Assembly (NCBI GenBank): GCA_032252755.1
Contig: JAVUPY010000041.1
Location: forward strand, 1-64,000
Direction of reading: 5' to 3'
From: Terriglobia bacterium
GTDB taxonomy: Bacteria; Acidobacteriota; Terriglobia; Terriglobales; Acidobacteriaceae
Length of the DNA stretch: 64,000 bases
Shown here one piece after another: positions 1 to 64,000 of this stretch. Position numbers and translations under genes: made by a program. Each line of letters starts with the position of its first letter. Within the stretch, counting starts at the first letter, position 1. Under the pieces are notes generated by a model that saw only the letters and a list, made by a program, of their open reading frames with translations, did no database searches and was not told the DNA's origin.

Positions 1-776
1 TTGCACTCTGGAAGCGTCTCGTCGATGGCGATCTGGTCACGCCGGACACATGGGAGGTCGCACTCTCGGGCGGCGGCGACAAGCGCGAGACGTGGGAGCG
101 CCTGCTTGCCGAGCGCAAGCTCGGCGCGCTCGCACTGCTCCGCAACCTGCGCAACATGCACGCTGCGGGCGTGAACGAGGAGCTCGTGCTCGACGCGATC
201 CGCACGATGAAGACCGACCGCGTGCTGCCGTTCCGCTTCATCGCCGCTGCGCGTTATGCGCCGCAGTGGGAGGACACGCTCGAGAAGAAGATGTTCTCCT
301 CGGTTGAGAACGTCGGAAAGCTGGCGGGCAAGACCGTGCTGCTCGTAGACGTATCCGGCAGCATGGACGCTTCGCTCTCGGCTCGTTCGGAGATGCAGCG
401 CACGGACGCCGCCTTCGGGCTGGCGATCCTGCTGCGCGAAATCTGCGAGGACGTAGCGGTCTACAGCTTCTCGAACGTGACGAAGCGGGTGCCGTCGCGT
501 CGTGGCTTCGCACTGCGCGACGCCATCAACACGAGCCAGGCGCACCAGGGCACGTACCTGGGGCAGGCCGTTCGCGATGTCGATGACAAATACGATCGTC
601 TCATCGTCATCACCGACGAGCAGACTCACGATTCTGTGCCCGTACCGAATGGTCGCGGGTACGTGATCAACGTGGCCAGCTACAAGAACGGTGTCGGCTA
701 CGGCAAGTGGACGCACATCGACGGCTGGAGCGAGTCGGTCGTTGAGTACATCCGCGCACTCGAAACAATTAACTGA
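1..776 (+). CDS. TROVE/vWA-domain RNA-binding protein (Ro60/Rsr-like), 5' truncated by window
   Basis: The reading frame is open from base 3 to the TGA at 774-776, so only the last ~257 residues are present. The visible N-terminal part (ALWKRLVDGDL..., WERLLAERKLGALALLRNLRNM) looks like the end of a TROVE alpha-helical repeat ring. From about nt 330 a von Willebrand A domain follows, with a MIDAS-type DVSGSMDAS, a Thr in GTYLG and an acidic VITDEQ. Ro60 family proteins bind Y RNAs and the ends of misfolded RNAs; in Deinococcus Rsr works with PNPase. The assignment rests on domain resemblance. No Y-RNA candidate was seen downstream and the upstream side lies outside the window. Confidence 0.85.
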   Translation, partial: ALWKRLVDGDLVTPDTWEVALSGGGDKRETWERLLAERKLGALALLRNLRNMHAAGVNEELVLDAIRTMKTDRVLPFRFIAAARYAPQWEDTLEKKMFSSVENVGKLAGKTVLLVDVSGSMDASLSARSEMQRTDAAFGLAILLREICEDVAVYSFSNVTKRVPSRRGFALRDAINTSQAHQGTYLGQAVRDVDDKYDRLIVITDEQTHDSVPVPNGRGYVINVASYKNGVGYGKWTHIDGWSESVVEYIRALETIN

Positions 777-782
777 GGTGCC

Positions 783-813
783 CCACGTCTGCCGCTTTTG
801 GCAGACGTGGTTC
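783..813 (+). terminator. Hairpin terminator after TROVE gene; copy of repeat family A
   Basis: An 11-bp perfect stem (CCACGTCTGCC at 783-793, GGCAGACGTGG at 800-810) with a 6-nt loop starts seven bases after the stop codon and is followed by TTCTTTTCTT. It acts plausibly as a rho-independent terminator. It also belongs to a dispersed hairpin family with the core ATCTGCC/GGCAGAT (see 3987, 5284, 11612, 46049, 58702). Confidence 0.8.
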
Positions 814-864
814 TTTTCTTAATTTTCCAGCTCTGGTTCCTGAATTAGTCGGACAATAGAAAAT

Positions 865-1095
865 ATGAGGCTGCATGTCGAGTGCTACTCCGCGCGCAAG
901 GAGGGTGAACGCCCCGTCCGCTTCCGCATGGGCGAGCACGAGTACCTCGTCGAAGAAGTGGTCGACCAGTGGTACGGTCCCGAGCACCTCTTCTTTAAAG
1001 TCCAGGCGAACGATGGCAATCTCTACATCCTCCGCCGCCAGACGACCATTCCGGACGGCTCATGGGATCTCATCTCCTTCCGTCACACCGCCTGA
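865..1095 (+). CDS. Small conserved-looking hypothetical protein
   Basis: A 76-residue soluble protein rich in charged and aromatic residues (EYLVEEVVDQWYGPEHLFFK, YILRR near the end). There is no signal peptide, membrane segment or cysteine motif. The pattern of an RFR-strand, a VEEVVDQWYG helix and a final SWDLISFR resembles short one-domain beta-barrel proteins found widely in soil bacteria, but no function can be named. The ATG at 865 lies ~55 bp after the preceding terminator, so it is probably transcribed alone. There is no strong Shine-Dalgarno. An overlapping frame at 875 lacks codon bias and is rejected. Confidence 0.7.
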   Translation: MRLHVECYSARKEGERPVRFRMGEHEYLVEEVVDQWYGPEHLFFKVQANDGNLYILRRQTTIPDGSWDLISFRHTA

Positions 1096-1332
1096 CAACC
1101 GCTCCTTAAATCTGGACTGCACTCCACGTCTCCCGCATCTCACTCAAGAACTCCCACGGCATGGGGGTCGCTGTCATTAACTATCGGGCGGGCGTGGTCG
1201 CAGTCGTGCCATTCGACGGGAGAGGGCGGGGCGGGTACGTTTTCATCGAGAGATCGAAGAACTATAGGAAAAATGGCCAATTCTGGGCCATAATTCAGAT
1301 ATTATTTACATCGCCAAACGGGAGAGGGCTGG

Positions 1333-3078
1333 GTGTTTGCCTTCGACGAATCTTGGGCTCCTCATGAGAAACACCGGATCGAGACCGTTCTCGCGTCCGC
1401 GCGCCTCGTGCTGGCCGGTACTTTTCTCGTAATCGTTTTCCTCAGTTCCGCCTCGCACGGCAACGGATTCTCCAACTCCATCGCCGTCTCCGCTCTTTAT
1501 TTCGTTTACAGCGGAGCCATTCTCGCAACCGTTACTGTCTCCCCCCGGCACACCACGGCCTTTCTCGTCGCAGTTCATGTCGCGGACATGTTATGGCCAT
1601 CCGCGATCTCCGTCGCCGCCGAGGGCCCCAATAGCCCGGTGTTCGTGCTCTATATCTTCGTTTTGTTCGCGGCGGCATACCGTTGGGGGTTCCAACTCAC
1701 CACCGTCACAACGTTGTTTATGGTTCTGTTGTTGCGCTTGGAGTCCGTTCTGCCCGGTTCGCACGTCCTTCGCGGTGACCCCGTCCTGATGGCGCGTTTT
1801 TCCACCCGCGCCTCCTACATGATCGTCACCGGCCTTTTCGCCGGTTTCCTTGGCGAACAGCAGAACCGTGCCCGCGCCGAAGAAGCCTCGCTTGCCAGGC
1901 TCATGACCGTCGCCCAAATGGGCACGCGCATCAACGAAATCATTGGCAATCTCCTCAAGGAAGTCCTCGCCCTGTTTGAGGGCGACGAAGCCGTCCTCTA
2001 CCTCGACGACCATTCCCAGCGACGCGGCCGTGTTTGGCGGATCACTCGCAACCAGAAGCGCCACAACCCCGAACCTCACGAGATTCCTTTCGGCGAAATT
2101 CGTGATTTCACCAAGATCCCATCTGGTGCCGCCGCGCGCCTGTCGCGTACTGAGCGCCAGATCCGAATCGCCGTCCTGCTTCCCGACAACCTCTATACGA
2201 TCAACCACGAAATCTCTTCCGGCCTTCTCAACGAAATCTGCGATCGCAACGCCCTGGCCGTCCGCTTCGCCACACCCGACTGGTCGGTTCTCGCCGCCAT
2301 CATCAACAATCACGATGGAAAATGGGGAAAGGCGCCGCTGCATTTTCTCCAGCGCAGCATTAAGCACCTGATCCCAGCCATCTACAGCATCGACGTGAAC
2401 GAGCGCCTCCGCAGTGAAGCCGGCGCCGCGGAGCGTGCCCGTCTCGGCCGCGAGCTTCACGACGGCGTCGTCCAGTCGCTCTTCGGTCTCGAGATGCAGA
2501 CTTACTTGCTGCGCAACGCCGCACGCGACTACCCCAGCATCGGCGAAGAACTCCAGCAGATGCAGCAGACCATCCACGAGCAGCTTCAACAGCTCCGTGA
2601 GATGGTGCAGCGCTCCCGGACCATCGAGGTTACCAGCGACCGCCTCCTGGAGTTCCTCTCGTCTGCGACGAGCAAGTTTGCCAATGACACCTACATCTCA
2701 GCGCACTTCGAATCCAACGTGCCGTCCGGAACCGCGATCGATTTATCCGAAGGTGATTGTCGCGAACTGGCCCGAATCGCACACGAAGCCATGGTCAACG
2801 TGCGGAAGCACAGCCGCGCCAAGGCAATGCTGATACGATTGATGGACGAACCTGACTGCGTCCGCCTGACCATGGAAGACGACGGTCGCGGGTTGAACTT
2901 TCAGGGACGTCTGAGCCTCTCGGAACTCGATGCCGCCCAGGCTGGCCCTGCTGTAATTAAGGATTGCGTTCGCGCTCTGGGTGCGGAACTATACATCGAG
3001 TCGCATTCCTGGAAAGGCACCAACATAGAGGTTGTCGTTCCCAAGGAGGTTCATGCCGCTCGAGTCTCAACACGATAA
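1333..3078 (+). CDS. Membrane sensor histidine kinase, NarL/DesK type (HisKA_3)
   Basis: 581 residues starting at GTG 1333, supported by GGAGAG at 1321-1326. The first ~170 residues form about five hydrophobic segments, a MASE-like membrane sensor. A middle region (~190-350) is GAF-like. The dimerisation/phosphoacceptor helix GRELHDGVVQSLFGLEMQ places the phospho-His near residue 376. The C-terminal HATPase domain shows the N-box AHEAMVNVRKHSRA and the G-box EDDGRGLNF. The signal is unknown. The 3' end overlaps the response regulator by 26 bp, so the two are translationally coupled. The upstream 1096-1332 region contains a small palindrome (TGGCC...GGCCA at 1274-1290) but no clear promoter. 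Confidence 0.93.
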   Translation: MFAFDESWAPHEKHRIETVLASARLVLAGTFLVIVFLSSASHGNGFSNSIAVSALYFVYSGAILATVTVSPRHTTAFLVAVHVADMLWPSAISVAAEGPNSPVFVLYIFVLFAAAYRWGFQLTTVTTLFMVLLLRLESVLPGSHVLRGDPVLMARFSTRASYMIVTGLFAGFLGEQQNRARAEEASLARLMTVAQMGTRINEIIGNLLKEVLALFEGDEAVLYLDDHSQRRGRVWRITRNQKRHNPEPHEIPFGEIRDFTKIPSGAAARLSRTERQIRIAVLLPDNLYTINHEISSGLLNEICDRNALAVRFATPDWSVLAAIINNHDGKWGKAPLHFLQRSIKHLIPAIYSIDVNERLRSEAGAAERARLGRELHDGVVQSLFGLEMQTYLLRNAARDYPSIGEELQQMQQTIHEQLQQLREMVQRSRTIEVTSDRLLEFLSSATSKFANDTYISAHFESNVPSGTAIDLSEGDCRELARIAHEAMVNVRKHSRAKAMLIRLMDEPDCVRLTMEDDGRGLNFQGRLSLSELDAAQAGPAVIKDCVRALGAELYIESHSWKGTNIEVVVPKEVHAARVSTR

Positions 3079-3712
3079 GGGTCCCGTCCGAATCGTCATT
3101 GCCGACGATCACTCGCTCGTGCGCAATGGCCTCCGCCGTATCCTGGAGACCGAGGTTGATTTCAAAGTTGTCGGAGAAGCCTCCGATGGCGACGAAGCCC
3201 TCGATTGTGTCCGCAAGCTTTCTCCCGATGTTCTGCTCCTCGATCTCGCCATGCCGCGCACCGATGGCCTGCAGGTCCTCCGCGAACTCCGCTTGATGCC
3301 GAATTCCGTCAACGTAGTGATGTTGACCGCCGCCATCGATCGCGGCCAGATCAATGAAGCCGTTCGCCTTGGCGCGCATGGCGTCGTCATGAAAACCAGC
3401 GCCATCGACGTCCTCATCAAGAGCATTCGCTGTGTTATGGACGGTCAGTACTGGCTTGATCGAAGCACTCTGGCGGAGATCGTTCGTACTCCAGCCCCTG
3501 GTGATGCTCGCTTTGGCCTCACCGACCGCGAGTTACAACTCGTTGCACTCATCTCCGCCGGGGGCTCGAATAAGGAAATCGCCGAGAGCCTCGGAATCAC
3601 CGAAGCCACCGTGAAGCGCCACCTTGCCAATGTCTTTGACAAAACAGGCGTTTCCACCCGTTTGGAACTCGCTGTATTTGCAATGAACCACGGCTTGGGT
3701 CACGCGAAGTAA
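3053..3712 (+). CDS. NarL/FixJ-family response regulator
   Basis: 219 residues. The start is placed at ATG 3053 because a full Shine-Dalgarno AAGGAGGT (3043-3050) sits just upstream; an in-frame TTG at 3032 has none. The receiver domain begins with IVIADDHSLVRNG (acidic pair), has the phosphoacceptor in LLLDLAMPRTDG and the conserved Lys in VVMKTS. The C-terminal LuxR-type HTH is LTDRELQLVALISAGGSNKEIAESLGITEATVKRHLANVF. It is the partner of the overlapping kinase. Target genes cannot be told; the operon ends at a strong terminator. Confidence 0.95.
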   Translation: MPLESQHDKGPVRIVIADDHSLVRNGLRRILETEVDFKVVGEASDGDEALDCVRKLSPDVLLLDLAMPRTDGLQVLRELRLMPNSVNVVMLTAAIDRGQINEAVRLGAHGVVMKTSAIDVLIKSIRCVMDGQYWLDRSTLAEIVRTPAPGDARFGLTDRELQLVALISAGGSNKEIAESLGITEATVKRHLANVFDKTGVSTRLELAVFAMNHGLGHAK

Positions 3713-3923
3713 GGTACACCTCACCGTCTACATCGTTGGATGTACGTGCTTCTGCACCTTCCGTAGAGCTACCCATACACCCTTCTGACGATTGTTGTTA
3801 CTCGGTTTCGCCCTTATTCTGCTTGCGGATAAAGGGTTTGTCCCTCCCCCGGAACCCCAATCCACGTTTCTGGTACTCATCCGTTGTTGGGCCCAGAAGC
3901 CACTCATTCGCATGCACCGCTCA

Positions 3924-3957
3924 GTCGCTGCGACGCACGTCGCAGCGACCTCTTTTT
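3924..3957 (+). terminator. Rho-independent terminator of the two-component operon
   Basis: A perfect 11-bp stem (GTCGCTGCGAC, loop GCAC, GTCGCAGCGAC; 3924-3949) is followed by CTCTTTTTT. It lies 212 bp after the regulator stop, in a 368-bp gap between convergent genes that also holds a repeat-A hairpin at 3987. Confidence 0.85.
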
Positions 3958-3986
3958 TGCAATTAAGCCTGAATGGAAAGCTCGTG

Positions 3987-4016
3987 CCCACATCTGCCGT
4001 TTTCAGCAGATGTGGG
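3987..4016. repeat. Repeat family A hairpin copy
   Basis: CCCACATCTGC (3987-3997) pairs perfectly with GCAGATGTGGG (4006-4016) around an 8-nt loop. It lies between convergent genes. The flanks GTGC and TCTTGTC also match other A copies, so the unit is longer than the stem. It may terminate the minus-strand methyltransferase gene, but there is only a short T-run. Confidence 0.7.
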
Positions 4017-4080
4017 TCTTGTCAATCGAGATTTTGTCCCGCAGGCCACCTTTGCCTTCGGTCTTTCACCCTCGCCTGTC

Positions 4081-5136
4081 TTAATCCTTCCTCGCGATAA
4101 CAACCTGCTGCACTGTTGGCGGCAACGGATGCAACTCTGCCGTCGCAAACCCGGCATTCTTCAGCATCGATTCGAATTCCGCAAACGTGTAGGCGTCCCC
4201 CTTCGGCGTTGTTACCAGCATCGTCAAGGAGAATTCGGCAGCTTCCTGGGGCGTTATGCGGTCTGGGTTCGGCACGAAATCCAGAATCACCACTCGCCCT
4301 TTCGGACCCAGCGCCTTGTGAACTTTTCGTAGCAGGACTTCGTTCGTGGGCGGATCGAAATGATGCAGGAAATTCGTCAGCAGCACGAGGTCGTAGTCGG
4401 TACCCATCTCTTCATCGAAAGCGCTTCCCGGAATTTTGTCGAACCGATCGCCGAGCCCGGCATGATCGGCATTTTCCGCCGCGACCTCCAGGACGTTCCG
4501 CCAATCCAGCGCCACGATCTTTGCCTTGGGATGATGCCGTCCCAGCGTCACGCCATACATCCCATGGCCCGCCGCGATATCGAGCACCTTGTTGACCGGC
4601 ACATCTAGCCGCGCCAGCAACTGCGCCAGCATCTCTGCTCCGAACCCAGCAATCCCCGCCATGTTTCGCGCAAAACTGATCCAGAAATCGTTTTCAGGCT
4701 GCAGCGTCTCCTCGCCTTCTGCCGCACCACCGCGACGAACCGCTCCAGCGACATCATTGAAGTGGGCGATCATCTCGTGGCTCGCCAGGAACCCCGCGGC
4801 ACCACCCAGGTACATTGGTGAGCGTCGGTCAAGAAACGCGGCGCTATCCGGAGCCAGGTGATACTCGGAACCGTGTTTTTCCAGGAAGTGTTCAATCGAC
4901 AGGAAATCGCACAAAATCCGTACTCCCCGCGCGCTAGCCTGCGTGCGCAGCGCAAGCGCCTCTGCCGTGCGTTCACCTTCGGCAATTGCCGAGAACAGGT
5001 CTAACTCGATTGCGGCCTTTAAGGCGGCGCTCAATTTGTAAGCGAAAAGGGAATTGAAGATTCGATTCGGTGTGGGTCGCGCTTCTGTCGCATGGGACTG
5101 GCGCGAAGAAGCTTGCGGCTGCATGCTGGTAGCCAT
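4081..5136 (-). CDS. SAM-dependent O-methyltransferase with N-terminal dimerisation domain
   Basis: 351 residues. The N-terminal winged-helix dimerisation region (~25-115: SLFAYKLSAALKAAIELDLF, then a DFLSIEHFLEK helix) precedes a Rossmann methyltransferase fold. SAM-binding motif I is VLDIAAGHGMYG, an acidic strand end lies in IVALDW, and LLTNFLHHFD follows. This is the plan of small-molecule O-methyltransferases of the CrtF/hydroxyneurosporene and caffeate type. The substrate is unknown. The gene is monocistronic and convergent with the two-component operon. The polar, Gln/Ser-rich first 20 residues may be extra if a later start is used, though no better Shine-Dalgarno was found. Confidence 0.88.
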   Translation of the reverse strand: MATSMQPQASSRQSHATEARPTPNRIFNSLFAYKLSAALKAAIELDLFSAIAEGERTAEALALRTQASARGVRILCDFLSIEHFLEKHGSEYHLAPDSAAFLDRRSPMYLGGAAGFLASHEMIAHFNDVAGAVRRGGAAEGEETLQPENDFWISFARNMAGIAGFGAEMLAQLLARLDVPVNKVLDIAAGHGMYGVTLGRHHPKAKIVALDWRNVLEVAAENADHAGLGDRFDKIPGSAFDEEMGTDYDLVLLTNFLHHFDPPTNEVLLRKVHKALGPKGRVVILDFVPNPDRITPQEAAEFSLTMLVTTPKGDAYTFAEFESMLKNAGFATAELHPLPPTVQQVVIARKD

Positions 5137-5487
5137 CGTGTACCTCTCACATTTCTAAGTTGTGATGCACCCCGTGTTGCGGTGGGACAGTGGCAACATT
5201 GGACCACAAATGCAGGGTCTCTTCAAACTACCCCGGCCAGTTTTTCTCCATTACACTCCGTACCTGAAAGCCTGCCCAATTTTGTGCCCACGATCCATCT
5301 CTGCCCTTATCGGCAGGCGGAGGCCTTGTCGACGCGCCTCGGCTGCGGTTTTCGTCTTCCGAATCTGTAAAATGTCTTCTTGCCATTACTGGTCTGCATC
5401 CCGCCATTAAGAGCGTGAGGTACTTCAATGGCACGATGACTCGATCGCCAGATGGCAAGATTCTCGAATCGATCCTGGGAGGAGTTC
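5137..5487. other. Divergent intergenic region with a degenerate repeat-A copy
   Basis: This gap separates the divergent methyltransferase and aldo/keto reductase genes and must hold both promoters, but no convincing -35/-10 pair was found. Positions 5284-5330 read GTGCCCAC...ATCTCTGCC...GGCAG...CCTTGTC, which shares both flanks and the core of repeat A but has lost stem symmetry. No coding sequence is supported. Confidence 0.45.
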
Positions 5488-6432
5488 GTGCAACGTAATC
5501 TGGGAAACTCTGGAATCAAAGTCGGCCCGCTCGCCTTTGGTGGAAACGTCTTCGGCTGGACGGCCGACGAGGCAACATCCTTCCGCCTGCTGGATGCTTT
5601 CGTCGATTCGCAGTTGAACCTTATCGACACCGCCGATGTCTACTCCACATGGGTCCCCGGACACATCGGCGGAGAATCCGAAACCGTCATCGGCAATTGG
5701 TTCAAGAGAACGGGGAAGCGCGACAAGATCGTCATCGCAACCAAGGTTGGTAAGCAGATGGGAGATGGCCGCAAGGGTCTCTCGCGCGACTACATCATGC
5801 AATCCGCCGAGAACTCTCTTCGTCGTCTCCAGACCGACTACATTGATCTTTACCAATCGCACGAAGATGATCCCGGTACGTCGCTCGAAGAAACCCTCGG
5901 TGCATTCTCCGACCTAATTAAGCAGGGCAAAGTTCGCGCGATTGGCGCTTCCAACTATGGTGCTGCCCGTCTCCAGCAGTCGCTCGAGGTCAGTTCGCAA
6001 AAAGGTTATTCACGCTACGAAACTCTCCAGCCCGAGTACAACCTCTATGCTCGCGAACCGTTTGAGAACGATCTTCTTCCCATCTGTGAAGAATCCGGCC
6101 TCGGCGTCTTGCCGTATTTCTCTCTCGCCTCAGGATTCCTCACCGGAAAATATCGTTCCGAAAGGGATCTCGCACAGAGCCCTCGCGGCTCCCGCGTGAA
6201 GAAGTTCCTGAACGAGCGCGGATACCGTATCCTCAGTGCGCTCGATCAGGTTGCGCGCCAGAAGCACGCCACCGCAGCGCAGGTCGCGCTCGCTTGGCTA
6301 ATCGCCAGGCCGACGGTTGTCGCTCCTCTTGCCAGCGCCACCAGCGTCGAGCAGTGGAGTGAGTTGCAGGCTTCCGTTCATCTCCATCTCAGTGCAAGCG
6401 AGGTCCACTTGCTGAATGATGCCAGCGCATAG
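5488..6432 (+). CDS. Aldo/keto reductase (AKR, tas/YajO-like)
   Basis: 314 residues from GTG 5488. The start is chosen because GGGAGGAG lies directly upstream and because QRNLGNSGIKVGPLAFGGNVFG is the typical AKR first strand; the in-frame ATG at 5452 adds an unrelated leader. The catalytic pattern is visible: Asp in LIDTADVYSTW with Tyr four residues on, Lys in VIATKVGKQMGD, and His in DLYQSHEDD (family core YQ-H). The NADPH-binding C-terminal segment is PLASATSVEQWSELQAS. It is expected to reduce carbonyls with NADPH in the cytoplasm; the substrate is not deducible. The gene stands alone. Confidence 0.92.
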   Translation: MQRNLGNSGIKVGPLAFGGNVFGWTADEATSFRLLDAFVDSQLNLIDTADVYSTWVPGHIGGESETVIGNWFKRTGKRDKIVIATKVGKQMGDGRKGLSRDYIMQSAENSLRRLQTDYIDLYQSHEDDPGTSLEETLGAFSDLIKQGKVRAIGASNYGAARLQQSLEVSSQKGYSRYETLQPEYNLYAREPFENDLLPICEESGLGVLPYFSLASGFLTGKYRSERDLAQSPRGSRVKKFLNERGYRILSALDQVARQKHATAAQVALAWLIARPTVVAPLASATSVEQWSELQASVHLHLSASEVHLLNDASA

Positions 6433-6500
6433 CGCGAAAGCGTCACTTGGCCCCACATCGTTCGCAAGTTTTGTATGATTGGGTATTCTCAGTGGGCTTC

Positions 6501-6842
6501 ATGGAAACCGGCGGAATCTTTCTTTCGTTTATTGGGATTGTCGTGTTGTTTGCAGCAGACTGGCAGAATTGTCCGGTCGTCTGGCTTGCCGCACTCCTTT
6601 TCCTTTTCGCCGCGCTGGTAGGCTTTACCGTTCGGAGATGGCGATTTCCTCTTGTGGTGCTTCTCGCCCTCTCCCCAGTTGCCGCGGAATGGTCCTCTGT
6701 GCATCTCAAGGCCTTCCGCACCGAACTCGGCAATACCGCCCCGGATCTGATGACGATCGCGATTATCGGTCTGGTGCTCGCTTATACGGCCTCACTGATT
6801 GGCGGGGGAATCCGGTCACTTTTCGATGCAGGCCGTCGGTAA
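6501..6842 (+). CDS. Small membrane protein, unknown function
   Basis: 113 residues from ATG 6501, with about four hydrophobic segments (IFLSFIGIVVLF, VWLAALLFLFAALVGF, FPLVVLLALSPVAAEW, LMTIAIIGLVLAYTASLI). The frame is open further upstream to TTG 6447 and GTG 6492. ATG 6501 is preferred because it begins right at the first membrane helix, but there is no good ribosome-binding site for any start. It resembles small generic integral membrane proteins and has no recognisable motif. It follows the aldo/keto reductase by 68 bp on the same strand and may be co-transcribed. Confidence 0.6.
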   Translation: METGGIFLSFIGIVVLFAADWQNCPVVWLAALLFLFAALVGFTVRRWRFPLVVLLALSPVAAEWSSVHLKAFRTELGNTAPDLMTIAIIGLVLAYTASLIGGGIRSLFDAGRR

Positions 6843-6973
6843 GTGTTTATCTGTTCTGATAGTGGAACACCGGCGCCTTCTTTGCACAAAACCGCAACCG
6901 CTCACGCACAAGGAGCTCGTTCCAGAATCACGAATTCCCGTAATTGATTTTGCGATTCGACCCAGGTCCGCGG

Positions 6974-7714
6974 CTAGCGCCCGATTTCGCCCAGCGCCTT
7001 ATTCCACGCAACCAGCCGCTCCGTTCCCGGGACCTCGTCGAGTCGTACACGGCTCTTTTCGGACGCAAAGTAATAGGTCCAGATCCCGACGGCAAGTGTG
7101 AATGCTATGGCGTTGAGCATGGTAACCCAGGCATCGACCGAGATTCCAAAGCGAGTGCGCACCGCTTCACCGCTTGTCATCATCGCGGCCATCACGACAA
7201 ATCCGGCAGTTATCCCAAACACGTAATGACGCCACGTCATTCCAAACAGCCGACAGAAGAGAAACAGGAAGAACAATAGACCAACTTCTACGAAACTTGC
7301 CGATCGATCCAGGGTGAGCAGTGCAGAAACTCGGGGAGTATAGCCCTCCGGATGTTGAATTCCCATGAACAGCGCAATCGCGGAAAGGAGCAGCACGCCA
7401 CTAACGTACAATCGGTTCCCCCAACGGCGCAACGCGTGATATGGCTGGAATGTGACAGCGAATATTTCTTGTATCACCGCAAACGTGAAGAAGACATCCA
7501 GCATCTCGCCAAACCACCAATTGTAAAAATAGGCAGCATAGGAGACTTGGTAGGTAACGAAAGAGAGAACCCCCTGAATCAGATGAAAAATCGTGTAGGC
7601 AAAAAAGACAGGGAAAGTTTGGAGCTGTTTTCGGCGCAGGATGAACAATGCCGTTGCCAGCTGAAGCGCAAAACACAACGGTACAATGATGTATTCGGTC
7701 AATGCGATGGTCAT
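6974..7714 (-). CDS. Polytopic membrane protein of unknown function
   Basis: 246 residues from ATG 7714 (MTIALTEYIIVP). Six to seven hydrophobic helices cover nearly the whole chain; aromatic-rich loops occur (YAAYFYNWWFGEM) and the end is polar. The frame extends upstream to 7864, but that part overlaps a separate small gene with a strong ribosome-binding site (7761-7898), so the shorter start is preferred. No enzyme motif was seen. It lies 46 bp downstream of the small secreted peptide gene and, further up, an HTH regulator, all on the minus strand. Such membrane proteins recur near HTH genes in acidobacterial genomes, but this is recollection and unverified. Confidence 0.75.
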   Translation of the reverse strand: MTIALTEYIIVPLCFALQLATALFILRRKQLQTFPVFFAYTIFHLIQGVLSFVTYQVSYAAYFYNWWFGEMLDVFFTFAVIQEIFAVTFQPYHALRRWGNRLYVSGVLLLSAIALFMGIQHPEGYTPRVSALLTLDRSASFVEVGLLFFLFLFCRLFGMTWRHYVFGITAGFVVMAAMMTSGEAVRTRFGISVDAWVTMLNAIAFTLAVGIWTYYFASEKSRVRLDEVPGTERLVAWNKALGEIGR

Positions 7715-7760
7715 GAGCGCCGGGCTCAGGATATTCCTGAAACCCGGCGCCGCACAACCG

Positions 7761-7898
7761 TTAGCTGCACTTTTGGACAGCGGGGTCGCAAGTGGGTGAG
7801 CCGCCGCCCTGCCCATTCGGTGAAACCGTGGTCGTTGAGGTTGCCGTTCCGGTTGCCAGGGCAATTAGAAGCAGGGTGATTGCGAGAACATCTTGCAC
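7761..7898 (-). CDS. 45-residue predicted secreted peptide (new small gene)
   Basis: Start GTG 7898 is preceded by AAGGAG (7905-7910) at 6-nt spacing, one of the best Shine-Dalgarno sites in the region. The stop is TAA at 7761. The chain opens with MQDVLAITLLLIALATGTAT, a compact hydrophobic signal-like helix, followed by a Ser/Thr/Gly-rich tail containing two Cys (SPTCDPAVQKCS at the end). After cleavage, a 22-26 residue peptide with a possible disulfide would be released. It could instead stay anchored as a single-pass microprotein. It sits between an HTH regulator with an S24-like sensor domain and a polytopic membrane protein, all co-directional. Confidence 0.6.
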   Translation of the reverse strand: MQDVLAITLLLIALATGTATSTTTVSPNGQGGGSPTCDPAVQKCS

Positions 7899-8086
7899 GG
7901 TGAACTCCTTCAAGTTGGGTTTGTTTACCGTGCTAAGGTGAATCGGCAGTGTAGGTTATGCTGAAAAATCAAAGTAGCGTTTCATGTTCCGAAAGTGGAA
8001 CAAAATACCTCTTGACGCCTGCCCGGAATGATTCGACCGCGCAAAGCTTGCGTTCCGGGGCATTCGCCGGCCAGTGTCTATTTCTT

Positions 8087-8851
8087 TTAGTTCCCCGAGA
8101 ACTGGTCCAATCTCATCGCTATCCCAACCACCTGTCCCAGTATCTCCGCCTCGGACCCTAACCGAACCGTCCTGTTCTTCACCGGAGACATGGGATGCGA
8201 GCGCAGGGTCAGTATCGATCCCTCCTGATCGCACCAGCAGCAAGTGAACCCATCCCGCATCTCGACGAAGTAGATCGGCCTCTCATATTCGGAGCGCCAT
8301 CCGCCATCCGCCACCTTCGTCCGATTTTCGTCGATTTGCACAAATGCCCCAGGCGAGAGCAGAGGATACATCGTCCAGTCTTTTGCCCCGATGTACCCAT
8401 ACGTGTACTTCCGGTCGAGGAAGTTTTTCAGCAGCGTCATCGGTACCGTCCCCCACTGCTGAATCATCCGTACAATCAGCGTCGTCGACTCCCCCCGGAA
8501 CCCCGGATCCATGATCAATGGCATTTCGGCCTGCGCCTGATGTTCCAGTGCCGGCGCCAGCCCCGAATTTGGCGTATCGAACATCGTCAGGTCCGTGGGT
8601 ATGCGCCCCAGGTCCAGGTCGTACATCTTCAGGACCTCGTGGTAATCGGCGCGATAAATCACGGACAGCGAGTAAACCCGGTAAATGCTCGGGATGATGC
8701 CCTTAGTTTCGATATCGGAAAGGCGGCTGAGGGAAATGAAATAATCCGGATTGTTGTATTTGATCGCGAGCTTTTCGCTGGCACTTTCCACCATGCGGAT
8801 GCTCAATCCCAGCCGTTCCCGCAGCGCGCGAAGCTTCTCGCCGGCCGTCAC
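8087..8851 (-). CDS. XRE-type HTH regulator with degenerate S24-like C-terminal domain
   Basis: 254 residues from GTG 8851, with GGGAGG just upstream. The N-terminal HTH (~4-60) is GEKLRALRERLGLSIRMVES...SLSRLSDIETKG. The C-terminal half (~155-250) matches the layout of the LexA/CI S24 domain: WTMYPLLSPGAFVQID where the family has D-S-M-x-P, and IYFVEMRDGFTCCWC where the family has its catalytic Lys. Here the Ser appears replaced by Thr and the Lys by Cys, so autocleavage is unlikely and a sensor role is inferred. A signal peptide is absent. It lies 188 bp upstream of the small secreted peptide gene on the same strand, with no terminator seen between. Confidence 0.8.
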   Translation of the reverse strand: MTAGEKLRALRERLGLSIRMVESASEKLAIKYNNPDYFISLSRLSDIETKGIIPSIYRVYSLSVIYRADYHEVLKMYDLDLGRIPTDLTMFDTPNSGLAPALEHQAQAEMPLIMDPGFRGESTTLIVRMIQQWGTVPMTLLKNFLDRKYTYGYIGAKDWTMYPLLSPGAFVQIDENRTKVADGGWRSEYERPIYFVEMRDGFTCCWCDQEGSILTLRSHPMSPVKNRTVRLGSEAEILGQVVGIAMRLDQFSGN

Positions 8852-9055
8852 CAGTAACCTCCCTTACTGCCCAACCGCACGCAGTCTCAAAAGGGAGAGT
8901 CTTACGAAAAATCCTCAATCCTACAAGCAAAACCTGCCATGCCCTGAGATTCGTTTTCAAGAAAATGACCCAAGGCATTCATTCCATGCCCCGCATCTCC
9001 AGCACTTGGCAAGATGGTGGTCTTTTGCTCAGCGTCCTTTGCAACCGGACGCGTT

Positions 9056-9084
9056 TTGCCCGATATTGGTCCCAGTGTTATCCT
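9056..9084 (+). promoter_or_regulatory. Sigma70-type promoter of tRNA-Gly
   Basis: TTGCCC (9056-9061) and TATCCT (9079-9084) are separated by exactly 17 bp and end 11 bp before the mature tRNA 5' end, which fits a stable-RNA promoter. This was read by eye. Confidence 0.55.
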
Positions 9085-9095
9085 GACCCTGGCGA

Positions 9096-9169
9096 GCGGG
9101 GTTGGTATAGTGGTCGTGCCCCGGCTTCCCAAGCCGGTGACACGGGTTCAATTCCCGTACCCCGCTCCA
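9096..9169 (+). tRNA. tRNA-Gly (anticodon CCC)
   Basis: The cloverleaf can be built by hand. The acceptor GCGGGGT (9096-9102) pairs with ACCCCGC (9159-9165), the discriminator is T and CCA is encoded (9167-9169). The anticodon stem CCGGC/GCCGG encloses TTCCCAA, giving anticodon CCC. The T arm is ACGGG-TTCAATT-CCCGT. It reads GGG codons. The gene stands alone between the HTH regulator and the broken phosphoesterase. Confidence 0.96.
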
Positions 9170-9173
9170 AAGG

Positions 9174-9300
9174 CAGTTCCCAGTTCAGCGTTCTCGGTTC
9201 TGAGTTACCCCGTACAATCTTGTTGAAGAGCTTCAGGGTAGCCTCGGCACTTCTATGTCCAGGAAACTAACTGAGAACCAGGAACTGAGAACTGAGAACC
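9174..9300. repeat. Inverted low-complexity repeat (family D type, GAGAAC/GTTCTC)
   Basis: The segment 9174-9208 (CAGTTCCCAGTTCAGCG..., CGGTTCTGAGTTAC) is an imperfect reverse complement of 9266-9299 (CTAACTGAGAACC, GGAACTGAGAACTGAGAAC). Together they can fold into a long stem between the tRNA and the phosphoesterase reading frame. The right arm is translated as the first ~15 codons if that frame starts at ATG 9255. Confidence 0.55.
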
Positions 9301-9742
9301 GGGTTTTAGGCCTCATCTCCGACACCCACTCCCGCATCCGCCCGTCCGCCCTCGAAGCCCTGCGAGACTCTGACCTGATCCTTCACGCGGGAGACATCGG
9401 TTCACCGGACGTTATTTCCGCCCTGAAGAAAATTGCACCAGTCCACGCCATCTACGGAAACATTGATCGCGAACCTCTTACGAAGAAGTATCCGCCGACC
9501 GAAGTCGTCGAGATCGCATGATTCACAACCTGAAGGTCCTCGACCTCGACCCCCGCGCCGCCGGCTTCGCCGCCGTAATCTACGGTCATAGCCACAAGCC
9601 CGAATACTGCTTCAAAAACGGAGTCCTCTACTTCAACCCCGGCAGCGCCGGCCCAAGGCGCTTCTCATTACCAATTAGCGTAGGGAAGATTCAGGTGAAA
9701 AACGGCGAACTACTTCCGGAAATCATCCTGCTGGAGGAGTAG
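9255..9742 (+). pseudogene. Broken metallophosphoesterase (YfcE/MJ0936-like), split by a small frameshifting deletion
   Basis: Two frames overlap by ATGA at 9518-9521. The first carries GLISDTHSR, LHAGDIGS and IYGNIDRE, the first metal-binding blocks of the YfcE/MJ0936 family. The second carries IHN, VIYGHSHKP and the conserved NPGSAGPRR. Intact homologues continue from a VVEI strand through about six residues into the IxxxH strand; here the gene jumps from VVEIA-stop to MIHNLK, so a short deletion (3n+1 nt) is inferred. Either the enzyme is lost or two chains are made by coupled translation; the start codon of the second frame fits the latter. A sequencing error is possible. Confidence 0.7.
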
Positions 9743-9749
9743 TGGGAAG

Positions 9750-10568
9750 TTAGTACGGGGTGAGTTGCTTGACTTTAGTGAACCCTGCGGGCACCTCGAA
9801 GATCGCGGGATCGATCGCCTCGTCGGATATTTCCACGATCTCGCGCGAGGTGGTCATCTCAGTGTTATGCTTCTCTCCCGTCTGAAAAACTTGCACTGAG
9901 CGCGTAGTCGTCTTCTCCGAAAGAACTAGCCCGTGCAACTCTGGTCCGGAATATCTGAATTCCGGTCGAACTTCCTCAGCCGCCTGCTCGCCGCCAACCC
10001 GTAGGATTATTAAGCCACCGGGCCGGTGCGAAACTGGCTCGCAAGTCGTGACGTCTGGAATGTCGAGGTACCAGGCATCTTGGATTGCTTCGCTCGGCTG
10101 TTGGCCGAGCTCGGGCGCAGGGATTTGCTTGATTGTTGTTATGTAATGACGCGCCGTATGGCCAAAGGCAGGCTTGGTTTCACCTGTGTCAAGCGTTGCC
10201 GTGCCAATTACAAGATTGGGCGGACCTTTACTCCATTTGCGTTGAGTTTCTTGTCTGACCTTTGCTTCATTTTCTGGCGAAGGTAATTGTGTTTCAGTGT
10301 ATTCGTGCTTATCGGGATTCAGTGCGTAAAGAACGCGAGTATCGCACCGATGAATAACGATCATCTTCATCGGCACGACATTTCGTAGCGGCTCGAATGC
10401 TGGAAACTCTGTGCGCCGGTTCGTGCCTTGTGCGTAGGTGATGATTGTGCGTTCTGCAGGCCCAGGCATCCCCGTGACGCCGGTCGTCTGTATTCGCTGC
10501 ACGATCTTGATTCCAGTTTGCCCATACGTGCAGCTTGCCAGCATGAGTACCGCTACCAGGAGGCGCAT
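9750..10568 (-). CDS. Exported protein of unknown function (DUF4412-like layout)
   Basis: 272 residues from ATG 10568, chosen because AAGGAG lies 8 bp upstream and the chain then begins with a signal peptide (MRLLVAVLMLASCTYGQTG). The mature part is beta-rich, with FPAFEPLRNVVPMKMIVIHRCD, LVIGTATLDTGETKPAFGHTARHYITT and a DAWYLDIPD strand. This resembles exported DUF4412/DUF4384-type proteins that carry a 'tag-and-remove metal salt' style beta fold, but the family call is weak. It is convergent with the broken phosphoesterase. No partner is evident. Confidence 0.7.
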   Translation of the reverse strand: MRLLVAVLMLASCTYGQTGIKIVQRIQTTGVTGMPGPAERTIITYAQGTNRRTEFPAFEPLRNVVPMKMIVIHRCDTRVLYALNPDKHEYTETQLPSPENEAKVRQETQRKWSKGPPNLVIGTATLDTGETKPAFGHTARHYITTIKQIPAPELGQQPSEAIQDAWYLDIPDVTTCEPVSHRPGGLIILRVGGEQAAEEVRPEFRYSGPELHGLVLSEKTTTRSVQVFQTGEKHNTEMTTSREIVEISDEAIDPAIFEVPAGFTKVKQLTPY

Positions 10569-10664
10569 ACATAAGCTCCTTCCAGTTGAGCCGGCGAAAG
10601 CATACACCTCCCGCAAGTAGTTGGCTAAGTCAGCCGCTCAAGAACAATATGTGGTCGCATTTCG

Positions 10665-10710
10665 CGGAGAACGGAGAACGGAGAACTCGGTACCCGGTAT
10701 TCGGTACCTG
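10665..10710. repeat. Low-complexity repeat D copy (GGAGAAC / GGTACC)
   Basis: GGAGAAC occurs three times in tandem (10665-10687), followed by CGGTACC, CGGTATT, CGGTACC motifs immediately before the stop codon of the downstream minus-strand gene (10712). The same word set recurs at 24176-24272, 41418-41500 and 45102-45180. Confidence 0.5.
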
Positions 10711-10711
10711 C

Positions 10712-11830
10712 CTACCAGATCCCCTTATCGCTTCCCGTCATCTTGAAACTGATCGCCGCCGCCGTCGCCAGGTAGGGAAGCAGCGACAGCCGGAAAGTCG
10801 CGGGAACGTCGCCGCGCAACGCCGTGTGCGTTACCTGGGCGGTATAGAGCGTCGCGCCTTGCGGCATGATTGGCACGCGGATGAACTTTCCCCGAACGTA
10901 AGTCTTCTCGCCGCCAAACGGCGCCTCATCTCTTACCCGCATCGGCAGCGGCAAATCCGTCCCGCGGTACTGCTTTACATAATCGTTCACGATCTTCAGG
11001 TACGAGCACACGCCCTTCCAGATGCCGCCCATCTCCGCCGCGCGCTGCAACTCGCCGTAGTTAATCGTGCCCGACTCCACCAGTGCCGCCGTATTCACGA
11101 TGTCGCACACCCGGAAATAGAAATGCCGATACATTCTCTGTAGCGTCGCGACAATGATCCGCTCTTCCGGAGCCGGCACCGGGAAATTCAGCCCACCAAC
11201 ACTCTTCTCGACCCGCCGGCTCACAAACCGCTGTGCCATTGCCGTGTGCTCGCCCGTCTGTCCCAGCCGCTTGGCATGAACCTCCACGGCTTCCGGCAGC
11301 CCCGGGACCGCAAAATTCCACTTATTCGCCAGGCGGTCACCCCAACTCCTGTCTTCAATATGCGCCCCGAACCTCTTCGTCATCACATCGCAGACCCGGG
11401 TCTCATCCGCCGTGGTGTACAAATCCAGGTCATTCCCCAAATCTGGCCAATGGTCCAGTGACTTCATTACCGTCGTCGGACAGCCGCCCTCTTCCAGTGC
11501 GCTCACAATCTCGTGCAGCTTCCGCACCGCGTTATCGATGCGCGCGTGCTCCCGCTCCATTACTTCTGCCGCCCACTGCGCCAGTTCCGAATTCGTGCTG
11601 GCCTCGGTGCTCCACATCTGCGCGTCTTTCGCAGATATGGGTGTTTTGGTCACCCTCTGCAACGGTTCCAGCGCCCGCAGCACCACATGATTCGAATCCG
11701 CCATCGAGACAAACGTCTCCCGCTCTGCGGCCGTCAACCCAGCTACGTACCTCACCGCCTCATCAGCCTGCGCAGGATCCAACGTGAGCAACGACAAAGC
11801 GTGAATGTATTCGCGTTCTTGAGAAACCAT
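10712..11830 (-). CDS. Nucleotidyltransferase-fold protein, unknown substrate
   Basis: 372 residues. The centre contains TTVMKSLDHWPDLGNDLDLY, in which the GNDLDLY strand carries the D-x-D pair of the polymerase-beta-like nucleotidyltransferase superfamily (uncharacterised NTase, PF14907-like). The helical N-terminal part (~1-110) and C-terminal helical region (FYFRVCDIVNTAALVE...) fit that superfamily. The role may be nucleotide transfer to a small molecule or protein. A repeat-A hairpin (11612-11640) lies inside the frame and encodes the SAKDAQMW stretch, an unusual case of an intergenic-type repeat inside a gene. There is no co-directional neighbour close enough to define an operon. Confidence 0.65.
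   Translation of the reverse strand: MVSQEREYIHALSLLTLDPAQADEAVRYVAGLTAAERETFVSMADSNHVVLRALEPLQRVTKTPISAKDAQMWSTEASTNSELAQWAAEVMEREHARIDNAVRKLHEIVSALEEGGCPTTVMKSLDHWPDLGNDLDLYTTADETRVCDVMTKRFGAHIEDRSWGDRLANKWNFAVPGLPEAVEVHAKRLGQTGEHTAMAQRFVSRRVEKSVGGLNFPVPAPEERIIVATLQRMYRHFYFRVCDIVNTAALVESGTINYGELQRAAEMGGIWKGVCSYLKIVNDYVKQYRGTDLPLPMRVRDEAPFGGEKTYVRGKFIRVPIMPQGATLYTAQVTHTALRGDVPATFRLSLLPYLATAAAISFKMTGSDKGIW
11612..11640. repeat. Repeat family A hairpin inside a coding sequence
   Basis: CCACATCTGCG (11612-11622) pairs with CGCAGATATGG (11630-11640) with one mismatch. On the minus strand the flanks ACACCC and GTGGAGCAC also match the other A copies. It keeps the NTase-like frame open. Confidence 0.65.
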
Positions 11831-12113
11831 GTAGGAGTGCCTTCCTGAAAATAGTGATCTTCCTGATCAACAGCTTTGGATGAGCCTTTTCGAAGGGGAG
11901 TTGGCAGCGAAGGACGCCATCCACAATCCGCAATGCGAAAGCAACCGGCCATTAGTAACTAGCAAAGGCGCAGATTTACACTCTGGCGCACCTCTTCGGA
12001 GCTTGGTGACCCAAGAACCCTTGCGGATTGCGACGCCCTTCCTAATTGCTAATTGCTGATGGCTTCTTCTTCTATAATCTGCTTTCATCTAATTTCTCCG
12101 AACTGGAGCCCCC

Positions 12114-13685
12114 TTGGCCTACAACGATCTTCGCGAATGGATCGCCGCCCTCGACCGTGCCGGCGAACTCAAGCGTATCAAGGCAGAAGCCGATCCCAAC
12201 CTCGAAATCACCGAGATCACGGATCGCGTCTCCAAGTGGCCCAGCCGCGACGGCCGAGGCCCCGGCGGCCCCGCGCTCCTCTTCGAAAACGTTAAAGGAC
12301 ATCCCGGTACCCAGCTTCTCATCAACCAATTCGGCTCCGAGAGCCGCATGGAAATGGCCCTCGAAACGCCCGCGCTCGACGCCATTGCCGAGCGCATCAA
12401 GGGCTTCATGGACGTGAAGTCCCCGCAGGGCTTCCTCGACAAAGTGAAGATGCTCCCCATGCTCGCCGAAATGGGCAGCTTCTTCCCCAAGGTCGTCTCC
12501 AGCGGCCCCTGCAAAGAAGTCATCAAGAAGGGAAGTGACGTCAACCTCGCCGAATTCCCCGTCCTCACCTGCTGGCCGAAGGACGGCGGCCCCTTCATCA
12601 CGCTTCCCGAAGTCATTACTCGCGACCCCAACACTGGCAAGCGCAACGTTGGCACCTACCGCATGCAGGTCTACGACCGCAACTCAACCGGCATGCATTG
12701 GCAGCGCCACAAAGTCGGCGCCGAGCACTATCGCGAACGCCTCCGCGCCGAAGCCGCCAAGGGCCAGGCCAATGCTCGCGCCGCCGCCATCGACATGATG
12801 GCGCGCTCCTCCGGCGGAGCCCGCATCTCGACCGGCAAAACCGTCGCCGGAAAAATGGAAGTCGCCGTCGCTATCGGCACCGACCCGGCACTGATGTTCG
12901 CCAGCATCGTCCCCGCACCGCCTGAGGTCGAGGAGTTCATGATCGCCGGCTTCCTGCGCAGCAAGCCCGTCGAACTCGTGAAGTGCGAAACCATCGACCT
13001 CGAAGTCCCCGCCACCGCGGAAATCGTCCTCGAAGGCTACGTTCAACTCGACGAACTCCGCACCGAAGGCCCCTTCGGCGATCACACCGGCTTCTACTCG
13101 CTCGAAGACCTCTACCCGGTCTTCCACGTCGAGTGCGTAACGCACCGTAAAAATCCCATTTACTCTGCCACCATCGTCGGCCGTCCGCCGCAGGAAGACG
13201 CGTGGATGGGCAAAGCCGTCGGCCGCATCTTCAAGCCGATGATGAAGCTCACCATCCCGGAACTGGTCGACGTCAACCTGCCGCCCGAAGGCGTCTTCCA
13301 CAACCTGATGATCGTCTCCATTAAGAAGAGCTACCCGGGCCAGGCGCGAAAAGTGATGAACGCCATCTGGTCGCTCGGCCAAGCCATGTTCACCAAGTGC
13401 ATCGTCGTCGTCGACGACGATTGCGACGTACAGGACGTGCGCGAAGTCGTCTGGCGAGCGCTCAACAACATCGACCCGGAGCGCGACATTCAATTCACTC
13501 TCGGCCCCGTAGACTCGCTTGACCACTCCTCGCGCCTGCCAGACTTCGGCTCCAAGATGGGCATTGACGCCACCCGCAAGTGGCCCAGCGAAGGCTTCCA
13601 GCGCCCCTGGCCCGACGTCCTCGAAATGTCCCCCGAAATCAAGGACCGCGTTACCCGCCGCTGGAAAGAATTCGGCATCGAATGA
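12114..13685 (+). CDS. ubiD: UbiD-family prenylated-FMN-dependent decarboxylase
   Basis: 523 residues from TTG 12114 with CTGGAG upstream at 12104. The family hallmark ELRTEGPFGDHTGFYS lies near residue 315-330 and holds two catalytic acidic residues; the partner Arg is likely in the RMQVYDRNSTGMHWQRHK region, which also lines the prFMN/metal site. The chain begins with LREWIAALDRAGELKRI, as UbiD proteins do. UbiD removes the carboxylate of 4-hydroxy-3-polyprenylbenzoate in ubiquinone or menaquinone-related pathways; relatives act on other aromatic acids, so substrate remains open. The prFMN synthase UbiX is not in this window. 283 bp upstream without a gene. Confidence 0.92.
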   Translation: MAYNDLREWIAALDRAGELKRIKAEADPNLEITEITDRVSKWPSRDGRGPGGPALLFENVKGHPGTQLLINQFGSESRMEMALETPALDAIAERIKGFMDVKSPQGFLDKVKMLPMLAEMGSFFPKVVSSGPCKEVIKKGSDVNLAEFPVLTCWPKDGGPFITLPEVITRDPNTGKRNVGTYRMQVYDRNSTGMHWQRHKVGAEHYRERLRAEAAKGQANARAAAIDMMARSSGGARISTGKTVAGKMEVAVAIGTDPALMFASIVPAPPEVEEFMIAGFLRSKPVELVKCETIDLEVPATAEIVLEGYVQLDELRTEGPFGDHTGFYSLEDLYPVFHVECVTHRKNPIYSATIVGRPPQEDAWMGKAVGRIFKPMMKLTIPELVDVNLPPEGVFHNLMIVSIKKSYPGQARKVMNAIWSLGQAMFTKCIVVVDDDCDVQDVREVVWRALNNIDPERDIQFTLGPVDSLDHSSRLPDFGSKMGIDATRKWPSEGFQRPWPDVLEMSPEIKDRVTRRWKEFGIE

Positions 13686-13702
13686 GTGTTTCCACCCACC
13701 GC

Positions 13703-13751
13703 GCCGTCATCCCGAGTGGGGGCTTCAGCCCGAGTCGAGGGACCTGCATTC
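13703..13751. repeat. Repeat family B copy (GTCATCC...GGGACCTGCATT)
   Basis: The segment reads GTCATCCCGAGTGGGGGC, then TTCAGCCCGAGTCGAGGG and ACCTGCATT. It is a variant of the intergenic element whose other copies end in CGAAGGACCTGCATT-like sequence (23338, 23555, 44071, 47699, 48405). It lies 18 bp after the ubiD stop. Confidence 0.65.
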
Positions 13752-13801
13752 CTCTATGCACTCTGCACCGGCCTTGATTCTGATGTAAATTCACTCTCAA
13801 C

Positions 13802-14626
13802 ATGATCCGTCCCCGTACACTGCTCACCCTGATCGTCGCGATCCTCGCACTCGCCTGCACCTCGTTCGCCGCCCAACACCGCACAACGAAAAAGAGGAAA
13901 CCTGTCGCTCCCGCTACCCCGCCCCCACCGACGCTCCAAGGGTGCGGCGCCTCCCTTCGTATCCCTCCCGGTTGGCAACTGATACGCGCGTCCGAATACG
14001 AAAAAGCGCACCCGGAACTCGCAGGGGACGACCAATCACAAACCGCAACTGACGACACCAACCCCGCGCCGCAACCATCCGCGCCCTCCGCGCGGCCGAC
14101 TGAACCGCTCTCTCAAGGCGCGCCGGAAACCGAGACCGTAACCCCGGCCCCGCAACAATCCGGGTCCGGCCAAACGCCCACTCAACCCAAGCCCGACAAC
14201 CCCTGCAGCTTCGTCATCTTCTCGAAATATCCGTCGGAAATAGTGCGCAACACCGACGCCGACGGTCCTGTTGGCCGCATGGAAATCGAGATCGTAGATG
14301 GCGATCTCGAAACCGCCGCCGCTCAATTCATGGAGAAGGATGAAAAAGGCTGGTACGTGAATGGACCCAACGGCACCCGCTACGACGCCCGCTTGACGAA
14401 GCCAAGGCGCGGCTGGCAGGTCCTTACCGCTGTCATCGTCGAAGCCTGCCATGATCTCTCCGGCAAGTATCGCGGTTTGTGTGAATCCGATCGCTACGTA
14501 TACAGCAACGGCCACCGCAGCGCCCTGATCAGCGCCGGCCCCTACCTCGGCGAAACCGAATCAACCTTACTCACGAGTCTCCGCTTCGCCCCAATCGCGA
14601 AGGTACGATCACGCAAGAAGCGTTGA
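13802..14626 (+). CDS. Exported protein of unknown function with Pro/Ala-rich linker
   Basis: 274 residues with a clear signal peptide (MIRPRTLLTLIVAILALACT, cleavage near SFAAQ), then a basic patch HRTTKKRKP, a short conserved-looking block (GCGASLRIPPGWQLIRASEYEKAHPEL), a Pro/Thr/Gln-rich linker of ~60 residues and a C-terminal domain (PCSFVIFSKYPSEIVRN... MEIEIVDGDLETAAAQFMEKD, ending with YLGETESTLLTSLRFAP). It looks like an exported two-part protein with unknown fold. It follows ubiD by ~116 bp with a repeat-B copy between, so co-transcription is doubtful. Confidence 0.7.
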   Translation: MIRPRTLLTLIVAILALACTSFAAQHRTTKKRKPVAPATPPPPTLQGCGASLRIPPGWQLIRASEYEKAHPELAGDDQSQTATDDTNPAPQPSAPSARPTEPLSQGAPETETVTPAPQQSGSGQTPTQPKPDNPCSFVIFSKYPSEIVRNTDADGPVGRMEIEIVDGDLETAAAQFMEKDEKGWYVNGPNGTRYDARLTKPRRGWQVLTAVIVEACHDLSGKYRGLCESDRYVYSNGHRSALISAGPYLGETESTLLTSLRFAPIAKVRSRKKR

Positions 14627-14663
14627 GGTGCGCCAACCGAAAAGCGTCAATCGCCAACTGTTA

Positions 14664-16064
14664 TCACTGCACCCTTAGGCTCTGTAGCATTCGTGTATAG
14701 GTATCGTTCAGGGCAGGCATATCTTGTTGTGGCGCCACGAATACCGCGTACACCACGGCTCCGTCCGAGCGCTGGATTGTCACCAGCGTGTCCTGCTCCA
14801 CAACCGGTTGCCCGCTGCCGGCAGTAAGGGGCGACGGACTCAGCATCGCGACACTCATGGCGGGCCGCCCATTCACCGAAATCTGCCGTGCCCCCTGTAC
14901 CTGCAGATTTTGGTTCTGCTGCTGCAAGGCCTGCACCAGGCTGCGGGTAGCCGTATCCAGCGAACCGCCCTGCGGCTGGAACCCGCCAACCACCACGCCA
15001 TAGGCGATTGCCCCGTCTGATACACCCGCGCGAGGCGCAATCGTCATCGCCGAATTCGATTGCCCCAGCACCTCCCAGTTCGTCGGATATTCCATCTGGA
15101 AGAAGCCGCCATTCGCGACCCTGAAGCTTCCGCTCGGCCGGATCTCCGCTTCGGCCGCCCGCTGCATTTTCGCCTGCTGCGCTCGCTGATACTCCGCCAC
15201 CTGCTGCGCCGACATCGGTTTCATCTGCGCCGCCAGCGCCTTGATCCGCTCGAACTGCCGCGACTCTTCGCGCGCATAGTTCTTCTTCGGGAACTTCGAG
15301 ATGACCCTTTCGACGTCCTTTTCGCGATTTCCCGGGTTCGGGTGATCGCTCAGGAATTGCGGGCCGCCATTGCCGCCCTCCTTTTCCAGCGTACTGAAGA
15401 ACTCGACCAGGTCGTACGGGTCGTACCCGGCGTCGTACATCATCTGCGCGCCCATTTCATCCGCCTCGCGCTCCGCGTCCCGGGAATACTTCAGGAACAG
15501 CCCATTCGCACCCAGCGATACTCCGAGCCTCGCCAACTGTCCGCCGGTGCCGTTTCCCAGCACTGCGCCCAGGATCGCCAGCGGAATCTGCGCCACCTGC
15601 TCTTTGCTCGCATTGCTCGTGGCGTGACGCAGCACAACGTGCGAAAGCTCGTGTGCCATTACGCCCGCCAATTCACCTTCCGTATGAGCGGACTGCACTG
15701 TCCCGAGATTCACAAATATCGGCCCGCCCGGCAGCGCAAACGCGTTGATCTCCTTCTGGTTCACCACGTGAAATTCAAATGGGTACTTGTATCCCGGCGC
15801 CTTGGCCGCCAGTTTCTGCCCCAGGTGATTCACATACTGCGAAACGGGGTCGCCCACTTGCAGCAGCGGCAACTGCTTGACCGCCTCCGCGGCCGCCTGC
15901 TTTCCAACCTGCACCTCCTGTTCAGGACTGTACTGGTTGTAGGCGTCCAGCACTTGTACTCGTCCGGTGGTTGGGTTCTGCGCGATCCGCTTTGTGGCGC
16001 AGCCCGCTGCAACCACAAGGATCAGAGTTGCGATCAATGGAAAACGTCGTGGAAAAGACAACAT
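14664..16064 (-). CDS. M48-family metalloprotease, lipoprotein (BepA/LoiP-like)
   Basis: 466 residues. The signal peptide ends in a lipobox (LILVVAAGC, Cys ~22), so it is predicted to be lipidated. The protease core runs from ~60 to 250 and shows the gluzincin motif HELSHVVLRH near residue 140, a third ligand in YSRDAEREADEMGAQMMYDAGYD, and a downstream SDHPNPGNR that is typical of M48 proteins. The C-terminal ~200 residues (MEYPTNWEVLGQSNSAMTIAP...) form an additional domain with no catalytic motif. In the periplasm such proteases clear misfolded outer-membrane proteins. A second, shorter M48 gene lies at 46340. Confidence 0.93.
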   Translation of the reverse strand: MLSFPRRFPLIATLILVVAAGCATKRIAQNPTTGRVQVLDAYNQYSPEQEVQVGKQAAAEAVKQLPLLQVGDPVSQYVNHLGQKLAAKAPGYKYPFEFHVVNQKEINAFALPGGPIFVNLGTVQSAHTEGELAGVMAHELSHVVLRHATSNASKEQVAQIPLAILGAVLGNGTGGQLARLGVSLGANGLFLKYSRDAEREADEMGAQMMYDAGYDPYDLVEFFSTLEKEGGNGGPQFLSDHPNPGNREKDVERVISKFPKKNYAREESRQFERIKALAAQMKPMSAQQVAEYQRAQQAKMQRAAEAEIRPSGSFRVANGGFFQMEYPTNWEVLGQSNSAMTIAPRAGVSDGAIAYGVVVGGFQPQGGSLDTATRSLVQALQQQNQNLQVQGARQISVNGRPAMSVAMLSPSPLTAGSGQPVVEQDTLVTIQRSDGAVVYAVFVAPQQDMPALNDTYTRMLQSLRVQ

Positions 16065-16231
16065 GCATCCCTCGCCAAAAGCTCTGGTAGGTAGGATGCC
16101 ACGAAAGTGGTGGAATTATGCCTTCAGGTCAAAGAATGGATGGCTGCGGTTCGAAAAGCGCCTTAGACGAGCAGGCTCTCGTCGTTCCGACGTTTCGTCA
16201 TTTCGAAATTCTGTTGTCAATGCAACCGCAG

Positions 16232-18034
16232 TCACACCGTCTCCAACTCTTCTTCCAGGAGCTGCTTGTTATGCAGATCGGTATAGTACCCATTCATTGC
16301 GATTAGTTCGTCGTGCGTTCCGTATTCCACAATCTGCCCATCGTGCAGCACGGCGATCTTATCGGCGTTGCGTACCGTTGAAACGCGGTGCGAAATGAAT
16401 ATGGTCGTTCGCCCCTTCATCACTTCGCGCAGATGATTGAGGATGTAGTCTTCGGTCTGGGTATCGACGCTAGCCAGGGCGTCGTCGAGCACAAGGATCT
16501 TTGGGTCGCGAATCACCGCCCGCGCAATCGCGGTGCGCTGTTTCTGGCCTCCGCTCAGGGTCAACCCTCGCTCGCCCACCATTGTCAAATAGCGGTCCGG
16601 AAAAGCTTCGATCTCGTCCGCAATCCGCGCGATTGTGGCCGCATTTCTGACGTCTTCATCACTCGCATTCTCACTTCCGAACGCAATGTTCTCCCGGATG
16701 GTATCGCTGAATAGAAACGTCTCCTGCGGTACGAATCCAACATTCTTCCGTAGCCACGCCAGCGGATACTCCCGGATCGGGCGCCCGTCGATCAGCACCA
16801 TTCCCGGCTGCGCGTCATAGATTCGCGGAATTAACTGCACCAGCGTCGACTTCCCAGATCCCGTCGGTCCCACGATCGCGAGGCTCGTCCCAGCCATAAT
16901 TCGCAGGTTGATCCCTTTCAGTATTGGCTTGCCCGGCTCATGACTTAGAGCCAGCCCGTCCCCGCCATTCGGCTTCGCCTCGCGCGGATGCGCGAACGTC
17001 AGGTTTCGAAACTCGATATCACCGCGAATCGGTTGCCCAGCCGCAAACCGCATGAGCGCCGGGTCATCCTTGATCCCCGGCTGCACCTGCATAATCTGCG
17101 CAATGCGCCCCATCGACGCTGTCCCACGCTGGAAGATATTGATCACCCAGCCCAGCGCGATCACCGGCCACGTCAACTGGAACATATACATCAGGTACGC
17201 CGTGAAAGCGCCTACCTTGATCCTCCCATGCAGCACTTCCTGTCCACCGACCCACAGCGCAATTGCGATTGCAATGCCGAGCATCGTTTCCAGTGTCGGC
17301 CACAGCATACCCATCAATCGCACCAGCTTGAGGCTGCGATTGATGTACTCGGTATTGTCGCGCTCGAAGCCCCTAATCTCCGCTTCTTCCTGCGCAAACG
17401 CCCGAATAATGCGCGCCCCCGAAAGGTTCTCCTGAACCCGGGCAGTGATTTCCGAGAACATCGCCTGGATCCGCTCGAACCGTTCGTGAATTTGCTTTCC
17501 GAAATACTGCACCACGACACTTGCGATTGGCAGCGGCAAAAACGCCCACAGCGTCAGCTTCGGGCTGATTCCGATCATGTAGTACAGCGCCAGAATGGTA
17601 AACACGATCGTGTTCGCCGAGTACATGATTGCCGGGCCTAGCAGCATGCGCACGGCGTTCAGGTCGTTCGTCGCCCGCGCCATGATGTCACCGGTTCGCG
17701 TCTGCTGGTAAAAGTCGTAGGAGAGCGATTCGAGATGTCGGAACATGTCGTTCCGCAAATCGAACTCGATGTCGCGCGAGATCCCGATCAGGACCTTCCG
17801 CGTAAGGAACTGGAAAATGCCTTTCGCCACCGCAATCCCTATCAGCAGCAAGGCATAGAAAACCAGCGTCCTGTGCAGATGGCGATCGTTCAGGTCGTTG
17901 GTCACCGCCTGGATCACCCGCGGAAACTGAACCCAGATAATATTCGTCAGCAACACCGAAACTGCGCCGACAAGATATCCGCGCCAATACTTTCGCAGGT
18001 AAGGGAATAGCGGCCGAAGATTATGGAAAAACAT
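16232..18034 (-). CDS. ABC transporter, fused permease-ATPase (MsbA-like half exporter)
   Basis: 600 residues when started at ATG 18034 (MFFHNLRPLFPYLRKYWRGY); the frame is open to 18127 but that leader is not conserved in type. Six membrane helices fill the first ~310 residues (type IV ABC exporter fold, with the LMGMLWPTLETMLG region). The nucleotide-binding domain has Walker A GPTGSGKSTL, the signature LSGGQKQR, Walker B ILVLDDALAS and an H-loop ISHRVST. Such homodimers flip lipids (MsbA), drugs or peptides. The minus-strand lptFG fusion lies upstream, supporting a lipid A/LPS role, but the substrate is inferred. Only a weak ribosome-binding site is visible. Confidence 0.9.
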   Translation of the reverse strand: MFFHNLRPLFPYLRKYWRGYLVGAVSVLLTNIIWVQFPRVIQAVTNDLNDRHLHRTLVFYALLLIGIAVAKGIFQFLTRKVLIGISRDIEFDLRNDMFRHLESLSYDFYQQTRTGDIMARATNDLNAVRMLLGPAIMYSANTIVFTILALYYMIGISPKLTLWAFLPLPIASVVVQYFGKQIHERFERIQAMFSEITARVQENLSGARIIRAFAQEEAEIRGFERDNTEYINRSLKLVRLMGMLWPTLETMLGIAIAIALWVGGQEVLHGRIKVGAFTAYLMYMFQLTWPVIALGWVINIFQRGTASMGRIAQIMQVQPGIKDDPALMRFAAGQPIRGDIEFRNLTFAHPREAKPNGGDGLALSHEPGKPILKGINLRIMAGTSLAIVGPTGSGKSTLVQLIPRIYDAQPGMVLIDGRPIREYPLAWLRKNVGFVPQETFLFSDTIRENIAFGSENASDEDVRNAATIARIADEIEAFPDRYLTMVGERGLTLSGGQKQRTAIARAVIRDPKILVLDDALASVDTQTEDYILNHLREVMKGRTTIFISHRVSTVRNADKIAVLHDGQIVEYGTHDELIAMNGYYTDLHNKQLLEEELETV

Positions 18035-18219
18035 GCGCTTTCTTGGATGAAATTGTAACAGGGACGGCTTCGGAGAGTTTTTGACCAATTCGGGAAAGAA
18101 CGGTCGCAAGCAATTAGGATTGGTCAAGAAGGAGAGACTAACCGACCTTCAATGCGAGGCTGCTGAACTATTGGCGCTCTTCTCAGCATTCCAGCTCACC
18201 GCCAAAGGCAGGCGCCGTT

Positions 18220-18295
18220 CAATCGTCAATGATGAAATCGTCAATCGTAAATAGGGTTTTGCAATCGTCAATGAGAAAATCGTCAATCGTCAATC
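18220..18295. repeat. AATCGTCAAT direct repeat cluster, downstream of lptFG
   Basis: The word AATCGTCAAT or close variants (AATCGTAAAT, AAATCGTCAAT) occurs about five times within 76 bp, right before the stop of the minus-strand LptF-LptG gene. A matching cluster lies at 20786-20824 on the other side of the gene, so the gene is framed by direct repeats. Confidence 0.6.
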
Positions 18296-18298
18296 CGG

Positions 18299-20683
18299 CT
18301 AAGTTCTCACCTTCAACACAAGATACCCTCCCCCCAACCCAAAAATAACATCCGGCGCCCAGGCCGCCATCGCCGCCGGCAACTGGTTCGCATTTCCCAT
18401 GGCTTCAAAAAGCCCCGACGCGACGAAATAGGTGATCGCGATCCCAATTGCCACCGCCACACTCGTCAGCGCCCCCCGTCTTCCCGTCGATAGCGCGAAC
18501 GGAACCGCCAGCAGCGCCATCACGAAGGTGATCACCGGGTACGCGAGCTTCATATTGAGTTGCACTTTTAGCCGGACAACATCGAATCCGCTTTGTTGCA
18601 GGTCCTTGATGTACTTCGCCAACTCCTGGTAGTTCATCTCCTGCGACTGCTTCACTTCTTTCTTGAAGTACTCGGGCCGCTCAGTCGCCTCTTTCGGGAA
18701 AGTCGCCACGTCGAAGGTCCGGTAGTCCTCGATGGCCGAACCATTGAAAGTCCGGGCCCATCCATCTTCGAACACCCACTTCTGCAATGTCGGCTCCCAG
18801 TGTGCGCGTGCGGCGTAGATCCGCCTGGTCATCTGGAACGTCTTCGGATCGAACTGGAAGATCGAGATATTCGCGAACCGGTTCTGATCCGGGTCGTAGA
18901 ACTCGTAGTAGTAAATCGTGTTCTGCTGCCCGAAAATCCACTTCCTGTCCGGCCTTAAATACGTCTGTGCTGGCTTGCCCTTGATCTCGTTACGCAACGT
19001 CTCCTGCCGTGTGTTTGCCGTCGGAATATAAAGTTGATCGAAGAAGAACAATCCCGCCGACAGCACCGCCGCAATCACAAGGATCGGGAAGATGATCCGG
19101 TAGACGCTTACCCCCGTCGCCTTCATCGCTGTGATCTCGTTCGATTTCTGCATCAGGCCGAACGTAACCAGCACCGCCAGCAGCACGCAAAGCGGCAGTA
19201 TCTGGTACAGCAGCGACGGCGTCACGTTGATCAGGTACTCGATCTGCATCAGAACAGGGACCTTATTCCGCACGATATCGCTCAGCAGCTCGAAATACGT
19301 GAACAGCAGCACCAGGAGCAGGAACGTCATCACGATCATTCCCACGTAAAGGAAGAAATCCCGCAGAATCAAATCATCGAAAATGAGCGGGAACTTCGCA
19401 CTGAAAAATCTCTTTCGGCTGATCGCCCGGTCAAAGGCGCTGACCTCGTCCGTCGAAACCGCCTCCGGCAGCGCCTCGCCTTTCGCGAACCGCCCTTTCA
19501 ATCTCTGAAAGGCCAAACCAATCGACCCAATCTCGATCGGATGTTTGTCCGCACGCCACATCAGAAACACTCCGGCCACGAAGAAGACGATATTTGCCAT
19601 CCAGACCGCTATCGCCGGGTCCATCTTCCCCGACCGTCCCAACGAAATCCCGAACAGCGAAATCAGGTAATAAGCAAAGACCAGCAGGATGGTCAGCACG
19701 AACCCCGTCGCCTTGCCGCCTTTGCGTGATGACAGCCCCAGCGGAATCCCGACCAGCGCCAGCACCAGGCACGACGTCGGCAGCGCCAACCGCCGGTGGA
19801 ACTCCACCTCGTACCAGCGCGCCAGCGCCTTCGGATCGTTAGCCTTCACTCCCGGCCTGTTTGGCTCTGCATTCACGTCGGGATGATTCGCGCGCCACAA
19901 CAACTCGCGCGTGCTCATCTGTGCGACGGGAACCAGCTCTTTCTTATTGCCGTTATCCGACTTCGGCAGCGGAATCGATATATCCGTTTCCTTGAACGTC
20001 GAAATCGAGAACTGGTCCGGCTGCCCCCTCGGATTCTCCTGCTGCGACCCATTCGTCAGGTGCAGACGAATCCTGTCCTGACCCTCGGGCACCACCACGC
20101 CCTGCTGTGCCACCGTTACCTTCGGTGACCCCTGTGCGCTGATATCCGCCAGGAACACACCTTTCCACAGCGCCGCCTTCGGAGCAGTCTTCGCGTCCTC
20201 CACGTACAGAACGTAGTTCTTGAAATCTTCGTAGAAAACTCGCGGCTGAATCTCAAACGAGGCCTGCGACGTCTTCAACTTATCCTGCAACCGTCCCAGC
20301 CCGGCCGCCGACATCGGCGCGATCCAGACGCTGTTCGCCATCGCCAGCGCCCAAGTCACTATCGCGAAGATCGCAATCACGCGCAGGAACATCCACGATC
20401 CCTGCCCGCTCGCCCTGATCGCCGTGACTTCGCTGTCCGCCGCCAGCCGGCTCAGCCCAATCAGGATGCCGACCAGCACTCCCATCGGCAGCGTGATCGT
20501 CAACGCCATCGGTAATGTGAAGAAGAAAATCTCGGCGACACTCGGCAGTGGTGCGCTGTTGCGCACCACGAGTTCGAGCAGCTTCCCCAAATCACGCATG
20601 AAAATCACAAACGTGAACAGGGAAGCCCCAATCAATCCGTGGGAGATCACTTCGCCGAGAATGTACCGCGTGAAAATCCGCAA
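18299..20683 (-). CDS. LptF-LptG fusion: inner-membrane permease of the LPS transporter
   Basis: About 794 residues, twice the normal length of LptF or LptG. Two complete YjgP/YjgQ units follow each other: the first has RIFTRYILGEVISHGLIGAS and FFTLPMALTITLPMGVLVG, the second LRDFFLYVGMIVMTFLLLVLL and LLYQILPLCVLLAVLVTFG, each with a periplasmic beta-jellyroll insert between helix 3 and 4. Start TTG 20683 is preferred: in-frame ATG 20788 would prepend ~35 residues that are translated intergenic repeats. LptF and LptG work with the LptB ATPase to extract LPS; LptB, LptC and LptA are not here. It lies between a MsbA-like exporter and GH57. Confidence 0.92.
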   Translation of the reverse strand: MRIFTRYILGEVISHGLIGASLFTFVIFMRDLGKLLELVVRNSAPLPSVAEIFFFTLPMALTITLPMGVLVGILIGLSRLAADSEVTAIRASGQGSWMFLRVIAIFAIVTWALAMANSVWIAPMSAAGLGRLQDKLKTSQASFEIQPRVFYEDFKNYVLYVEDAKTAPKAALWKGVFLADISAQGSPKVTVAQQGVVVPEGQDRIRLHLTNGSQQENPRGQPDQFSISTFKETDISIPLPKSDNGNKKELVPVAQMSTRELLWRANHPDVNAEPNRPGVKANDPKALARWYEVEFHRRLALPTSCLVLALVGIPLGLSSRKGGKATGFVLTILLVFAYYLISLFGISLGRSGKMDPAIAVWMANIVFFVAGVFLMWRADKHPIEIGSIGLAFQRLKGRFAKGEALPEAVSTDEVSAFDRAISRKRFFSAKFPLIFDDLILRDFFLYVGMIVMTFLLLVLLFTYFELLSDIVRNKVPVLMQIEYLINVTPSLLYQILPLCVLLAVLVTFGLMQKSNEITAMKATGVSVYRIIFPILVIAAVLSAGLFFFDQLYIPTANTRQETLRNEIKGKPAQTYLRPDRKWIFGQQNTIYYYEFYDPDQNRFANISIFQFDPKTFQMTRRIYAARAHWEPTLQKWVFEDGWARTFNGSAIEDYRTFDVATFPKEATERPEYFKKEVKQSQEMNYQELAKYIKDLQQSGFDVVRLKVQLNMKLAYPVITFVMALLAVPFALSTGRRGALTSVAVAIGIAITYFVASGLFEAMGNANQLPAAMAAWAPDVIFGLGGGYLVLKVRT

Positions 20684-20785
20684 GCTATCAATCCAGCACT
20701 GTTGTGGTGGGGGCGGGCGACCTCGCCTGCCCGGACGAGCAACGCTCGCCCTCAATACGTCGTTTCGACATTCGTCATTGTCTTT

Positions 20786-20824
20786 CAATCGTCAATGACA
20801 AATTCGTCAATCGTCAATTGCAAT
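20786..20824. repeat. AATCGTCAAT direct repeat cluster, upstream of lptFG
   Basis: CAATCGTCAATGACAAATTC, then GTCAATCGTCAATTG: three copies of the word within 39 bp. It mirrors the cluster at 18220-18295 on the other side of the LptF-LptG gene. Between it and the gene start (20711-20750) lies a GGGCGGGCGACC/GCCTGCCC and GGACGAGCAACGCTCGCCC compound palindrome. Confidence 0.6.
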
Positions 20825-20904
20825 GCTACCACTCCACCTACTTCCCTCAATTCCCCCAAGCTGTTACCTTTTTAGTTCGATACTGTCAGGGGCCCAAACT
20901 AATA

Positions 20905-23175
20905 ATGTCTACTGGAATCGTCCGCGTCGTCCTTCTCTGGCACATGCACCAGCCCTACTACAAGAACCTGGTCACCGGGGAGATCCGTCTGCCTTGGGTT
21001 CGGCTTCATGCCAGCAAGGACTACTACGGGATGGTGAAGCTGCTCGACGAATTCCCGCAGGTTCACCAGAACTTCAACCTGGTCCCTTCACTCGTCACGC
21101 AACTCCAGGACTACATCTCCGGCAACTTCCGCGCACCGTTCTATGACGCTGCCTCCAAGCCCGCAGCTCAGCTCTCACCCGACGAAAAGCGCTTTATCCT
21201 CGGCTACTTCTTCCAGGCGAACCCGACCCACCTTATCGGCCGCTACCCGCGCTACCGGGATCTTTACGAGCGCTTCAAGGGCGTTGGAGAAGACCCCGCG
21301 CGCGCCGAATCCCTCTTCACCACCCGCGACTACACCGACCTGCAGGTGCTGTCGCAACTTGCCTGGATCGACGAATATTGGCTTGCCCAACCCGACGTCC
21401 AGGAACTGATTGCCAAGCGCGAGGGCTACTCGACACAGGACCAGCAGTTTGTACTGCGCAAGCAGCAGGAAATCCTCCGCGCCGTCATTCCCGCCTACCG
21501 CGACGCCGCTGCGAAGGGCTCCGTCGAACTCTCGCCCACTCCGTACTATCACCCGATCCTGCCGCTGGTCTGCGACACCAATATCGGCGCCGTTTCGTCT
21601 TCGGCGCTTGCGCTCCCGCAGAACCGCTTCCAGCGTCCCGAAGACGCCAACGAGCAGATCCGCCGCGCCGTCGACTTCCACGAAAAGACCTTTGGCCTTC
21701 GCCCGAAGGGCATGTGGCCGTCCGAGGGCAGCGTCTCCGAAGAGGTCCTCGGCTTAGCGGCGAAGAACGGCCTCAACTGGCTCGCTACCGACGAAGGTGT
21801 TCTAGGCCGCTCGCTCGATTACCTGTTTACTCGCGACGGCGATGGCCGCCTCTCCGCCGACAGCGCCGATCGCCTCTACCGCATCTATCGCTACGAGAAG
21901 TCCGACACGCGCATCCACCTCCTCTTCCGGGATCACCGCATCTCCGACCTCATCGGCTTCGTCTACGCCAACATGTCCGCGCGCGACGCAGCCTCGCACC
22001 TGCTCCAGACCATCAGGCAATCCGCCGAACCGGTCGTGAAGAAGGGAAGCGATGCCGTTGTGCCAATCATCCTCGACGGCGAGAACGCATGGGAGAACTT
22101 CCCCAACAACGGCCGCGACTTCCTCCGCTTCTTCTACGAGGGACTGACGAAGGATCCCGGCGTCCAGGCTTGTACCATCTCGGAAGCGATTGCGCTCGCC
22201 AACCCGAAACAGATCGGGCCTCTCAAGTCGCTGGTTCCCGGATCGTGGATCAACGCAAACTTCAATGTCTGGATCGGTACGAAGGAAGACAATCGCTCGT
22301 GGGATTACCTGGACGCGGCGCGCACTTTTTACGAGGAGCACGCCCCCGAGGTCCCCGAAGCCAAGCGCAAGCTCGCCTACGAAGAACTTTTGATCGCCGA
22401 AGGCAGCGACTGGAACTGGTGGTACGGTCCCGAACATCACTCCGCCAACGACCGCGACTTCGACGAGCTGTACCGCTCGCACCTCTCCAACGTGTACCAG
22501 CTTCTCGGCGCCGAAGCTCCCGACTACCTTGCACAGCCCATCGCCGCGCCAGCCGTCCGTCCCACAACCACGCCGCAAACCGCCTACATCTCGCCGCGCA
22601 TCAACGGCCGCGTCGACAGCTACTTCGACTGGATGGGCTCCGCCATGTACGCCGCCGATCGCCGCACCAGTTCCATGCACGGCAAGCAGTTCGTCCTCGA
22701 CACCATCTTCGCCGGCGTCAACGACTCCGTGCTCAACGTGCGCGCCGACTTCACCCAACCGCTCGAACCCGGTGACTGCGAACTCCGCGCGCACGTCGAA
22801 GTCTGTTGCGGCGACGCTAACGCGCATTCGCCGACCAACTCGCATGCGGCAGGGAAGCACATCTTCCGCCTCGACGCCCACATCCTCGACGGCAAACTCC
22901 AGTCCTGGTCGCTGCTGGAAGAGAACGGCGCCGAGCGCCTGCGCGCCCAGGACGATGGCCTCACCGCCGGCCTCGAAGTCGCACTGCAGAAAATCTTCGA
23001 GGCGCGAATCCCGTTCACTCTCCTCGGCGTCACCCCCGGCGACGAACTCCGCCTCCGCGTAAGCGTCTGGCGCGACCGCCTCCCGATCGACGCGCTGCCG
23101 CTCGAAGGCAGCGTCATCCTCAGCGTCGTGCCGGAAGAAGACCTGGTGGCGAACTCGTATGCGGTAAGCAGGTAA
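20905..23175 (+). CDS. Glycoside hydrolase family 57 (amylase/branching-enzyme type)
   Basis: 756 residues from ATG 20905; the frame is open to 20704 but the extra 67 codons translate intergenic repeats. GH57 region 1 is LWHMHQPYY (residues ~11-19), region 3 is MWPSEGSVSEE (~270-280, with the nucleophile Glu), and region 4 resembles LDGENAWENFPNNG (~390, with the acid/base Asp/Glu). A long C-terminal part (from ~560) carries two beta-rich segments. Members act on alpha-1,4-glucans; this variant with a DUF3536-like tail is of unknown exact activity. It is divergent from lptFG and has no signal peptide, so it is intracellular and possibly glycogen-related. Confidence 0.85.
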   Translation: MSTGIVRVVLLWHMHQPYYKNLVTGEIRLPWVRLHASKDYYGMVKLLDEFPQVHQNFNLVPSLVTQLQDYISGNFRAPFYDAASKPAAQLSPDEKRFILGYFFQANPTHLIGRYPRYRDLYERFKGVGEDPARAESLFTTRDYTDLQVLSQLAWIDEYWLAQPDVQELIAKREGYSTQDQQFVLRKQQEILRAVIPAYRDAAAKGSVELSPTPYYHPILPLVCDTNIGAVSSSALALPQNRFQRPEDANEQIRRAVDFHEKTFGLRPKGMWPSEGSVSEEVLGLAAKNGLNWLATDEGVLGRSLDYLFTRDGDGRLSADSADRLYRIYRYEKSDTRIHLLFRDHRISDLIGFVYANMSARDAASHLLQTIRQSAEPVVKKGSDAVVPIILDGENAWENFPNNGRDFLRFFYEGLTKDPGVQACTISEAIALANPKQIGPLKSLVPGSWINANFNVWIGTKEDNRSWDYLDAARTFYEEHAPEVPEAKRKLAYEELLIAEGSDWNWWYGPEHHSANDRDFDELYRSHLSNVYQLLGAEAPDYLAQPIAAPAVRPTTTPQTAYISPRINGRVDSYFDWMGSAMYAADRRTSSMHGKQFVLDTIFAGVNDSVLNVRADFTQPLEPGDCELRAHVEVCCGDANAHSPTNSHAAGKHIFRLDAHILDGKLQSWSLLEENGAERLRAQDDGLTAGLEVALQKIFEARIPFTLLGVTPGDELRLRVSVWRDRLPIDALPLEGSVILSVVPEEDLVANSYAVSR

Positions 23176-23223
23176 GCCGACAGAATCGTGCCATCAGGCG
23201 AACGGGCCATCGAGAGCCACCCC

Positions 23224-24162
23224 CTAGTTTCCCGCTTGTGTTGTTTCAATGAGTTGCGGAAATTTTGGCGGAAGATCTATGAGAGGGTTGGGGTTAAATC
23301 CCAAAATACAGTCGGCGTAGGAGTTAGCGTCGGTTTTTGAGGTGTCATGAGCGGAGCGACGAGAGTCGCGGAGCCGAAGGACGTTTTGTTTCTCGTCGGC
23401 GGACGCGATCTGGCGTCGCGCGTTCGCGCGACTCGAGGGAAAGTTGGGTTCGTTTTCCCCGGGCTCACGCCCGGGGCTACTTTCTCGGAGCGAGTTCGAG
23501 GCGGTCTCGGGGATTGGGGTGGTTTCGGGGGCAGTGGCTTCGGAAGAGGAGACAAAAGGTCCTTCGACTACGCGCGATACAGCCGCGCTCCGCTCAGGAT
23601 GACACGGTTGAGTGGATGCGTCGGCAGCATCAGTATCAGCATCGCGGACGAGGCGGTCGCCTTCGCGGCGGTAGCCGGCGGGGAGTTTGGGGAGTTTGCG
23701 ACAGTTGCGGGGGGATAAACACGTTTCTTTTTTGGGGCAGGTGGCGCATTTTTCTTTGGCGGGGCGCATGGCGCGGGCGCGTTCCATTTCGAGTTCCATG
23801 TCGAGTTCGGGGCATTCGCGGACGGGTTCGCGGGCGCAGAGGCCGGAGTAAGGTATGCGGGCCTGGAGCGCGAGTTGGAGCGAGTAGAGCAGGGCGGTGC
23901 CCATTTTGACCTCGATGCGGTGGTCGAGGAGGCCGCGCTGGATTTCCATGATGGAGACGAGGATGGCTTCGGGGCCGTCGAGGAGCGGGAGTTCGATCCC
24001 GGTGTTTTTGTTCATGCCGACGGGGCCGCCGAGTCGGACGCGGCGCTGGTCTCGCTTTTGCCACTGGTAGTGGAAGTAGCAAAGAGTGTGGTGGCGCAAG
24101 GCGGGGGAGCCGCATTTGATGCCGTTGGTTTTGATGTGGGTGCAGAGGCGAAGAGCAGCCAT
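23224..24162 (-). CDS. Cys/His-finger hypothetical protein with repeat-derived C-terminal half
   Basis: 312 residues. The N-terminal ~35 residues have CTHIKTNGIKCGS and HHTLCYFHYQWQKRD, a C-x-H/C-x-H pattern that could bind zinc. A helical core follows (EAILVSIMEIQRGLLDHRIEVKMG). A second Cys cluster is CATCPKKETCLSPRNC. The C-terminal half (from ~residue 185) corresponds to DNA repeats read in frame: two family-B copies (CHPERSAAVSRVVEGPF and NVLRLRDSRRSAHD) and one family-C copy. It is plausibly a non-conserved extension. This acidobacterial-type finger protein has no known function. Stand-alone gene. Confidence 0.6.
   Translation of the reverse strand: MAALRLCTHIKTNGIKCGSPALRHHTLCYFHYQWQKRDQRRVRLGGPVGMNKNTGIELPLLDGPEAILVSIMEIQRGLLDHRIEVKMGTALLYSLQLALQARIPYSGLCAREPVRECPELDMELEMERARAMRPAKEKCATCPKKETCLSPRNCRKLPKLPAGYRREGDRLVRDADTDAADASTQPCHPERSAAVSRVVEGPFVSSSEATAPETTPIPETASNSLRESSPGREPGENEPNFPSSRANARRQIASADEKQNVLRLRDSRRSAHDTSKTDANSYADCILGFNPNPLIDLPPKFPQLIETTQAGN
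23338..23392. repeat. Repeat family B copy within the finger-protein ORF
   Basis: GTGTCATGAGCGGAGCGACG and AGTCGCGGAGCCGAAGGACG form a copy of the dispersed element. It lies 49 bp before the unit C copy at 23457. Its presence keeps the reading frame open. Confidence 0.65.
23457..23486. repeat. Repeat family C copy (CCCCGGGCTCACGCCCGGGG)
   Basis: CCCCGGGC-TCAC-GCCCGGGG is a palindrome followed by CTACTTTC. The second copy, with compensating changes (CCCCGGAC-TCAC-GTCCGGGG CTACTTTC), lies at 25977-26007. Stem bases covary between the copies. Confidence 0.7.
23555..23606. repeat. Repeat family B copy within the finger-protein ORF
   Basis: GGTCCTTCGACTACGCGCG followed by ATACAGCCGCGCTCCGCTCA and GGATGACACGG. 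This is the commonest form of the element: a palindromic unit bounded by GGTCCTTCGACT and CTCAGGATGACA. Confidence 0.7.
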
Positions 24163-24602
24163 GGGAAGCTCCTTGTTGGGTACCGGGTGCCGGGTAAGAC
24201 GTCACAGGTCGCAGGTCCCAGGTCGCAAAAGACCGCAAGCGAACGGGTACCAGGTACCGGGTGCCGGTCAAAAAAGTTAGAAGGCAAAGGGAAAAGGGCA
24301 GAACGGAAAAGCCGAAGCTCTTCGGTTTTGCCCTTTTCCCTCTGCCTTTGCCTTGCTTTTTTCTCTCTATTTTCAGAATAGCAAATTGGGTATGGCTACT
24401 GTGACATCGGGGCGGAATTTATATTTCGAATGGAATGATGAGGTTGCGGTGAAAATGACAATATTTGTCTCTTGACAAGAATTGTCTCAAAGCGAGAAAG
24501 GCATGGGCTAATGATGTGCGCTGAAGCCATAAAATGAATTAATGCGTGAGAAGCCCTGTTACCGACAGTTATCCTGAAAATCGCGGTTATCATTGATTAC
24601 CT
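24163..24602. other. 440-bp intergenic region of repeats, no gene
   Basis: Contains a tandem of GGTACCGGGTGCCGGGT-like words (24176-24272, family D), then a long imperfect hairpin (24282-24353: AAGGCAAAGGGAAAAGGGC pairing with GCCCTTTTCCCTCTGCCTTT), then AT-richer DNA before the exported protein gene at 24603. No coding sequence is supported. Confidence 0.55.
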
Positions 24603-25199
24603 ATGAAGCCTTCTATGAGACATTTTGTTGTTGCGTTCCTCTTGTCCTTCGCGATGATGCACGGGCAAGCTGTGAGAAACGATTTTTCTTCCATGGTAGC
24701 CGCAGGCAAAGTGAATCTAGATACCTATCAGAACTCAGTATTGGGAATAACGCTTTCGGCTCCGAAGGCACACTGGGAGGTACGAGGACCTATCAGTGCG
24801 GCGAGGCGACAGGGACGTTTGATCGATGCTGTTTACGACTCGGGCGTGCCTGAGCGCGGACCTCATGAGAACTACACCCTCGGCCTACTTGTTGAGTCTC
24901 AGGAGAATTACCCTAAAGGGACAACACTAGACGAATACGCACAAAGAATCGGACAACATGTGGCAGATGAAAACGTGAAGATTTACCGGGAGAGAACTCC
25001 TCTCACCGTCCAAGAGGTTCCATTTGTAGGCACCATCTTCCGCTTCTATCAGAGGTCCGACTTTGGCTACTATCGCGGCCTATATTCAACCGTTCTCAAC
25101 GGGTACTTTGTGACCATTGAAGTGCAGTGCGGAGAGGAAGAACGCCTCCAAAGACTGTTGTTACAAGCGCTTCAGATCACTCGAAAACCGAAGCGATAA
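24603..25199 (+). CDS. Exported protein of unknown function
   Basis: 198 residues with a signal peptide (MKPSMRHFVVAFLLSFAMMHG, or from ATG 24615). The mature domain is alpha/beta (DTYQNSVLGITLSAPKAHWEV; ESQENYPKGTTLDEYAQRIGQHV; a final VEVQCGEEERLQRLLLQAL). It looks like the PsbP/MOG1-type 'exported lipid or membrane-associated' fold seen in many small exported proteins, but this is only a resemblance. There is no catalytic motif. It lies among repeats, the codon use looks less GC-rich than neighbours, and no operon partner is visible, so a recently acquired gene is possible. Confidence 0.65.
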   Translation: MKPSMRHFVVAFLLSFAMMHGQAVRNDFSSMVAAGKVNLDTYQNSVLGITLSAPKAHWEVRGPISAARRQGRLIDAVYDSGVPERGPHENYTLGLLVESQENYPKGTTLDEYAQRIGQHVADENVKIYRERTPLTVQEVPFVGTIFRFYQRSDFGYYRGLYSTVLNGYFVTIEVQCGEEERLQRLLLQALQITRKPKR

Positions 25200-25640
25200 G
25201 ATCGGTACCACACAGATAGGTGTCGTGAAATCGTCTTCTCATAACCTATCCAGAGTAGCCAGAATCGGCCATGGCATTCGGGTTGTTATCAAATATCATT
25301 CCTCAGCCGATATGGGCAACTACACTCTGGGGGATAGCCATTGGTAAGGCGTTGAGACTACTTGCCGTCGCGGTTCTGTTTTTGCCTGCGACCGGTGCCC
25401 TTGCGGAATCGACTAATTCTCTTCGTCCTCACTCGTGAGAAGGGCCGATGGCTCATTACAGCCGCTCAGAATACGGAAATAAATCGCGCGGTGAAGTAAA
25501 GCTCTAAAGCTCCAGCCTGCTCATGGGAAGCGGCCTCCAGTGCCGCTGCCCACGTTAGAGGATGGTTTCGTCAGATTACGAGAAGGGGATATCCCGCCCA
25601 CTATTCGTTGATCTCTCCTGGGACAATGCGTCAGAGCAGC
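25200..25640. other. Gene-poor stretch holding a pseudogene remnant
   Basis: Only the DUF4440-like remnant at 25352-25499 is recognisable. The motif TCATAACCTATCCAGAGT (25238-25255) recurs as CGTAATCTATCCAGAGT at 26069-26085, and CCGTAACCTATCGACG lies at 25924, so a further small repeat is present. No other coding potential is convincing. Confidence 0.45.
25352..25499 (+). pseudogene. Remnant of a signal-peptide-bearing SgcJ/DUF4440-like gene with internal deletion
   Basis: A frame beginning TTG 25352 reads MRLLAVAVLFLPATGALAES, a good signal peptide, then stops. In another frame from 25419 the sequence reads LFVLTREKGRWLITAAQNTE, ending TAA 25497-25499, which resembles the last strand of the SgcJ/EcaC (NTF2-like, DUF4440) family with its typical GRWLI..AAQNT. 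The ~100-residue middle domain is missing and the frames differ, so a deletion with frameshift is inferred. Confidence 0.6.
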
Positions 25641-25811
25641 CTATCGTTGGCGAAACTCAATTGCCATGCGGAGCAGGAAGGTCAGGCCGATTGCAAATAA
25701 CAACGCTCCGAGCATCACTCGATTATCCTCTGAACGGCCGAACATCAAACCGGTGCCAAGTGCTCCGAGAAAAACAGCGATGAACGTTCGGATTGTCAGC
25801 CAAGTGTTCAT
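25641..25811 (-). CDS. 56-residue two-helix membrane microprotein (new small gene)
   Basis: Start ATG 25811, stop TAG 25641. The chain has two hydrophobic helices (FIAVFLGALGTGLMF and MLGALLFAIGLTFLLRMAI) joined by a short polar turn GRSEDNR. Such pairs are typical of bacterial membrane microproteins. The ribosome-binding site is weak (GAG at the expected distance), so confidence is moderate. It faces away from the exported protein upstream and has no partner. Confidence 0.5.
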   Translation of the reverse strand: MNTWLTIRTFIAVFLGALGTGLMFGRSEDNRVMLGALLFAIGLTFLLRMAIEFRQR

Positions 25812-26148
25812 GAAGGGCACTCTACGCGCAAATCAGCTACATGCAAACAAGTTCTTCGGCTCCGACGGATAGTTGGTCGGGATCAGGCCAGCAACTCCCG
25901 ATAGGTCACGAGAAGACGCATCCCGTAACCTATCGACGCGCAACTCGGCGACTTGAGATGTGAGTTGCATCGCTTACCCCGGACTCACGTCCGGGGCTAC
26001 TTTCCCGGAACTGGTTATCACGGATAGTTTTCTGGTTATCACCGATAGTTCTTGAGACATCGTCATCCCGTAATCTATCCAGAGTGGAAGCGTTTGCGCG
26101 TACGGTGCTGGCGCATCAGGGATCGAATGCCTGTAAGTTGTCGGGCGG
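25812..26148. other. Intergenic region with family C repeat and short direct repeats
   Basis: Family C copy at 25977-26007 (stem CCCCGGAC/GTCCGGGG). Two near-identical tandem units TGGTTATCACGGATAGTT and TGGTTATCACCGATAGTT lie at 26012-26051, followed by GTCATCCCGTAATCTATCCA. An imperfect palindrome (CGATAGGT...ACCTATCG) lies at 25899-25933. No gene is seen. Confidence 0.55.
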
Positions 26149-26652
26149 TTACTCCAATTTCTTATTCATCCAGATGTCCCAGGTGATGGGACCGGCTTCG
26201 TCGTCGGTGATTGGGCGGCCTGCGAGTTTGAGGGCGAGTTTTATTTGGCCGTGATGGTAGCCCTCATGCCAGATCATGTGCTGGAGGAGCAGGATGGGGT
26301 GGTCGTAGTGGAGGTTCATGTCGCGAGCCGAGTCGATGCGGTCTCTTACGGCATTGCGCACGGCGCCGGCGCTCGCGTTCAGCATGTGGGCGACTCGGTC
26401 GCGGTCGTGTTCGGCGACCCACTCTTGCTCCGGCACGTCGCGGGCGAACTCCGGTGCGTCCTCGGAGAGGAAGACGAGGCGAACGTAGTGGATGTGAGTA
26501 AAGAGTTCAGCGATGGTCGGGCCGGTTTCCGTGGTGCGGATGTCGAGGCCGCCCTCGGGAACGGCTCGGAGCAGGTTGACGAGGATGGTGTTGTTTCGGT
26601 CCCAGGAGTCGAGCAGGGATTCGAGGAGTGTTTGTGTTTCGGCCGACATCAC
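26149..26652 (-). CDS. DinB-family (YfiT-like) metal-binding protein
   Basis: 167 residues forming a four-helix bundle: LLESLLDSWDRNNTILVNLLRA, then PTIAELFTHIHYVRLVF and DHPILLLQHMIWHEGYHHGQIKLALKL. Three His ligands are visible: THIHYVR, and HEGYHHG in the last helix, the classic DinB metal triad. DinB proteins include thiol transferases and many of unknown role. It sits alone in the repeat-rich region. A zinc-ribbon protein follows 74 bp further on the same strand, so they may share a transcript read from 26930. Confidence 0.85.
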   Translation of the reverse strand: MMSAETQTLLESLLDSWDRNNTILVNLLRAVPEGGLDIRTTETGPTIAELFTHIHYVRLVFLSEDAPEFARDVPEQEWVAEHDRDRVAHMLNASAGAVRNAVRDRIDSARDMNLHYDHPILLLQHMIWHEGYHHGQIKLALKLAGRPITDDEAGPITWDIWMNKKLE

Positions 26653-26726
26653 ACGTCCAATAATCGAAATGAGTTTCCAGATTCTGTGTGGCTTCTGTCT
26701 GTGTGGCCCAACGGAGAGGCGCTGAC

Positions 26727-26930
26727 CTAGCTGTCCTTCCGATACAGCAGATCCTTCATCGCACGGCGACGTTCCGCGTTGAGTTCGCTATTGCCTTTCT
26801 CGGGAGCATTTTCCGAGGTGTCTTCGTCGGGCTGGCTGCAGTCTGGGCAGCGGTTGGCGAAGCCCGGTTTGTCGGGCTTGAGTTCGAATTCCTCTCCGCA
26901 AACGACGCAGGTACGAATGGGGTAAGGCAT
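26727..26930 (-). CDS. Small zinc-ribbon protein
   Basis: 67 residues with two Cys pairs, CVVCGEEF and NRCPDCSQP (residues ~8-30), spaced as in a zinc ribbon (C-x2-C...C-x2-C). The remainder is acidic and then basic (ELNAERRRAMKDLLYRKDS). A short AT-rich palindrome (GCGCGG...CCGCGC type, 26948-26965) lies upstream. The class of tiny zinc-ribbon proteins is common in Acidobacteriota, with unknown role, possibly binding RNA or ribosome. It is upstream of the DinB gene on the same strand. Confidence 0.7.
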   Translation of the reverse strand: MPYPIRTCVVCGEEFELKPDKPGFANRCPDCSQPDEDTSENAPEKGNSELNAERRRAMKDLLYRKDS

Positions 26931-27140
26931 GGGGCCTCCTGGGATTGCGCGGAAATATTATCGCGCAGAAAAGGAGTTCTTCGTGGTTCGTTCTTCGACG
27001 TAGTTGAGCAAGAGCAGTAGCGGAATGAGCCGCTAGTTGGTTCCTCCAGGGGCTCGCAGCGTCTCGGGAAACCCCGAGACACTGCCCGATCCTTGAGTTC
27101 TTCCGATTGAGTTCACGCAAATCGTTGCGAACTCGTGACC

Positions 27141-28214
27141 CTAAAAGCTGACCTTCAAGATGCGTCCGTTGGTGCCGACGAGCCACCCGGCTTTCGGGCT
27201 GGCGAAAGCTACGCCCCAGTAACCAGTTACGCCTTCGAGTGAATACCAGGTATTGCCTTCATCGGGAGTCCATGCGGCTCCGCCGGCGTTAGCGGTGATG
27301 ACGACGGAGCGTCCACCTTGTGCGTCTCCGCCGCCGGCGCCAGTGGCGTTGCCTACGTAAGCGAGACCGAAGATCGCACCGGTAACGGGAGGTTTGTTAG
27401 TCAGAGTCCAGGTTTTGCCGCCGTCAGAGGAGACTGCGGTTGCAGCATTGTTGGGATCTGCAGGGTCCAGGTCTCCGCCGCCGACTATTCCGTGGAAGGC
27501 GTTTCGGAACGCGATGCTGAAGCCGCCGGCGCTGGGGGAACTGACAAGCGGAGTGTCATAGGCGTTCCATGTGTTTCCGCCGTTGCGTGTGGCGAGGACG
27601 CGAGCAGTTGTGGCGCCTCCGGTGGTGATCCAGGCATTCTGGCCGCCCTGGGTCGCAATACAGGTTCCGCTGGAGGAGAACGAAGCTTCTCCGGGCAGAG
27701 CGGGAGGCATGTTGGCACTGATGGACTGCCAGGTCGTCCGGTTCGTGGTGCGGATGTCGGGGAAGACGCCGTTGACGGAGTCGCTGTGCGCGATCCCGCG
27801 ATTGGGAGTCCAGAAGGACATGCAGTCGTAAAAGGCCCCGGTGAGCTGGTTCTGGAACTGCATGGTCCAGTGTGCGCCGCCGTCGGTCGTCTTGTAGATG
27901 CGGAAGTCGGTCGGGTTATCGCCAATGGACATGAGGTAGGCGACCTTGGCGCTTACGCCCTGGACATCGCGGAACTGGAGCGACTCGGCTCCGGGGACAA
28001 CACCAGAGCGCCAGTGCGCGCCGCCATCGGTGGTGACGACGAACGTGCCTCCGCGTCCGCTGGCCCAGACAATTTCCGGATTCACGGGACTGACGGCGAT
28101 GAGACCCTGGTTTGTTCCGCTATTCTGCGGAGTGAGCGTCGGCTGCTTGGGATGCTGCGCGAAAGCTGTAAAGGAGAAGACGAGGACCACGAAGAGGATC
28201 GGCAAGCGTTTCAT
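27141..28214 (-). CDS. Exported beta-propeller-like protein (BNR/YCF48-type repeats)
   Basis: 357 residues with a signal peptide (MKRLPILFVVLVFSFTAFAQ). The mature chain has recurring Ser/Thr-x-Asp-GG-x-W units (VTTDGGAHWRSG, KTTDGGAHWTMQ, ATRNGGNTWNAY, VSSDGGKTWTLT, TPDEGNTWYSL), the mark of BNR/Asp-box or YCF48-like propeller blades; ~6 blades are visible. It is probably a secreted or periplasmic protein of unknown function, perhaps binding glycans or proteins. It is the only gene on its transcript. The spacing of the blades is regular, so a true propeller is likely. Confidence 0.85.
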   Translation of the reverse strand: MKRLPILFVVLVFSFTAFAQHPKQPTLTPQNSGTNQGLIAVSPVNPEIVWASGRGGTFVVTTDGGAHWRSGVVPGAESLQFRDVQGVSAKVAYLMSIGDNPTDFRIYKTTDGGAHWTMQFQNQLTGAFYDCMSFWTPNRGIAHSDSVNGVFPDIRTTNRTTWQSISANMPPALPGEASFSSSGTCIATQGGQNAWITTGGATTARVLATRNGGNTWNAYDTPLVSSPSAGGFSIAFRNAFHGIVGGGDLDPADPNNAATAVSSDGGKTWTLTNKPPVTGAIFGLAYVGNATGAGGGDAQGGRSVVITANAGGAAWTPDEGNTWYSLEGVTGYWGVAFASPKAGWLVGTNGRILKVSF

Positions 28215-28307
28215 ACAGACCTCCGGGCGAATCGTGGCGCGGGGGAAGTATATATCAACGGAAGGACCGAAACTCGGGTGAGCCGAAACGGCGGTTCACG
28301 AGCGGAG

Positions 28308-29078
28308 CTACGACAGAGATCCTGCGCGGCGGGTTTGAGAACTTTCAACCCAGGCGTCTAATTCTGAACTTGAAGCGATCACAGCAGCCTTCATTCTGGC
28401 TGCGGGACGATGCACCGGCAATGAGAACAACTGCTCCCAGCGTTGGGCGGTGCGAACGCCGGAGCCTAGATGCGCCGCGATTTCTTTCCACCCCTTCAAG
28501 ACTCGGTTGCCGCGATTGCCATTCGCGGGCTCTGCAATTACGCGAGTAGATGGTTCACAATCGAGGGGCGACGCGATCGTCGCGCGTTCATTGATCGCAG
28601 CGGAAAGGACATTCGCCATACAGTCCAGGAAGAGCATCTCCGAGGGCGTGAAGCGACGCTCTTTCCGGCAGTGCACACCGAGAACACCAAATTGCCTGCA
28701 GCGGCCAGATATCGTGACGCTCATGCCACTGTTGATATCATGCCTGGCGAGAAGCGGTGGAGCAGCAAATCGCGTTTCCCGGCGGAAGTCTCGCACAACG
28801 ATGGGAGACGATTGGGTGAGGGTAAAACCGGCTTGAAATCTGGCACAAGGGGCAACGACTGCCTCGCCAACATATCCAGCATCCCATCCCAGGCCCCATT
28901 GCAGCTTCATGCCGGATTCCTCGTCGAGCAATTGCAACACCTTAACGTAATCCACATTGAGGCTGCGCAATAGAGACGGCATCGCTACTTCGACTACTTC
29001 GTCGATGGATGACGAGCTCATAGCGACTCGACAGAGATTGGTCAAGGCCAGCAATTGGGAGCTTTCATTGCAAACCAT
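28308..29078 (-). CDS. GAF-domain protein with C-terminal 'GWKEIA' DNA-binding domain
   Basis: 256 residues. The first ~165 residues form a GAF-like sensory domain (SIDEVVEVAMPSLLRSLNVDYVKVLQLLDE... FRRETRF... RFTPSEMLFLDCMANVLSAAI). The C-terminal ~65 residues (KGWKEIAAHLGSGVRTAQRW, then LPVHRPAARMKAAVIASSSELDAWVES) are a winged-helix/excisionase-like DNA-binding domain that is very frequent in Acidobacteriota signalling proteins. It may be a cytoplasmic transcriptional regulator controlled by a small ligand. Its target is unknown. It is divergent to rpsO, separated by 304 bp. Confidence 0.8.
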   Translation of the reverse strand: MVCNESSQLLALTNLCRVAMSSSSIDEVVEVAMPSLLRSLNVDYVKVLQLLDEESGMKLQWGLGWDAGYVGEAVVAPCARFQAGFTLTQSSPIVVRDFRRETRFAAPPLLARHDINSGMSVTISGRCRQFGVLGVHCRKERRFTPSEMLFLDCMANVLSAAINERATIASPLDCEPSTRVIAEPANGNRGNRVLKGWKEIAAHLGSGVRTAQRWEQLFSLPVHRPAARMKAAVIASSSELDAWVESSQTRRAGSLS

Positions 29079-29301
29079 GTAACGGAACTCCTGGTGAGTT
29101 GGAAAGTAGTTGGATCGGTGCCCTAGATTGCTGATTGATGCTACTTGGAGCGGCTACGATTCCGCAAAATCTGCCAGCGGCATCTGTATGATTCAGCTCT
29201 GTTAGGGATGCCCGGGAGGCCAGGCGCAGTAATGTCGCAAAAGGGAGGATTCGAGTTTCGCCGCGTGTTCGCTGCGGATTTCTCACAAGTGCAGCACTGC
29301 T

Positions 29302-29330
29302 TTGCACTTCCGTGGCGATTCGTGTATCCT
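29302..29330 (+). promoter_or_regulatory. Sigma70-type promoter of rpsO
   Basis: TTGCAC (29302-29307) and TATCCT (29325-29330) with a 17-bp spacer, 53 bp before the rpsO start. The -10 is identical to the tRNA-Gly promoter here (9079). Read by eye. Confidence 0.55.
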
Positions 29331-29382
29331 CGAAGTCGTTACAGGATAACGATAAATTGAGAGCAGGAGCGCGTTAGTTTCA

Positions 29383-29649
29383 GTGTTAGCACGAGAGCAG
29401 AAGGCCAACATCATTACGAAGTACGCCACCCACGCAAATGATACGGGAAGCCCGGAAGTACAGATCGCGATTTTGAGCGAGAGGATTGGGCAGCTTACGG
29501 ATCATTTCCGCACGCACCAGAAGGACCATGCGTCCCGCCGCGGTCTTCTGATGATGGTCAGCAAGCGGCGTCGTTTGCTGAACTATCTGAAGAAGTACGA
29601 CACCGAACGTTATAAGACGGTCATTTCGAAGCTGGGCATTCGCAAGTAA
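29383..29649 (+). CDS. rpsO: 30S ribosomal protein S15
   Basis: 88 residues, the usual length. Start GTG 29383. The core is fully typical: [62 protein letters not shown], and a C-terminal [14 protein letters not shown]15 binds 16S rRNA helix 20-22 and is a primary binder in the small subunit. A GAGCAGGAG lies ~15 bp upstream, farther than ideal, so initiation may need the message's own structure as in E. coli. The gene precedes pnp, the classic arrangement. Confidence 0.97.
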
Positions 29650-29772
29650 GAACGTCCAGGTTCGCAATATCGGATTAGTTCGTCAACGTACGTGATCGCG
29701 ACCTGCCGGTTCCGACTGGCAGCATCGTTTGGGTCTACCGCGAGATGAACCTCGCGGGTTGACTGAGTGGGG

Positions 29773-29800
29773 CCCTCAACCGGAGCGTTTCCGGTGAGGG
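29773..29800 (+). ncRNA. Leader hairpin between rpsO and pnp
   Basis: CCCTCA-A-CCGGA pairs with TCCGG-TGAGGG, an 11-bp stem with a single bulged A and a small loop (GCGTT). It lies in the 293-bp rpsO-pnp spacer, about 140 bp before pnp. In E. coli this spacer holds an RNase III-processed stem-loop used by PNPase for autoregulation. By position it may be the counterpart or a partial terminator; no long U-run follows. Confidence 0.45.
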
Positions 29801-29942
29801 CAATCGCTTTTACCCAACGAATTGGCCTTGGCTCGTGAATCGTCCTGTGGCACGGTGGAGTGCCGTTCCTACCTTTGTCATTGGCGGCTCGTATCCACTT
29901 GTGTAGTGCTGCATTGTCGCGCGCCCTGGATGGAAGGAAAAA

Positions 29943-32357
29943 ATGAAGCAGGAAGCATCCGTTACCCTCGCTGACGGAAAAATAATCTCCTTTGAAACTG
30001 GAAAATTGGCGAAGCAGGCGCATGGAAGCGCCGTGGTTCGCATGGGCGACAACGTGATTCTCGCGACCGCGTGCGCGAACGCAGAGCCACGGGCGGGCAT
30101 CGACTTTTTCCCGCTGACCGTGGATTATCGCGAGTACACCTACGCCGGCGGCAGAATCCCCGGCGGTTTTATCAAGCGCGAAGGGCGTCCGTCCGAGCGC
30201 GAAATTCTCACCAGCCGACAGATCGACCGTCCGATCCGCCCGCTGTTCCCGGAAGGCTTCCGGTGCGAGACACAGGTCATCGCCTTCGTTCTCTCGGCGG
30301 ATACGCAGAACGATCCCGACGTGGTTGCGATCAATGGCGCCTCAGCCGCGCTAGCGCTGTCGGATATTCCGTTTGCGGGACCGATTGGCGCCGTACGCGT
30401 GGGTCTTGTAGACGGCAAGTTCATTTCGAACCCAACCTACGACGAGCAGCGCAACGGCAAGTTGAGCCTGATGGTTGTGGGCACGGCGGAAGGCATCGTG
30501 ATGATTGAGGCCGGCGCGAACGAAGTTGACGAGGAGAAGGTCGTCGACGCGATCGAGTTCGCGCACGAGGAGATCAAGAAGATCTGCGCCGTGATTAGTG
30601 AACTGGCGCAGCGGGCAGGGAAGCCGAAGCGCGCGCTGGAACCGGTAGTGATCGATGAAGCGTATGTCAGCGATCTGCGCTCAAAGATTGGCGCGCAACT
30701 TACAGACGCGCTCGACACCCAGAAATACCCGAAGCTGGAGAGCTACGCCAAGGTCAAGGCGATCAAGGATGAGTTGAAGGCTGCGCTGCCCGAAGAAGAC
30801 GAAGAGGGTCGCGCGAAGGTGTCGAAGTATTACGAAATCCTTCGCGAGCGGATTTTCCGCGAGCAGGTAACGAAGGACAAGCGGCGTCCGGATGGACGGG
30901 CGTTCGACGAGATCCGGTCGATCTGGATCGAGGCTGGAGTTCTGCCTCGTACGCACGGTTCGGCGATTTTCACCCGCGGCGAAACGCAGGCGTTGGTCAC
31001 GACCACACTCGGCACCAGCGACGACATGCAGAGGATGGAGCGCTTCGAGGGCGAATCGAAGAAGCGGTTCATGCTGCACTACAACTTCCCGCCGTTCTCG
31101 GTCGGCGAAGTTTCGTTCCTGCGCGGCGCGGGACGGCGCGAGATCGGACACGGCGCACTGGCGGAGCGTTCGCTGGCGGCAGTGCTGCCGTCGGAAGAAG
31201 ATTTCCCGTACGCAATCCGCGTTGTCTCCGACATCCTGGAGTCGAACGGATCGTCATCGATGGCGTCGGTTTGCGGCGGTTCGCTGAGCCTGATGGATGC
31301 GGGCGTTCCGTTGCGCTCAGCAGTTGCCGGCGTGGCGATGGGATTGGTTAAGGAAGGCGATGATTACGCCATCCTGACTGACATCGCGGGCGCGGAAGAC
31401 CATTACGGCGACATGGACTTCAAGGTGGCCGGGACGTCAGACGGTATTACCGCGTTGCAAATGGACATCAAGATCATGGGCATCACGCCGCAGATCATGC
31501 GCGAGGCGCTGGCCCAGGCGAAGCGCGGACGGATGTTCATTCTCGACAAAATGAACGAGGTGATCACCAGCGGGCGCACGAAGGTGAGCGAGTACGCACC
31601 ACGGTTCTACACGCTGCAGATTCCGCCGGACAAGATTCGCGACCTGATCGGGCCGGGAGGCAAGGTCATCCGCGGCATCGTGGATGCGACGGGCGTGAAG
31701 ATCGACGTCGAGGACAGCGGCAAGGTGCAGGTGGCGTCGTCGGATTCCGCGGCGGCCGACAAGGCGATCCAGATGATCACGGAGATCACGGCGACGGCCG
31801 AGGTAGGGAAGACGTACCTCGGAAAAGTCACGCGGCTGGCGGAGTTCGGCGCATTTGTCGAGATCATTCCGGGCACGGATGGGTTGCTGCATATCTCGGA
31901 AGTCGCTGAACATCGCGTGAAGGACATCAAAGATGAGCTTCGCGAGGGCGATCAAGTCCTGGTGAAGGTTCTGGCGGTGGAAGGCAATCGCATCCGGTTA
32001 TCGCGCAAAGCGATTTTGAAAGAGCAGCGTGCGAAGATGGCGGCGGCACAGGGTGCCGGCGAGCAGCAGCACCATCCAGCGGCCGGCGAGACGACTGTGA
32101 ACGTGGATTCCGACGGCGCAGCGGAAGGCGCGGGTGGCCCGGTGACGTTCGAGGGCGGTCACGAAGACGCCGATGTCGAAGAGCCGAACTTCAACCGAAT
32201 CGACGCGGAGCCGGCACATCGCGGCGCTCCGGGCGGCGATCGCGGAGATCGTGGACCGCGAGGCGATCGTGGGCCTCGACGCGGCGGACCAGGCGGCGGA
32301 CGCGGTGGACGCGGCGGCGGTCGTGGAAGAGGGGGACCGCGGGGACCGAGACGGTAG
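29943..32357 (+). CDS. pnp: Polynucleotide phosphorylase with RG-rich tail
   Basis: 804 residues. GGAAGG precedes ATG 29943. Two RNase PH domains are present; the second shows FVLHYNFPPFSVGE-like (MLHYNFPPFSVGE), SNGSSSMASVCGGSLSLMDAG and DIAGAEDHYGDMDFKVAGT. The KH domain is DKIRDLIGPGGKVIRGIVDATG (~562-) and S1 is GKVTRLAEFGAFVEIIPGTDG (~626-). The last ~60 residues are very rich in Arg and Gly (repeated RGDRGPRR, GGRGGRGGG), beyond the usual end; an RNA-binding disordered tail is inferred. PNPase is a 3'-5' phosphorolytic exonuclease; with Rsr it forms a decay machine in Deinococcus, and a TROVE gene is in this window. Confidence 0.97.
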   Translation: MKQEASVTLADGKIISFETGKLAKQAHGSAVVRMGDNVILATACANAEPRAGIDFFPLTVDYREYTYAGGRIPGGFIKREGRPSEREILTSRQIDRPIRPLFPEGFRCETQVIAFVLSADTQNDPDVVAINGASAALALSDIPFAGPIGAVRVGLVDGKFISNPTYDEQRNGKLSLMVVGTAEGIVMIEAGANEVDEEKVVDAIEFAHEEIKKICAVISELAQRAGKPKRALEPVVIDEAYVSDLRSKIGAQLTDALDTQKYPKLESYAKVKAIKDELKAALPEEDEEGRAKVSKYYEILRERIFREQVTKDKRRPDGRAFDEIRSIWIEAGVLPRTHGSAIFTRGETQALVTTTLGTSDDMQRMERFEGESKKRFMLHYNFPPFSVGEVSFLRGAGRREIGHGALAERSLAAVLPSEEDFPYAIRVVSDILESNGSSSMASVCGGSLSLMDAGVPLRSAVAGVAMGLVKEGDDYAILTDIAGAEDHYGDMDFKVAGTSDGITALQMDIKIMGITPQIMREALAQAKRGRMFILDKMNEVITSGRTKVSEYAPRFYTLQIPPDKIRDLIGPGGKVIRGIVDATGVKIDVEDSGKVQVASSDSAAADKAIQMITEITATAEVGKTYLGKVTRLAEFGAFVEIIPGTDGLLHISEVAEHRVKDIKDELREGDQVLVKVLAVEGNRIRLSRKAILKEQRAKMAAAQGAGEQQHHPAAGETTVNVDSDGAAEGAGGPVTFEGGHEDADVEEPNFNRIDAEPAHRGAPGGDRGDRGPRGDRGPRRGGPGGGRGGRGGGRGRGGPRGPRR

Positions 32358-32374
32358 GTTTCACTGAAGTGATC

Positions 32375-32401
32375 AGGCCCGGCAATCAGCCGGGCCTTTT
32401 T
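32375..32401 (+). terminator. Rho-independent terminator of rpsO-pnp
   Basis: AGGCCCGGC (32375-32383), loop AATCA, GCCGGGCCT (32389-32397), then TTTT. Perfect 9-bp GC-rich stem, 18 bp after the pnp stop. Confidence 0.9.
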
Positions 32402-32489
32402 GCGTGAAGGCGAACCGCGGATTTACGTGGATCAACGGTTATAAAAACGAAAAGCGGATGCCTCGCTGCGCTCGTCAGGACAATTCTAT

Positions 32490-32984
32490 TTAAGAAGCCG
32501 GATCAGAGACGTAAGGCTTCAGTTCCTTCCAGTACGCGGGGTCCTGCAGGTAGAGCGTATTGAGGTAGACATTGACATCGTGCTCGGGAAATTTTCCCTT
32601 GATGTCGTCCACGGCGGTTTTGATGGCATCGGCCGAAGGGGCGTTCTTCTCGGCTTCTTCGGAGAGCAGGCCGTCCTTGTGCGGGATAGCGGCGGCGTCG
32701 AGGAAGGTGACGAGGAGTTCCTTGCGGTGCGACAGATGGAAGGCGGCAACGACGGCCATCAGGACTTCCGGCGGGATCGACGGGTACTCGATCAGCATTT
32801 TGGCTTTGCGCGGGGCGGGGAGCGCTTTTAGAGATTTCAGGCGGAAGTTGTAGCGCTTGGCCATGAGTTGCATGGTGCTCAGTTGCTGGGCGCGGATACT
32901 GTCGCTGCTCCAGAAGGATTCGGCGGCCTGAAAGCGTTCGTCGGCGGAGAGTTGTTTCCAGAGGTCGGTGTAGGTAGCTGACAT
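32490..32984 (-). CDS. Conserved-looking hypothetical protein
   Basis: 164 residues from ATG 32984 (MSATYTDLWKQLSADERF); the frame opens earlier at 33020, but the short start has the conserved-looking beginning. All-helical soluble composition: FQAAESFWSSDSIRAQQLSTM, LPAPRKAKMLIEYPSIPPEVLMAVVAAFHLSHRK, LVTFLDAAAIPHKDGLLSEEAEK, and an acidic KGKFPEHDVNVYLNTLYLQD near the end. No signal peptide or known motif. It lies convergent with pnp. Function unknown. Confidence 0.65.
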   Translation of the reverse strand: MSATYTDLWKQLSADERFQAAESFWSSDSIRAQQLSTMQLMAKRYNFRLKSLKALPAPRKAKMLIEYPSIPPEVLMAVVAAFHLSHRKELLVTFLDAAAIPHKDGLLSEEAEKNAPSADAIKTAVDDIKGKFPEHDVNVYLNTLYLQDPAYWKELKPYVSDPAS

Positions 32985-33124
32985 GAGTCGAGGGTAATTG
33001 GGAGAGGCGGTGGGGTGCAAGCTGGCGGTACGGAGCGAAAGGACAGGTTACAGATCACACCTCACATGTCACGGAAGGCAATTAGCGATCAGCCGACGAA
33101 TGAGCCGGTCAGTTACCTGCAGAA

Positions 33125-33153
33125 GAAAAACGCCCCAGCCTTTCGGCTGGGGC
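33125..33153 (-). terminator. Rho-independent terminator for the minus-strand TPR gene
   Basis: On the minus strand GCCCCAGCC, loop GAAA, GGCTGGGGC is followed by GTTTTTCTTCT (33121-33131 read backwards). It lies 85 bp beyond the stop of the TPR gene at 33238. Confidence 0.85.
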
Positions 33154-33237
33154 TAAGTAATCAGGGACTCGGTTAGGAGTCCTCAGGAGCTTAGAACTGG
33201 AAGCGCACAGCCAGCGCGCAAATCCTCTCTGCCATAA

Positions 33238-34242
33238 CTAGGGCTTATTTGTTTTCACCTCGGAATTGCGAAGCATCTCAATTGACTTTTGAGCACGGTC
33301 CCCTATGGCAGAGCCTGGATTTAGATCTACGATCTGTCGAAGGCACTTCACGGCTTCCTCGTTCTTCCCCTCCATCACATAGACTCGTGCAAGAAGAAAT
33401 GGAAGATCCGGAATGCGGGTGTAATCCTTCGTGAGTGCCGTTTTTGCCGCGAGTTCGGCTTTGTCAAGATGGCCGGTCTGCAGTTGTATTCGCGCTAATT
33501 CATAAAATGGTTCTGCTCGATTGGGCTGTGCTTTATTAGCCAAGCCCAATATCTTGGCAGCTTCGTTCCATTGCTGTTTCTTCACTTCAACGTTTGACAA
33601 GCCGATGTATCCGTACAGAAATTCAGGGTCGGCCTTGATGGCGGCATTGAAGGATTCTTCTGCATCCTTGAGTTTGCCCTGTGTCAATTCGCACATTCCT
33701 GTCTCAACATGGGCCACAGCAAAGGTAGGGGCAATCTCGATGGCTTTCTTCCCGTACTTGATAGCGGACTTGCAATCCCCCCGCCGGCGAGCTTGTCGCG
33801 CGCGTTCGAGCTCCTTCCGTGCCTTCTCGGGGGCAGCAAGATATCGCACGGAAACGAGTGGATCATCGGGAATAACGGTGGTATCACGTACAGCATTGGG
33901 ATCAGGTTCGAGCATTACAAATATCTGTCGTGCTCCACCACCCATTAGTTCGATCGACGCCTCGCCTGGAAGATACCCGGGAAGCATTACGCGAACACTG
34001 TAGCTACCATTTGGCAGGTTGATCCAGTCTACCTCGCCCCGTGAATTGGCATAGGCAGTCGGCATCGGCATATCTCCCTTGAACAGTTCAACCTTGGCCA
34101 GGTTTACCAGGTCCCCAGCATTGGTAAGTCTGATCTGAAGTTGCAGGCTGTTAGTGGGATTGCCGAACGCTGTTGTCGACTGCGCAAGGAGTGAACCCGC
34201 GCCAACTGCGAGAGTGAGTACGACAAGGTACCAGAATTTCAT
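33238..34242 (-). CDS. Exported TPR protein with carboxypeptidase-regulatory-like domain
   Basis: 334 residues with a signal peptide (MKFWYLVVLTLAVGAGSLLAQ). The first domain (~25-120: LQLQIRLTNAGDLVNLAKVELFKG... GSYSVRVMLPGYLPGEASIEL) is a beta-sandwich like the CarboxypepD_reg/PEGA type found also at the N-terminus of the adjacent receptor. From ~140 there are four TPR-like units (ARRRGDCKSAIKYGKKAIEI, AHVETGMCELTQGKLKDAEES, GYIGLSNVEVKKQQWNEAAKI, ...). Likely periplasmic scaffold. It is downstream of the Oar-like receptor, but a strong terminator at 34287 separates them. Confidence 0.82.
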   Translation of the reverse strand: MKFWYLVVLTLAVGAGSLLAQSTTAFGNPTNSLQLQIRLTNAGDLVNLAKVELFKGDMPMPTAYANSRGEVDWINLPNGSYSVRVMLPGYLPGEASIELMGGGARQIFVMLEPDPNAVRDTTVIPDDPLVSVRYLAAPEKARKELERARQARRRGDCKSAIKYGKKAIEIAPTFAVAHVETGMCELTQGKLKDAEESFNAAIKADPEFLYGYIGLSNVEVKKQQWNEAAKILGLANKAQPNRAEPFYELARIQLQTGHLDKAELAAKTALTKDYTRIPDLPFLLARVYVMEGKNEEAVKCLRQIVDLNPGSAIGDRAQKSIEMLRNSEVKTNKP

Positions 34243-34286
34243 CTTAGACCCCCGATATCAAGGTCACGAGAACTCCGGATATCAAC

Positions 34287-34316
34287 AAAAAACCGGGCCG
34301 GCGTTTCCGCCGGCCC
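34287..34316 (-). terminator. Rho-independent terminator of the Oar-like receptor gene
   Basis: On the minus strand GGGCCGGCG, loop GAAA, CGCCGGCCC is followed by CGGTTTTTTGTTG. Nine perfect GC pairs. It lies 15 bp after the receptor stop and before the TPR gene. Confidence 0.9.
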
Positions 34317-34330
34317 AGGCACATTATGCC

Positions 34331-37300
34331 TCAGAAGACAAAGCGAAGACCGAGGCGCACTGAGGTTGGCAGCTGCCAGAGGTCATTCTTGTTGAAGCGT
34401 GGATCGATGATAGTGCCACCATTAGCGGCGTTATACGCTGTCAGCGATGTCATCCAGTCTCCAGATCCATTCCAGCCGTGTCCGAGGAACTCATTCACGG
34501 TTGGAACCGGAACGATTTCTCCGGTCGCGTCGAGGATGTCTAGATCGATTCCTGCCGCCCAGTTAGCTCCGTATCCATTCTCCGTCGGAAAGGGATAACC
34601 GTACTGAAGTGAGCCCTGGGTAATGTTGCGGTAGCGATGCAACACAGTCTTCTGATTGAACAGATTCAGCACGTTCACGTTGAATTCAATACTCTTCGAT
34701 TCACTCTTGAACGGCTTGAAGACCTGTCGAAGCGAAAGGTCCGTTTGCGAGAACCAAGGCAGACGGCCCAAATCGCCACGGCCATTCATGATCATCTCGG
34801 AGTTCTCGACGGTCGCGATGGTCGTGATTGGGGCGCCACTCTGCAAGGTAAAGAAGGCGCTAATCTGTGGCAGGTTCTTCGGCAATTGGTACGTGCCGTT
34901 GAACTTGAACTGGTGCGGACGGTCGGTATTCAACGGACCGTACGCTAGTTTCCCGTTATTAGCCTGGTAGCTCAGGTACCACTCGTCGAAATACCGCTCG
35001 ACGTTTGGATCGGTACGGCCTCCACCGATGGAGGTAGAGGTATCTTCGTCTGAACTGGCCAATCCGCCGTAATTGCCATACAGCCGACTATAGGTGTAGC
35101 TGAAGTCGGTCATCCAGCGTTCGGCGAACGGTCTCCGGATACGGAACTCACCCGCGTTGTAGTTGCGCTTCGCCTTCGGAGTCGGCGGAAGGTCGATAGC
35201 CTGAAGTTTCGAAACCGAGTATCCGAACCCAGGGTTAGTGATGTAGTACAGCTCACCTACCGAGGTCAGGACGCCGACGTCTTCAATTGTACGGTCAAGC
35301 TGTTTGTGCACGAACTGGAAGCTGAAAATCCAGTTCTGCGGCAATTGCCATTCCGTTCCAAGCGTCGCGTTCTGCATTCGCATCGGCTTGATAGCAGGAT
35401 CGAGGGTGTCGAACGAGGGTAAGCGCCAATCGCGGTCTTCGACAAACTGTAACGGGGTTCCGAGGCCTGTCGCCGTTGGCACTGGGTAGGGATCGCAGGT
35501 GGTGCTCCCACCCGTGAGCGAACCGGTGCAATTCGGAGAGAAGCCGTCTGCGGCATGCGCTTGACCCATTCTGAACCAATTGTTAGCCGCATCCGTATTC
35601 AGCAGGTAATACTGGCTGTGCCACTTGAAGCCGCCAAACGAGCCTTCCGCCATGGTCAGCTTCATTTGGTCGTAGAACATACCCCAGCTACCGTAGATCT
35701 TCGCTTTGCCGTTCCCTAACAGGTCGAACGATGCTCCGAGACGAGGAGCAATCTTGTCACCATATCCCCACTTCACGGCAGCATGTTGGTACTGCGGTAT
35801 CGAGCTAAACGAAGGAATCTCTTCCGATTCGAAACGGATGCCGGGATTAACCGTGAGCCGATTCAAAATCGTCCACGAATCCTGGAAGAAGAACGCATTG
35901 TGATCGGTATGCAGTTTTGCGAGTTCGCCAAACGGCGAGCGGACTTCAACATAACCGCACGGGTCATAAGTGTTTCCATCTGGACCTACACAAGAGCTGG
36001 TGCGCTGTCCGGCGAGGCTGTTGTAGGGGCGGCCCCACGCGAATCTCATATAGTCGTAGACGTGTGCACTGGCAACATCCAGTGCCCAACGTTCCCAGAT
36101 ATATCCAGCCTTGAAGTTATGCACTCCACCAAGATTGAAAGTCGTGCTGCCGACCGTGGTCCAGCTGAGCTTCTTCTGGAAATTCTCGGTCGTTGCGTAG
36201 ACATCATTGGGATCCTGGTTGAACCACCCGCTGGGAACATATCCTTCCTGGCCGGGCTGCCAACCAATCACCGAACTGGGATCGTAGCGGGCGTTCAGTG
36301 TCGGTACGCTCGGCTGGAGGAACTGGATCAGATTGTTGGCGTTGAAGCCATAGCGGCTATCGACCAGGATCTTCGGAGTAACTGTCCACGTGGCTCCGCC
36401 GCCAAAGCTGTATATCGGATATTTGTAGCCTTCATTCCGCCAGTTGTAGCTGGAAGAACTTAGACCAAATTCCTTACCACTCGTCGGGTCTACATAAGTT
36501 ATGTAGCTCGGCAGACCACCTACGTAGCGGAAGGTATCCTGTGAATAGTTAAGGAACAGGCGCAGCTTTTGGAACGGCTGAAGATCGATCTTTGCCAGTC
36601 CAGCGCGACGCGTCCTTTTCTGTTGGAATTCCTGCTGCACGCCATCGTCCAACATAGTCTTACGCGAGATGTTGTTGAACGTAGGGTTTGCATTTACAAA
36701 AAACCACGCCTTATCCTTCCAAATCGGACCACCCACATTGAAGCCAATTTCATTGGAAGTGAAATGGTCGCTCCCAAATGTCCTGTCGGCGACCTTTGTG
36801 GAGTCCACTGGGTCTACATAGACGCGGTGGCAATTATATCCACCACCCGTCGAATCACCTGAGAAGTTTAGGAAACACCCACTCAATCCGCTGCCCGTGT
36901 AATAGTAGTAGCCCATCCCGTGGAAATCGTTGGAACCGCTCTTCGTAACAACTGAAACCACGCCGCCCATCGCACCGCCAAACTCGGCTTCATACCCGCC
37001 GGTCTTGACCTGCATTTCCTGGACGACTTCGGTTCTCACCGTCTGGTTATTCAGGCCATTGAAGATGTTCGACGTCGTGACACCGTCGACGTAGAACTGA
37101 TTCTCTGAACCCGAGGCGCCATCAACGGAAATTCCGCCGGCGAACGTCTCCTGGTTAACGCTCGGAGCCAATCTAACGAAATCGTCGGCGCTGCGCGCCC
37201 CCGGGAGGAGGGTAAGAGACTCGCCCTGATACACCTGTGCAGATTCGCTTTTCACGGTATCAATCTGCACGGCGTTCGCGCTGACTTCAATCGTCTCCGA

Positions 37301-37648
37301 AATCGCGCCTACCTCCATGGGCATGTCAATCGAGTAAGACTTGCCGACTTCTACCCTCACATTCTCCTGCAGGGCATGCTTGAAGCCGCTCTTTTCCACG
37401 ATGACTCTGTACGTTCCAGACGGCAGATTACGGGCAAAGAACAAGCCCGCGGAATCGGTTGTGCCCTCGATGGGTCGGATTAGAGATGGCGAGGAGACCG
37501 TCACTTTCGCATCTGGAATCACAGCCTTCGAAGGGTCGACTGCTTTAACCACTAGATCGCCGGTTAACTGCTGAGCTGCCAGCGGTACCGCAACCAGACA
37601 TAACGCAAGCAGCGCGAGTACGACTGCGTAGCCCTTACTAAGTCTCAT
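34331..37648 (-). CDS. Oar-like TonB-dependent outer-membrane receptor
   Basis: 1105 residues from ATG 37648, placed there by AGGAGGT 8 bp upstream and a signal peptide (MRLSKGYAVVLALLALCLVA). The N-terminal carboxypeptidase-regulatory fold (~25-120) is DLVVKAVDPSKAVIPDAKV, followed by a plug domain (VQEMQVKTGGYEAEFGGAMG GVVSVVTKSG) and a long beta-barrel with many aromatic strands. The last residues ...RLGLRFVF end with an aromatic, as for barrel proteins. In Acidobacteriota, this family (Oar) is greatly expanded and transports or binds oligo- or polysaccharides or proteins. Ligand unknown. A direct repeat lies ~250 bp upstream (37894-37944). Confidence 0.93.
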   Translation of the reverse strand: MRLSKGYAVVLALLALCLVAVPLAAQQLTGDLVVKAVDPSKAVIPDAKVTVSSPSLIRPIEGTTDSAGLFFARNLPSGTYRVIVEKSGFKHALQENVRVEVGKSYSIDMPMEVGAISETIEVSANAVQIDTVKSESAQVYQGESLTLLPGARSADDFVRLAPSVNQETFAGGISVDGASGSENQFYVDGVTTSNIFNGLNNQTVRTEVVQEMQVKTGGYEAEFGGAMGGVVSVVTKSGSNDFHGMGYYYYTGSGLSGCFLNFSGDSTGGGYNCHRVYVDPVDSTKVADRTFGSDHFTSNEIGFNVGGPIWKDKAWFFVNANPTFNNISRKTMLDDGVQQEFQQKRTRRAGLAKIDLQPFQKLRLFLNYSQDTFRYVGGLPSYITYVDPTSGKEFGLSSSSYNWRNEGYKYPIYSFGGGATWTVTPKILVDSRYGFNANNLIQFLQPSVPTLNARYDPSSVIGWQPGQEGYVPSGWFNQDPNDVYATTENFQKKLSWTTVGSTTFNLGGVHNFKAGYIWERWALDVASAHVYDYMRFAWGRPYNSLAGQRTSSCVGPDGNTYDPCGYVEVRSPFGELAKLHTDHNAFFFQDSWTILNRLTVNPGIRFESEEIPSFSSIPQYQHAAVKWGYGDKIAPRLGASFDLLGNGKAKIYGSWGMFYDQMKLTMAEGSFGGFKWHSQYYLLNTDAANNWFRMGQAHAADGFSPNCTGSLTGGSTTCDPYPVPTATGLGTPLQFVEDRDWRLPSFDTLDPAIKPMRMQNATLGTEWQLPQNWIFSFQFVHKQLDRTIEDVGVLTSVGELYYITNPGFGYSVSKLQAIDLPPTPKAKRNYNAGEFRIRRPFAERWMTDFSYTYSRLYGNYGGLASSDEDTSTSIGGGRTDPNVERYFDEWYLSYQANNGKLAYGPLNTDRPHQFKFNGTYQLPKNLPQISAFFTLQSGAPITTIATVENSEMIMNGRGDLGRLPWFSQTDLSLRQVFKPFKSESKSIEFNVNVLNLFNQKTVLHRYRNITQGSLQYGYPFPTENGYGANWAAGIDLDILDATGEIVPVPTVNEFLGHGWNGSGDWMTSLTAYNAANGGTIIDPRFNKNDLWQLPTSVRLGLRFVF

Positions 37649-37893
37649 GGATACAACCTCCTGAGAATTCGTTTTTGGAAAACGGTGAAAACGCGACCGA
37701 AATAGCCTCACATCCCCAACTATCGGGGTTGTGAATGTCTCATTTGGACTTGGAGCCTAGGAGCCCTTACCTGAACCCGTGGCCTGGAACGGCTGGAACC
37801 GTGTTGCTAGGGAAGTGGCAATTGAGAGTCCAAGAGGTGGTAGCGCCTAAGTGCCTGAAAAAGAAGATTGTGCATAATAATATCCACAAAAGT

Positions 37894-37944
37894 GCTATTA
37901 AATTCCGGATTGCCTAGCACTTATAGGCTATTAAATTCGGAATT
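37894..37944. repeat. Direct repeat GCTATTAAATTC upstream of the receptor gene
   Basis: GCTATTAAATTCCGGATT (37894-37911) and GCTATTAAATTCGGAATT (37927-37944) are separated by 33 bp start-to-start, roughly three helical turns. They lie in an AT-rich intergenic region (37649-37968; 320 bp without a gene) upstream of the Oar-like receptor. An operator pair is a possible reading. Confidence 0.5.
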
Positions 37945-37968
37945 ACAGCTGGAGTGAACTATCAAGAT

Positions 37969-39273
<1,305 letters not shown>

Positions 39274-39362
39274 TGAATCGTGTCTCGTTTCGTTTCATTC
39301 TACGGGCAAATGGATCGGTAGTAGTTGAGTGAAAGGTCTTAGCACTTCCGGAATCGTCTCTG

Positions 39363-40316
39363 CTACTTCGACACAGGCTTCAACTTTCCGATCGCCTTCC
39401 TGACGTTGCCCTTTGCCTTCTTCAATCTCTTTTCCGCGTCTATTCGGGGCACTCCCGCTTCGAGCATGACTAAAGCAACGGGGACGCTGCCGCCGGCGGC
39501 TTGAAGGGCATCGACGGCGGATTCGCGGTCCAGCCCGGTGAGTTGCTGGAGGATGCCGATGCCGCGCTCGGTCAGCTTGCGGTTCTTCAAGTGCAGGTTG
39601 ACCATCAGGTTGCTGTAGACGTAGCCCATGCGCGTGAAAGCGCCGGTGGTGATCATATTGAGCACCATCTTCTGCATGGTTCCGGCCTTCATGCGCGAGG
39701 AGCCGGCGAGGACTTCAGGGCCGACGCCGACAACGATGCTGTGCGATGCGAGCTTAGTGATCGGAGTGCCGGGGTTGGCGGTGATGGCGATGGTCGTCGC
39801 ACGCTTGCGGCGGGCGTATGCGAGCGCGCCGAGGGTGTAGGGGGTTCGGCCGCTGACGGCGAGGCCGATGACGACATCTTTTTTCGTCGGCTTCTTGCTG
39901 GCCATGTCGTGTTCGCCCATCTCTGTGGAGTCCTCGCTGACTTCAGTTGCGTGCCCGAGAGCGTAGTCACCGCCGGCGATGAGGTACTGAACGAGCCGCG
40001 GCGGGACGTTGAAGGTGGGCACGCACTCGGACGAGTCGAGCGCGCCGAGGCGTCCGCTGGTGCCGGTGCCGACGTAAATGAGTCGGCCGCCGTTCTCGAA
40101 TGCGTGGGCGACTATATCCATCGCCTTCGCGATTGCGGGTAATTGTTTGGCGACGGCTTTCGCAACCTTCTGGTCTTCGGCGTTGATGATCTGCGCGATT
40201 TCGAGGGCGGACTTCTTGTCGAGGTCGACGGAGTGGGGGTTTGGGATTTCGGTGCCTAGCTCGCGAAGTTCGGTGAGCGGCGGCATATGCAGGAGTCGTG
40301 TGTTCTTAGGGGTCAC
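39363..40316 (-). CDS. murQ: N-acetylmuramic acid 6-phosphate etherase
   Basis: 317 residues. The family opening LTELRELGTEIPNPHSVDLDKKSALEIAQIINAED is present, then the SIS fold with RLIYVGTGTSGRLGALDSSECVPTF and the downstream block VVGVGPEVLAGSSRMKAGTMQKMVLNMI. MurQ cleaves the D-lactyl ether of MurNAc-6-P to give GlcNAc-6-P. The GTG start 40316 directly follows the stop of the upstream serine hydrolase gene, with GAGG before it, so the two are coupled. MurNAc kinase is not in view. Length agrees with the family (~300). Confidence 0.96.
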   Translation of the reverse strand: MTPKNTRLLHMPPLTELRELGTEIPNPHSVDLDKKSALEIAQIINAEDQKVAKAVAKQLPAIAKAMDIVAHAFENGGRLIYVGTGTSGRLGALDSSECVPTFNVPPRLVQYLIAGGDYALGHATEVSEDSTEMGEHDMASKKPTKKDVVIGLAVSGRTPYTLGALAYARRKRATTIAITANPGTPITKLASHSIVVGVGPEVLAGSSRMKAGTMQKMVLNMITTGAFTRMGYVYSNLMVNLHLKNRKLTERGIGILQQLTGLDRESAVDALQAAGGSVPVALVMLEAGVPRIDAEKRLKKAKGNVRKAIGKLKPVSK

Positions 40317-41420
40317 CTATACCTCAAGCGCCTCAACAACGGCGTCGTGAAATCTTGGACGAACATATTTTATGGCCTGGCTGCTGCGATCGGGCCAGAC
40401 ACGATTGGTCAGGAGTGTAACGGAAAGTTGCCGGACGGGATCGCACCAGAGCGATGTGCCGGTGTAACCGAGATGTCCGAAGGAGCGTTGCGAAAAGTAT
40501 TGACCCGACTGAGAGGGAGATGATGGCGTGTCCCAACCAAGAGTGCGCGAAGAGCCTGCTGGCATCTCTTCTCGACGTGTAAACAGGTTGAGGGTCGAGG
40601 GCTTAACGATGGGAGAGCCGAGTCGCAACATGCAGAGTGCGAATTGCGCGAGGTCGGTGACGTTGGAAAATACGCCGGCGTGTCCGGAAATGCCGCCCAT
40701 CACCCAAGCGTTTTCGTCGTGAACCTCGCCTTGAATGATGCGGCCGCGGAAGTCGTTGTTGACGGTGGGGACGATGTGGGTGCGCCAGTCTTCGCGCGGG
40801 TGATAGCCGGTAAATGACATGCGCAAGGGCTTGAAAATCTGCTCGTCGCAGAAACGGTCAAGGGGTTGGCGCGCGAGCTTGGAGAGGATCTCGCCGAGGA
40901 TGATGAAGCCGATGTCGCTGTATTCGGCGCGGTCGAGCGGCGGGTGAGCGAGCGGCATTTCGAGGGCGAGGCGAAGGATTTCGGCGCGTGATTTCGCGCG
41001 CTCGAAGAGTTTTTCATATGCGGGCAGGCCGGAAGAGTGCGCGAGCAACATGCGGACGGTGACGCGCTTTTTACCGGGCTCGGTGCCGAACTCGGGGAAG
41101 AAGTCGGCGACCTTGGCGTTGAGGTCGAGCGAGCCTTGATCGTAGAGGATCACCGCAGCGGTAGTCGTGGCAACCACTTTCGTGACAGAGGCGATGTCGT
41201 AAATGGTGCTTGGCTCGACTTTGGGCGAGTTGGTGTCGTATGTGAAATGCCCGACGGCTTTGAGGGCGACAATCTCTCCGCGATGGGTGACGCTGACGGC
41301 CGCTCCTGGGAAAGCACGGGATGAGACGGCTTCTTCAAGGATGGAGAAGGCGCGGGCGAAGCGCTGATCCTGGCCGCTGAATGCAGCGACGGGGAGCGGA
41401 TTGTGGCCAGAAAAGCTCAA
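40317..41420 (-). CDS. Serine hydrolase, beta-lactamase/EstB family, murQ partner
   Basis: 367 residues. The active-site SxxK is SVTK at 78-81, the second motif is YSD in RAEYSDIGFIILGEIL, and the third is HLGYTGTS (family H/K-x-G). No signal peptide is evident: the beginning MSFSGHNPLPVAAFSG is mildly hydrophobic only. It is close to the YbbE/AmpH-like proteins found in MurNAc-recycling operons (B. subtilis ybbE next to murQ and namZ), where the role is not settled. It is directly followed by murQ and lies head-to-head with a paralog at 41593 (same motifs), suggesting duplication. Confidence 0.9.
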   Translation of the reverse strand: MSFSGHNPLPVAAFSGQDQRFARAFSILEEAVSSRAFPGAAVSVTHRGEIVALKAVGHFTYDTNSPKVEPSTIYDIASVTKVVATTTAAVILYDQGSLDLNAKVADFFPEFGTEPGKKRVTVRMLLAHSSGLPAYEKLFERAKSRAEILRLALEMPLAHPPLDRAEYSDIGFIILGEILSKLARQPLDRFCDEQIFKPLRMSFTGYHPREDWRTHIVPTVNNDFRGRIIQGEVHDENAWVMGGISGHAGVFSNVTDLAQFALCMLRLGSPIVKPSTLNLFTRREEMPAGSSRTLGWDTPSSPSQSGQYFSQRSFGHLGYTGTSLWCDPVRQLSVTLLTNRVWPDRSSQAIKYVRPRFHDAVVEALEV

Positions 41421-41500
41421 GGTACGGGTACGAGGTGCGAGGCACGAAGTGCGAGTGGAGGTGGTTTTAACCTCGTACCTCGACCTAGTACCTCAGCCGG
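41418..41500. repeat. Repeat family D copy between divergent hydrolase genes
   Basis: GGTACGGGTACGAGGTGCGAGG, GCACGAAGTGCGAG and CCTCGTACCTCGACC form an imperfect inverted repeat. It overlaps the first codons of the minus-strand hydrolase gene (start 41420). A close relative lies at 45102-45180. Confidence 0.6.
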
Positions 41501-41592
41501 TCGCTTTGCGATGAGGCCGGCGCCAGCTTCTATGATAAACGTTCGCAAATCTGATGCGTCGCGTGGTAGATTTCGAGGAACCCAGAATCACA

Positions 41593-43995
41593 ATGCGAAC
41601 ACATACAATTCGAAACCGGCGCCCCGTCCTCGTTCTCCTCATCCTGTTCATCTTAATTATGTCCGTCGCGAGCAGTGCGGCGACAAAACCCGCGAAGAAA
41701 AACGCGAAGTTGTTTCCCGCCGTCGATGCGGCCATCCAGCAGGCCATCCAGAATGGCGACATTCCTGGCGCGGTGCTGGTGATTGGCCACAACGGTCACA
41801 TCGTTTACCGGAAGGCGTATGGCGAGCGATCGCTGGAGCCGACGCGCGCGCCGATGAAGATTGACACGATCTTCGATATGGCGTCGCTGACGAAAGTGCT
41901 GGCGACGACCGGTTCGGTAATGCACATGTATGAACAGGGGATGTTCCGTCTGAACGACCCCGTAGCGAAGTACATCCCCGAGTTCGGCAAGTACGGCAAA
42001 GACCAGATCACGATCCGCGAATTGATGACGCACTACTCGGGGCTTCCGCCGGACCTTGATTTGACTGAGCCCTGGACCGGCAAGGAAACCGCGTACCAGA
42101 TGGCGAATGAGGAGAAATTGATGTCTCCGCCGGGCGCGGTATTCCGGTATTCGGATATCAATTTCATCGTGCTCGGTGAACTGGTGGAGCGGTTGAGCAA
42201 GATGCCGCTCGAGAAGTATGCCGATGCACACATTTTCCAGCCGCTGGGAATGAGGAGTACACGGTTCCTGCCGCCGGCGAGTTGGTTGCCGCGAATCGCG
42301 CCGACCGAGTACGACGAGAACGGTGTGATGCTGCACGGCGTTGTGCACGATCCGACGGCGCGTCGAATGGGCGGTGTGGCAGGGCACGCAGGATTGTTTT
42401 CGGACGGCGATGACGTTGCGAAGTTTTGCGAAGCGCTGCTCGACGGGAAATTTCCGCTGTCGCCCATGACGGTATTAAAGATGACGACGCCGCAACAGCC
42501 GCCGACGGCGACGATGCTGCGCGGCTTGGGGTGGGATGTGGATTCGCCGTTCTCGACGAATCGTGGCGACCTGCTGCCGCTGGGGAGCTATGGGCACACG
42601 GGATTCACCGGGACTTCACTGTGGATTGATCCGACGACGAATACGTACATTGTGCTGCTGACGAATGGGGTGCATCCGCACTTGAAGCCGGGCGGGGCGG
42701 TGGTTTCGCTGAGAACACGGGTGGCGACGGCGGTGGCGGCGGAGCTCGAATTGAAACCCGATAACAAGCGCGCGCTGTCCATCACTGGTTATAACGAGGC
42801 GGAGCCGGGATGGCGCCGACTGGCTGCACGGAACGGCGATGTGAAGACAGGCTTGGAGAATCTGAAAGCGACGCACTTCTCCGAGCTGATCCGCAATGGA
42901 ACGGCAGAGAAGCCGCGGCGGATCGGGCTGGTGACGAACCAGACGGGACTCGATAACAATGGGACGCGGACGATCGACATACTGGCGCACACGCCGGGAT
43001 TGCAACTGGTCGCGATCTTCAGTCCGGAGCATGGCGTGACGGGCACGCTGGATACGACGGATATTCACAACAGCAAGGACGCGGCGACCGGGATTCCGGT
43101 GTACAGCGTGTACGGCGCGACGGATGCGGCGCGGCGGCCGAGTCTCGACGTCCTGAAATCGCTGGACGCGGTTGTGTACGACATTCAGGATGCGGGCGTG
43201 CGGTTCTACACGTACGAGACGACGCTGGGATATTTCCTGGAGGGTGCGGCGAAGGCGGGGATCGAGATGTACGTGCTGGACCGGCCGGATCCGATCAATG
43301 GTTCGTATGTGCAGGGGCCGGTGTCGATGCCGGGTCACGAGAGTTTCGTGAACTACAGCTCGGTGCCTGTGCGCCACGGGATGACCGTCGGCGAACTGGC
43401 GAAGATGTACAACGCGGAGCGGCACATCGGCGCGAAGCTCACGGTCATCCCGATGACCGGCTGGGTGCGTGGCGACTGGTTCGATTCGACGGGACTGACG
43501 TGGACGAATCCCTCGCCGAATTTACGCAGCCTGACTGAGGCGACGCTGTATCCGGGCGTGGCGCTGGTAGAACCGACGAACGTCTCGGTCGGTCGCGGGA
43601 CGGACACGCCGTTTGAAGTGGTCGGCGCGCCATGGATTAATGCGCGGGACTTTGCGCAGTATCTCAATGCGCGAAATCTCGCAGGGCTGCGTTTCGTGCC
43701 GACGACGTTTACGCCGACTTCGAGTTGGTATGCAGGAAAGGTCTGCCAGGGCGTGAACATTATCGTCACGGAGCGGAACGTGCTGGATGCACCCGAGTTG
43801 GGAATCGAACTGGCTGAGGCGCTGCTGAAGATGTATCCACAGGAGTACAAGATCGACCGCATGCCGCAGTTGCTTGTAGACGACGCAACCTTCGCCGCGA
43901 TTCAGCGCGGCGAGGACCCGCGGCGGATCGAGGCGATGTGGCAGGATGAGTTGCAGAAGTTTGAAGAAGTGAGGAAGAAGTACTTGATGTACTAA
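41593..43995 (+). CDS. Fusion of a serine hydrolase and a NamZ-type exo-beta-N-acetylmuramidase (DUF1343)
   Basis: 800 residues from ATG 41593 (MRTHTIRNRRPVLVLLILFI, a signal peptide); ATG 41554 is possible but adds an unconvincing leader. Residues ~35-400 form a beta-lactamase-like hydrolase with SLTK, YSDINF and GHTGFTGTS. From ~415 the DUF1343/NamZ domain starts: RIGLVTNQTGLDNNG, FSPEHGVTGTL, VVYDIQDAGVRFYTYETT, VLDRPDPINGSYVQGP, NYSSVPVRHGMTVGELA. NamZ releases MurNAc from the non-reducing end of peptidoglycan chains. In Bacillus the two activities are separate genes of one operon. It faces away from a paralog/murQ pair. Confidence 0.93.
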   Translation: MRTHTIRNRRPVLVLLILFILIMSVASSAATKPAKKNAKLFPAVDAAIQQAIQNGDIPGAVLVIGHNGHIVYRKAYGERSLEPTRAPMKIDTIFDMASLTKVLATTGSVMHMYEQGMFRLNDPVAKYIPEFGKYGKDQITIRELMTHYSGLPPDLDLTEPWTGKETAYQMANEEKLMSPPGAVFRYSDINFIVLGELVERLSKMPLEKYADAHIFQPLGMRSTRFLPPASWLPRIAPTEYDENGVMLHGVVHDPTARRMGGVAGHAGLFSDGDDVAKFCEALLDGKFPLSPMTVLKMTTPQQPPTATMLRGLGWDVDSPFSTNRGDLLPLGSYGHTGFTGTSLWIDPTTNTYIVLLTNGVHPHLKPGGAVVSLRTRVATAVAAELELKPDNKRALSITGYNEAEPGWRRLAARNGDVKTGLENLKATHFSELIRNGTAEKPRRIGLVTNQTGLDNNGTRTIDILAHTPGLQLVAIFSPEHGVTGTLDTTDIHNSKDAATGIPVYSVYGATDAARRPSLDVLKSLDAVVYDIQDAGVRFYTYETTLGYFLEGAAKAGIEMYVLDRPDPINGSYVQGPVSMPGHESFVNYSSVPVRHGMTVGELAKMYNAERHIGAKLTVIPMTGWVRGDWFDSTGLTWTNPSPNLRSLTEATLYPGVALVEPTNVSVGRGTDTPFEVVGAPWINARDFAQYLNARNLAGLRFVPTTFTPTSSWYAGKVCQGVNIIVTERNVLDAPELGIELAEALLKMYPQEYKIDRMPQLLVDDATFAAIQRGEDPRRIEAMWQDELQKFEEVRKKYLMY

Positions 43996-44070
43996 AAGAC
44001 GCTGTTCGCGATTTACAGTTCGCGAAGAAGCAAACCGCCATCCGCAACAGCCGCCGTTGGAGGAAGGAAA

Positions 44071-44152
44071 TGCAGGTCCTTCGACTCAGCCGCGACCGCG
44101 CCAACTGCGGCGCGGGAAAGGCAAGTCGCGGCTTCGCTCAGAATGACGGCAT
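44071..44152. repeat. Repeat family B, long form
   Basis: GGTCCTTCGACTCAGCCGCG, ACCGCGCCAACTGCGGCGCG, GGAAAGGCAAGTCGCGGCTT, CGCTCAGAATGACGG. The unit is an approximately 80-bp imperfect palindrome; the same long form lies at 47699 and 48405. It sits in the 185-bp gap before the class-A-like hydrolase gene. Confidence 0.7.
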
Positions 44153-44180
44153 TTTCTTAAATCCTCAAGAAGGGGAATAC

Positions 44181-45101
44181 ATGAAGCAGCGTTATTTGAT
44201 ATGCGTGATATTGCTCATCGCGGTTTCTGCGAATTGCACGGAGTTGGGGAAGAAGTTGGGGGCGCTGGCGGCAAAGCATCAGGGCAAGGTCGCAGTGTAT
44301 GCGAAGAACCTGGCGACCGGCGACACGGTGGCGATCAATGCGGACGTTCCGGTTCAAACGGCGTCGGTGATCAAACTGCCGCTGATGCTGCAGGCGTATG
44401 AGCAGGTGAAGGCAGGGAAGCTGCACCTGAACGATCAACTCGAGTTGACGAAGGACAACCAGGTGCCGGGTTCGGGCGTGCTGAGCATGCTGGACCCGGG
44501 GTTGAAGCTCACACTGAAGGACACGATCACGCTGATGATCACGCTCAGCGACAACACCGCGACGAACATGCTGATCGATGCCGTGGGCCTGAAGCCGACG
44601 AACGACATGCTCGCAAAGATGGGCATGAAGAACACGTACTTTTATAAGAAGGTCTACAAGCCGGCAGAGGGGCCTATGCCGCCGGATCAGAAGAAGTTCG
44701 GGTTAGGGAAGACGACGGCGAAGGAAATGGCCGAGGTGCTGGAGAGCATTTACCGGTGCGATCTGGGCGACAAGCAGCTTTGCACGCAGATGATCACGAT
44801 CATGCGCCAGCAGCAGTATCGCAACATGATTCCGCGATATATCGAGGCGATGGATACGAGCGAGGAACTGTCGGATATCGGCGACAAGATTGGGCAATTG
44901 GACGATGTGCGGAACGATGTCGCGATTGTTTATTCCAAGAAGGGACCAATCATCATCTCGATCTTTACGTGGGATAACGCCGACAAGTCGTGGACGCCGG
45001 AGAACAAGGCGGAAATCATGATGGGTAAGATGGCGAAGGTAATCGTGGATACGTGGTCGCCGGAAGGACTGGCGACGAAGGTGGGAGAGCCGGTGAAATA
45101 G
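44181..45101 (+). CDS. Class A beta-lactamase-like serine hydrolase, degenerate active site
   Basis: 306 residues from ATG 44181 with AAGGGG upstream; the frame runs upstream through a repeat-B copy, so that extension is rejected. Signal peptide MKQRYLICVILLIAVSANC with a possible lipobox Cys19. S70xxK is SVIK (62-65), SDN is 123-125. The third motif is KIG (236-238) instead of KTG. The Glu166-x-x-Leu-Asn omega-loop motif cannot be found between 135 and 180. So hydrolysis of beta-lactams as in TEM is doubtful; a PBP-like or peptidoglycan-hydrolase role is possible. It follows the NamZ fusion on the same strand. Confidence 0.85.
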   Translation: MKQRYLICVILLIAVSANCTELGKKLGALAAKHQGKVAVYAKNLATGDTVAINADVPVQTASVIKLPLMLQAYEQVKAGKLHLNDQLELTKDNQVPGSGVLSMLDPGLKLTLKDTITLMITLSDNTATNMLIDAVGLKPTNDMLAKMGMKNTYFYKKVYKPAEGPMPPDQKKFGLGKTTAKEMAEVLESIYRCDLGDKQLCTQMITIMRQQQYRNMIPRYIEAMDTSEELSDIGDKIGQLDDVRNDVAIVYSKKGPIIISIFTWDNADKSWTPENKAEIMMGKMAKVIVDTWSPEGLATKVGEPVK

Positions 45102-45180
45102 GTATTAGGTGCGAGGTACGAGGTGCGAGGAAAACGGCGCTATCTGTCCATACCTCGTACCTAACCGCTCGTACCTCAGG
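45102..45180. repeat. Repeat family D copy
   Basis: AGGTGCGAGGTACGAGGTGC and GAGG, then CATACCTCGTACCTAACCG and CTCGTACCTCAGG: an imperfect inverted repeat immediately after the hydrolase stop. It shares the same words with 41418-41500, only 3.6 kb away, so both gaps flank the NamZ/hydrolase block. Confidence 0.6.
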
Positions 45181-45294
45181 GGCAACTTTGAACTGGTACA
45201 CAGCTTCTAAGCTCACAAGCGCTCAGAACACTGGAAACGTTGGACGAGGCTATTGGCCTTTGCCAGCCGTCACGTCTCACTTGATGGAGAGCCC

Positions 45295-45987
45295 ATGCGC
45301 AACGCCCTGATTGCGGTTCTTCTGTTCTCCGGACTGGCCTTCGCCCAGAACTCTGACCAGAAACTCATTGACCAGAATGGCGCCGTGAAGAACGCCGAGC
45401 CGAGAAACCTTGTGACGATCCCCGCGGGGACGAAGATTCCGCTCATACTCAAGCAGACGATTTGGACAAAAAACGCGCGAGAGAATGATGCCGTATATGC
45501 AGCGACTAATTTTCCGGTGGTGATCGACGGGGAGATGGTGATTCCACCGGGCACTTACGTTCAGGGCGTCATTTCGCAGGTGAAACGCGCAGGCCACGTG
45601 AAAGGCCGGGCGGAGTTGCTGGTTCACTTTACGTCGATGATCTATCCGAGCGGGTACACGGTTCTCCTGCCCGGAGCGGTGGAAGGTGCTCCGGACGTCG
45701 ATGGGAAGGTGAAGGACAAAGAAGGAACGGTTGAAGGGCAGGGTTCGAAGGGCAAGGACGCGAAGACGATTGGAACTACAGCCGGCTATGGAACGATGAT
45801 TGGGGCCGCGGCAGGGCAGTCAATGAAAGGCGCGGCGATGGGCGGCGGCATTGGGGCCGCGGCGGGCTTGGCGGCGGTTCTGTTGAGCCGAGGTCCGGAC
45901 CTGAAGGTCGAAAATGGTACGGCAATTGACATGGTTCTGGAGCGTCCGGTGACGGTAGATCGGTCGCGGATTCACTTAAACAATTAA
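45295..45987 (+). CDS. Exported protein with glycine-zipper segment
   Basis: 230 residues from ATG 45295, supported by GGAGAGCCC upstream and by the signal peptide MRNALIAVLLFSGLAFAQ. The mature part has a beta-rich first half (VTIPAGTKIPLILKQTIWTKNA, MVIPPGTYVQGVISQVKRAG) that recalls the TrbI/VirB10-like beta-barrel segment, and a C-terminal glycine-zipper stretch (GTTAGYGTMIGAAAGQSMKGAAMGGGIGAAAG, residues ~165-195) that may insert into or associate with membrane. No operon partner is clear: the hydrolase lies ~190 bp upstream with repeat D between. Function unknown. Confidence 0.75.
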   Translation: MRNALIAVLLFSGLAFAQNSDQKLIDQNGAVKNAEPRNLVTIPAGTKIPLILKQTIWTKNARENDAVYAATNFPVVIDGEMVIPPGTYVQGVISQVKRAGHVKGRAELLVHFTSMIYPSGYTVLLPGAVEGAPDVDGKVKDKEGTVEGQGSKGKDAKTIGTTAGYGTMIGAAAGQSMKGAAMGGGIGAAAGLAAVLLSRGPDLKVENGTAIDMVLERPVTVDRSRIHLNN

Positions 45988-46339
45988 GTTGCGGCCGGGC
46001 CGGGACTTCGGAACTGATCCCCCTTTTTCAGCGTCCTGGCGGGCCAGAAAAGACCCACACCTGCTGACTGCGGCAAGGGTAGACCGAGATGAGTCACGGG
46101 AAATCCGCAACTTTACGCACCTTCGTGGGGTTAGTAGGGTTAACGGAGTAGTTTGGGAACGCTTCGGGTGATTTTTCAGACGAAATGTTGACGAATTCTC
46201 GTGCTTCCAAACGGTAGCGACCGGAATCCAACGTCTAAGGAGTGCCGGAAACGCGGGTATAATGGTGAGCAGCAACCCTCGAAAATTGCCTCTAACGGCG
46301 TGCCCCGCCGGCCCGACGCTGTTGGCAAGGGAGTAGGTC
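45988..46339. other. 352-bp intergenic region with degenerate repeat A and a possible -10
   Basis: At 46049-46080 AAGACCCACACCTGCTGACT GCGGCA matches the reverse strand of repeat A (AAGACCCACATCTGCTGA..CGGCA), but the right arm has decayed. TATAAT at 46258-46263 is a possible -10 for the downstream M48 gene; no -35 at standard distance was found. No gene is seen here. Confidence 0.45.
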
Positions 46340-47623
46340 ATGAAATACCGAGTTGTAATCGCGACACTTGCGCTGTTATGCGCAACGTTGGCTGTGGCGC
46401 AGTCCACGCAGGCACCGGCAACATCCCAGGACTCCCAGCAGCAGAGTTCGCAGCAACCGGCGGCCCAGACCCCGAATACGCAGCAACCTTCGCAATCGCC
46501 GAGCACGGAGCAGCCCGTTGCACAGCCTTCGGAGACCCAGGAACCAGCGACGCAGAGTTCGCAGACGCAACAACCGGCGGCAGAGTCGCAGGATAACCAG
46601 GATGCACCTCAGCCTCCGGGGGCAGAGCCAAGGAAGGATGCAAACGGCTCTGCCGATACGGACCCGAACAAGAAATTGAAGGGCGTTAAGCCGGGCAGCG
46701 AGAACGACGTTAACGCAATCGGCAACCGCAACATCGGCAAAGGCAAAAGCCTTGGTGACTGGTACTCGCTGGACAGCGAGATCCGCATGGGCAAGCAGTA
46801 CGCGCAGCAGATTGAAGCGAGCGTGAAGCTGAACCAGGACCCGGTCATCAATGAATACATTAACCGCATCGGGCAGAACCTGGTGCGGAACTCGGATGCG
46901 CGCGTACCGTTCACGATCAAAGTCGTGGAAGACGACAGCATCAACGCGTTTGCCCTGCCCGGCGGATTTTTCTACGTGAACACGGGGTTGATTCTCGCCG
47001 CGGATGAAGAGGCGGAACTGGCGGGCGTGATGGCGCACGAGATCGCGCACGTAGCGGCGCGGCACGCGATGCGCCAGTTGACGCGTTCGCAGTTTGCGAA
47101 CTTCGCGACGATTCCTCTGATCTTCGTCGGTGGTGGCATCGGATACGCTGCGCGCGCGGCGGCCGGTTTAGGATTGCCCCTGACGTTCCTGCAGTTCTCG
47201 CGCGGATTCGAGGCCGAAGCCGACTATCTGGGCGTGCAGTACATGTACAAGGCGGGTTACGATCCACAGGCGTACGTACAGTTCTTCGAGAAGATCCAGG
47301 CGAAAGAGAAGAAGAAACCGGGAACGCTGGCGAAAGCGTTCTCAAGCCATCCGCAGACACCGGATCGCATCGAGAAGACGCAAAAGGAAATCAATCAAAT
47401 CTTGCCGCCGCGCCCCGAGTACATCGTGAACACGTCGGAGTTCGACCAGGTAAAGGCGAGGCTGGCGAAACTGGAGAATCGGCGGAAAATGACGCCGGAC
47501 CAGGAGAGCCGTCCAACGCTCCGTCGCGCAGGCCAGGACAACAAGGACAAGACCAAGAGTGGCGATCAGACGGATGATGGTCGTCCGACGCTAAAGAAGA
47601 GGGACGATTCGAATCAGAATTAA
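46340..47623 (+). CDS. M48-family metalloprotease with Gln/Ser/Pro-rich N-terminal tether
   Basis: 427 residues with a signal peptide (MKYRVVIATLALLCATLAVAQ). Residues ~22-110 are a low-complexity Gln/Pro/Ser/Thr linker (QPAAQTPNTQQPSQSPSTEQ) unlike the lipidated M48 at 14664. The protease core has DSINAFALPGGFFYVNTGL, the zinc site HEIAHVAARH, a third ligand in FEAEADYLGVQYMYKAGYD and SSHPQTPDRIEK. It should be a periplasmic or cell-surface zinc endopeptidase, BepA-like, probably in quality control of outer-membrane proteins. Two M48 genes in one window show redundancy or specialisation. Confidence 0.93.
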   Translation: MKYRVVIATLALLCATLAVAQSTQAPATSQDSQQQSSQQPAAQTPNTQQPSQSPSTEQPVAQPSETQEPATQSSQTQQPAAESQDNQDAPQPPGAEPRKDANGSADTDPNKKLKGVKPGSENDVNAIGNRNIGKGKSLGDWYSLDSEIRMGKQYAQQIEASVKLNQDPVINEYINRIGQNLVRNSDARVPFTIKVVEDDSINAFALPGGFFYVNTGLILAADEEAELAGVMAHEIAHVAARHAMRQLTRSQFANFATIPLIFVGGGIGYAARAAAGLGLPLTFLQFSRGFEAEADYLGVQYMYKAGYDPQAYVQFFEKIQAKEKKKPGTLAKAFSSHPQTPDRIEKTQKEINQILPPRPEYIVNTSEFDQVKARLAKLENRRKMTPDQESRPTLRRAGQDNKDKTKSGDQTDDGRPTLKKRDDSNQN

Positions 47624-47642
47624 GAGTTGCAAGGTTCTGTGG

Positions 47643-47667
47643 ACTGGCGGCTTCGGCCGCCAGTTTT
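47643..47667 (+). terminator. Rho-independent terminator of the M48 gene
   Basis: ACTGGCGGC, a UUCG tetraloop, GCCGCCAGT and then TTTG; nine perfect pairs (47643-47664). It begins 20 bp after the stop. Confidence 0.85.
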
Positions 47668-47698
47668 GCCTGGAAGTGGGGAACTCCGCGTCGAGCTG

Positions 47699-47772
47699 TG
47701 ATGGGTGTTGCGACCGCGCTAGCTGCGGCGCGGGAAAAACAAGTCGCGGCCTCGCTCCGGATGACGACGGTT
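47699..47772. repeat. Repeat family B, long form
   Basis: GTGATGGGTGTTGCGACCGC, GCTAGCTGCGGCGCGGGAAA, AACAAGTCGCGGCCTCGCTC, CGGATGACGACGG: colinear with 44090-44150. The left GGTCCTTCGACTC end is missing or altered here. Confidence 0.65.
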
Positions 47773-47793
47773 AGAAGTCAGCTGAAAAATATG

Positions 47794-47824
47794 AAAGGCC
47801 GGAATCGTTGGATTCCGGCCTTTT
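47794..47824 (-). terminator. Bidirectional terminator between M48 gene and the zinc-ribbon-like gene
   Basis: A 13-bp perfect stem (AAAGGCCGGAATC, loop GTTG, GATTCCGGCCTTT; 47794-47823). T-rich on both sides (TTTTAC on plus, TTTCAT and ATTTTTC on minus), so it can end both converging transcripts. Confidence 0.8.
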
Positions 47825-47855
47825 ACATGTCGGTGCTGGGAAATGGGGATCTCTC

Positions 47856-48110
47856 TCAAGCGGCGCGCTTAACCAAGCCCTCCACGGCCTCAATAGGCGC
47901 GTGCGAGGCCTGCTTGGAGATTGTGCCGATCACTTTCATGGCCTCCCAGTCGTACGCGAATTCCTTGCCGCAATCGAGGCAAACCACGTAGGTACCGGTC
48001 GGGCCAGCGGCCGCAACGTTCCGGTTCGCTCTTTTTGCGGTGATGGGAAAACTGTAATTCCTGTGCGTACAGCCAAAGATCATTTCGAACAACGTGTTCA
48101 ACATATCCAC
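47856..48110 (-). CDS. Small cytoplasmic zinc-ribbon-like protein
   Basis: 84 residues starting MDMLNTLFEMIFGCTHRNYSF. Metal-ligand candidates are CTH near the start and VVCLDCGKEFAYD (CxxC) mid-protein, which together could make a zinc ribbon. The rest is amphipathic (EAMKVIGTISKQASHAPIEAVEGLVKR). A CTHR...CLDCGKEF pair is a recurring acidobacterial small-protein pattern by recollection; no function is known. It ends at the terminator 47794. Upstream, CTCCTGGGACC provides no ideal ribosome-binding site on the minus strand, though GGAG lies 5 bp before the start. Confidence 0.7.
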   Translation of the reverse strand: MDMLNTLFEMIFGCTHRNYSFPITAKRANRNVAAAGPTGTYVVCLDCGKEFAYDWEAMKVIGTISKQASHAPIEAVEGLVKRAA

Positions 48111-48499
48111 TCTCCTGGGACCGGGGGAGACCAGACACCGTAATCCTCACTTCATTGGATTCATCAACTCTGAAAAAGGTGGCACATTTCCACTAAAGGG
48201 TAGTGAGCTGACGGTAGAAAGCGTTGCAGAGTGGAAAGACGCAAGGATCTGCCAATAATATGCAAAGGAAGGGCAAGTTGAAGGGACGGTGGAGGTTAGA
48301 GGAAATGAAGAATGAGGAATGTGGGGAGGACGAATGAAAAAAGGGGGATGATTTTCACAGGGTAGCGGCGCGCAGATCTGAGGTAGGAGACTATCTGATT
48401 TGAATCCAGGTCCTTCGACTCGACGGTGCCAACTGCAGCGCGGAAAGACTGGTCGCGACTTTGCTCAGGTGATGACGGTTCTCTTGACTCAAGGGCGCT
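48111..48499. other. 389-bp intergenic region with family B repeat, no gene
   Basis: The B-family long form is at 48405-48476 (CAGGTCCTTCGACTCGACGG, TGCCAACTGCAGCGCGGAAA, GACTGGTCGCGACTTTGCTC, AGGTGATGACGG). The remainder is A/G-rich minus-strand DNA of no recognisable content. Confidence 0.55.
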
Positions 48500-48748
48500 T
48501 CAGGACTGCGGTTTCTGCTGCTCCTTGCACTTGGACATGATGGCGGAACGAAGGCGGGTTCGAAGGTCATCGGGGAGTTCGTAAAGCTCGGAGCCGCGGT
48601 AAATTTCGATGGTGCGCTTGGTTGTGTTGCAGACAACGTAGCAGTTGTGGCACCAAAGCAGGTGCTCGTCCAATTCTTTCTTGGTGCGATCGTCGATCAC
48701 ACCATCCAGGTAGTCGGTCAGCTCTTTCAGAAATTCAGAGCAGGTCAC
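48500..48748 (-). CDS. Anti-sigma factor with zinc-finger (zf-HC2)
   Basis: 82 residues. The zinc site is LDEHLLWCHNCYVVCNTT, i.e. H-x3-C-x2-C, typical of anti-sigma ZAS proteins. The first 20 residues (MTCSEFLKELTDYLDGVIDD) match the usual beginning of this class. No membrane segment is visible, so it is a soluble short anti-sigma. It overlaps the sigma factor stop by ATGA (48745-48748), so they are coupled. The expected role is to hold the adjacent ECF sigma factor inactive, perhaps with redox control through the cysteines. Confidence 0.9.
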   Translation of the reverse strand: MTCSEFLKELTDYLDGVIDDRTKKELDEHLLWCHNCYVVCNTTKRTIEIYRGSELYELPDDLRTRLRSAIMSKCKEQQKPQS

Positions 48749-49374
48749 TGTGTCCCATCTCCATCGCGTCTTTTCTTGAAGTACTTATTCAACCGTTCCC
48801 GCAACTGCAACCGCGCACGCAATAACCGGGACTTCACCGCGGGGATACTGAGCCCGAGTGCATCTGCCGTTTCTTCGGTTGAGAGACCTTCCACATCGCG
48901 CAGTACAAAGACCGTCCGGAAACTGGCCGGCAGGCCGTGTATCGTGCGGCCGAGAATGTCCTTCAACTCGCCCTGCGTATACTGTTGCTCCGGATTCGGA
49001 GACCAATCCGCGATCTCGCGCGGCATGGAATCCTCTTCCGTTTTTACGTCCTCATCCAGAGAGACCATTCTCTCCGGGCGGCGACGCCGCAAGCGCATCA
49101 GCGCTTCGTTGACCGCGATACGAACCAGCCAGGTATAAAACTTCGACTGGCCCTGGAACTGTCCGAGATTCTGGTACGCCTTCAGGAACGCGTCCTGAAC
49201 AACGTCTTCGGCATCCTCGCGATTCTGCGTGATGTGCTGCGCGATGCGAAAAACGTTGCGGTCGTACCGGCGAACCAGTTCCTCGAAGGCCGCCATGTCG
49301 CCCTTGCGGGCGGCATTAACAAGGACAGCTTCGTCGTTCGTCGGCTCGCCTACTCTTGATTCGATTGCTTCCAT
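48745..49374 (-). CDS. ECF sigma factor, RpoE-like
   Basis: 209 residues. Region 2: LVRRYDRNVFRIAQHITQNREDAEDVVQDAFLKAYQNLGQFQGQSKFYTWLVRIAVNEALMRLRRRR. Region 4: LPASFRTVFVLRDVEGLSTEETADALGLSIPAVKSRLLRARLQLRERL. Both are intact. Between them an acidic linker of about 45 residues. The first ~15 residues (MEAIESRVGEPTNDEAVLVN) are typical. It is coupled to the anti-sigma downstream. Targets unknown. The upstream 49375-49585 spacer has TATACAAT-like sequence on the minus strand but no convincing ECF promoter. Confidence 0.95.
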   Translation of the reverse strand: MEAIESRVGEPTNDEAVLVNAARKGDMAAFEELVRRYDRNVFRIAQHITQNREDAEDVVQDAFLKAYQNLGQFQGQSKFYTWLVRIAVNEALMRLRRRRPERMVSLDEDVKTEEDSMPREIADWSPNPEQQYTQGELKDILGRTIHGLPASFRTVFVLRDVEGLSTEETADALGLSIPAVKSRLLRARLQLRERLNKYFKKRRDGDGTQ

Positions 49375-49585
49375 GTGATGGTAGATTCAGGAATTTCCGA
49401 CCAGTTACTGGCTTCGGAGCCCCGGGGCCTTCCCCGCAGTCTATTGTATAGGGTGGGGGCCATTTTGTGGCTAGGGGTTTTTCCACCGGAATCAAGGGCC
49501 AAATGGGGAAGGAAAAAACGGCAAAGGGGAACAACCTAAGCCAGACGACAAGGCTCTCGATATTAGGTGAGGGCGCGATAACGCA

Positions 49586-49954
49586 ATGAAAGTGCTGAGA
49601 TGCTGGCTGATTTCACTGATTTTGGCAGCGACAACAATGACCGCGCCCGGCTGCTCGCAACAGCAGAGAACGCAGGACCTGAAGGAGAGGACCGCGGATG
49701 CGACGGCCGAGGCCAAGCGCGATGCCAAGGCCGTCGCCCAAGGAATCCGCGAGGGCTGGAATCGCGACAAGCCGCTCAATTTGAATACCGCGACGAAAGA
49801 GCAACTGACGAGCCTGCCGGGCGTGACCGCGGCTGAAGCCGATCGGGTGATCGCTGGACGTCCTTACAAAAATCCCGACGAACTGGTCACTCGGCACATC
49901 ATTCGGAAAACCGAATACGATAAGTTCGCGAATCGTGTCACAGCAACGAAATGA
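49586..49954 (+). CDS. Helix-hairpin-helix lipoprotein, ComEA-like
   Basis: 122 residues. Signal peptide with a candidate lipobox (TMTAPGC, Cys ~23). Then a basic/acidic helix (~30-60: ERTADATAEAKRDAKAVAQ) and a ComEA-type HhH pair: LNLNTATKEQLTSLPGVTAAEADRVIAGRPYKNPDELVTR. HhH domains bind DNA without sequence preference. It is cell-envelope anchored by prediction. DNA uptake genes are absent here, so a role in competence is only suggestive. It is convergent with the lytic transglycosylase, 12 bp away. Confidence 0.88.
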   Translation: MKVLRCWLISLILAATTMTAPGCSQQQRTQDLKERTADATAEAKRDAKAVAQGIREGWNRDKPLNLNTATKEQLTSLPGVTAAEADRVIAGRPYKNPDELVTRHIIRKTEYDKFANRVTATK

Positions 49955-49965
49955 CGTCGCAGTAA

Positions 49966-52377
49966 CTACTCGCCGCGTTCCGCCTTCTGTCCTGCGTAGA
50001 GTTGGCGGTAGACCTGCGCGTTGCGCATGATGGCCTGCACGTATTCGCGGGTTTGCGTGAACGGGATCGATTCGACGAACTCTGGGACGTCTTTGAAGTT
50101 GCCGCTGGCGAGCCAGTCGTCGACGCGATTGGTGCCTGCGTTGTATGCGGCGAGAGCATACTCCACCTGTCCGTTGTAGTGGTCGATCATTTCTTTCAAA
50201 TAGCGCGTGCCGAGGCGCAGGTTCACGGTGGGAGAGAGCAGAAGTTCCTGCGAGAAGCGCATCTTCAGCTCTTTGGCTTCGCCACGGCCGACCTTGGGCA
50301 GCAACTGCATAAGGCCCCAGGCGTTCGCGTAAGAAATCGCGTTGGGATTGAACTCGGATTCCTGGCGGATGAGCGACGCGACGAGATCGGGATTCAAGTC
50401 GTTCTGGCCCGCGTAGTTTTGCAGGTCGCTCCAGTAGGGACGCGGGAAGAGGTGCTTCCAGTACTCGCGCGGAAGCGCACCGAAATCAAGGGAGTAGTAG
50501 GCCGGGACTGCGCGCTTGAGGACCTGAAGGGAGCGGTAGTACTTGCCGGCGTCACGATAGATGCGTCCGATCTGCAGCGTCGCCCAGTTCGCGCCCTGTC
50601 CGCCGTCGGCCTCCTGCAATTCCTTTACGGCGTAGTCGGTGAGGCCGGCGTTTTCGAGGAGCTTGCTTTTCTCCACGTGCAGATCGCCCGGCGGCGGATC
50701 GGTTTCCTGCGCTTCTTCCGGCAGAGGCTTGGGGCGGGGAATGGCATTGAGCAGCGTGTTTGTCGAAACGGTCTGGAGCGGGCCGAGTTGCTTCAGTCTC
50801 TCGCGCCCGAGGAAGCCGTAGTAGTAGTTGCGGAAACGGTCGGAGACTTTCGCGTAAAAGGCGATTGCGGTTGACCTGTCATTTTCCGCTTCGGCGACAC
50901 GGCCGCGCCAGTAGAGCGCCGCTGCCACCTGATCGTCATTGGGCCACCTGGCGATTTGTTCCTGGAATTCTTCCTTAGCCTGGTCGAGGCGGCCTTGCCG
51001 GTAGTCGAGCCACGCGGCCTTCCAGTGCGTGTAGGACGCGCGGGGATCCTTGGGGAAGCGAGTGTACAGTTCCCGATAGGCGTCGATAGCGTGATCGTAG
51101 TCCTTCGCCAGCAGATACTTGTTCCCGGCGGAAAGCAGCGCGGTGGCGAACCATGCGCTGGTGGGGACTTCCTGACGCATGCGGTTAAGGTTGTCGAGGA
51201 AAGCGGCGTCGTCGCCCTTGTCGCGGGCGAGTTCACCGAGGTTATAAAGGCGAATGGCGTTGGCTTCGCCCGTGACCTGCGCGTTCTGGAGGAGGCCGGC
51301 GGCTTCGCTATCTTTGCCTGCGCGACGCAACGCCACGCCGAGCGCAACTTGCAGCGCCGGTTTCTCGTCCGGAGGAGCATCGTTCAGCAGCGCGCGATAT
51401 TCGTTAACGGCATCCGAGAAGCGATTCGCCTGCATGAGCAGCGTGGCACGCTGTTTACGCTCGTTGAAGGCAGGCGGCGGCAACGCTCCGGAGGCCTGTA
51501 AAGTTTGCAGGTCAGTAGCCGCGGCATCGGCTTCGGGACTTGCGGGCATTGTTATATAGAGATGGCGAAGAATCTCTCCGCCCCTCGCCGCCTGGCCCGC
51601 TTTTACGTAAGCACGACCCAGCGCGAGTTCGACGTCGGCGCGAGTGGGCTGGCGATTCGCTTCGAGATAGGGCACGGCCTCGTCGGCGTGCCCGGTCGCG
51701 ACCAGGGCGTTGCCATAGATATCAACGACATCGTGGCGGAATATCGACTCGGGAGAATCCTTCTGAAAATTGCGCAACGTGGCGACGACCTGCGGCCAGT
51801 CGTTCTGCCCGGCGTAGCTTTGCGCCAGCATGAAGCGAACGTAGTCGGCGAGTTCGCCGGCGTGCCGTTGCGCTTTTTTCAAAGCATCCTGCGCCTGCGG
51901 ATACTCCTTGTCCAGCAGGTGGGCGTAGCCGACGGCCAGCCACGCCATGGCGGCTTCATCGGTTCCCGGATGCTTGCGCGCATAGGCTTCGACACCTGCG
52001 TAGGCCGGCTTGGAACGGAGGTCGATGAGTTGCAGCGCCATCGGCTTCAAGTCTTCCGACTTCACGAAAGCACGCTTCATCCGCCGCAGCTTCGCGGGGC
52101 TGACCCGAACGTGATGAAACCGGCGGCGCGATTTCACTGATTTGCGGGCGTGCGATTTCGAAACGGTCTTTTTCGTCGTCTTCTTTGTTGCGGTCGACTG
52201 TGGCGTCTTCGCAGAAGCTTTCTTTTGGGCGGCTTTATTCGACGCGGAAGTTGTCTTCTTGTGCTCGGAAGTAGTTTTCTTTGACTTTGAAGAGGCCGAA
52301 GAGGATTGCTTGGCACACACAGTGCCGCTCAGAAAAATTGCGGCGAGGAGAACAGCGATAACCTTCAATTGAGACAT
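49966..52377 (-). CDS. Soluble lytic murein transglycosylase (SLT) with TPR solenoid
   Basis: 803 residues. Signal peptide (MSQLKVIAVLLAAIFLSGTVC), a ~75-residue Lys/Ser-rich linker (KSKKTTSEHKKTTSASNKAA), then a superhelical TPR region and finally an SLT lysozyme-like domain: LVASLIRQESEFNPNAISYANAWGLMQLLP (catalytic Glu in RQESEFN), and NLRLGTRYLKEMIDHYNGQVEYALAAYNAGTNRVDDWL. It cuts the glycan with 1,6-anhydro-MurNAc formation. The basic linker may bind the wall or DNA. It is last of a minus-strand run starting at ileS. Confidence 0.95.
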   Translation of the reverse strand: MSQLKVIAVLLAAIFLSGTVCAKQSSSASSKSKKTTSEHKKTTSASNKAAQKKASAKTPQSTATKKTTKKTVSKSHARKSVKSRRRFHHVRVSPAKLRRMKRAFVKSEDLKPMALQLIDLRSKPAYAGVEAYARKHPGTDEAAMAWLAVGYAHLLDKEYPQAQDALKKAQRHAGELADYVRFMLAQSYAGQNDWPQVVATLRNFQKDSPESIFRHDVVDIYGNALVATGHADEAVPYLEANRQPTRADVELALGRAYVKAGQAARGGEILRHLYITMPASPEADAAATDLQTLQASGALPPPAFNERKQRATLLMQANRFSDAVNEYRALLNDAPPDEKPALQVALGVALRRAGKDSEAAGLLQNAQVTGEANAIRLYNLGELARDKGDDAAFLDNLNRMRQEVPTSAWFATALLSAGNKYLLAKDYDHAIDAYRELYTRFPKDPRASYTHWKAAWLDYRQGRLDQAKEEFQEQIARWPNDDQVAAALYWRGRVAEAENDRSTAIAFYAKVSDRFRNYYYGFLGRERLKQLGPLQTVSTNTLLNAIPRPKPLPEEAQETDPPPGDLHVEKSKLLENAGLTDYAVKELQEADGGQGANWATLQIGRIYRDAGKYYRSLQVLKRAVPAYYSLDFGALPREYWKHLFPRPYWSDLQNYAGQNDLNPDLVASLIRQESEFNPNAISYANAWGLMQLLPKVGRGEAKELKMRFSQELLLSPTVNLRLGTRYLKEMIDHYNGQVEYALAAYNAGTNRVDDWLASGNFKDVPEFVESIPFTQTREYVQAIMRNAQVYRQLYAGQKAERGE

Positions 52378-52392
52378 TGCACTGCGACTAGT

Positions 52393-53439
52393 TTACCAGC
52401 GGAAATTCGCCCCGAAAATGGAACGATCGTTATCACCGAGGATACGCACCAGTTCTTGCGTAAAGTAGTCGACATCGGGGACGCTCTGTCCGTACCGCTT
52501 TTCGTAGGTAGCGCGGCTCTTGTCGATGTCGTCCTTGAGCCTGTCATAAAGATCCCTTGTTGCGCGGCCTTCATTCACCTTGGCCTGGTTGTACAGCTTG
52601 ATTTCTTCGACCAGCAGTTTCGCGAAGCGTCGCGCCTTATTGCGGACTTCGTCTTCTCCATTGGATGCCGGAGTTGCTGCAGGTACTGGCGGCGGCATTG
52701 GCATAGCCCCAGGGGGTGCGGCAACCGCGACGGCAACCGCGGCCGTCGCCGCGACAGGTTTTGGCGTGACTGGCGCGGGTGTAGGAGCGGGCGGCATTTC
52801 CTGCGCGGCGTGATGGTCCGCGGGTGCGACTTTGCGGAATGAGAGCACCTCCAACCACAATCCCGTGCAGCGAACCAGTAGTTCGAGCGCGGAGGCATTC
52901 AGTCCAGCGGCACCTTTTTCACCGCCGTCGGCGTAAACCATCGCCGCAACCTTTTCCTTGATGACCAGCGGCAGCAGAACGACATTGCCGTCCGCCGGAT
53001 GTCCGAAGCGGCTTACGAACGATGAATCAAATTCGTCGGCTGCGGCAGCCGAAGGTGTTCGGTTGTGCAGCACGCGTTCGCAGAGGCCCCGGGTGCAGTC
53101 GGTGCTGAAGTGCCGGAAAGCCTCGTTGTCGTCGAATCCGCGCGACTGCCAACCGGTAGCGGTTGTGCCTCGGACGACGAGCAGGCCCGCGCGCTGCGAG
53201 AAATTGATCGCTCCGTCCAGCAGGGCCTTCAGGATGTCGGTCTGCGTGGTCGCGTCCTGGACCGATGCCACAGCGGCGTTTAAGAGATCAGTGGGCGCGG
53301 TACCGTGAGCCTCTTGGGGCTCGCGCTTCAGCTCCGCAAGACGATCGCGTACTGCTTCGCTGATGGCGGCGGAGTGCTCTCCAACCACCTCGCGTACGAT
53401 TCGCTCGACTTGTTCACGGACTCGGCTGAGGTCAGTCAT
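52393..53439 (-). CDS. GAF-like cytoplasmic protein with Ala/Pro-rich hinge
   Basis: 348 residues. Residues ~1-60 are helical (LSRVREQVERIVREVVGEHSA). Residues ~60-200 look like a GAF/EAL-associated sensory fold (TTQTDILKALLDGAINFSQRAGLLVVRGTTATGWQSRGF and VVLLPLVIKEKVAAMVYADGG). A Pro/Ala-rich hinge (~215-265, PPAPTPAPVTPKPVAATAAV) leads into a C-terminal helical segment (AKLLVEEIKLYNQAKVNEGR). No catalytic motif is seen. It is in an operon-like position 15 bp before the lytic transglycosylase, upstream of the VOC protein. Function unknown. Confidence 0.75.
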   Translation of the reverse strand: MTDLSRVREQVERIVREVVGEHSAAISEAVRDRLAELKREPQEAHGTAPTDLLNAAVASVQDATTQTDILKALLDGAINFSQRAGLLVVRGTTATGWQSRGFDDNEAFRHFSTDCTRGLCERVLHNRTPSAAAADEFDSSFVSRFGHPADGNVVLLPLVIKEKVAAMVYADGGEKGAAGLNASALELLVRCTGLWLEVLSFRKVAPADHHAAQEMPPAPTPAPVTPKPVAATAAVAVAVAAPPGAMPMPPPVPAATPASNGEDEVRNKARRFAKLLVEEIKLYNQAKVNEGRATRDLYDRLKDDIDKSRATYEKRYGQSVPDVDYFTQELVRILGDNDRSIFGANFRW

Positions 53440-53549
53440 GCGCTCATTTTTCAGCTACTTGGCGGTATTTGCAGTATAGGCAACATGCGTCCGGTGTCAA
53501 TAACGGTTAGCCCTGAGAAGGTCTGGGACTTAGGTAACCTGCCATGGGT

Positions 53550-53960
53550 TTAGGTGAGCTGAACCGGGGTTCCGCCCCAATCGCGAGGATCGCTATCGGC
53601 GATGGATTGCGTGAAGGTCCAGCGGTGCCCGCCAATGTCTGTGGCATTGTATTGGCGCTCGCCGTAGGGGTAATCGGCAGGCTCACGTGAGATGACCGCT
53701 CCGTGTGCACGGGCGCGCTCGCAATGCCGGTCGATATTCTCGACGCGAACCATCACATGACCTACATCGGTGCGACCGGGCTGGCGCTCGATGGCGACCA
53801 TGGCGCCCTCGCCGATATTGATCTGACAGCGGTGGTTGCCGATCCGCAGGCGAACAGTAAAGCCGAACGCCACGCACAGCCAGTCAGCGGCCTGGTTCAC
53901 GTCGTCGTAGGGAAGTTCAGGAATAACGGTGGTGTTCGGGATGGACCGGTTGCGCAACAT
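53550..53960 (-). CDS. VOC (glyoxalase/bleomycin-resistance-like) protein
   Basis: 136 residues with the two-module VOC fold: NTTVIPELPYDDVNQAADWLCVAFGF, then HRCQINIGEGAMVAI..., HVMVRVENIDRHCERARAHGAVISREPADYPYGERQYNATDIGGHRWTF. In the family the metal ligands are His/Glu in paired strands; here a His in HVMVRV, Glu in PYGERQYNATD and His in GGHRW are visible. Activity unknown (lyase, dioxygenase, or drug-binding). It is 18 bp downstream of lspA, in the same operon. Confidence 0.85.
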   Translation of the reverse strand: MLRNRSIPNTTVIPELPYDDVNQAADWLCVAFGFTVRLRIGNHRCQINIGEGAMVAIERQPGRTDVGHVMVRVENIDRHCERARAHGAVISREPADYPYGERQYNATDIGGHRWTFTQSIADSDPRDWGGTPVQLT

Positions 53961-53978
53961 GGCTGCAGCCTCCCGCGA

Positions 53979-54497
53979 TCATTGACCGCCGGTGACGGAG
54001 TGCTCTCGGACCGCGTCCTTGGCGAAGACAATCTCCAGCATGAGCAAGACGGCACCTACGACGATGCAACTGTCGGCGACATTGAAGTCTGGCCAGACGT
54101 GCGAGCCGATGTAGAAGTGGAGGAAATCGGTGACCTGTCCCCTGGCGATGCGATCCCAGAGATTGCCGATGGCGCCACCCAGAATCAGCGACAAACCGAT
54201 GGCCGTGGTGGGCAGCGCGTGATCGCTGCGCCAGAGAAGGTAGCCGACGACGGCGAGCGCAAGACCGGAGAAGCCGACGAGCAGGGCGGTCCGCCACTCC
54301 GAGGTGGAATCGGCGAAGAGGCCGAAGGCGGCGCCGCGATTGTGTACGTGCGTGATCTGGAAAAATCCAGGGATCACGGTGATGGCGTCACTGGTGGGCA
54401 GCGTGCGCTCGATGATGATCTTCGTGATGCGATCGAGCAGAATCGCGCCGACGGCGATGGCGAGGTGTATCCAGCGTAAACCGTGCGTCTTAGGCAA
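53979..54497 (-). CDS. lspA: Lipoprotein signal peptidase (signal peptidase II)
   Basis: 172 residues, with four membrane helices and both catalytic Asp blocks: NLWDRIARGQVTDFLHFYIG and NVADSCIVVG. The substrate-gating block NRGAAFGLFAD is present (family NxGAAFG). It cleaves the signal peptide of prolipoproteins after lipidation at Cys, so it serves the lipoproteins in this window (14664, 49586). The start codon follows 3 bp after the ileS stop, the classical ileS-lspA order. It is an essential enzyme and the target of globomycin. Confidence 0.96.
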   Translation of the reverse strand: MPKTHGLRWIHLAIAVGAILLDRITKIIIERTLPTSDAITVIPGFFQITHVHNRGAAFGLFADSTSEWRTALLVGFSGLALAVVGYLLWRSDHALPTTAIGLSLILGGAIGNLWDRIARGQVTDFLHFYIGSHVWPDFNVADSCIVVGAVLLMLEIVFAKDAVREHSVTGGQ

Positions 54498-54500
54498 TAC

Positions 54501-57332
54501 TCAGCCTCGCTCTATTTCGGCAAGCGTGGCGCTGCAGCGCTCGCAAACTGTGGGATAAACCTTGTCCTCGCCAACGTGCGTCGAGTAGTTCCAGCAACGC
54601 TCGCACTTCTGTCCGGGAGCGCGCTCGGCCTTGACGGAGAGGGCGGCACCTTGGAGAACGTCGGTCGCCGAGACGACGAAGAACGCGTTCAGGTGCTTGC
54701 GGTGTTTGTTCAGCAACTCGAACGTTTCCTTCGGAGTCGTGATGGTGACCTTGGCTTCAAGCGAGTCGTTGATCGTCTTGTCCTGGCGCACGGTCTCGAG
54801 TGCCTTCAGAACTTCTTCGCGGATCTCGAAGAGCTTGTCCCAATCGGCAGCGACGGTCGCAACGTGAGCCGAGTCGCGCACCGGACCGGTAATTTCACCG
54901 GGGTTGGGGAACAGTTCCAGGTGAACGCTCTCGCTTCGACCGGCAACGTGTGGCAGATACTGCCAGATCTCGTCGGCGGTGAAGGTCATGATGGGCGCGA
55001 CCAGCCGCACGAGAGCTTCGCCGATTCGCCAGATGGCGGTCTGGGCGGAGCGGCGCGCGAGCGATTTCGGCGCGGCGGTGTAGAGACGGTCCTTCAGGAT
55101 CGAGAAGTAGATTGCGCTCAGGTCGACGACGCAGAAATCGTTCAGCCGGTGATAGACGCGATGGAAGACCATCTCCTCGTACCACTGGCGAACCTGCTTC
55201 GCGAATTCTTCCGTGCGCAGCAGCATGTACTGGTCGAGCGGCTGCATGTCGTCGAATGCGACCGCGTCATGCGCGGGATCGAAGCCGTCGAGGTTACTGA
55301 GCACGTAACGGAAGGTGTTGCGAATCTTCTTGTAGTTCTCGCCGATGCGCTCCATGAGCGCTTCTGTGCCAACGACGTCTTCGCGGAAGTCGACGGATGC
55401 GACCCAGAGTCGCACGATTTCGCCGCCGAGGCGCTTGGCGATATCGACGGGATCTACAACGTTGCCGAGCGACTTCGATTGCGCGCGGCCCTGGTCATCG
55501 AGTGTCCAGCCGCAGGTGGTCACGCCACGGAAGGGGGCAGCCTCATGCAAGCCGAGAGCGCAGAGCAGGGAAGAGTGGAACCATCCGCGATGCTGGTCGC
55601 CGCCTTCGAGGTAAAGGTCGGCGGGCCAGGGCAGTCCGTCGCGGCCGAGAACCGCCGCTTGCGACGATCCGCTCTCGAACCACACGTCGATGATGTCCAT
55701 CTCCTTGCGGAAGTTCGTGCTGCCGCACTTCGCGCATTTGACGCCGGCGGGGAGGATGTCCGAAGGCTTGCGCTTATACCACGCGTCCGAGCCTTCTTTG
55801 CCGAACATCGCGACGACCGCGCGGTTGGCTTCCTTCGAGATCAGCAGTTCGTTGCAGCTTTCGCAGAAGAAGACGGCGATGGGCACACCCCAGACGCGCT
55901 GGCGCGAGATGCACCAGTCGGGGCGCGTGGCGATCATGTTCGAGATGCGGCCTTCACCCCAGGCGGGATCCCAACGCACCTTCGCGATCTCGTCGAGCGC
56001 CTTAGAACGCAGGGTGCCGTCGCCGAGCTTCGCTTCCATGGAGATGAACCATTGCTCGGTGGCGCGGAAGATTACCGGGTTGTGGCAGCGCCAGCAATGC
56101 GGATACGAGTGCTCGAGCTTGTCATACCCCATCAGCACGCCGCGCGTGCGAAGCAACTCTACGATCTTCTCGTTGGCGTCAAAGACCTTGAGGCCATCGT
56201 ATTCGGGTAGGCCATTGCGCAGGCGTCCCGCTTCGTCGACGTTGCAGGTCTGGTCGAGCCCGTACTTCACGCCGGTATAGAAGTCATCCGCACCGTGAGA
56301 GGGGGCCGTGTGGACCGCGCCGGTGCCCTGGTCCATGGTGACGTAATCGCCGAGCACGCCAAGAATCTTGCGATCCAGGAACGGGTGCGAGTAGGTCGTG
56401 TGTTCGAGCTTTGTGCCCGGGAAGGTAGCGATCTTCTTCACCGGCCCGAGGCTGCACAGGCGCGAGGTGTCGTCCGCAAGCTTGTCGGCAACGATATAGA
56501 CCCAGTCGCTGGACTCGAGCGCGACGTAATCTTCCGTCGGGCTGAACGTCACTGCCATGGACGCAGGCAACGTCCACGGAGTCGTCGTCCAGATGATGGT
56601 TGCGACCTTCTTGCCCTTCAGTGCTGGATCGATTTTTTCGGGTTCACTGGTCAGGGCGTAGCGAACCCAGATGCTGGGGCTGACGTGGTTCTCGTACTCG
56701 ACTTCGGCCTCGGCGAGCGCGGTCTTGTCGTGGATGCACCAGTAGACCGGCTTCAGGCCCTTGTAGACCATGCCCTTCTCGAGGAAGGCGAAGAAGTTCT
56801 TCATGACCGCGGCTTCATACTGCGGGCTCATGGTGGAGTAAGGATGGAAGAAGTCGCCGAAGACGCCGATGCGCATGAACTGCGTCCGCTGCAGGTCGAG
56901 GAACTTTTCGGCGTACTTGCGGCACTCGTCGCGAACCTGGAGAGGATCCATCTCGAGCTTCTTGCGCCCAAGTTTCTCGTCGACCTTGATTTCGATGGGG
57001 AGGCCGTGACAATCCCAGCCGGGGACGTAGGGCGAGTCGTAGCCCGCCATAGTGCGCGTCTTGACGACAAAGTCCTTCAGCGACTTGTTCATCGCCGTGC
57101 CGAGGTGAATGGGCCCGTTCGCATAGGGCGGCCCATCGTGCAGAACGTACGAAGGCCGTCCCGAGCTTGCCTTGCGAATCTTTCCGTAGAGATCGATTTC
57201 CTTCCAGCGTTCGAGCAACTTAGGCTCGTTCGTCGGCAGGTTCGCCTTCATAGGAAAGCCGGTTTTCGGCAGGTTCAGGGTCTTCTTCAACTCAAGAGGC
57301 GCGGGTTGTGTTGCTCTGTCGGTGTCGGCCAA
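54501..57332 (-). CDS. ileS: Isoleucyl-tRNA synthetase
   Basis: 943 residues. HIGH-type motif [13 protein letters not shown]; the KMSKS block is [11 protein letters not shown], a usual variant. The editing domain CP1 (~200-400) has [17 protein letters not shown]. The C-terminal zinc domain is [27 protein letters not shown]. IleRS charges tRNA-Ile and edits valine. The chain length fits the bacterial type. The upstream region (57333-57685, 353 bp) shows no T-box or leader peptide, so constitutive expression is assumed. It leads the minus-strand operon with lspA and the VOC gene. Confidence 0.98.
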
Positions 57333-57685
57333 GGGACAGCTAGGCTCCTAAACTGCCCCACTCTCACCGAATCATGCGCAGAAGGGTAGGGCTGCTCAAA
57401 ATTTCATTATAGGGAGCGAATTTCGCGCAGTCCAATGTAGCCCCGGAATTGTGTCTGGAATGTAAATCTTTAGCTGTTTGGGAACCCTGCACCGCAGGAA
57501 TGGCATCAGAGTACACATCCGAAGAATCCGAGGAGTTTGGGCCAGACGGAAGGATTCTCGGTTCCATGGAGAAATACAAAGGGACTGCAGCATTCACAAC
57601 GAGGTGCAACCTTGGCAGGTGACGTGCTCATCCTTACAACAGCCGCGACAGCGGTCGCGCTACTAGAAGGGCCGAAACAAGCGTT
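57333..57685. other. Divergent intergenic region ileS-tonB, nothing recognised
   Basis: This 353-bp region separates divergent ileS and tonB, so it should carry two promoters. No T-box, riboswitch or repeat family A-D copy was seen. Small overlapping frames here lack ribosome-binding sites and coding bias. Confidence 0.45.
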
Positions 57686-58684
57686 ATGGCATACCAGGAA
57701 ATGTTCCCCCGACCCGAAGTACCCGAGCTGAATCTCCTGCCGAAGGAGCGGTTCGATCTTGGGCTATGGGAGTCGTTGAAGCAGAATTACCACGACACTT
57801 TCCATCCTGAGAAGCTTCCGCCCCTGCAACTCACATCGCGTCCGGTCAAGGTGCGCGAAATTTGGGGTGATTACAACTATCGCCGGCGCGGTGCGTGGGG
57901 CTCGGCGGTTTTGCACGCGTTGGCGGTGGGCGGCCTGATCGCGATTTCCATTATGGGCGCGAAGGTTGTTCACGAGGTGCAGAAGCAGGAAACCGTCAGC
58001 TTGATCGCGCCGGATATTTCGCAATACGTTCCGATGTCTGCAAAAAAGAATGATGACGTCGGTGGTGGCGGTGGCGGCGGCGATCGCGACAAACTCAAGG
58101 CGCCGAAAGGCAGGCTGCCAAAGTTCGCGATGGAACAGATTACGCCCCCGGCGATGGTTATCCGCAATGACAATCCCAAGCTGCCGGTTGAGCCGACTGT
58201 GGTTGTCCCACCGCAGGTGAAGATGGCGAATGCGGCATTGCCGAACCTCGGTGACATGAAGGCTGTGATTCCTACCGGCCCGATGTCTAACGGAACGGGT
58301 AGCGGCGGCGGAATCGGTTCGGGCAGCGGTGGCGGTGTCGGTTCCGGCTCTGGACCGGGTGTTGGTCCAGGACGTGGCGGCGGCATAGGTGGCGGAGTGT
58401 TTCGCGTAGGTGGCGGTGTTTCTGCTCCTCGCGCGCTAGATACGCCTGATCCGGAGTATTCCGACGAAGCTCGCAAGGCGAAGTACCAGGGAACCTGCGT
58501 GCTGTGGCTGATCGTGGATGAGAACGGCAAGCCGCGCGATATCAAGATTGCTCGCAGTCTGGGCATGGGTCTCGATCAAAAGGCGATCGAAGCCGTGCGC
58601 AAGTGGAAGTTTGAGCCGGCAATGAAGGACGGCCGCCCGGTGGCGGTGCAGATCAACGTTGAAGTTAACTTCCGGCTCTACTGA
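57686..58684 (+). CDS. tonB: TonB-family energy transducer
   Basis: 332 residues. One membrane helix near 74-92 (VLHALAVGGLIAISIMGAKV) preceded by a cytoplasmic ~70-residue region (unusually long for TonB). The periplasmic part has Pro-rich segments and a Gly/Ser linker of ~60 residues (SGSGGGVGSGSGPGVGPGRG). The C-terminal TonB domain is DTPDPEYSDEARKAKYQGTC..., IKIARSLGMGLDQKAIEAVRKWKFEPAMKDGRPV. It transmits the proton-motive force to TonB-dependent receptors such as the Oar-like protein in this window. ExbB/ExbD are not present. Confidence 0.92.
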   Translation: MAYQEMFPRPEVPELNLLPKERFDLGLWESLKQNYHDTFHPEKLPPLQLTSRPVKVREIWGDYNYRRRGAWGSAVLHALAVGGLIAISIMGAKVVHEVQKQETVSLIAPDISQYVPMSAKKNDDVGGGGGGGDRDKLKAPKGRLPKFAMEQITPPAMVIRNDNPKLPVEPTVVVPPQVKMANAALPNLGDMKAVIPTGPMSNGTGSGGGIGSGSGGGVGSGSGPGVGPGRGGGIGGGVFRVGGGVSAPRALDTPDPEYSDEARKAKYQGTCVLWLIVDENGKPRDIKIARSLGMGLDQKAIEAVRKWKFEPAMKDGRPVAVQINVEVNFRLY

Positions 58685-58701
58685 TTCGGGCGCGTGTCCT
58701 G

Positions 58702-58723
58702 CATCTGCCGCGATTGGCAGGTG
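58702..58723. repeat. Repeat family A, reduced copy after tonB
   Basis: CATCTGCC (58702-58709) pairs with GGCAGGTG (58716-58723) with one G-T pair, 17 bp after the tonB stop. It is the shortest copy. A stronger terminator lies 24 bp further. Confidence 0.5.
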
Positions 58724-58746
58724 TGAGAAGTGCAACCCGAAGACCG

Positions 58747-58784
58747 AAAGGGAGAGGAGAACCTGCCTCTCCCTTTGATTTTTT
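58747..58784 (+). terminator. Rho-independent terminator of tonB
   Basis: AAAGGGAGAGG (58747-58757), loop AGAACCTG, CCTCTCCCTTT (58766-58776), then GATTTTTT. Perfect 11-bp stem. Confidence 0.88.
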
Positions 58785-58930
58785 GCGGGATTTCAAGGCT
58801 ACTGAGCGAATTTCACAGGCTACGTTCCAGTAGTCACTAAGGTGCAGTACCGTTTCAGTCACGCTAACTTCTGCTCTGAGAGCTGCTGCGCGTTTACGCG
58901 AGAGCTCTCGAATTTGTTATCTTGAAAGAT

Positions 58931-60124
58931 ATGGAATCTGCGACTCGAAGCTGTCCTCGATGTGGCGAGGCGCTTCGCGATGCGGCGAACGCATGTCCAT
59001 CTTGTGGTGAAAGCCTGGCAACAGAAACCCGGCCCACGCGCGGGGTGGTCCTGTTGCTGGTAATCGTTCTACTCGGCGGATTCACCGTCACCGGATTCAT
59101 AACTCGAGGTTACAAAGCACGCCAGGAGATGCTGGCCGTAAGGTGGTTTTCTCGCGGAGACCGCGACCTTGCGGCCGGGAACCCGGCACGAGCTGTCGAT
59201 GAAATTCAAACTGCGCTCGCATTTGCTCCAAATGACGATACCTACCGGCTGAAGCTGGCGCTGGCGCTAATGCGGTCGGGACAATTGCCGGAAGCCCGCG
59301 TTCATCTCGCAAATTTGTGGGAGGAGCGGCCCGGCGATGCGACTGTGAATCTGCAGTTGGCGCGAGTGATGGCACGGATGGGAGATGCGCAGGAAGCCGT
59401 CCGCTACTACCACGGAGCGATTTACGGGGTATGGGAAACTCATCCTCTGCAGAATCGCGAGGCAGTGCGGTTTGAACTCGTGAACTATCTTCTCTCGAGT
59501 CACCAAATTGCAGGTGCGCAGGCTGAGCTGATTGCACTGGCTGCGGAGCTTCCTCCAAATAGCGCCCAGCAGGTGAAACTGGGAGACCTTATGATGGAGG
59601 CTGACCAGCCTGATCGCGCTCTGATTGCCTATAAGAATGCTCGCAAGGCCAATCGTAACAATGCACAAGCTGACCTGGGCGCGGCGCAGGCGGCTTTCGC
59701 GCTGCGAAAATACACAGAGGCAAGGGATTATGCGCGACTGGCGGTGAGAATCGATCCGAAAATGGAAGAGGCGACTCAATTGGAAAAGCAGTCCCAGCTG
59801 ATACTCTCCACAGATCCCTACGCGAAGGGTATCAACATCAAGACCCGGGCTGAACGCGCGCAGGCGGCCTATGAGGGGGCTAGCGATCGACTGAATGACT
59901 GTCTGACGAATCACAACGACCCGGCGTTGCAGCAGCTGGCGACGCAACAGGCGTCCAACTTCAAGCGAATTCGGCCGTGGATCCTGCAGCGGGATCCGGA
60001 CCTCCTGGACAATGTGGTGAGCTGGGCCTACCAGGTCGAGGCGACGAGCGAGGGTACCTGCGGGGCTCCGACGGGAGTGGATGCCGCGCTGCTGGTGCTG
60101 GCGCACGGGGCGGGGGCACGCTGA
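58931..60124 (+). CDS. Membrane-anchored zinc-ribbon/TPR protein
   Basis: 397 residues from ATG 58931 (TTG 58922 is a weak alternative). The first 30 residues form a zinc ribbon (CPRCGEAL...CPSCGES). A single membrane helix follows (~38-58, GVVLLLVIVLLGGFTVTGFI), then a long periplasmic helical repeat region with TPR-like units (WFSRGDRDLAAGNPARAVDEI, LKLALALMRSGQLPEARVHL, VNLQLARVMARMGDAQEAVRY). Its stop overlaps the CLC start (TGATG, 60122-60126), so they are coupled. The fusion of ribbon, helix and TPR suggests an assembly scaffold; function unknown. Confidence 0.82.
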   Translation: MESATRSCPRCGEALRDAANACPSCGESLATETRPTRGVVLLLVIVLLGGFTVTGFITRGYKARQEMLAVRWFSRGDRDLAAGNPARAVDEIQTALAFAPNDDTYRLKLALALMRSGQLPEARVHLANLWEERPGDATVNLQLARVMARMGDAQEAVRYYHGAIYGVWETHPLQNREAVRFELVNYLLSSHQIAGAQAELIALAAELPPNSAQQVKLGDLMMEADQPDRALIAYKNARKANRNNAQADLGAAQAAFALRKYTEARDYARLAVRIDPKMEEATQLEKQSQLILSTDPYAKGINIKTRAERAQAAYEGASDRLNDCLTNHNDPALQQLATQQASNFKRIRPWILQRDPDLLDNVVSWAYQVEATSEGTCGAPTGVDAALLVLAHGAGAR

Positions 60125-61890
60125 TGGTGGAGCCCGAAGCCAAAAATGCAGCGAGTCCGGTTCGCCGGAAGTATTGGCGAACCCTCGGCAGTGTTCTTAC
60201 CGGTGAATTTCTCACCGCCCGCGAAGAGCAGTTCTTCCTCCTCCTCGCGATTTTTATCGGTATCTTCTCCGGCTTGGCGGTGGTCTGCTTCCGTATCGCC
60301 ATCGAGTCAGCCCGCCTGGTACTTCTCGGTAGCTCGCTAAAGCCGAGCTTCCCGCGGGTCGTTTTCATCCCGGCCGCCGTCGGACTGTTGATTGCGATTC
60401 TCGTGATTCGGTTCTTCCCCAGGGCGCGTGGCAGCGGCGTCAACCAGACCAAGGGTGCGCTCTACATTTACGACGGTTATATTGCCGGCGACACCGTCAT
60501 CGGAAAATTCATTACCAGTGCGCTGGCTATCGGCAGCGGGCAGTCGCTTGGTCCCGAAGATCCGGCTCTGCAGATTGGCGCCGGGCTGGCGTCGTTCCTG
60601 GGACGGCGTCTGAAGCTCTCGCGCGAGCGCTTGCGCCTGATTGCGCCCGTGGGCGCCGCCGCGGGCCTCGCCGCGGCCTTTAACGCGCCGATCACGGCGG
60701 TGCTGTTCGTCATTGAAGAAGTCGTCGGGCGGTGGAGCGCCGGAACGCTGGGCGCGATCGTGCTGTCGGCTATCTCCAGCGTTGTCGTGGAACGCTGGTT
60801 TCTCGGCGATGCCCCGCTGTTTCGCATTCCGCAATATCACCTCGTTCATCCCGGCGAACTCGGCGCGTATGCCATCCTCGGCGTGATCGGCGGATTCGCT
60901 TCGCTGGCGTTCGTAAAGATGGTCAGCTTTCTGCGCCCGTGGGCAAAGAGGCTTCCGCCGTGGACGCAATACTTCCAACCTGCTGTGGCGGGCGCGATCA
61001 TCGGCGTAATAGCAATCTGGTTTCCGCAAGTGATGGGCGCAGGCTACGACTACATGGACCAGGCGATGCACGGGCAGTTCCCGTGGAAGCTGCTCCTGAT
61101 CCTGGCCGGGCTGAAGATCGCCGCGACGGGCTTCTCCTTCAGCAGCGGGACTCCGGGCGGACTATTCGCTCCCACCCTTTTCATCGGCGCCATGATCGGG
61201 GGCGGCGTGGGCATGTTCGAGCGGGCGCTGTTTCCGCACCTGTCGGTTCCGGTCGGAGCTTACGCGATGGTCGGCATGGGAACGCTGTTCGCGGGAATCT
61301 TGCGCGCACCTATGACGTCAGTGTTCATGATTTTGGAGGTCTCGGGGAATTACTCCATTATTCTCCCGGTGATCATCTCGGACACGATTGCGTACTTCAT
61401 CTCGCGACAGTTCCAGCCGACACCAATCTTCGACCTGCTCTCGCGACAGGACGGACTGGACCTTCCTTCGCTGGAAGAAGAGCGCGAGTTGGAAGTCCTG
61501 CGGGTTGAAACCGCAATGCAGCCGCGCCCAATTGTTCTCTCGGGCTTCGAGATGCTTGCCGACGCGCGCCGTATTGCGCAAGCTTCGGGACAGAAGTTCT
61601 TCCTCGTGCAGATGGCTTCGGGAAACTGGGCGGGAATTACGAAAGAGGCACTGATGGACGGAAATGCCAACGACCAAGCTCCGCTCGCGACGGTTGCAGG
61701 ACAGATGCTGCCGCAACTCTATCCCGATCATCCTCTGGATTACGCGTTGCGCATGATCGGCGAGTTGCCCATGCTTCCCGTCGTGCATCGCGCCGACCAC
61801 AGCAAATTGCTGGGCGTCATTAACCTGGAAGACGTCATCCGCGCTTACCGCACCAGCGGAGGGGAAGCGCCGGAGCGCGCACCTCTTTAG
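60124..61890 (+). CDS. CLC-type chloride channel/transporter with CBS-like tail
   Basis: 588 residues from ATG 60124, the start given by overlap with the upstream stop; the open frame further upstream overlaps the TPR gene. CLC helices are visible; ion-path motifs are GSGVNQTKG (family GSGIP), GPEDPALQIGAG (family GREGP, with the gating Glu retained) and GGLFAPTLFIGAMIGGG (family GxFxP). The C-terminal ~130 residues form a regulatory part with two CBS-like halves (DARRIAQASGQKFFLVQM, LPVVHRADHSKLLGVINLEDVI). It moves Cl- or F- across the inner membrane. It is the distal gene of a two-gene operon. Confidence 0.93.
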   Translation: MVEPEAKNAASPVRRKYWRTLGSVLTGEFLTAREEQFFLLLAIFIGIFSGLAVVCFRIAIESARLVLLGSSLKPSFPRVVFIPAAVGLLIAILVIRFFPRARGSGVNQTKGALYIYDGYIAGDTVIGKFITSALAIGSGQSLGPEDPALQIGAGLASFLGRRLKLSRERLRLIAPVGAAAGLAAAFNAPITAVLFVIEEVVGRWSAGTLGAIVLSAISSVVVERWFLGDAPLFRIPQYHLVHPGELGAYAILGVIGGFASLAFVKMVSFLRPWAKRLPPWTQYFQPAVAGAIIGVIAIWFPQVMGAGYDYMDQAMHGQFPWKLLLILAGLKIAATGFSFSSGTPGGLFAPTLFIGAMIGGGVGMFERALFPHLSVPVGAYAMVGMGTLFAGILRAPMTSVFMILEVSGNYSIILPVIISDTIAYFISRQFQPTPIFDLLSRQDGLDLPSLEEERELEVLRVETAMQPRPIVLSGFEMLADARRIAQASGQKFFLVQMASGNWAGITKEALMDGNANDQAPLATVAGQMLPQLYPDHPLDYALRMIGELPMLPVVHRADHSKLLGVINLEDVIRAYRTSGGEAPERAPL

Positions 61891-62060
61891 GTCCGATGTC
61901 TCTGCAATGAGGGTTGCAAAAGGAATTCTCTGCGAGCAGCTTTCTTTGGCTCCATGCATCCAACTTAGTGCCTGCACCAGGGCAAATTGCTTCAACGAGT
62001 GGCTCTGCCGTGCAGAATTTGACGACTCCTTAGTGGAGTTTTAGACTCGCCTTCATTGCG

Positions 62061-62381
62061 ATGCGCAAGACGCTGCTACATCTGGTGGCCGTGGTGATCC
62101 TGGCCGGAATGCTCGGGGGGCATATCTCCGAACTACTCGACCACTGGGATCACACGTTGAAGACGGGCCAGGATGTGGACTACACAGTTGTCGTCATGGC
62201 AGCGTGCCTGGGAGTGGTGTTCGCGGTTGGCAGGAAGATGCTATCCGTAGCATCGCAACTTCTGAGGCGCGTAAAACTGCTGGAAATCTCAAATCATCTT
62301 TTCGTCGCTCTCCGAACCACTCCGCTCGATCGACTCGCGACGGGCCCTCCTATATCACTTCAATCGCCACTTCGAATCTAG
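62061..62381 (+). CDS. Small two-helix membrane protein, unknown function
   Basis: 106 residues. Hydrophobic helices lie at ~5-25 (LLHLVAVVILAGMLGGHI) and ~42-60 (YTVVVMAACLGVVFAVGR), followed by a basic/amphipathic C-terminus. ATG 62061 with no clear Shine-Dalgarno. It precedes an efflux ABC operon by ~76 bp on the same strand, so it may be transcribed with it. No motif is recognised. Confidence 0.6.
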   Translation: MRKTLLHLVAVVILAGMLGGHISELLDHWDHTLKTGQDVDYTVVVMAACLGVVFAVGRKMLSVASQLLRRVKLLEISNHLFVALRTTPLDRLATGPPISLQSPLRI

Positions 62382-62456
62382 TGCTTTCTGCTGTGCTGAG
62401 AACTGCTGAGGGCAGTGTGTGCCTCGGTTCGTTACCACCTTGCGCAGCGGGGAGCC

Positions 62457-63188
62457 ATGCAGAGTTCCATAAACATTAATTCGGATATTGCAGTCCGTTG
62501 CCGCGGGGTTACCAAGAGCTACGGGACGGGAGACGCGCAGGTCAAGGCGCTGCGTGGCGTCGACCTGGATGTTCGCCACGGCGAGCTACTCATGATCGTG
62601 GGGCCGTCGGGCTGTGGGAAGACGACGCTGATCTCAGTCATCGCGGGAGTTTTGGACCGTGATTCCGGCGAATGCGAAGTGCTGGGCCGCGACCTGAACG
62701 AGATGGACCAGAGGACTCGTGCGCATTTTCGCCGCGGTTCTATCGGCTTTGTGTTCCAACTTTTCAATCTCCTGCCGGCGCTCAATGCGGTTGAGAACGT
62801 CTCCGTTCCGCTGCTGATCAACGGCCTCGTTCGCGGCGAGGCGGAAGCCCGGGCGAAACACGCGCTCGAAACGGTCCAACTCGGTGCGCGGCTTGACGCA
62901 CTTCCCGCAAAGCTCAGCGGCGGCCAGCAGCAACGTGTCGCGATCGCACGTGCCCTGGTGCATGAACCGAAACTGATCGTTTGCGATGAGCCGACCAGCA
63001 ACCTCGATCACAGCACTGGCCAGCGCATGATGGAACTTTTGCGACAGCTGGCCAGGCGTCCTGACCGAGCACTCATCGTAGTGACCCACGATCCTCGGAT
63101 TTTTGGTTTTGCCGATCGCATTGCCCGCATGGACGACGGAAAGATTATCGAGGTGCACGAGGGGCCCAGTGAGGAGCGTTTGCAATGA
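62457..63188 (+). CDS. ABC transporter ATP-binding protein, MacB/LolD-type
   Basis: 243 residues from ATG 62457 with GGGGAG upstream; the frame is open to 62415 but the start chosen fits the ribosome-binding site. Walker A GPSGCGKTTL, Q-loop VFQLFNLLPAL (the FNL-PAL form seen in LolD/MacB), signature LSGGQQQR, Walker B LIVCDEPTSNLD, H-loop VVTHDPR. It overlaps the membrane fusion protein gene by ATGA (63185-63188). This is the ATPase of a tripartite or Lol-type exporter; the FtsX-like permease should follow beyond the window. Confidence 0.93.
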   Translation: MQSSININSDIAVRCRGVTKSYGTGDAQVKALRGVDLDVRHGELLMIVGPSGCGKTTLISVIAGVLDRDSGECEVLGRDLNEMDQRTRAHFRRGSIGFVFQLFNLLPALNAVENVSVPLLINGLVRGEAEARAKHALETVQLGARLDALPAKLSGGQQQRVAIARALVHEPKLIVCDEPTSNLDHSTGQRMMELLRQLARRPDRALIVVTHDPRIFGFADRIARMDDGKIIEVHEGPSEERLQ

Positions 63189-64000
63189 TAAAAACAGTTC
63201 GCAGGTACTTGCTTCCCATCCTGGCGCTGGTCGGTGTCGCTGCGGCGGTTGTGATGGTAAACGAAGGGAATCGCGCTCCCGCCGCCACTACTCCGCTCTT
63301 TCAGCCGGCCGAAGCGCCATTCTCGTCCTACATTTTTGGTCCCGGCATTGTGGAGGCCAGCACCGAAAACATCGCCGTTGGCACGCCGGTTTCAGGCATC
63401 GTTACGGATATATACGTCACGTGGGGCGAGCAGGTGAAGCGTGGCGCGCCACTGTTCAAGATCGATACGCGCGACCTGGATGCGCAATTGATTCCAGCAC
63501 GCGCCAAGGTCAGCGAAGTGGAAACCCAGCTACTCTCGGCAACGGCCAATGTCATTCAGGCGCAGCAAACCCTGGCGAAGGCTGAAAATCACCTCCGCGT
63601 CGGAGAGAGCCTGGTCCCGGGAGTCTCGATAAGCAGCGAAGACTTAGCCAGTCGGAAGCTGGATGTCGCAGCGGGTGAAGCCCAGGTGGCCTCGGCTGAA
63701 GGGCAGGTCCGGCAGATCAAGGCTCAAATTGGCTCGGCGAAGGCGCAGGTGAAGCAGATCGAGGACCAGGTACGAATTCACACGGTGCGAGCTCCGGTTG
63801 CAGGGGCCATCCTGCAAATGAAGATGCGCCTCGGAGAGTACGCCCAGAGTGGAGTCCTCGCGACACCGCTGATGGTGCTGGGTAACGATACCGTTTTGCA
63901 CGTGCGTGTCGACATTGACCAGAGCGATGCATGGAGATTCCAGGCCGACTCGCCAGCAGTGGCTTATGTGCGCGGCAACGCGAACCTTAAGACTCCGTTG
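63185..64000 (+). CDS. Periplasmic adaptor (membrane fusion protein, HlyD/MacA-type), 3' truncated
   Basis: Frame open from ATG 63185 to the end of the window (272 codons). An N-terminal membrane anchor (LLPILALVGVAAAVVMVNEG), then the lipoyl/barrel-sandwich half VSGIVTDIYVTWGEQVKRGAPLFKIDTRDLDAQL, then a coiled-coil hairpin (AKVSEVETQLLSATANVIQAQQTLAKAENH... QVASAEGQVRQIKAQIGSAKAQVKQIEDQ) and the return half VRAPVAGAILQMKMRLGEYAQSG. In MacAB-like systems this adaptor links the permease to an outer-membrane channel. Translationally coupled to the ABC protein. The rest is outside the window. Confidence 0.93.
   Translation, partial: MIKTVRRYLLPILALVGVAAAVVMVNEGNRAPAATTPLFQPAEAPFSSYIFGPGIVEASTENIAVGTPVSGIVTDIYVTWGEQVKRGAPLFKIDTRDLDAQLIPARAKVSEVETQLLSATANVIQAQQTLAKAENHLRVGESLVPGVSISSEDLASRKLDVAAGEAQVASAEGQVRQIKAQIGSAKAQVKQIEDQVRIHTVRAPVAGAILQMKMRLGEYAQSGVLATPLMVLGNDTVLHVRVDIDQSDAWRFQADSPAVAYVRGNANLKTPL

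Follow-up and report, generated by a model that had tools for sequence, protein, structure and literature searches.

A selected precursor gene beside a seven-helix membrane protein in Acidobacteriota: a candidate peptide-sensing module

Comparison of homologous loci shows that a short precursor gene under selection, whose product has a signal-like N-terminus and a tail rich in Gly and Pro that mostly carries two Cys, is genetically tied to a gene for a seven-transmembrane (7TM) protein. In many loci a LexA-like regulator, an operator and two more genes, here called X and Y, belong to the same set. That the precursor and the 7TM protein belong to a conserved module, with the peptide predicted to be exported, is close to certain from these sequences. 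On balance, we read the locus in the window (the whole stretch of 64,000 nucleotides analysed here, contig C41 of a 5.39 Mb genome in 96 contigs) as a compact version of a peptide-sensing module that belongs to one Acidobacteriota (Terriglobales) family. Within that module the peptide is rather likely to be the ligand of the 7TM protein, and we infer that it may act as a diffusible signal between cells.

The locus in the window and its distribution

Three minus-strand genes stand in a row in the window, a regulator, a 45-codon gene and a membrane gene, in agreement with a first-pass annotation of this DNA. The features of the locus are as follows.

8087 to 8851, minus strand: regulator gene (GTG start at 8851, stop at 8087, 254 aa), encoding a helix-turn-helix (HTH) and a predicted LexA/S24-like domain
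7986 to 8001, minus strand: operator GTTCCACTTTCGGAAC, between the regulator and peptide genes, matching the family motif
7905 to 7910, minus strand: Shine-Dalgarno sequence AAGGAG, with a 6-nt spacer to the GTG of the peptide gene
7761 to 7898, minus strand: peptide precursor gene (GTG at 7898, stop at 7761, 45 codons), with a hydrophobic signal-like start and a Gly/Pro-rich tail
7764 to 7808, minus strand: two-Cys tail GGGSPTCDPAVQKCS, the presumed exported part
7713 to 7755, minus strand: strong RNA hairpin (predicted fold), between the peptide stop and the membrane gene start
6974 to 7714, minus strand: 7TM gene (ATG at 7714, stop at 6974, 246 aa), product predicted N-out/C-in with a rhodopsin/GPCR-like bundle

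The 45-aa precursor of the window reads MQDVLAITLLLIALATGTATSTTTVSPNGQGGGSPTCDPAVQKCS. The ATG of the 7TM gene lies 46 bp past the peptide stop, and the product, earlier described as a membrane protein of 6-7 helices, has seven transmembrane helices plus a C-terminal helix in our model. A reading of this gene from an upstream start at 7864 is not borne out: homologues align from about the ATG at 7714, so that the longer TTG frame is unneeded. The window copy is compact, with a regulator-peptide spacing of 188 bp and the operator kept, and it is without X and Y. Elsewhere in this genome these two genes are found a single time each, next to another regulator on contig C24 (positions 70000-79500), where no peptide or 7TM gene was seen; the neighbours there are a histone-deacetylase-domain gene and a beta-lactamase-superfamily gene (Pfam), and those at another locus, L074, look alike by eye.

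With the window proteins as queries, the membrane protein (E 1e-4 or better) was present in 105 of the 120 genomes sampled from the window's family, and the regulator (E 1e-20 or better) in 93 of 200 sampled genomes. Across the phylum, a membrane protein profile matched 38 of 347 sampled genomes (E 1e-10), 37 of these in the window's family, and a Y profile matched 7 of 347; the module therefore looks like a family-level invention. Relatives of the regulator in named genomes numbered 221, and the best 80 of these 221 come from assemblies titled Acidobacteria, Terriglobia, Terriglobales, Acidobacteriales, Acidobacteriaceae, Sulfotelmatobacter or Korobacter.

We gathered 163 loci, window included, which gave 123 distinct regulator loci after identical regulator sequences were merged. 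X was found in 113 of them, a 7TM gene in 97 and Y in 98, and several of the loci lacking one of these genes stop at contig ends. In the usual order the regulator is followed by X (reverse), operator, peptide, 7TM and Y, with X on the opposite strand and convergent with the regulator, and in homologous loci the peptide start often lies about 455 bp past the regulator stop. Y has one N-terminal transmembrane stretch; in 87 of 94 loci its start falls between -60 and +40 bp relative to the 7TM stop, most often at -4 (a 4-bp overlap). Two other arrangements were seen alongside. A second compact regulator-peptide-7TM set without X (L273, G053:C115) has a regulator about 31% identical to that of the window, and a divergent regulator subfamily (L038, L144-L147) lies beside a long opposite-strand ORF (616 aa in the genome of the window) that the regulator profile matches as well, with no peptide or 7TM gene recognised there.

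Consistent with the earlier statement that no homology to a known system was evident, none of the scanned 7TM, X and Y proteins matched a family above cut-off in Pfam, NCBIfam, PHROGs or PADLOC; among the PADLOC profiles of known defence systems the only match was a weak one of X to ZorA (E 0.06). PDB sequence profiles returned HTH matches for the regulator and no usable match for the rest. A search of the open-access PMC literature, a source whose silence is no proof of absence, listed no item that describes this locus.

Peptide precursors and the seven-helix protein

The first-pass annotation had left as a question whether two-Cys signal-peptide ORFs recur in the space that separates an HTH gene from a member of this membrane family. 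A Shine-Dalgarno-led ORF with a signal-like hydrophobic start lies between the regulator and 7TM genes in 89 of the 97 loci, and such a frame also recurs at 7TM loci without the regulator. Under this strict rule 8 of the 97 regulator-adjacent 7TM genes are without a peptide gene, and three more loci (L123, L125 and L183) have a peptide ORF with a weaker Shine-Dalgarno sequence. A rule fixed at 420 bp recovered a Shine-Dalgarno-led, hydrophobic-start ORF upstream of the 7TM gene in 85 of 97 loci, 82 with a C-x2-7-C tail, compared with 0 of 97 antisense controls, 13 of 1940 dinucleotide shuffles and 2 of 122 control regions. The pairing was scored from the 7TM side only. Differences at codon positions 1, 2 and 3 numbered 29, 25 and 131 in eight close pairs, some of which share a member, and the small frame is therefore under amino-acid selection.

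Adding two peptides at loci lacking a recognised 7TM gene to the 89 gave a set of 91, with precursor lengths of 37 to 145. Their genes start with GTG (69), ATG (21) or TTG (1), and the good ribosome-binding site first noticed in the window is a general feature, AAGGAG preceding 79 of the 91. The description of the window product as a signal peptide plus a two-Cys tail extends to the family as well: exactly two Cys occur in 83 of the 91 tails, none in five and more than two in three, and a few lineages without both Cys still have a D-G-N-P box. A cleavage site of the -3/-1 type stands immediately ahead of a D-G-type box in 73 of 91 peptides, a motif that was used, in place of SignalP, to divide each precursor into signal part and tail; lipobox-like motifs occur in 2 of 91. 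The 88 tails measured have a median length of 16 residues, a mean charge of -0.2 and a GRAVY of -0.58.

Outside the regulator set, 41 further 7TM loci were collected (L039 and L258-L297, two of which, L273 and L285, are nonetheless near a regulator homologue). Judged by eye, 28 of the 41 have a peptide gene and 13 have no recognised one, the ORFs of L259 and L275, which resemble other coding sequence, being left uncounted; some of the peptides (L258, L280 and L296) are without Cys. Several precursors are built of repeats. In the window's own genome, a 242-aa hydrophobic-start ORF on contig C29 (L039:2666-3394), directly ahead of a second 7TM gene, contains six tandem 28-residue two-Cys units around GEGSYPTPACSPSKPGCIPFVVEPKLQA. 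Elsewhere, precursors carry eight DGNPSSK units (L071), eight ADGAGRVPWPV units (L296) or three units each (L133 and L142), and two or three near-identical tandem peptide genes precede the 7TM gene in ten loci of two other genera (L305, L306, L311, L315, L316, L317, L319, L320, L321 and L325). Beside the second 7TM gene of the window's genome lie a response-regulator gene (L039:4561-5016, plus strand; Pfam Response_reg) and a PAS/HisKA/HATPase histidine kinase gene (L039:5033-6181, minus strand), for which a link to the 7TM protein is possible. Peptide-less 7TM genes were also seen beside a CBS-domain gene (L024 by Pfam; L021 and L259 by eye), and 7TM frames of about 300 aa without a recognised upstream peptide gene occur at L259-L261, L267, L268, L270, L271 and L275.

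The model of the window 7TM protein (pLDDT 90.7, pTM 0.85) has residues 163-217 as a single long helix in DSSP, taken here as helices six and seven. The best 50 Foldseek rows obtained with it were rhodopsins, GPCRs or a designed GPCR-like fold (best E 0.023, none reaching 0.001), and the best 50 VIA-align rows were GPCRs or GPCR-like, with Z from 14.4 to 12.2 over about residues 1-220, a likeness that may reflect a common helical-bundle arrangement. This is suggestive of a predicted fold most like that of rhodopsins and GPCRs. At sequence level, the protein matched no GPCR family in Pfam, and a PDB sequence profile search returned one match (E 0.5), which is not a GPCR. Basic residues are concentrated in loops 1, 3 and 5 (mean K+R 3.3, 2.1 and 1.7, compared with 1.0, 0.9 and 1.2 in loops 2, 4 and 6), and the protein is thus predicted to be N-out/C-in; its C-terminal part is slightly acidic. 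Only five alignment columns are invariant (F37, G145, G167, G171 and W212). A role as peptide processor was set aside because no catalytic residue pattern is conserved in the alignment. With the Pfam AgrB profile, 1 of 54 members matched, below cut-off (E 0.008), and an invariant Cys/His pair is absent.

The gap between the peptide and 7TM genes of the window folds into a hairpin of -30.8 kcal/mol (z -4.95), and homologous gaps have a mean z of -2.63, with 53 of 87 below -2; such hairpins could be expected if the peptide is made in excess over the receptor. Co-variation was measured in 78 loci (overall, matched-column and reduced tests) or 84 loci (outer/inner split), the window not included, after exclusion of peptides longer than 62 aa, of loci with no 200-aa 7TM match and, for the 78-locus tests, of those without X or Y. 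With regulator distance held constant (78 loci), tail distance correlated with that of the 7TM protein at 0.33, of the signal part at 0.25, of Y at 0.20 and of X at 0.08, the last value being reached by 47 of 300 permutations. Split into halves (84 loci), the partial correlation of the tail was 0.39 with the outer half of the 7TM protein and 0.17 with the inner half, or -0.03 for the inner half given the outer; the outer-minus-inner difference ranged from 0.14 to 0.30 on bootstrapping and was reversed in 0 of 200. The preference of the tail for the outer half held in 100 of 100 draws of conservation-matched columns (78 loci). Y correlated at 0.28 with the inner and 0.19 with the outer half (78 loci), a difference that is not significant (bootstrap 5-95%, -0.19 to 0.02). 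When the sets are reduced to 26 and 16 loci, the tail/outer-half correlation drops to 0.10 and 0.03; the outer-minus-inner difference is then similar for the signal part and for X, and the contrast between tail and Y persists. Given the weak correlation in these reduced sets, the co-variation is suggestive only, and it is in this measure that it supports a placement of the peptide outside and Y inside.

The regulator and its operator

Pfam gave only weak HTH matches (HTH_31) for the regulator, at its N-terminus. In the predicted model (pTM 0.49; C-domain core at about residues 145-240, pLDDT 77-94), the C-terminal part is LexA-like, with a Foldseek E of 1.3e-6 and a Z of 11.5 to a LexA C-domain. 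The HTH domain aligns with the structures of ComR, PlcR, Rgg2 and PrgX; the TPR peptide-binding domain that follows the HTH in RRNPP/Rgg regulators is absent from the model, where the predicted C-domain is LexA-like.

The C-terminal domain had been described as S24-like with the catalytic Ser and Lys apparently lost. We compared the window regulator with 48 aligned homologues (32-58% identity, 43 of them at 44% or more), the catalytic positions being placed by eye against the E. coli LexA sequence. The Ser position (Thr160 in the window) is Thr in 42 of the 49 aligned members, Ser in 3 and another residue in 4, and the Lys position (Cys205) carries no Lys in any member, with Cys in 36, Ser in 10 and either Ala or Gly in 3. 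Pfam S24 does not match the regulator, but its predicted LexA-like fold and the replacement of both residues in the window agree with the description; in the family Lys is lost throughout and Ser is kept in those three members. With Lys in 0 and Ser in 3 of 49 by this by-eye placement, self-cleavage is not expected. The alignment also contains a C-x-W-C stretch, with both Cys in 48 and Trp in all 49 members.

The operator of the family is a near-palindromic 20-bp motif around GTT(A/C)C(G/A)-N-(A/T)TTC(C/G)GAA(C/A), mostly about 105 bp ahead of the peptide start. A simple GTTCC-N6-GGAA search located it in few loci, and a refined motif was needed; the refined motif exceeds 10 bits in 98 of 103 loci (99th percentile of shuffles, 6.8 bits), having been refined on the same loci that it scores. 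The window site, at 22.6 bits, is the best in the 64 kb, the next scoring 13.8. A weak second operator-like site (6851-6870, 10.4 bits) lies about 100 bp past the 7TM stop, with no adjacent gene start seen. In 78 of 123 loci a site above 10 bits lies no more than 300 bp ahead of the regulator, compared with 8 of 615 shuffles, which suggests that the regulator may be autoregulated. Allowing up to two mismatches, the window's genome has 231 operator-like sites against 92 in the reversed control; examination of 20 of these genome-wide sites gave no clear regulon. One such site in this genome (L238) lies 77 bp before a flagellin gene.

A candidate mechanism, its alternatives and comparison with known systems

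In the mechanism that we propose, the precursor would be exported by Sec and cut by signal peptidase, and what is released would be the tail or, from a repeat precursor, every single unit, usually closed by a disulfide. The tail would then bind the outer half of the 7TM protein, which would relay the signal inward, usually via Y, the only output path proposed. The regulator would bind its near-palindromic operator of the GTT(A/C)C...GGAAC type and set the expression of X, of the peptide operon and often of itself, and the intergenic hairpin would probably lower 7TM expression relative to that of the peptide. In the window, regulator, peptide, 7TM and operator are kept together, with X and Y at the second locus of this genome, beside the second regulator. 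To act as a diffusible signal, the 16-residue peptide would need to cross the outer membrane. The layout had been likened at the outset to peptide-sensing loci, and the recurrence in 89 of 97 loci, the repeat precursors, the GPCR-like predicted fold and the co-variation of the tail all lend support to that likeness, signalling itself being what we infer from them. A ligand and its receptor are favoured over a peptide and its processor by the lack of a conserved catalytic pattern, the predicted fold, the repeat precursors and the tail/outer-half co-variation, the last of which weakens in the reduced sets.

Other readings of the same genes were weighed. The peptide could be a two-Cys bacteriocin that harms competitors, with the 7TM protein protecting the producer. 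Peptide and membrane genes adjoin in most 7TM loci (89 of 97 and 28 of 41), some exported bacteriocins have two Cys a few residues apart, and specific immunity would explain the co-variation of tail and outer half equally well. The tails, however, are short, about neutral and hydrophilic, unlike most membrane-active peptides, and repeat and tandem units are near-identical; no bacteriocin, immunity or defence family matched the 7TM protein, X, Y or the regulator, and the two precursors scanned, both from the window's genome, had no meaningful match in Pfam, so that we regard this reading as unlikely. It is likewise improbable that the peptide remains in the periplasm, bound as a subunit or modulator to the 7TM protein of its own cell, for instance as an envelope or redox sensor acting through the Cys pair. 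The close one-operon pairing with a hairpin would suit such a role, the C-x-W-C stretch of the regulator could be redox- or metal-sensitive, and passage of the peptide through the outer membrane is an assumption of the diffusible-signal reading; yet tandem genes, and precursors with between three and eight units, imply that many copies are set free, and the D-G-N-P box is kept in the few lineages without both Cys.

The small ORF could also be a regulatory leader that controls the 7TM gene by its translation, not by its product, with the hairpin downstream as the means. Its size, its strong Shine-Dalgarno sequence and the hairpin found between peptide and 7TM genes at many loci are what such a leader might show, but the amino-acid selection seen at codon positions (29/25/131), the export features of the precursor, the repeat precursors of 145 and 242 aa and the full tandem copies make it very improbable. 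If the ligand-receptor reading is true, it would mean peptide communication in dominant, little understood soil bacteria, provide a testable ligand-receptor pair with many natural specificity variants, and offer a way to study social behaviour in bacteria that are difficult to culture.

Several known systems share parts of this layout. As in the RRNPP systems of Firmicutes (Rgg-SHP, ComRS and PlcR-PapR), a small precursor adjoins an XRE-type HTH regulator, but here the C-domain of the regulator is predicted to be LexA-like rather than TPR, a 7TM gene follows the peptide gene, and the hosts seen are Acidobacteriota. As in agr (AgrB/AgrD/AgrC/AgrA), a short precursor adjoins a polytopic membrane protein. 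AgrB has a catalytic His and Cys, whereas the 7TM protein is without an invariant Cys/His pair; the precursor moreover has a signal-like start, and the five-gene module includes no kinase gene. With LexA and CI (S24) repressors the regulator shares an HTH, a predicted S24-fold domain and a near-palindromic operator, and it differs from them in lacking the Lys in 49 of 49 members and keeping the Ser in only 3.

A further parallel is with eukaryotic peptide hormones and pheromones that act through GPCRs, such as vasopressin/oxytocin and yeast alpha-factor. The signal-like start, the multi-copy form of some precursors, the two-Cys peptide and the N-out, GPCR-like predicted 7TM protein all resemble these pairs, but no sequence similarity was detected; the likeness is one of architecture only and probably convergent. 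To our knowledge, neither a stand-alone GPCR-shaped 7TM receptor nor repeat precursors are among the known bacterial peptide systems. We can therefore sketch, tentatively and stopping just short of preferring it, a hormone-like system evolved independently of eukaryotes, in which secreted, mostly disulfide-type peptides, some from multi-copy pre-pro-peptides, would act on diverse paralogous 7TM receptors of GPCR-like fold, with Y as membrane-anchored inner partner and a cleavage-dead LexA-like regulator of a wider regulon. Overall, the module is a member of neither RRNPP nor agr and appears to work like a peptide-signalling system, which suggests a so far undescribed bacterial way to send and read peptide signals: sensing an exported peptide is in itself a function already known, and it is the architecture in which it would be carried out here that appears to be new.
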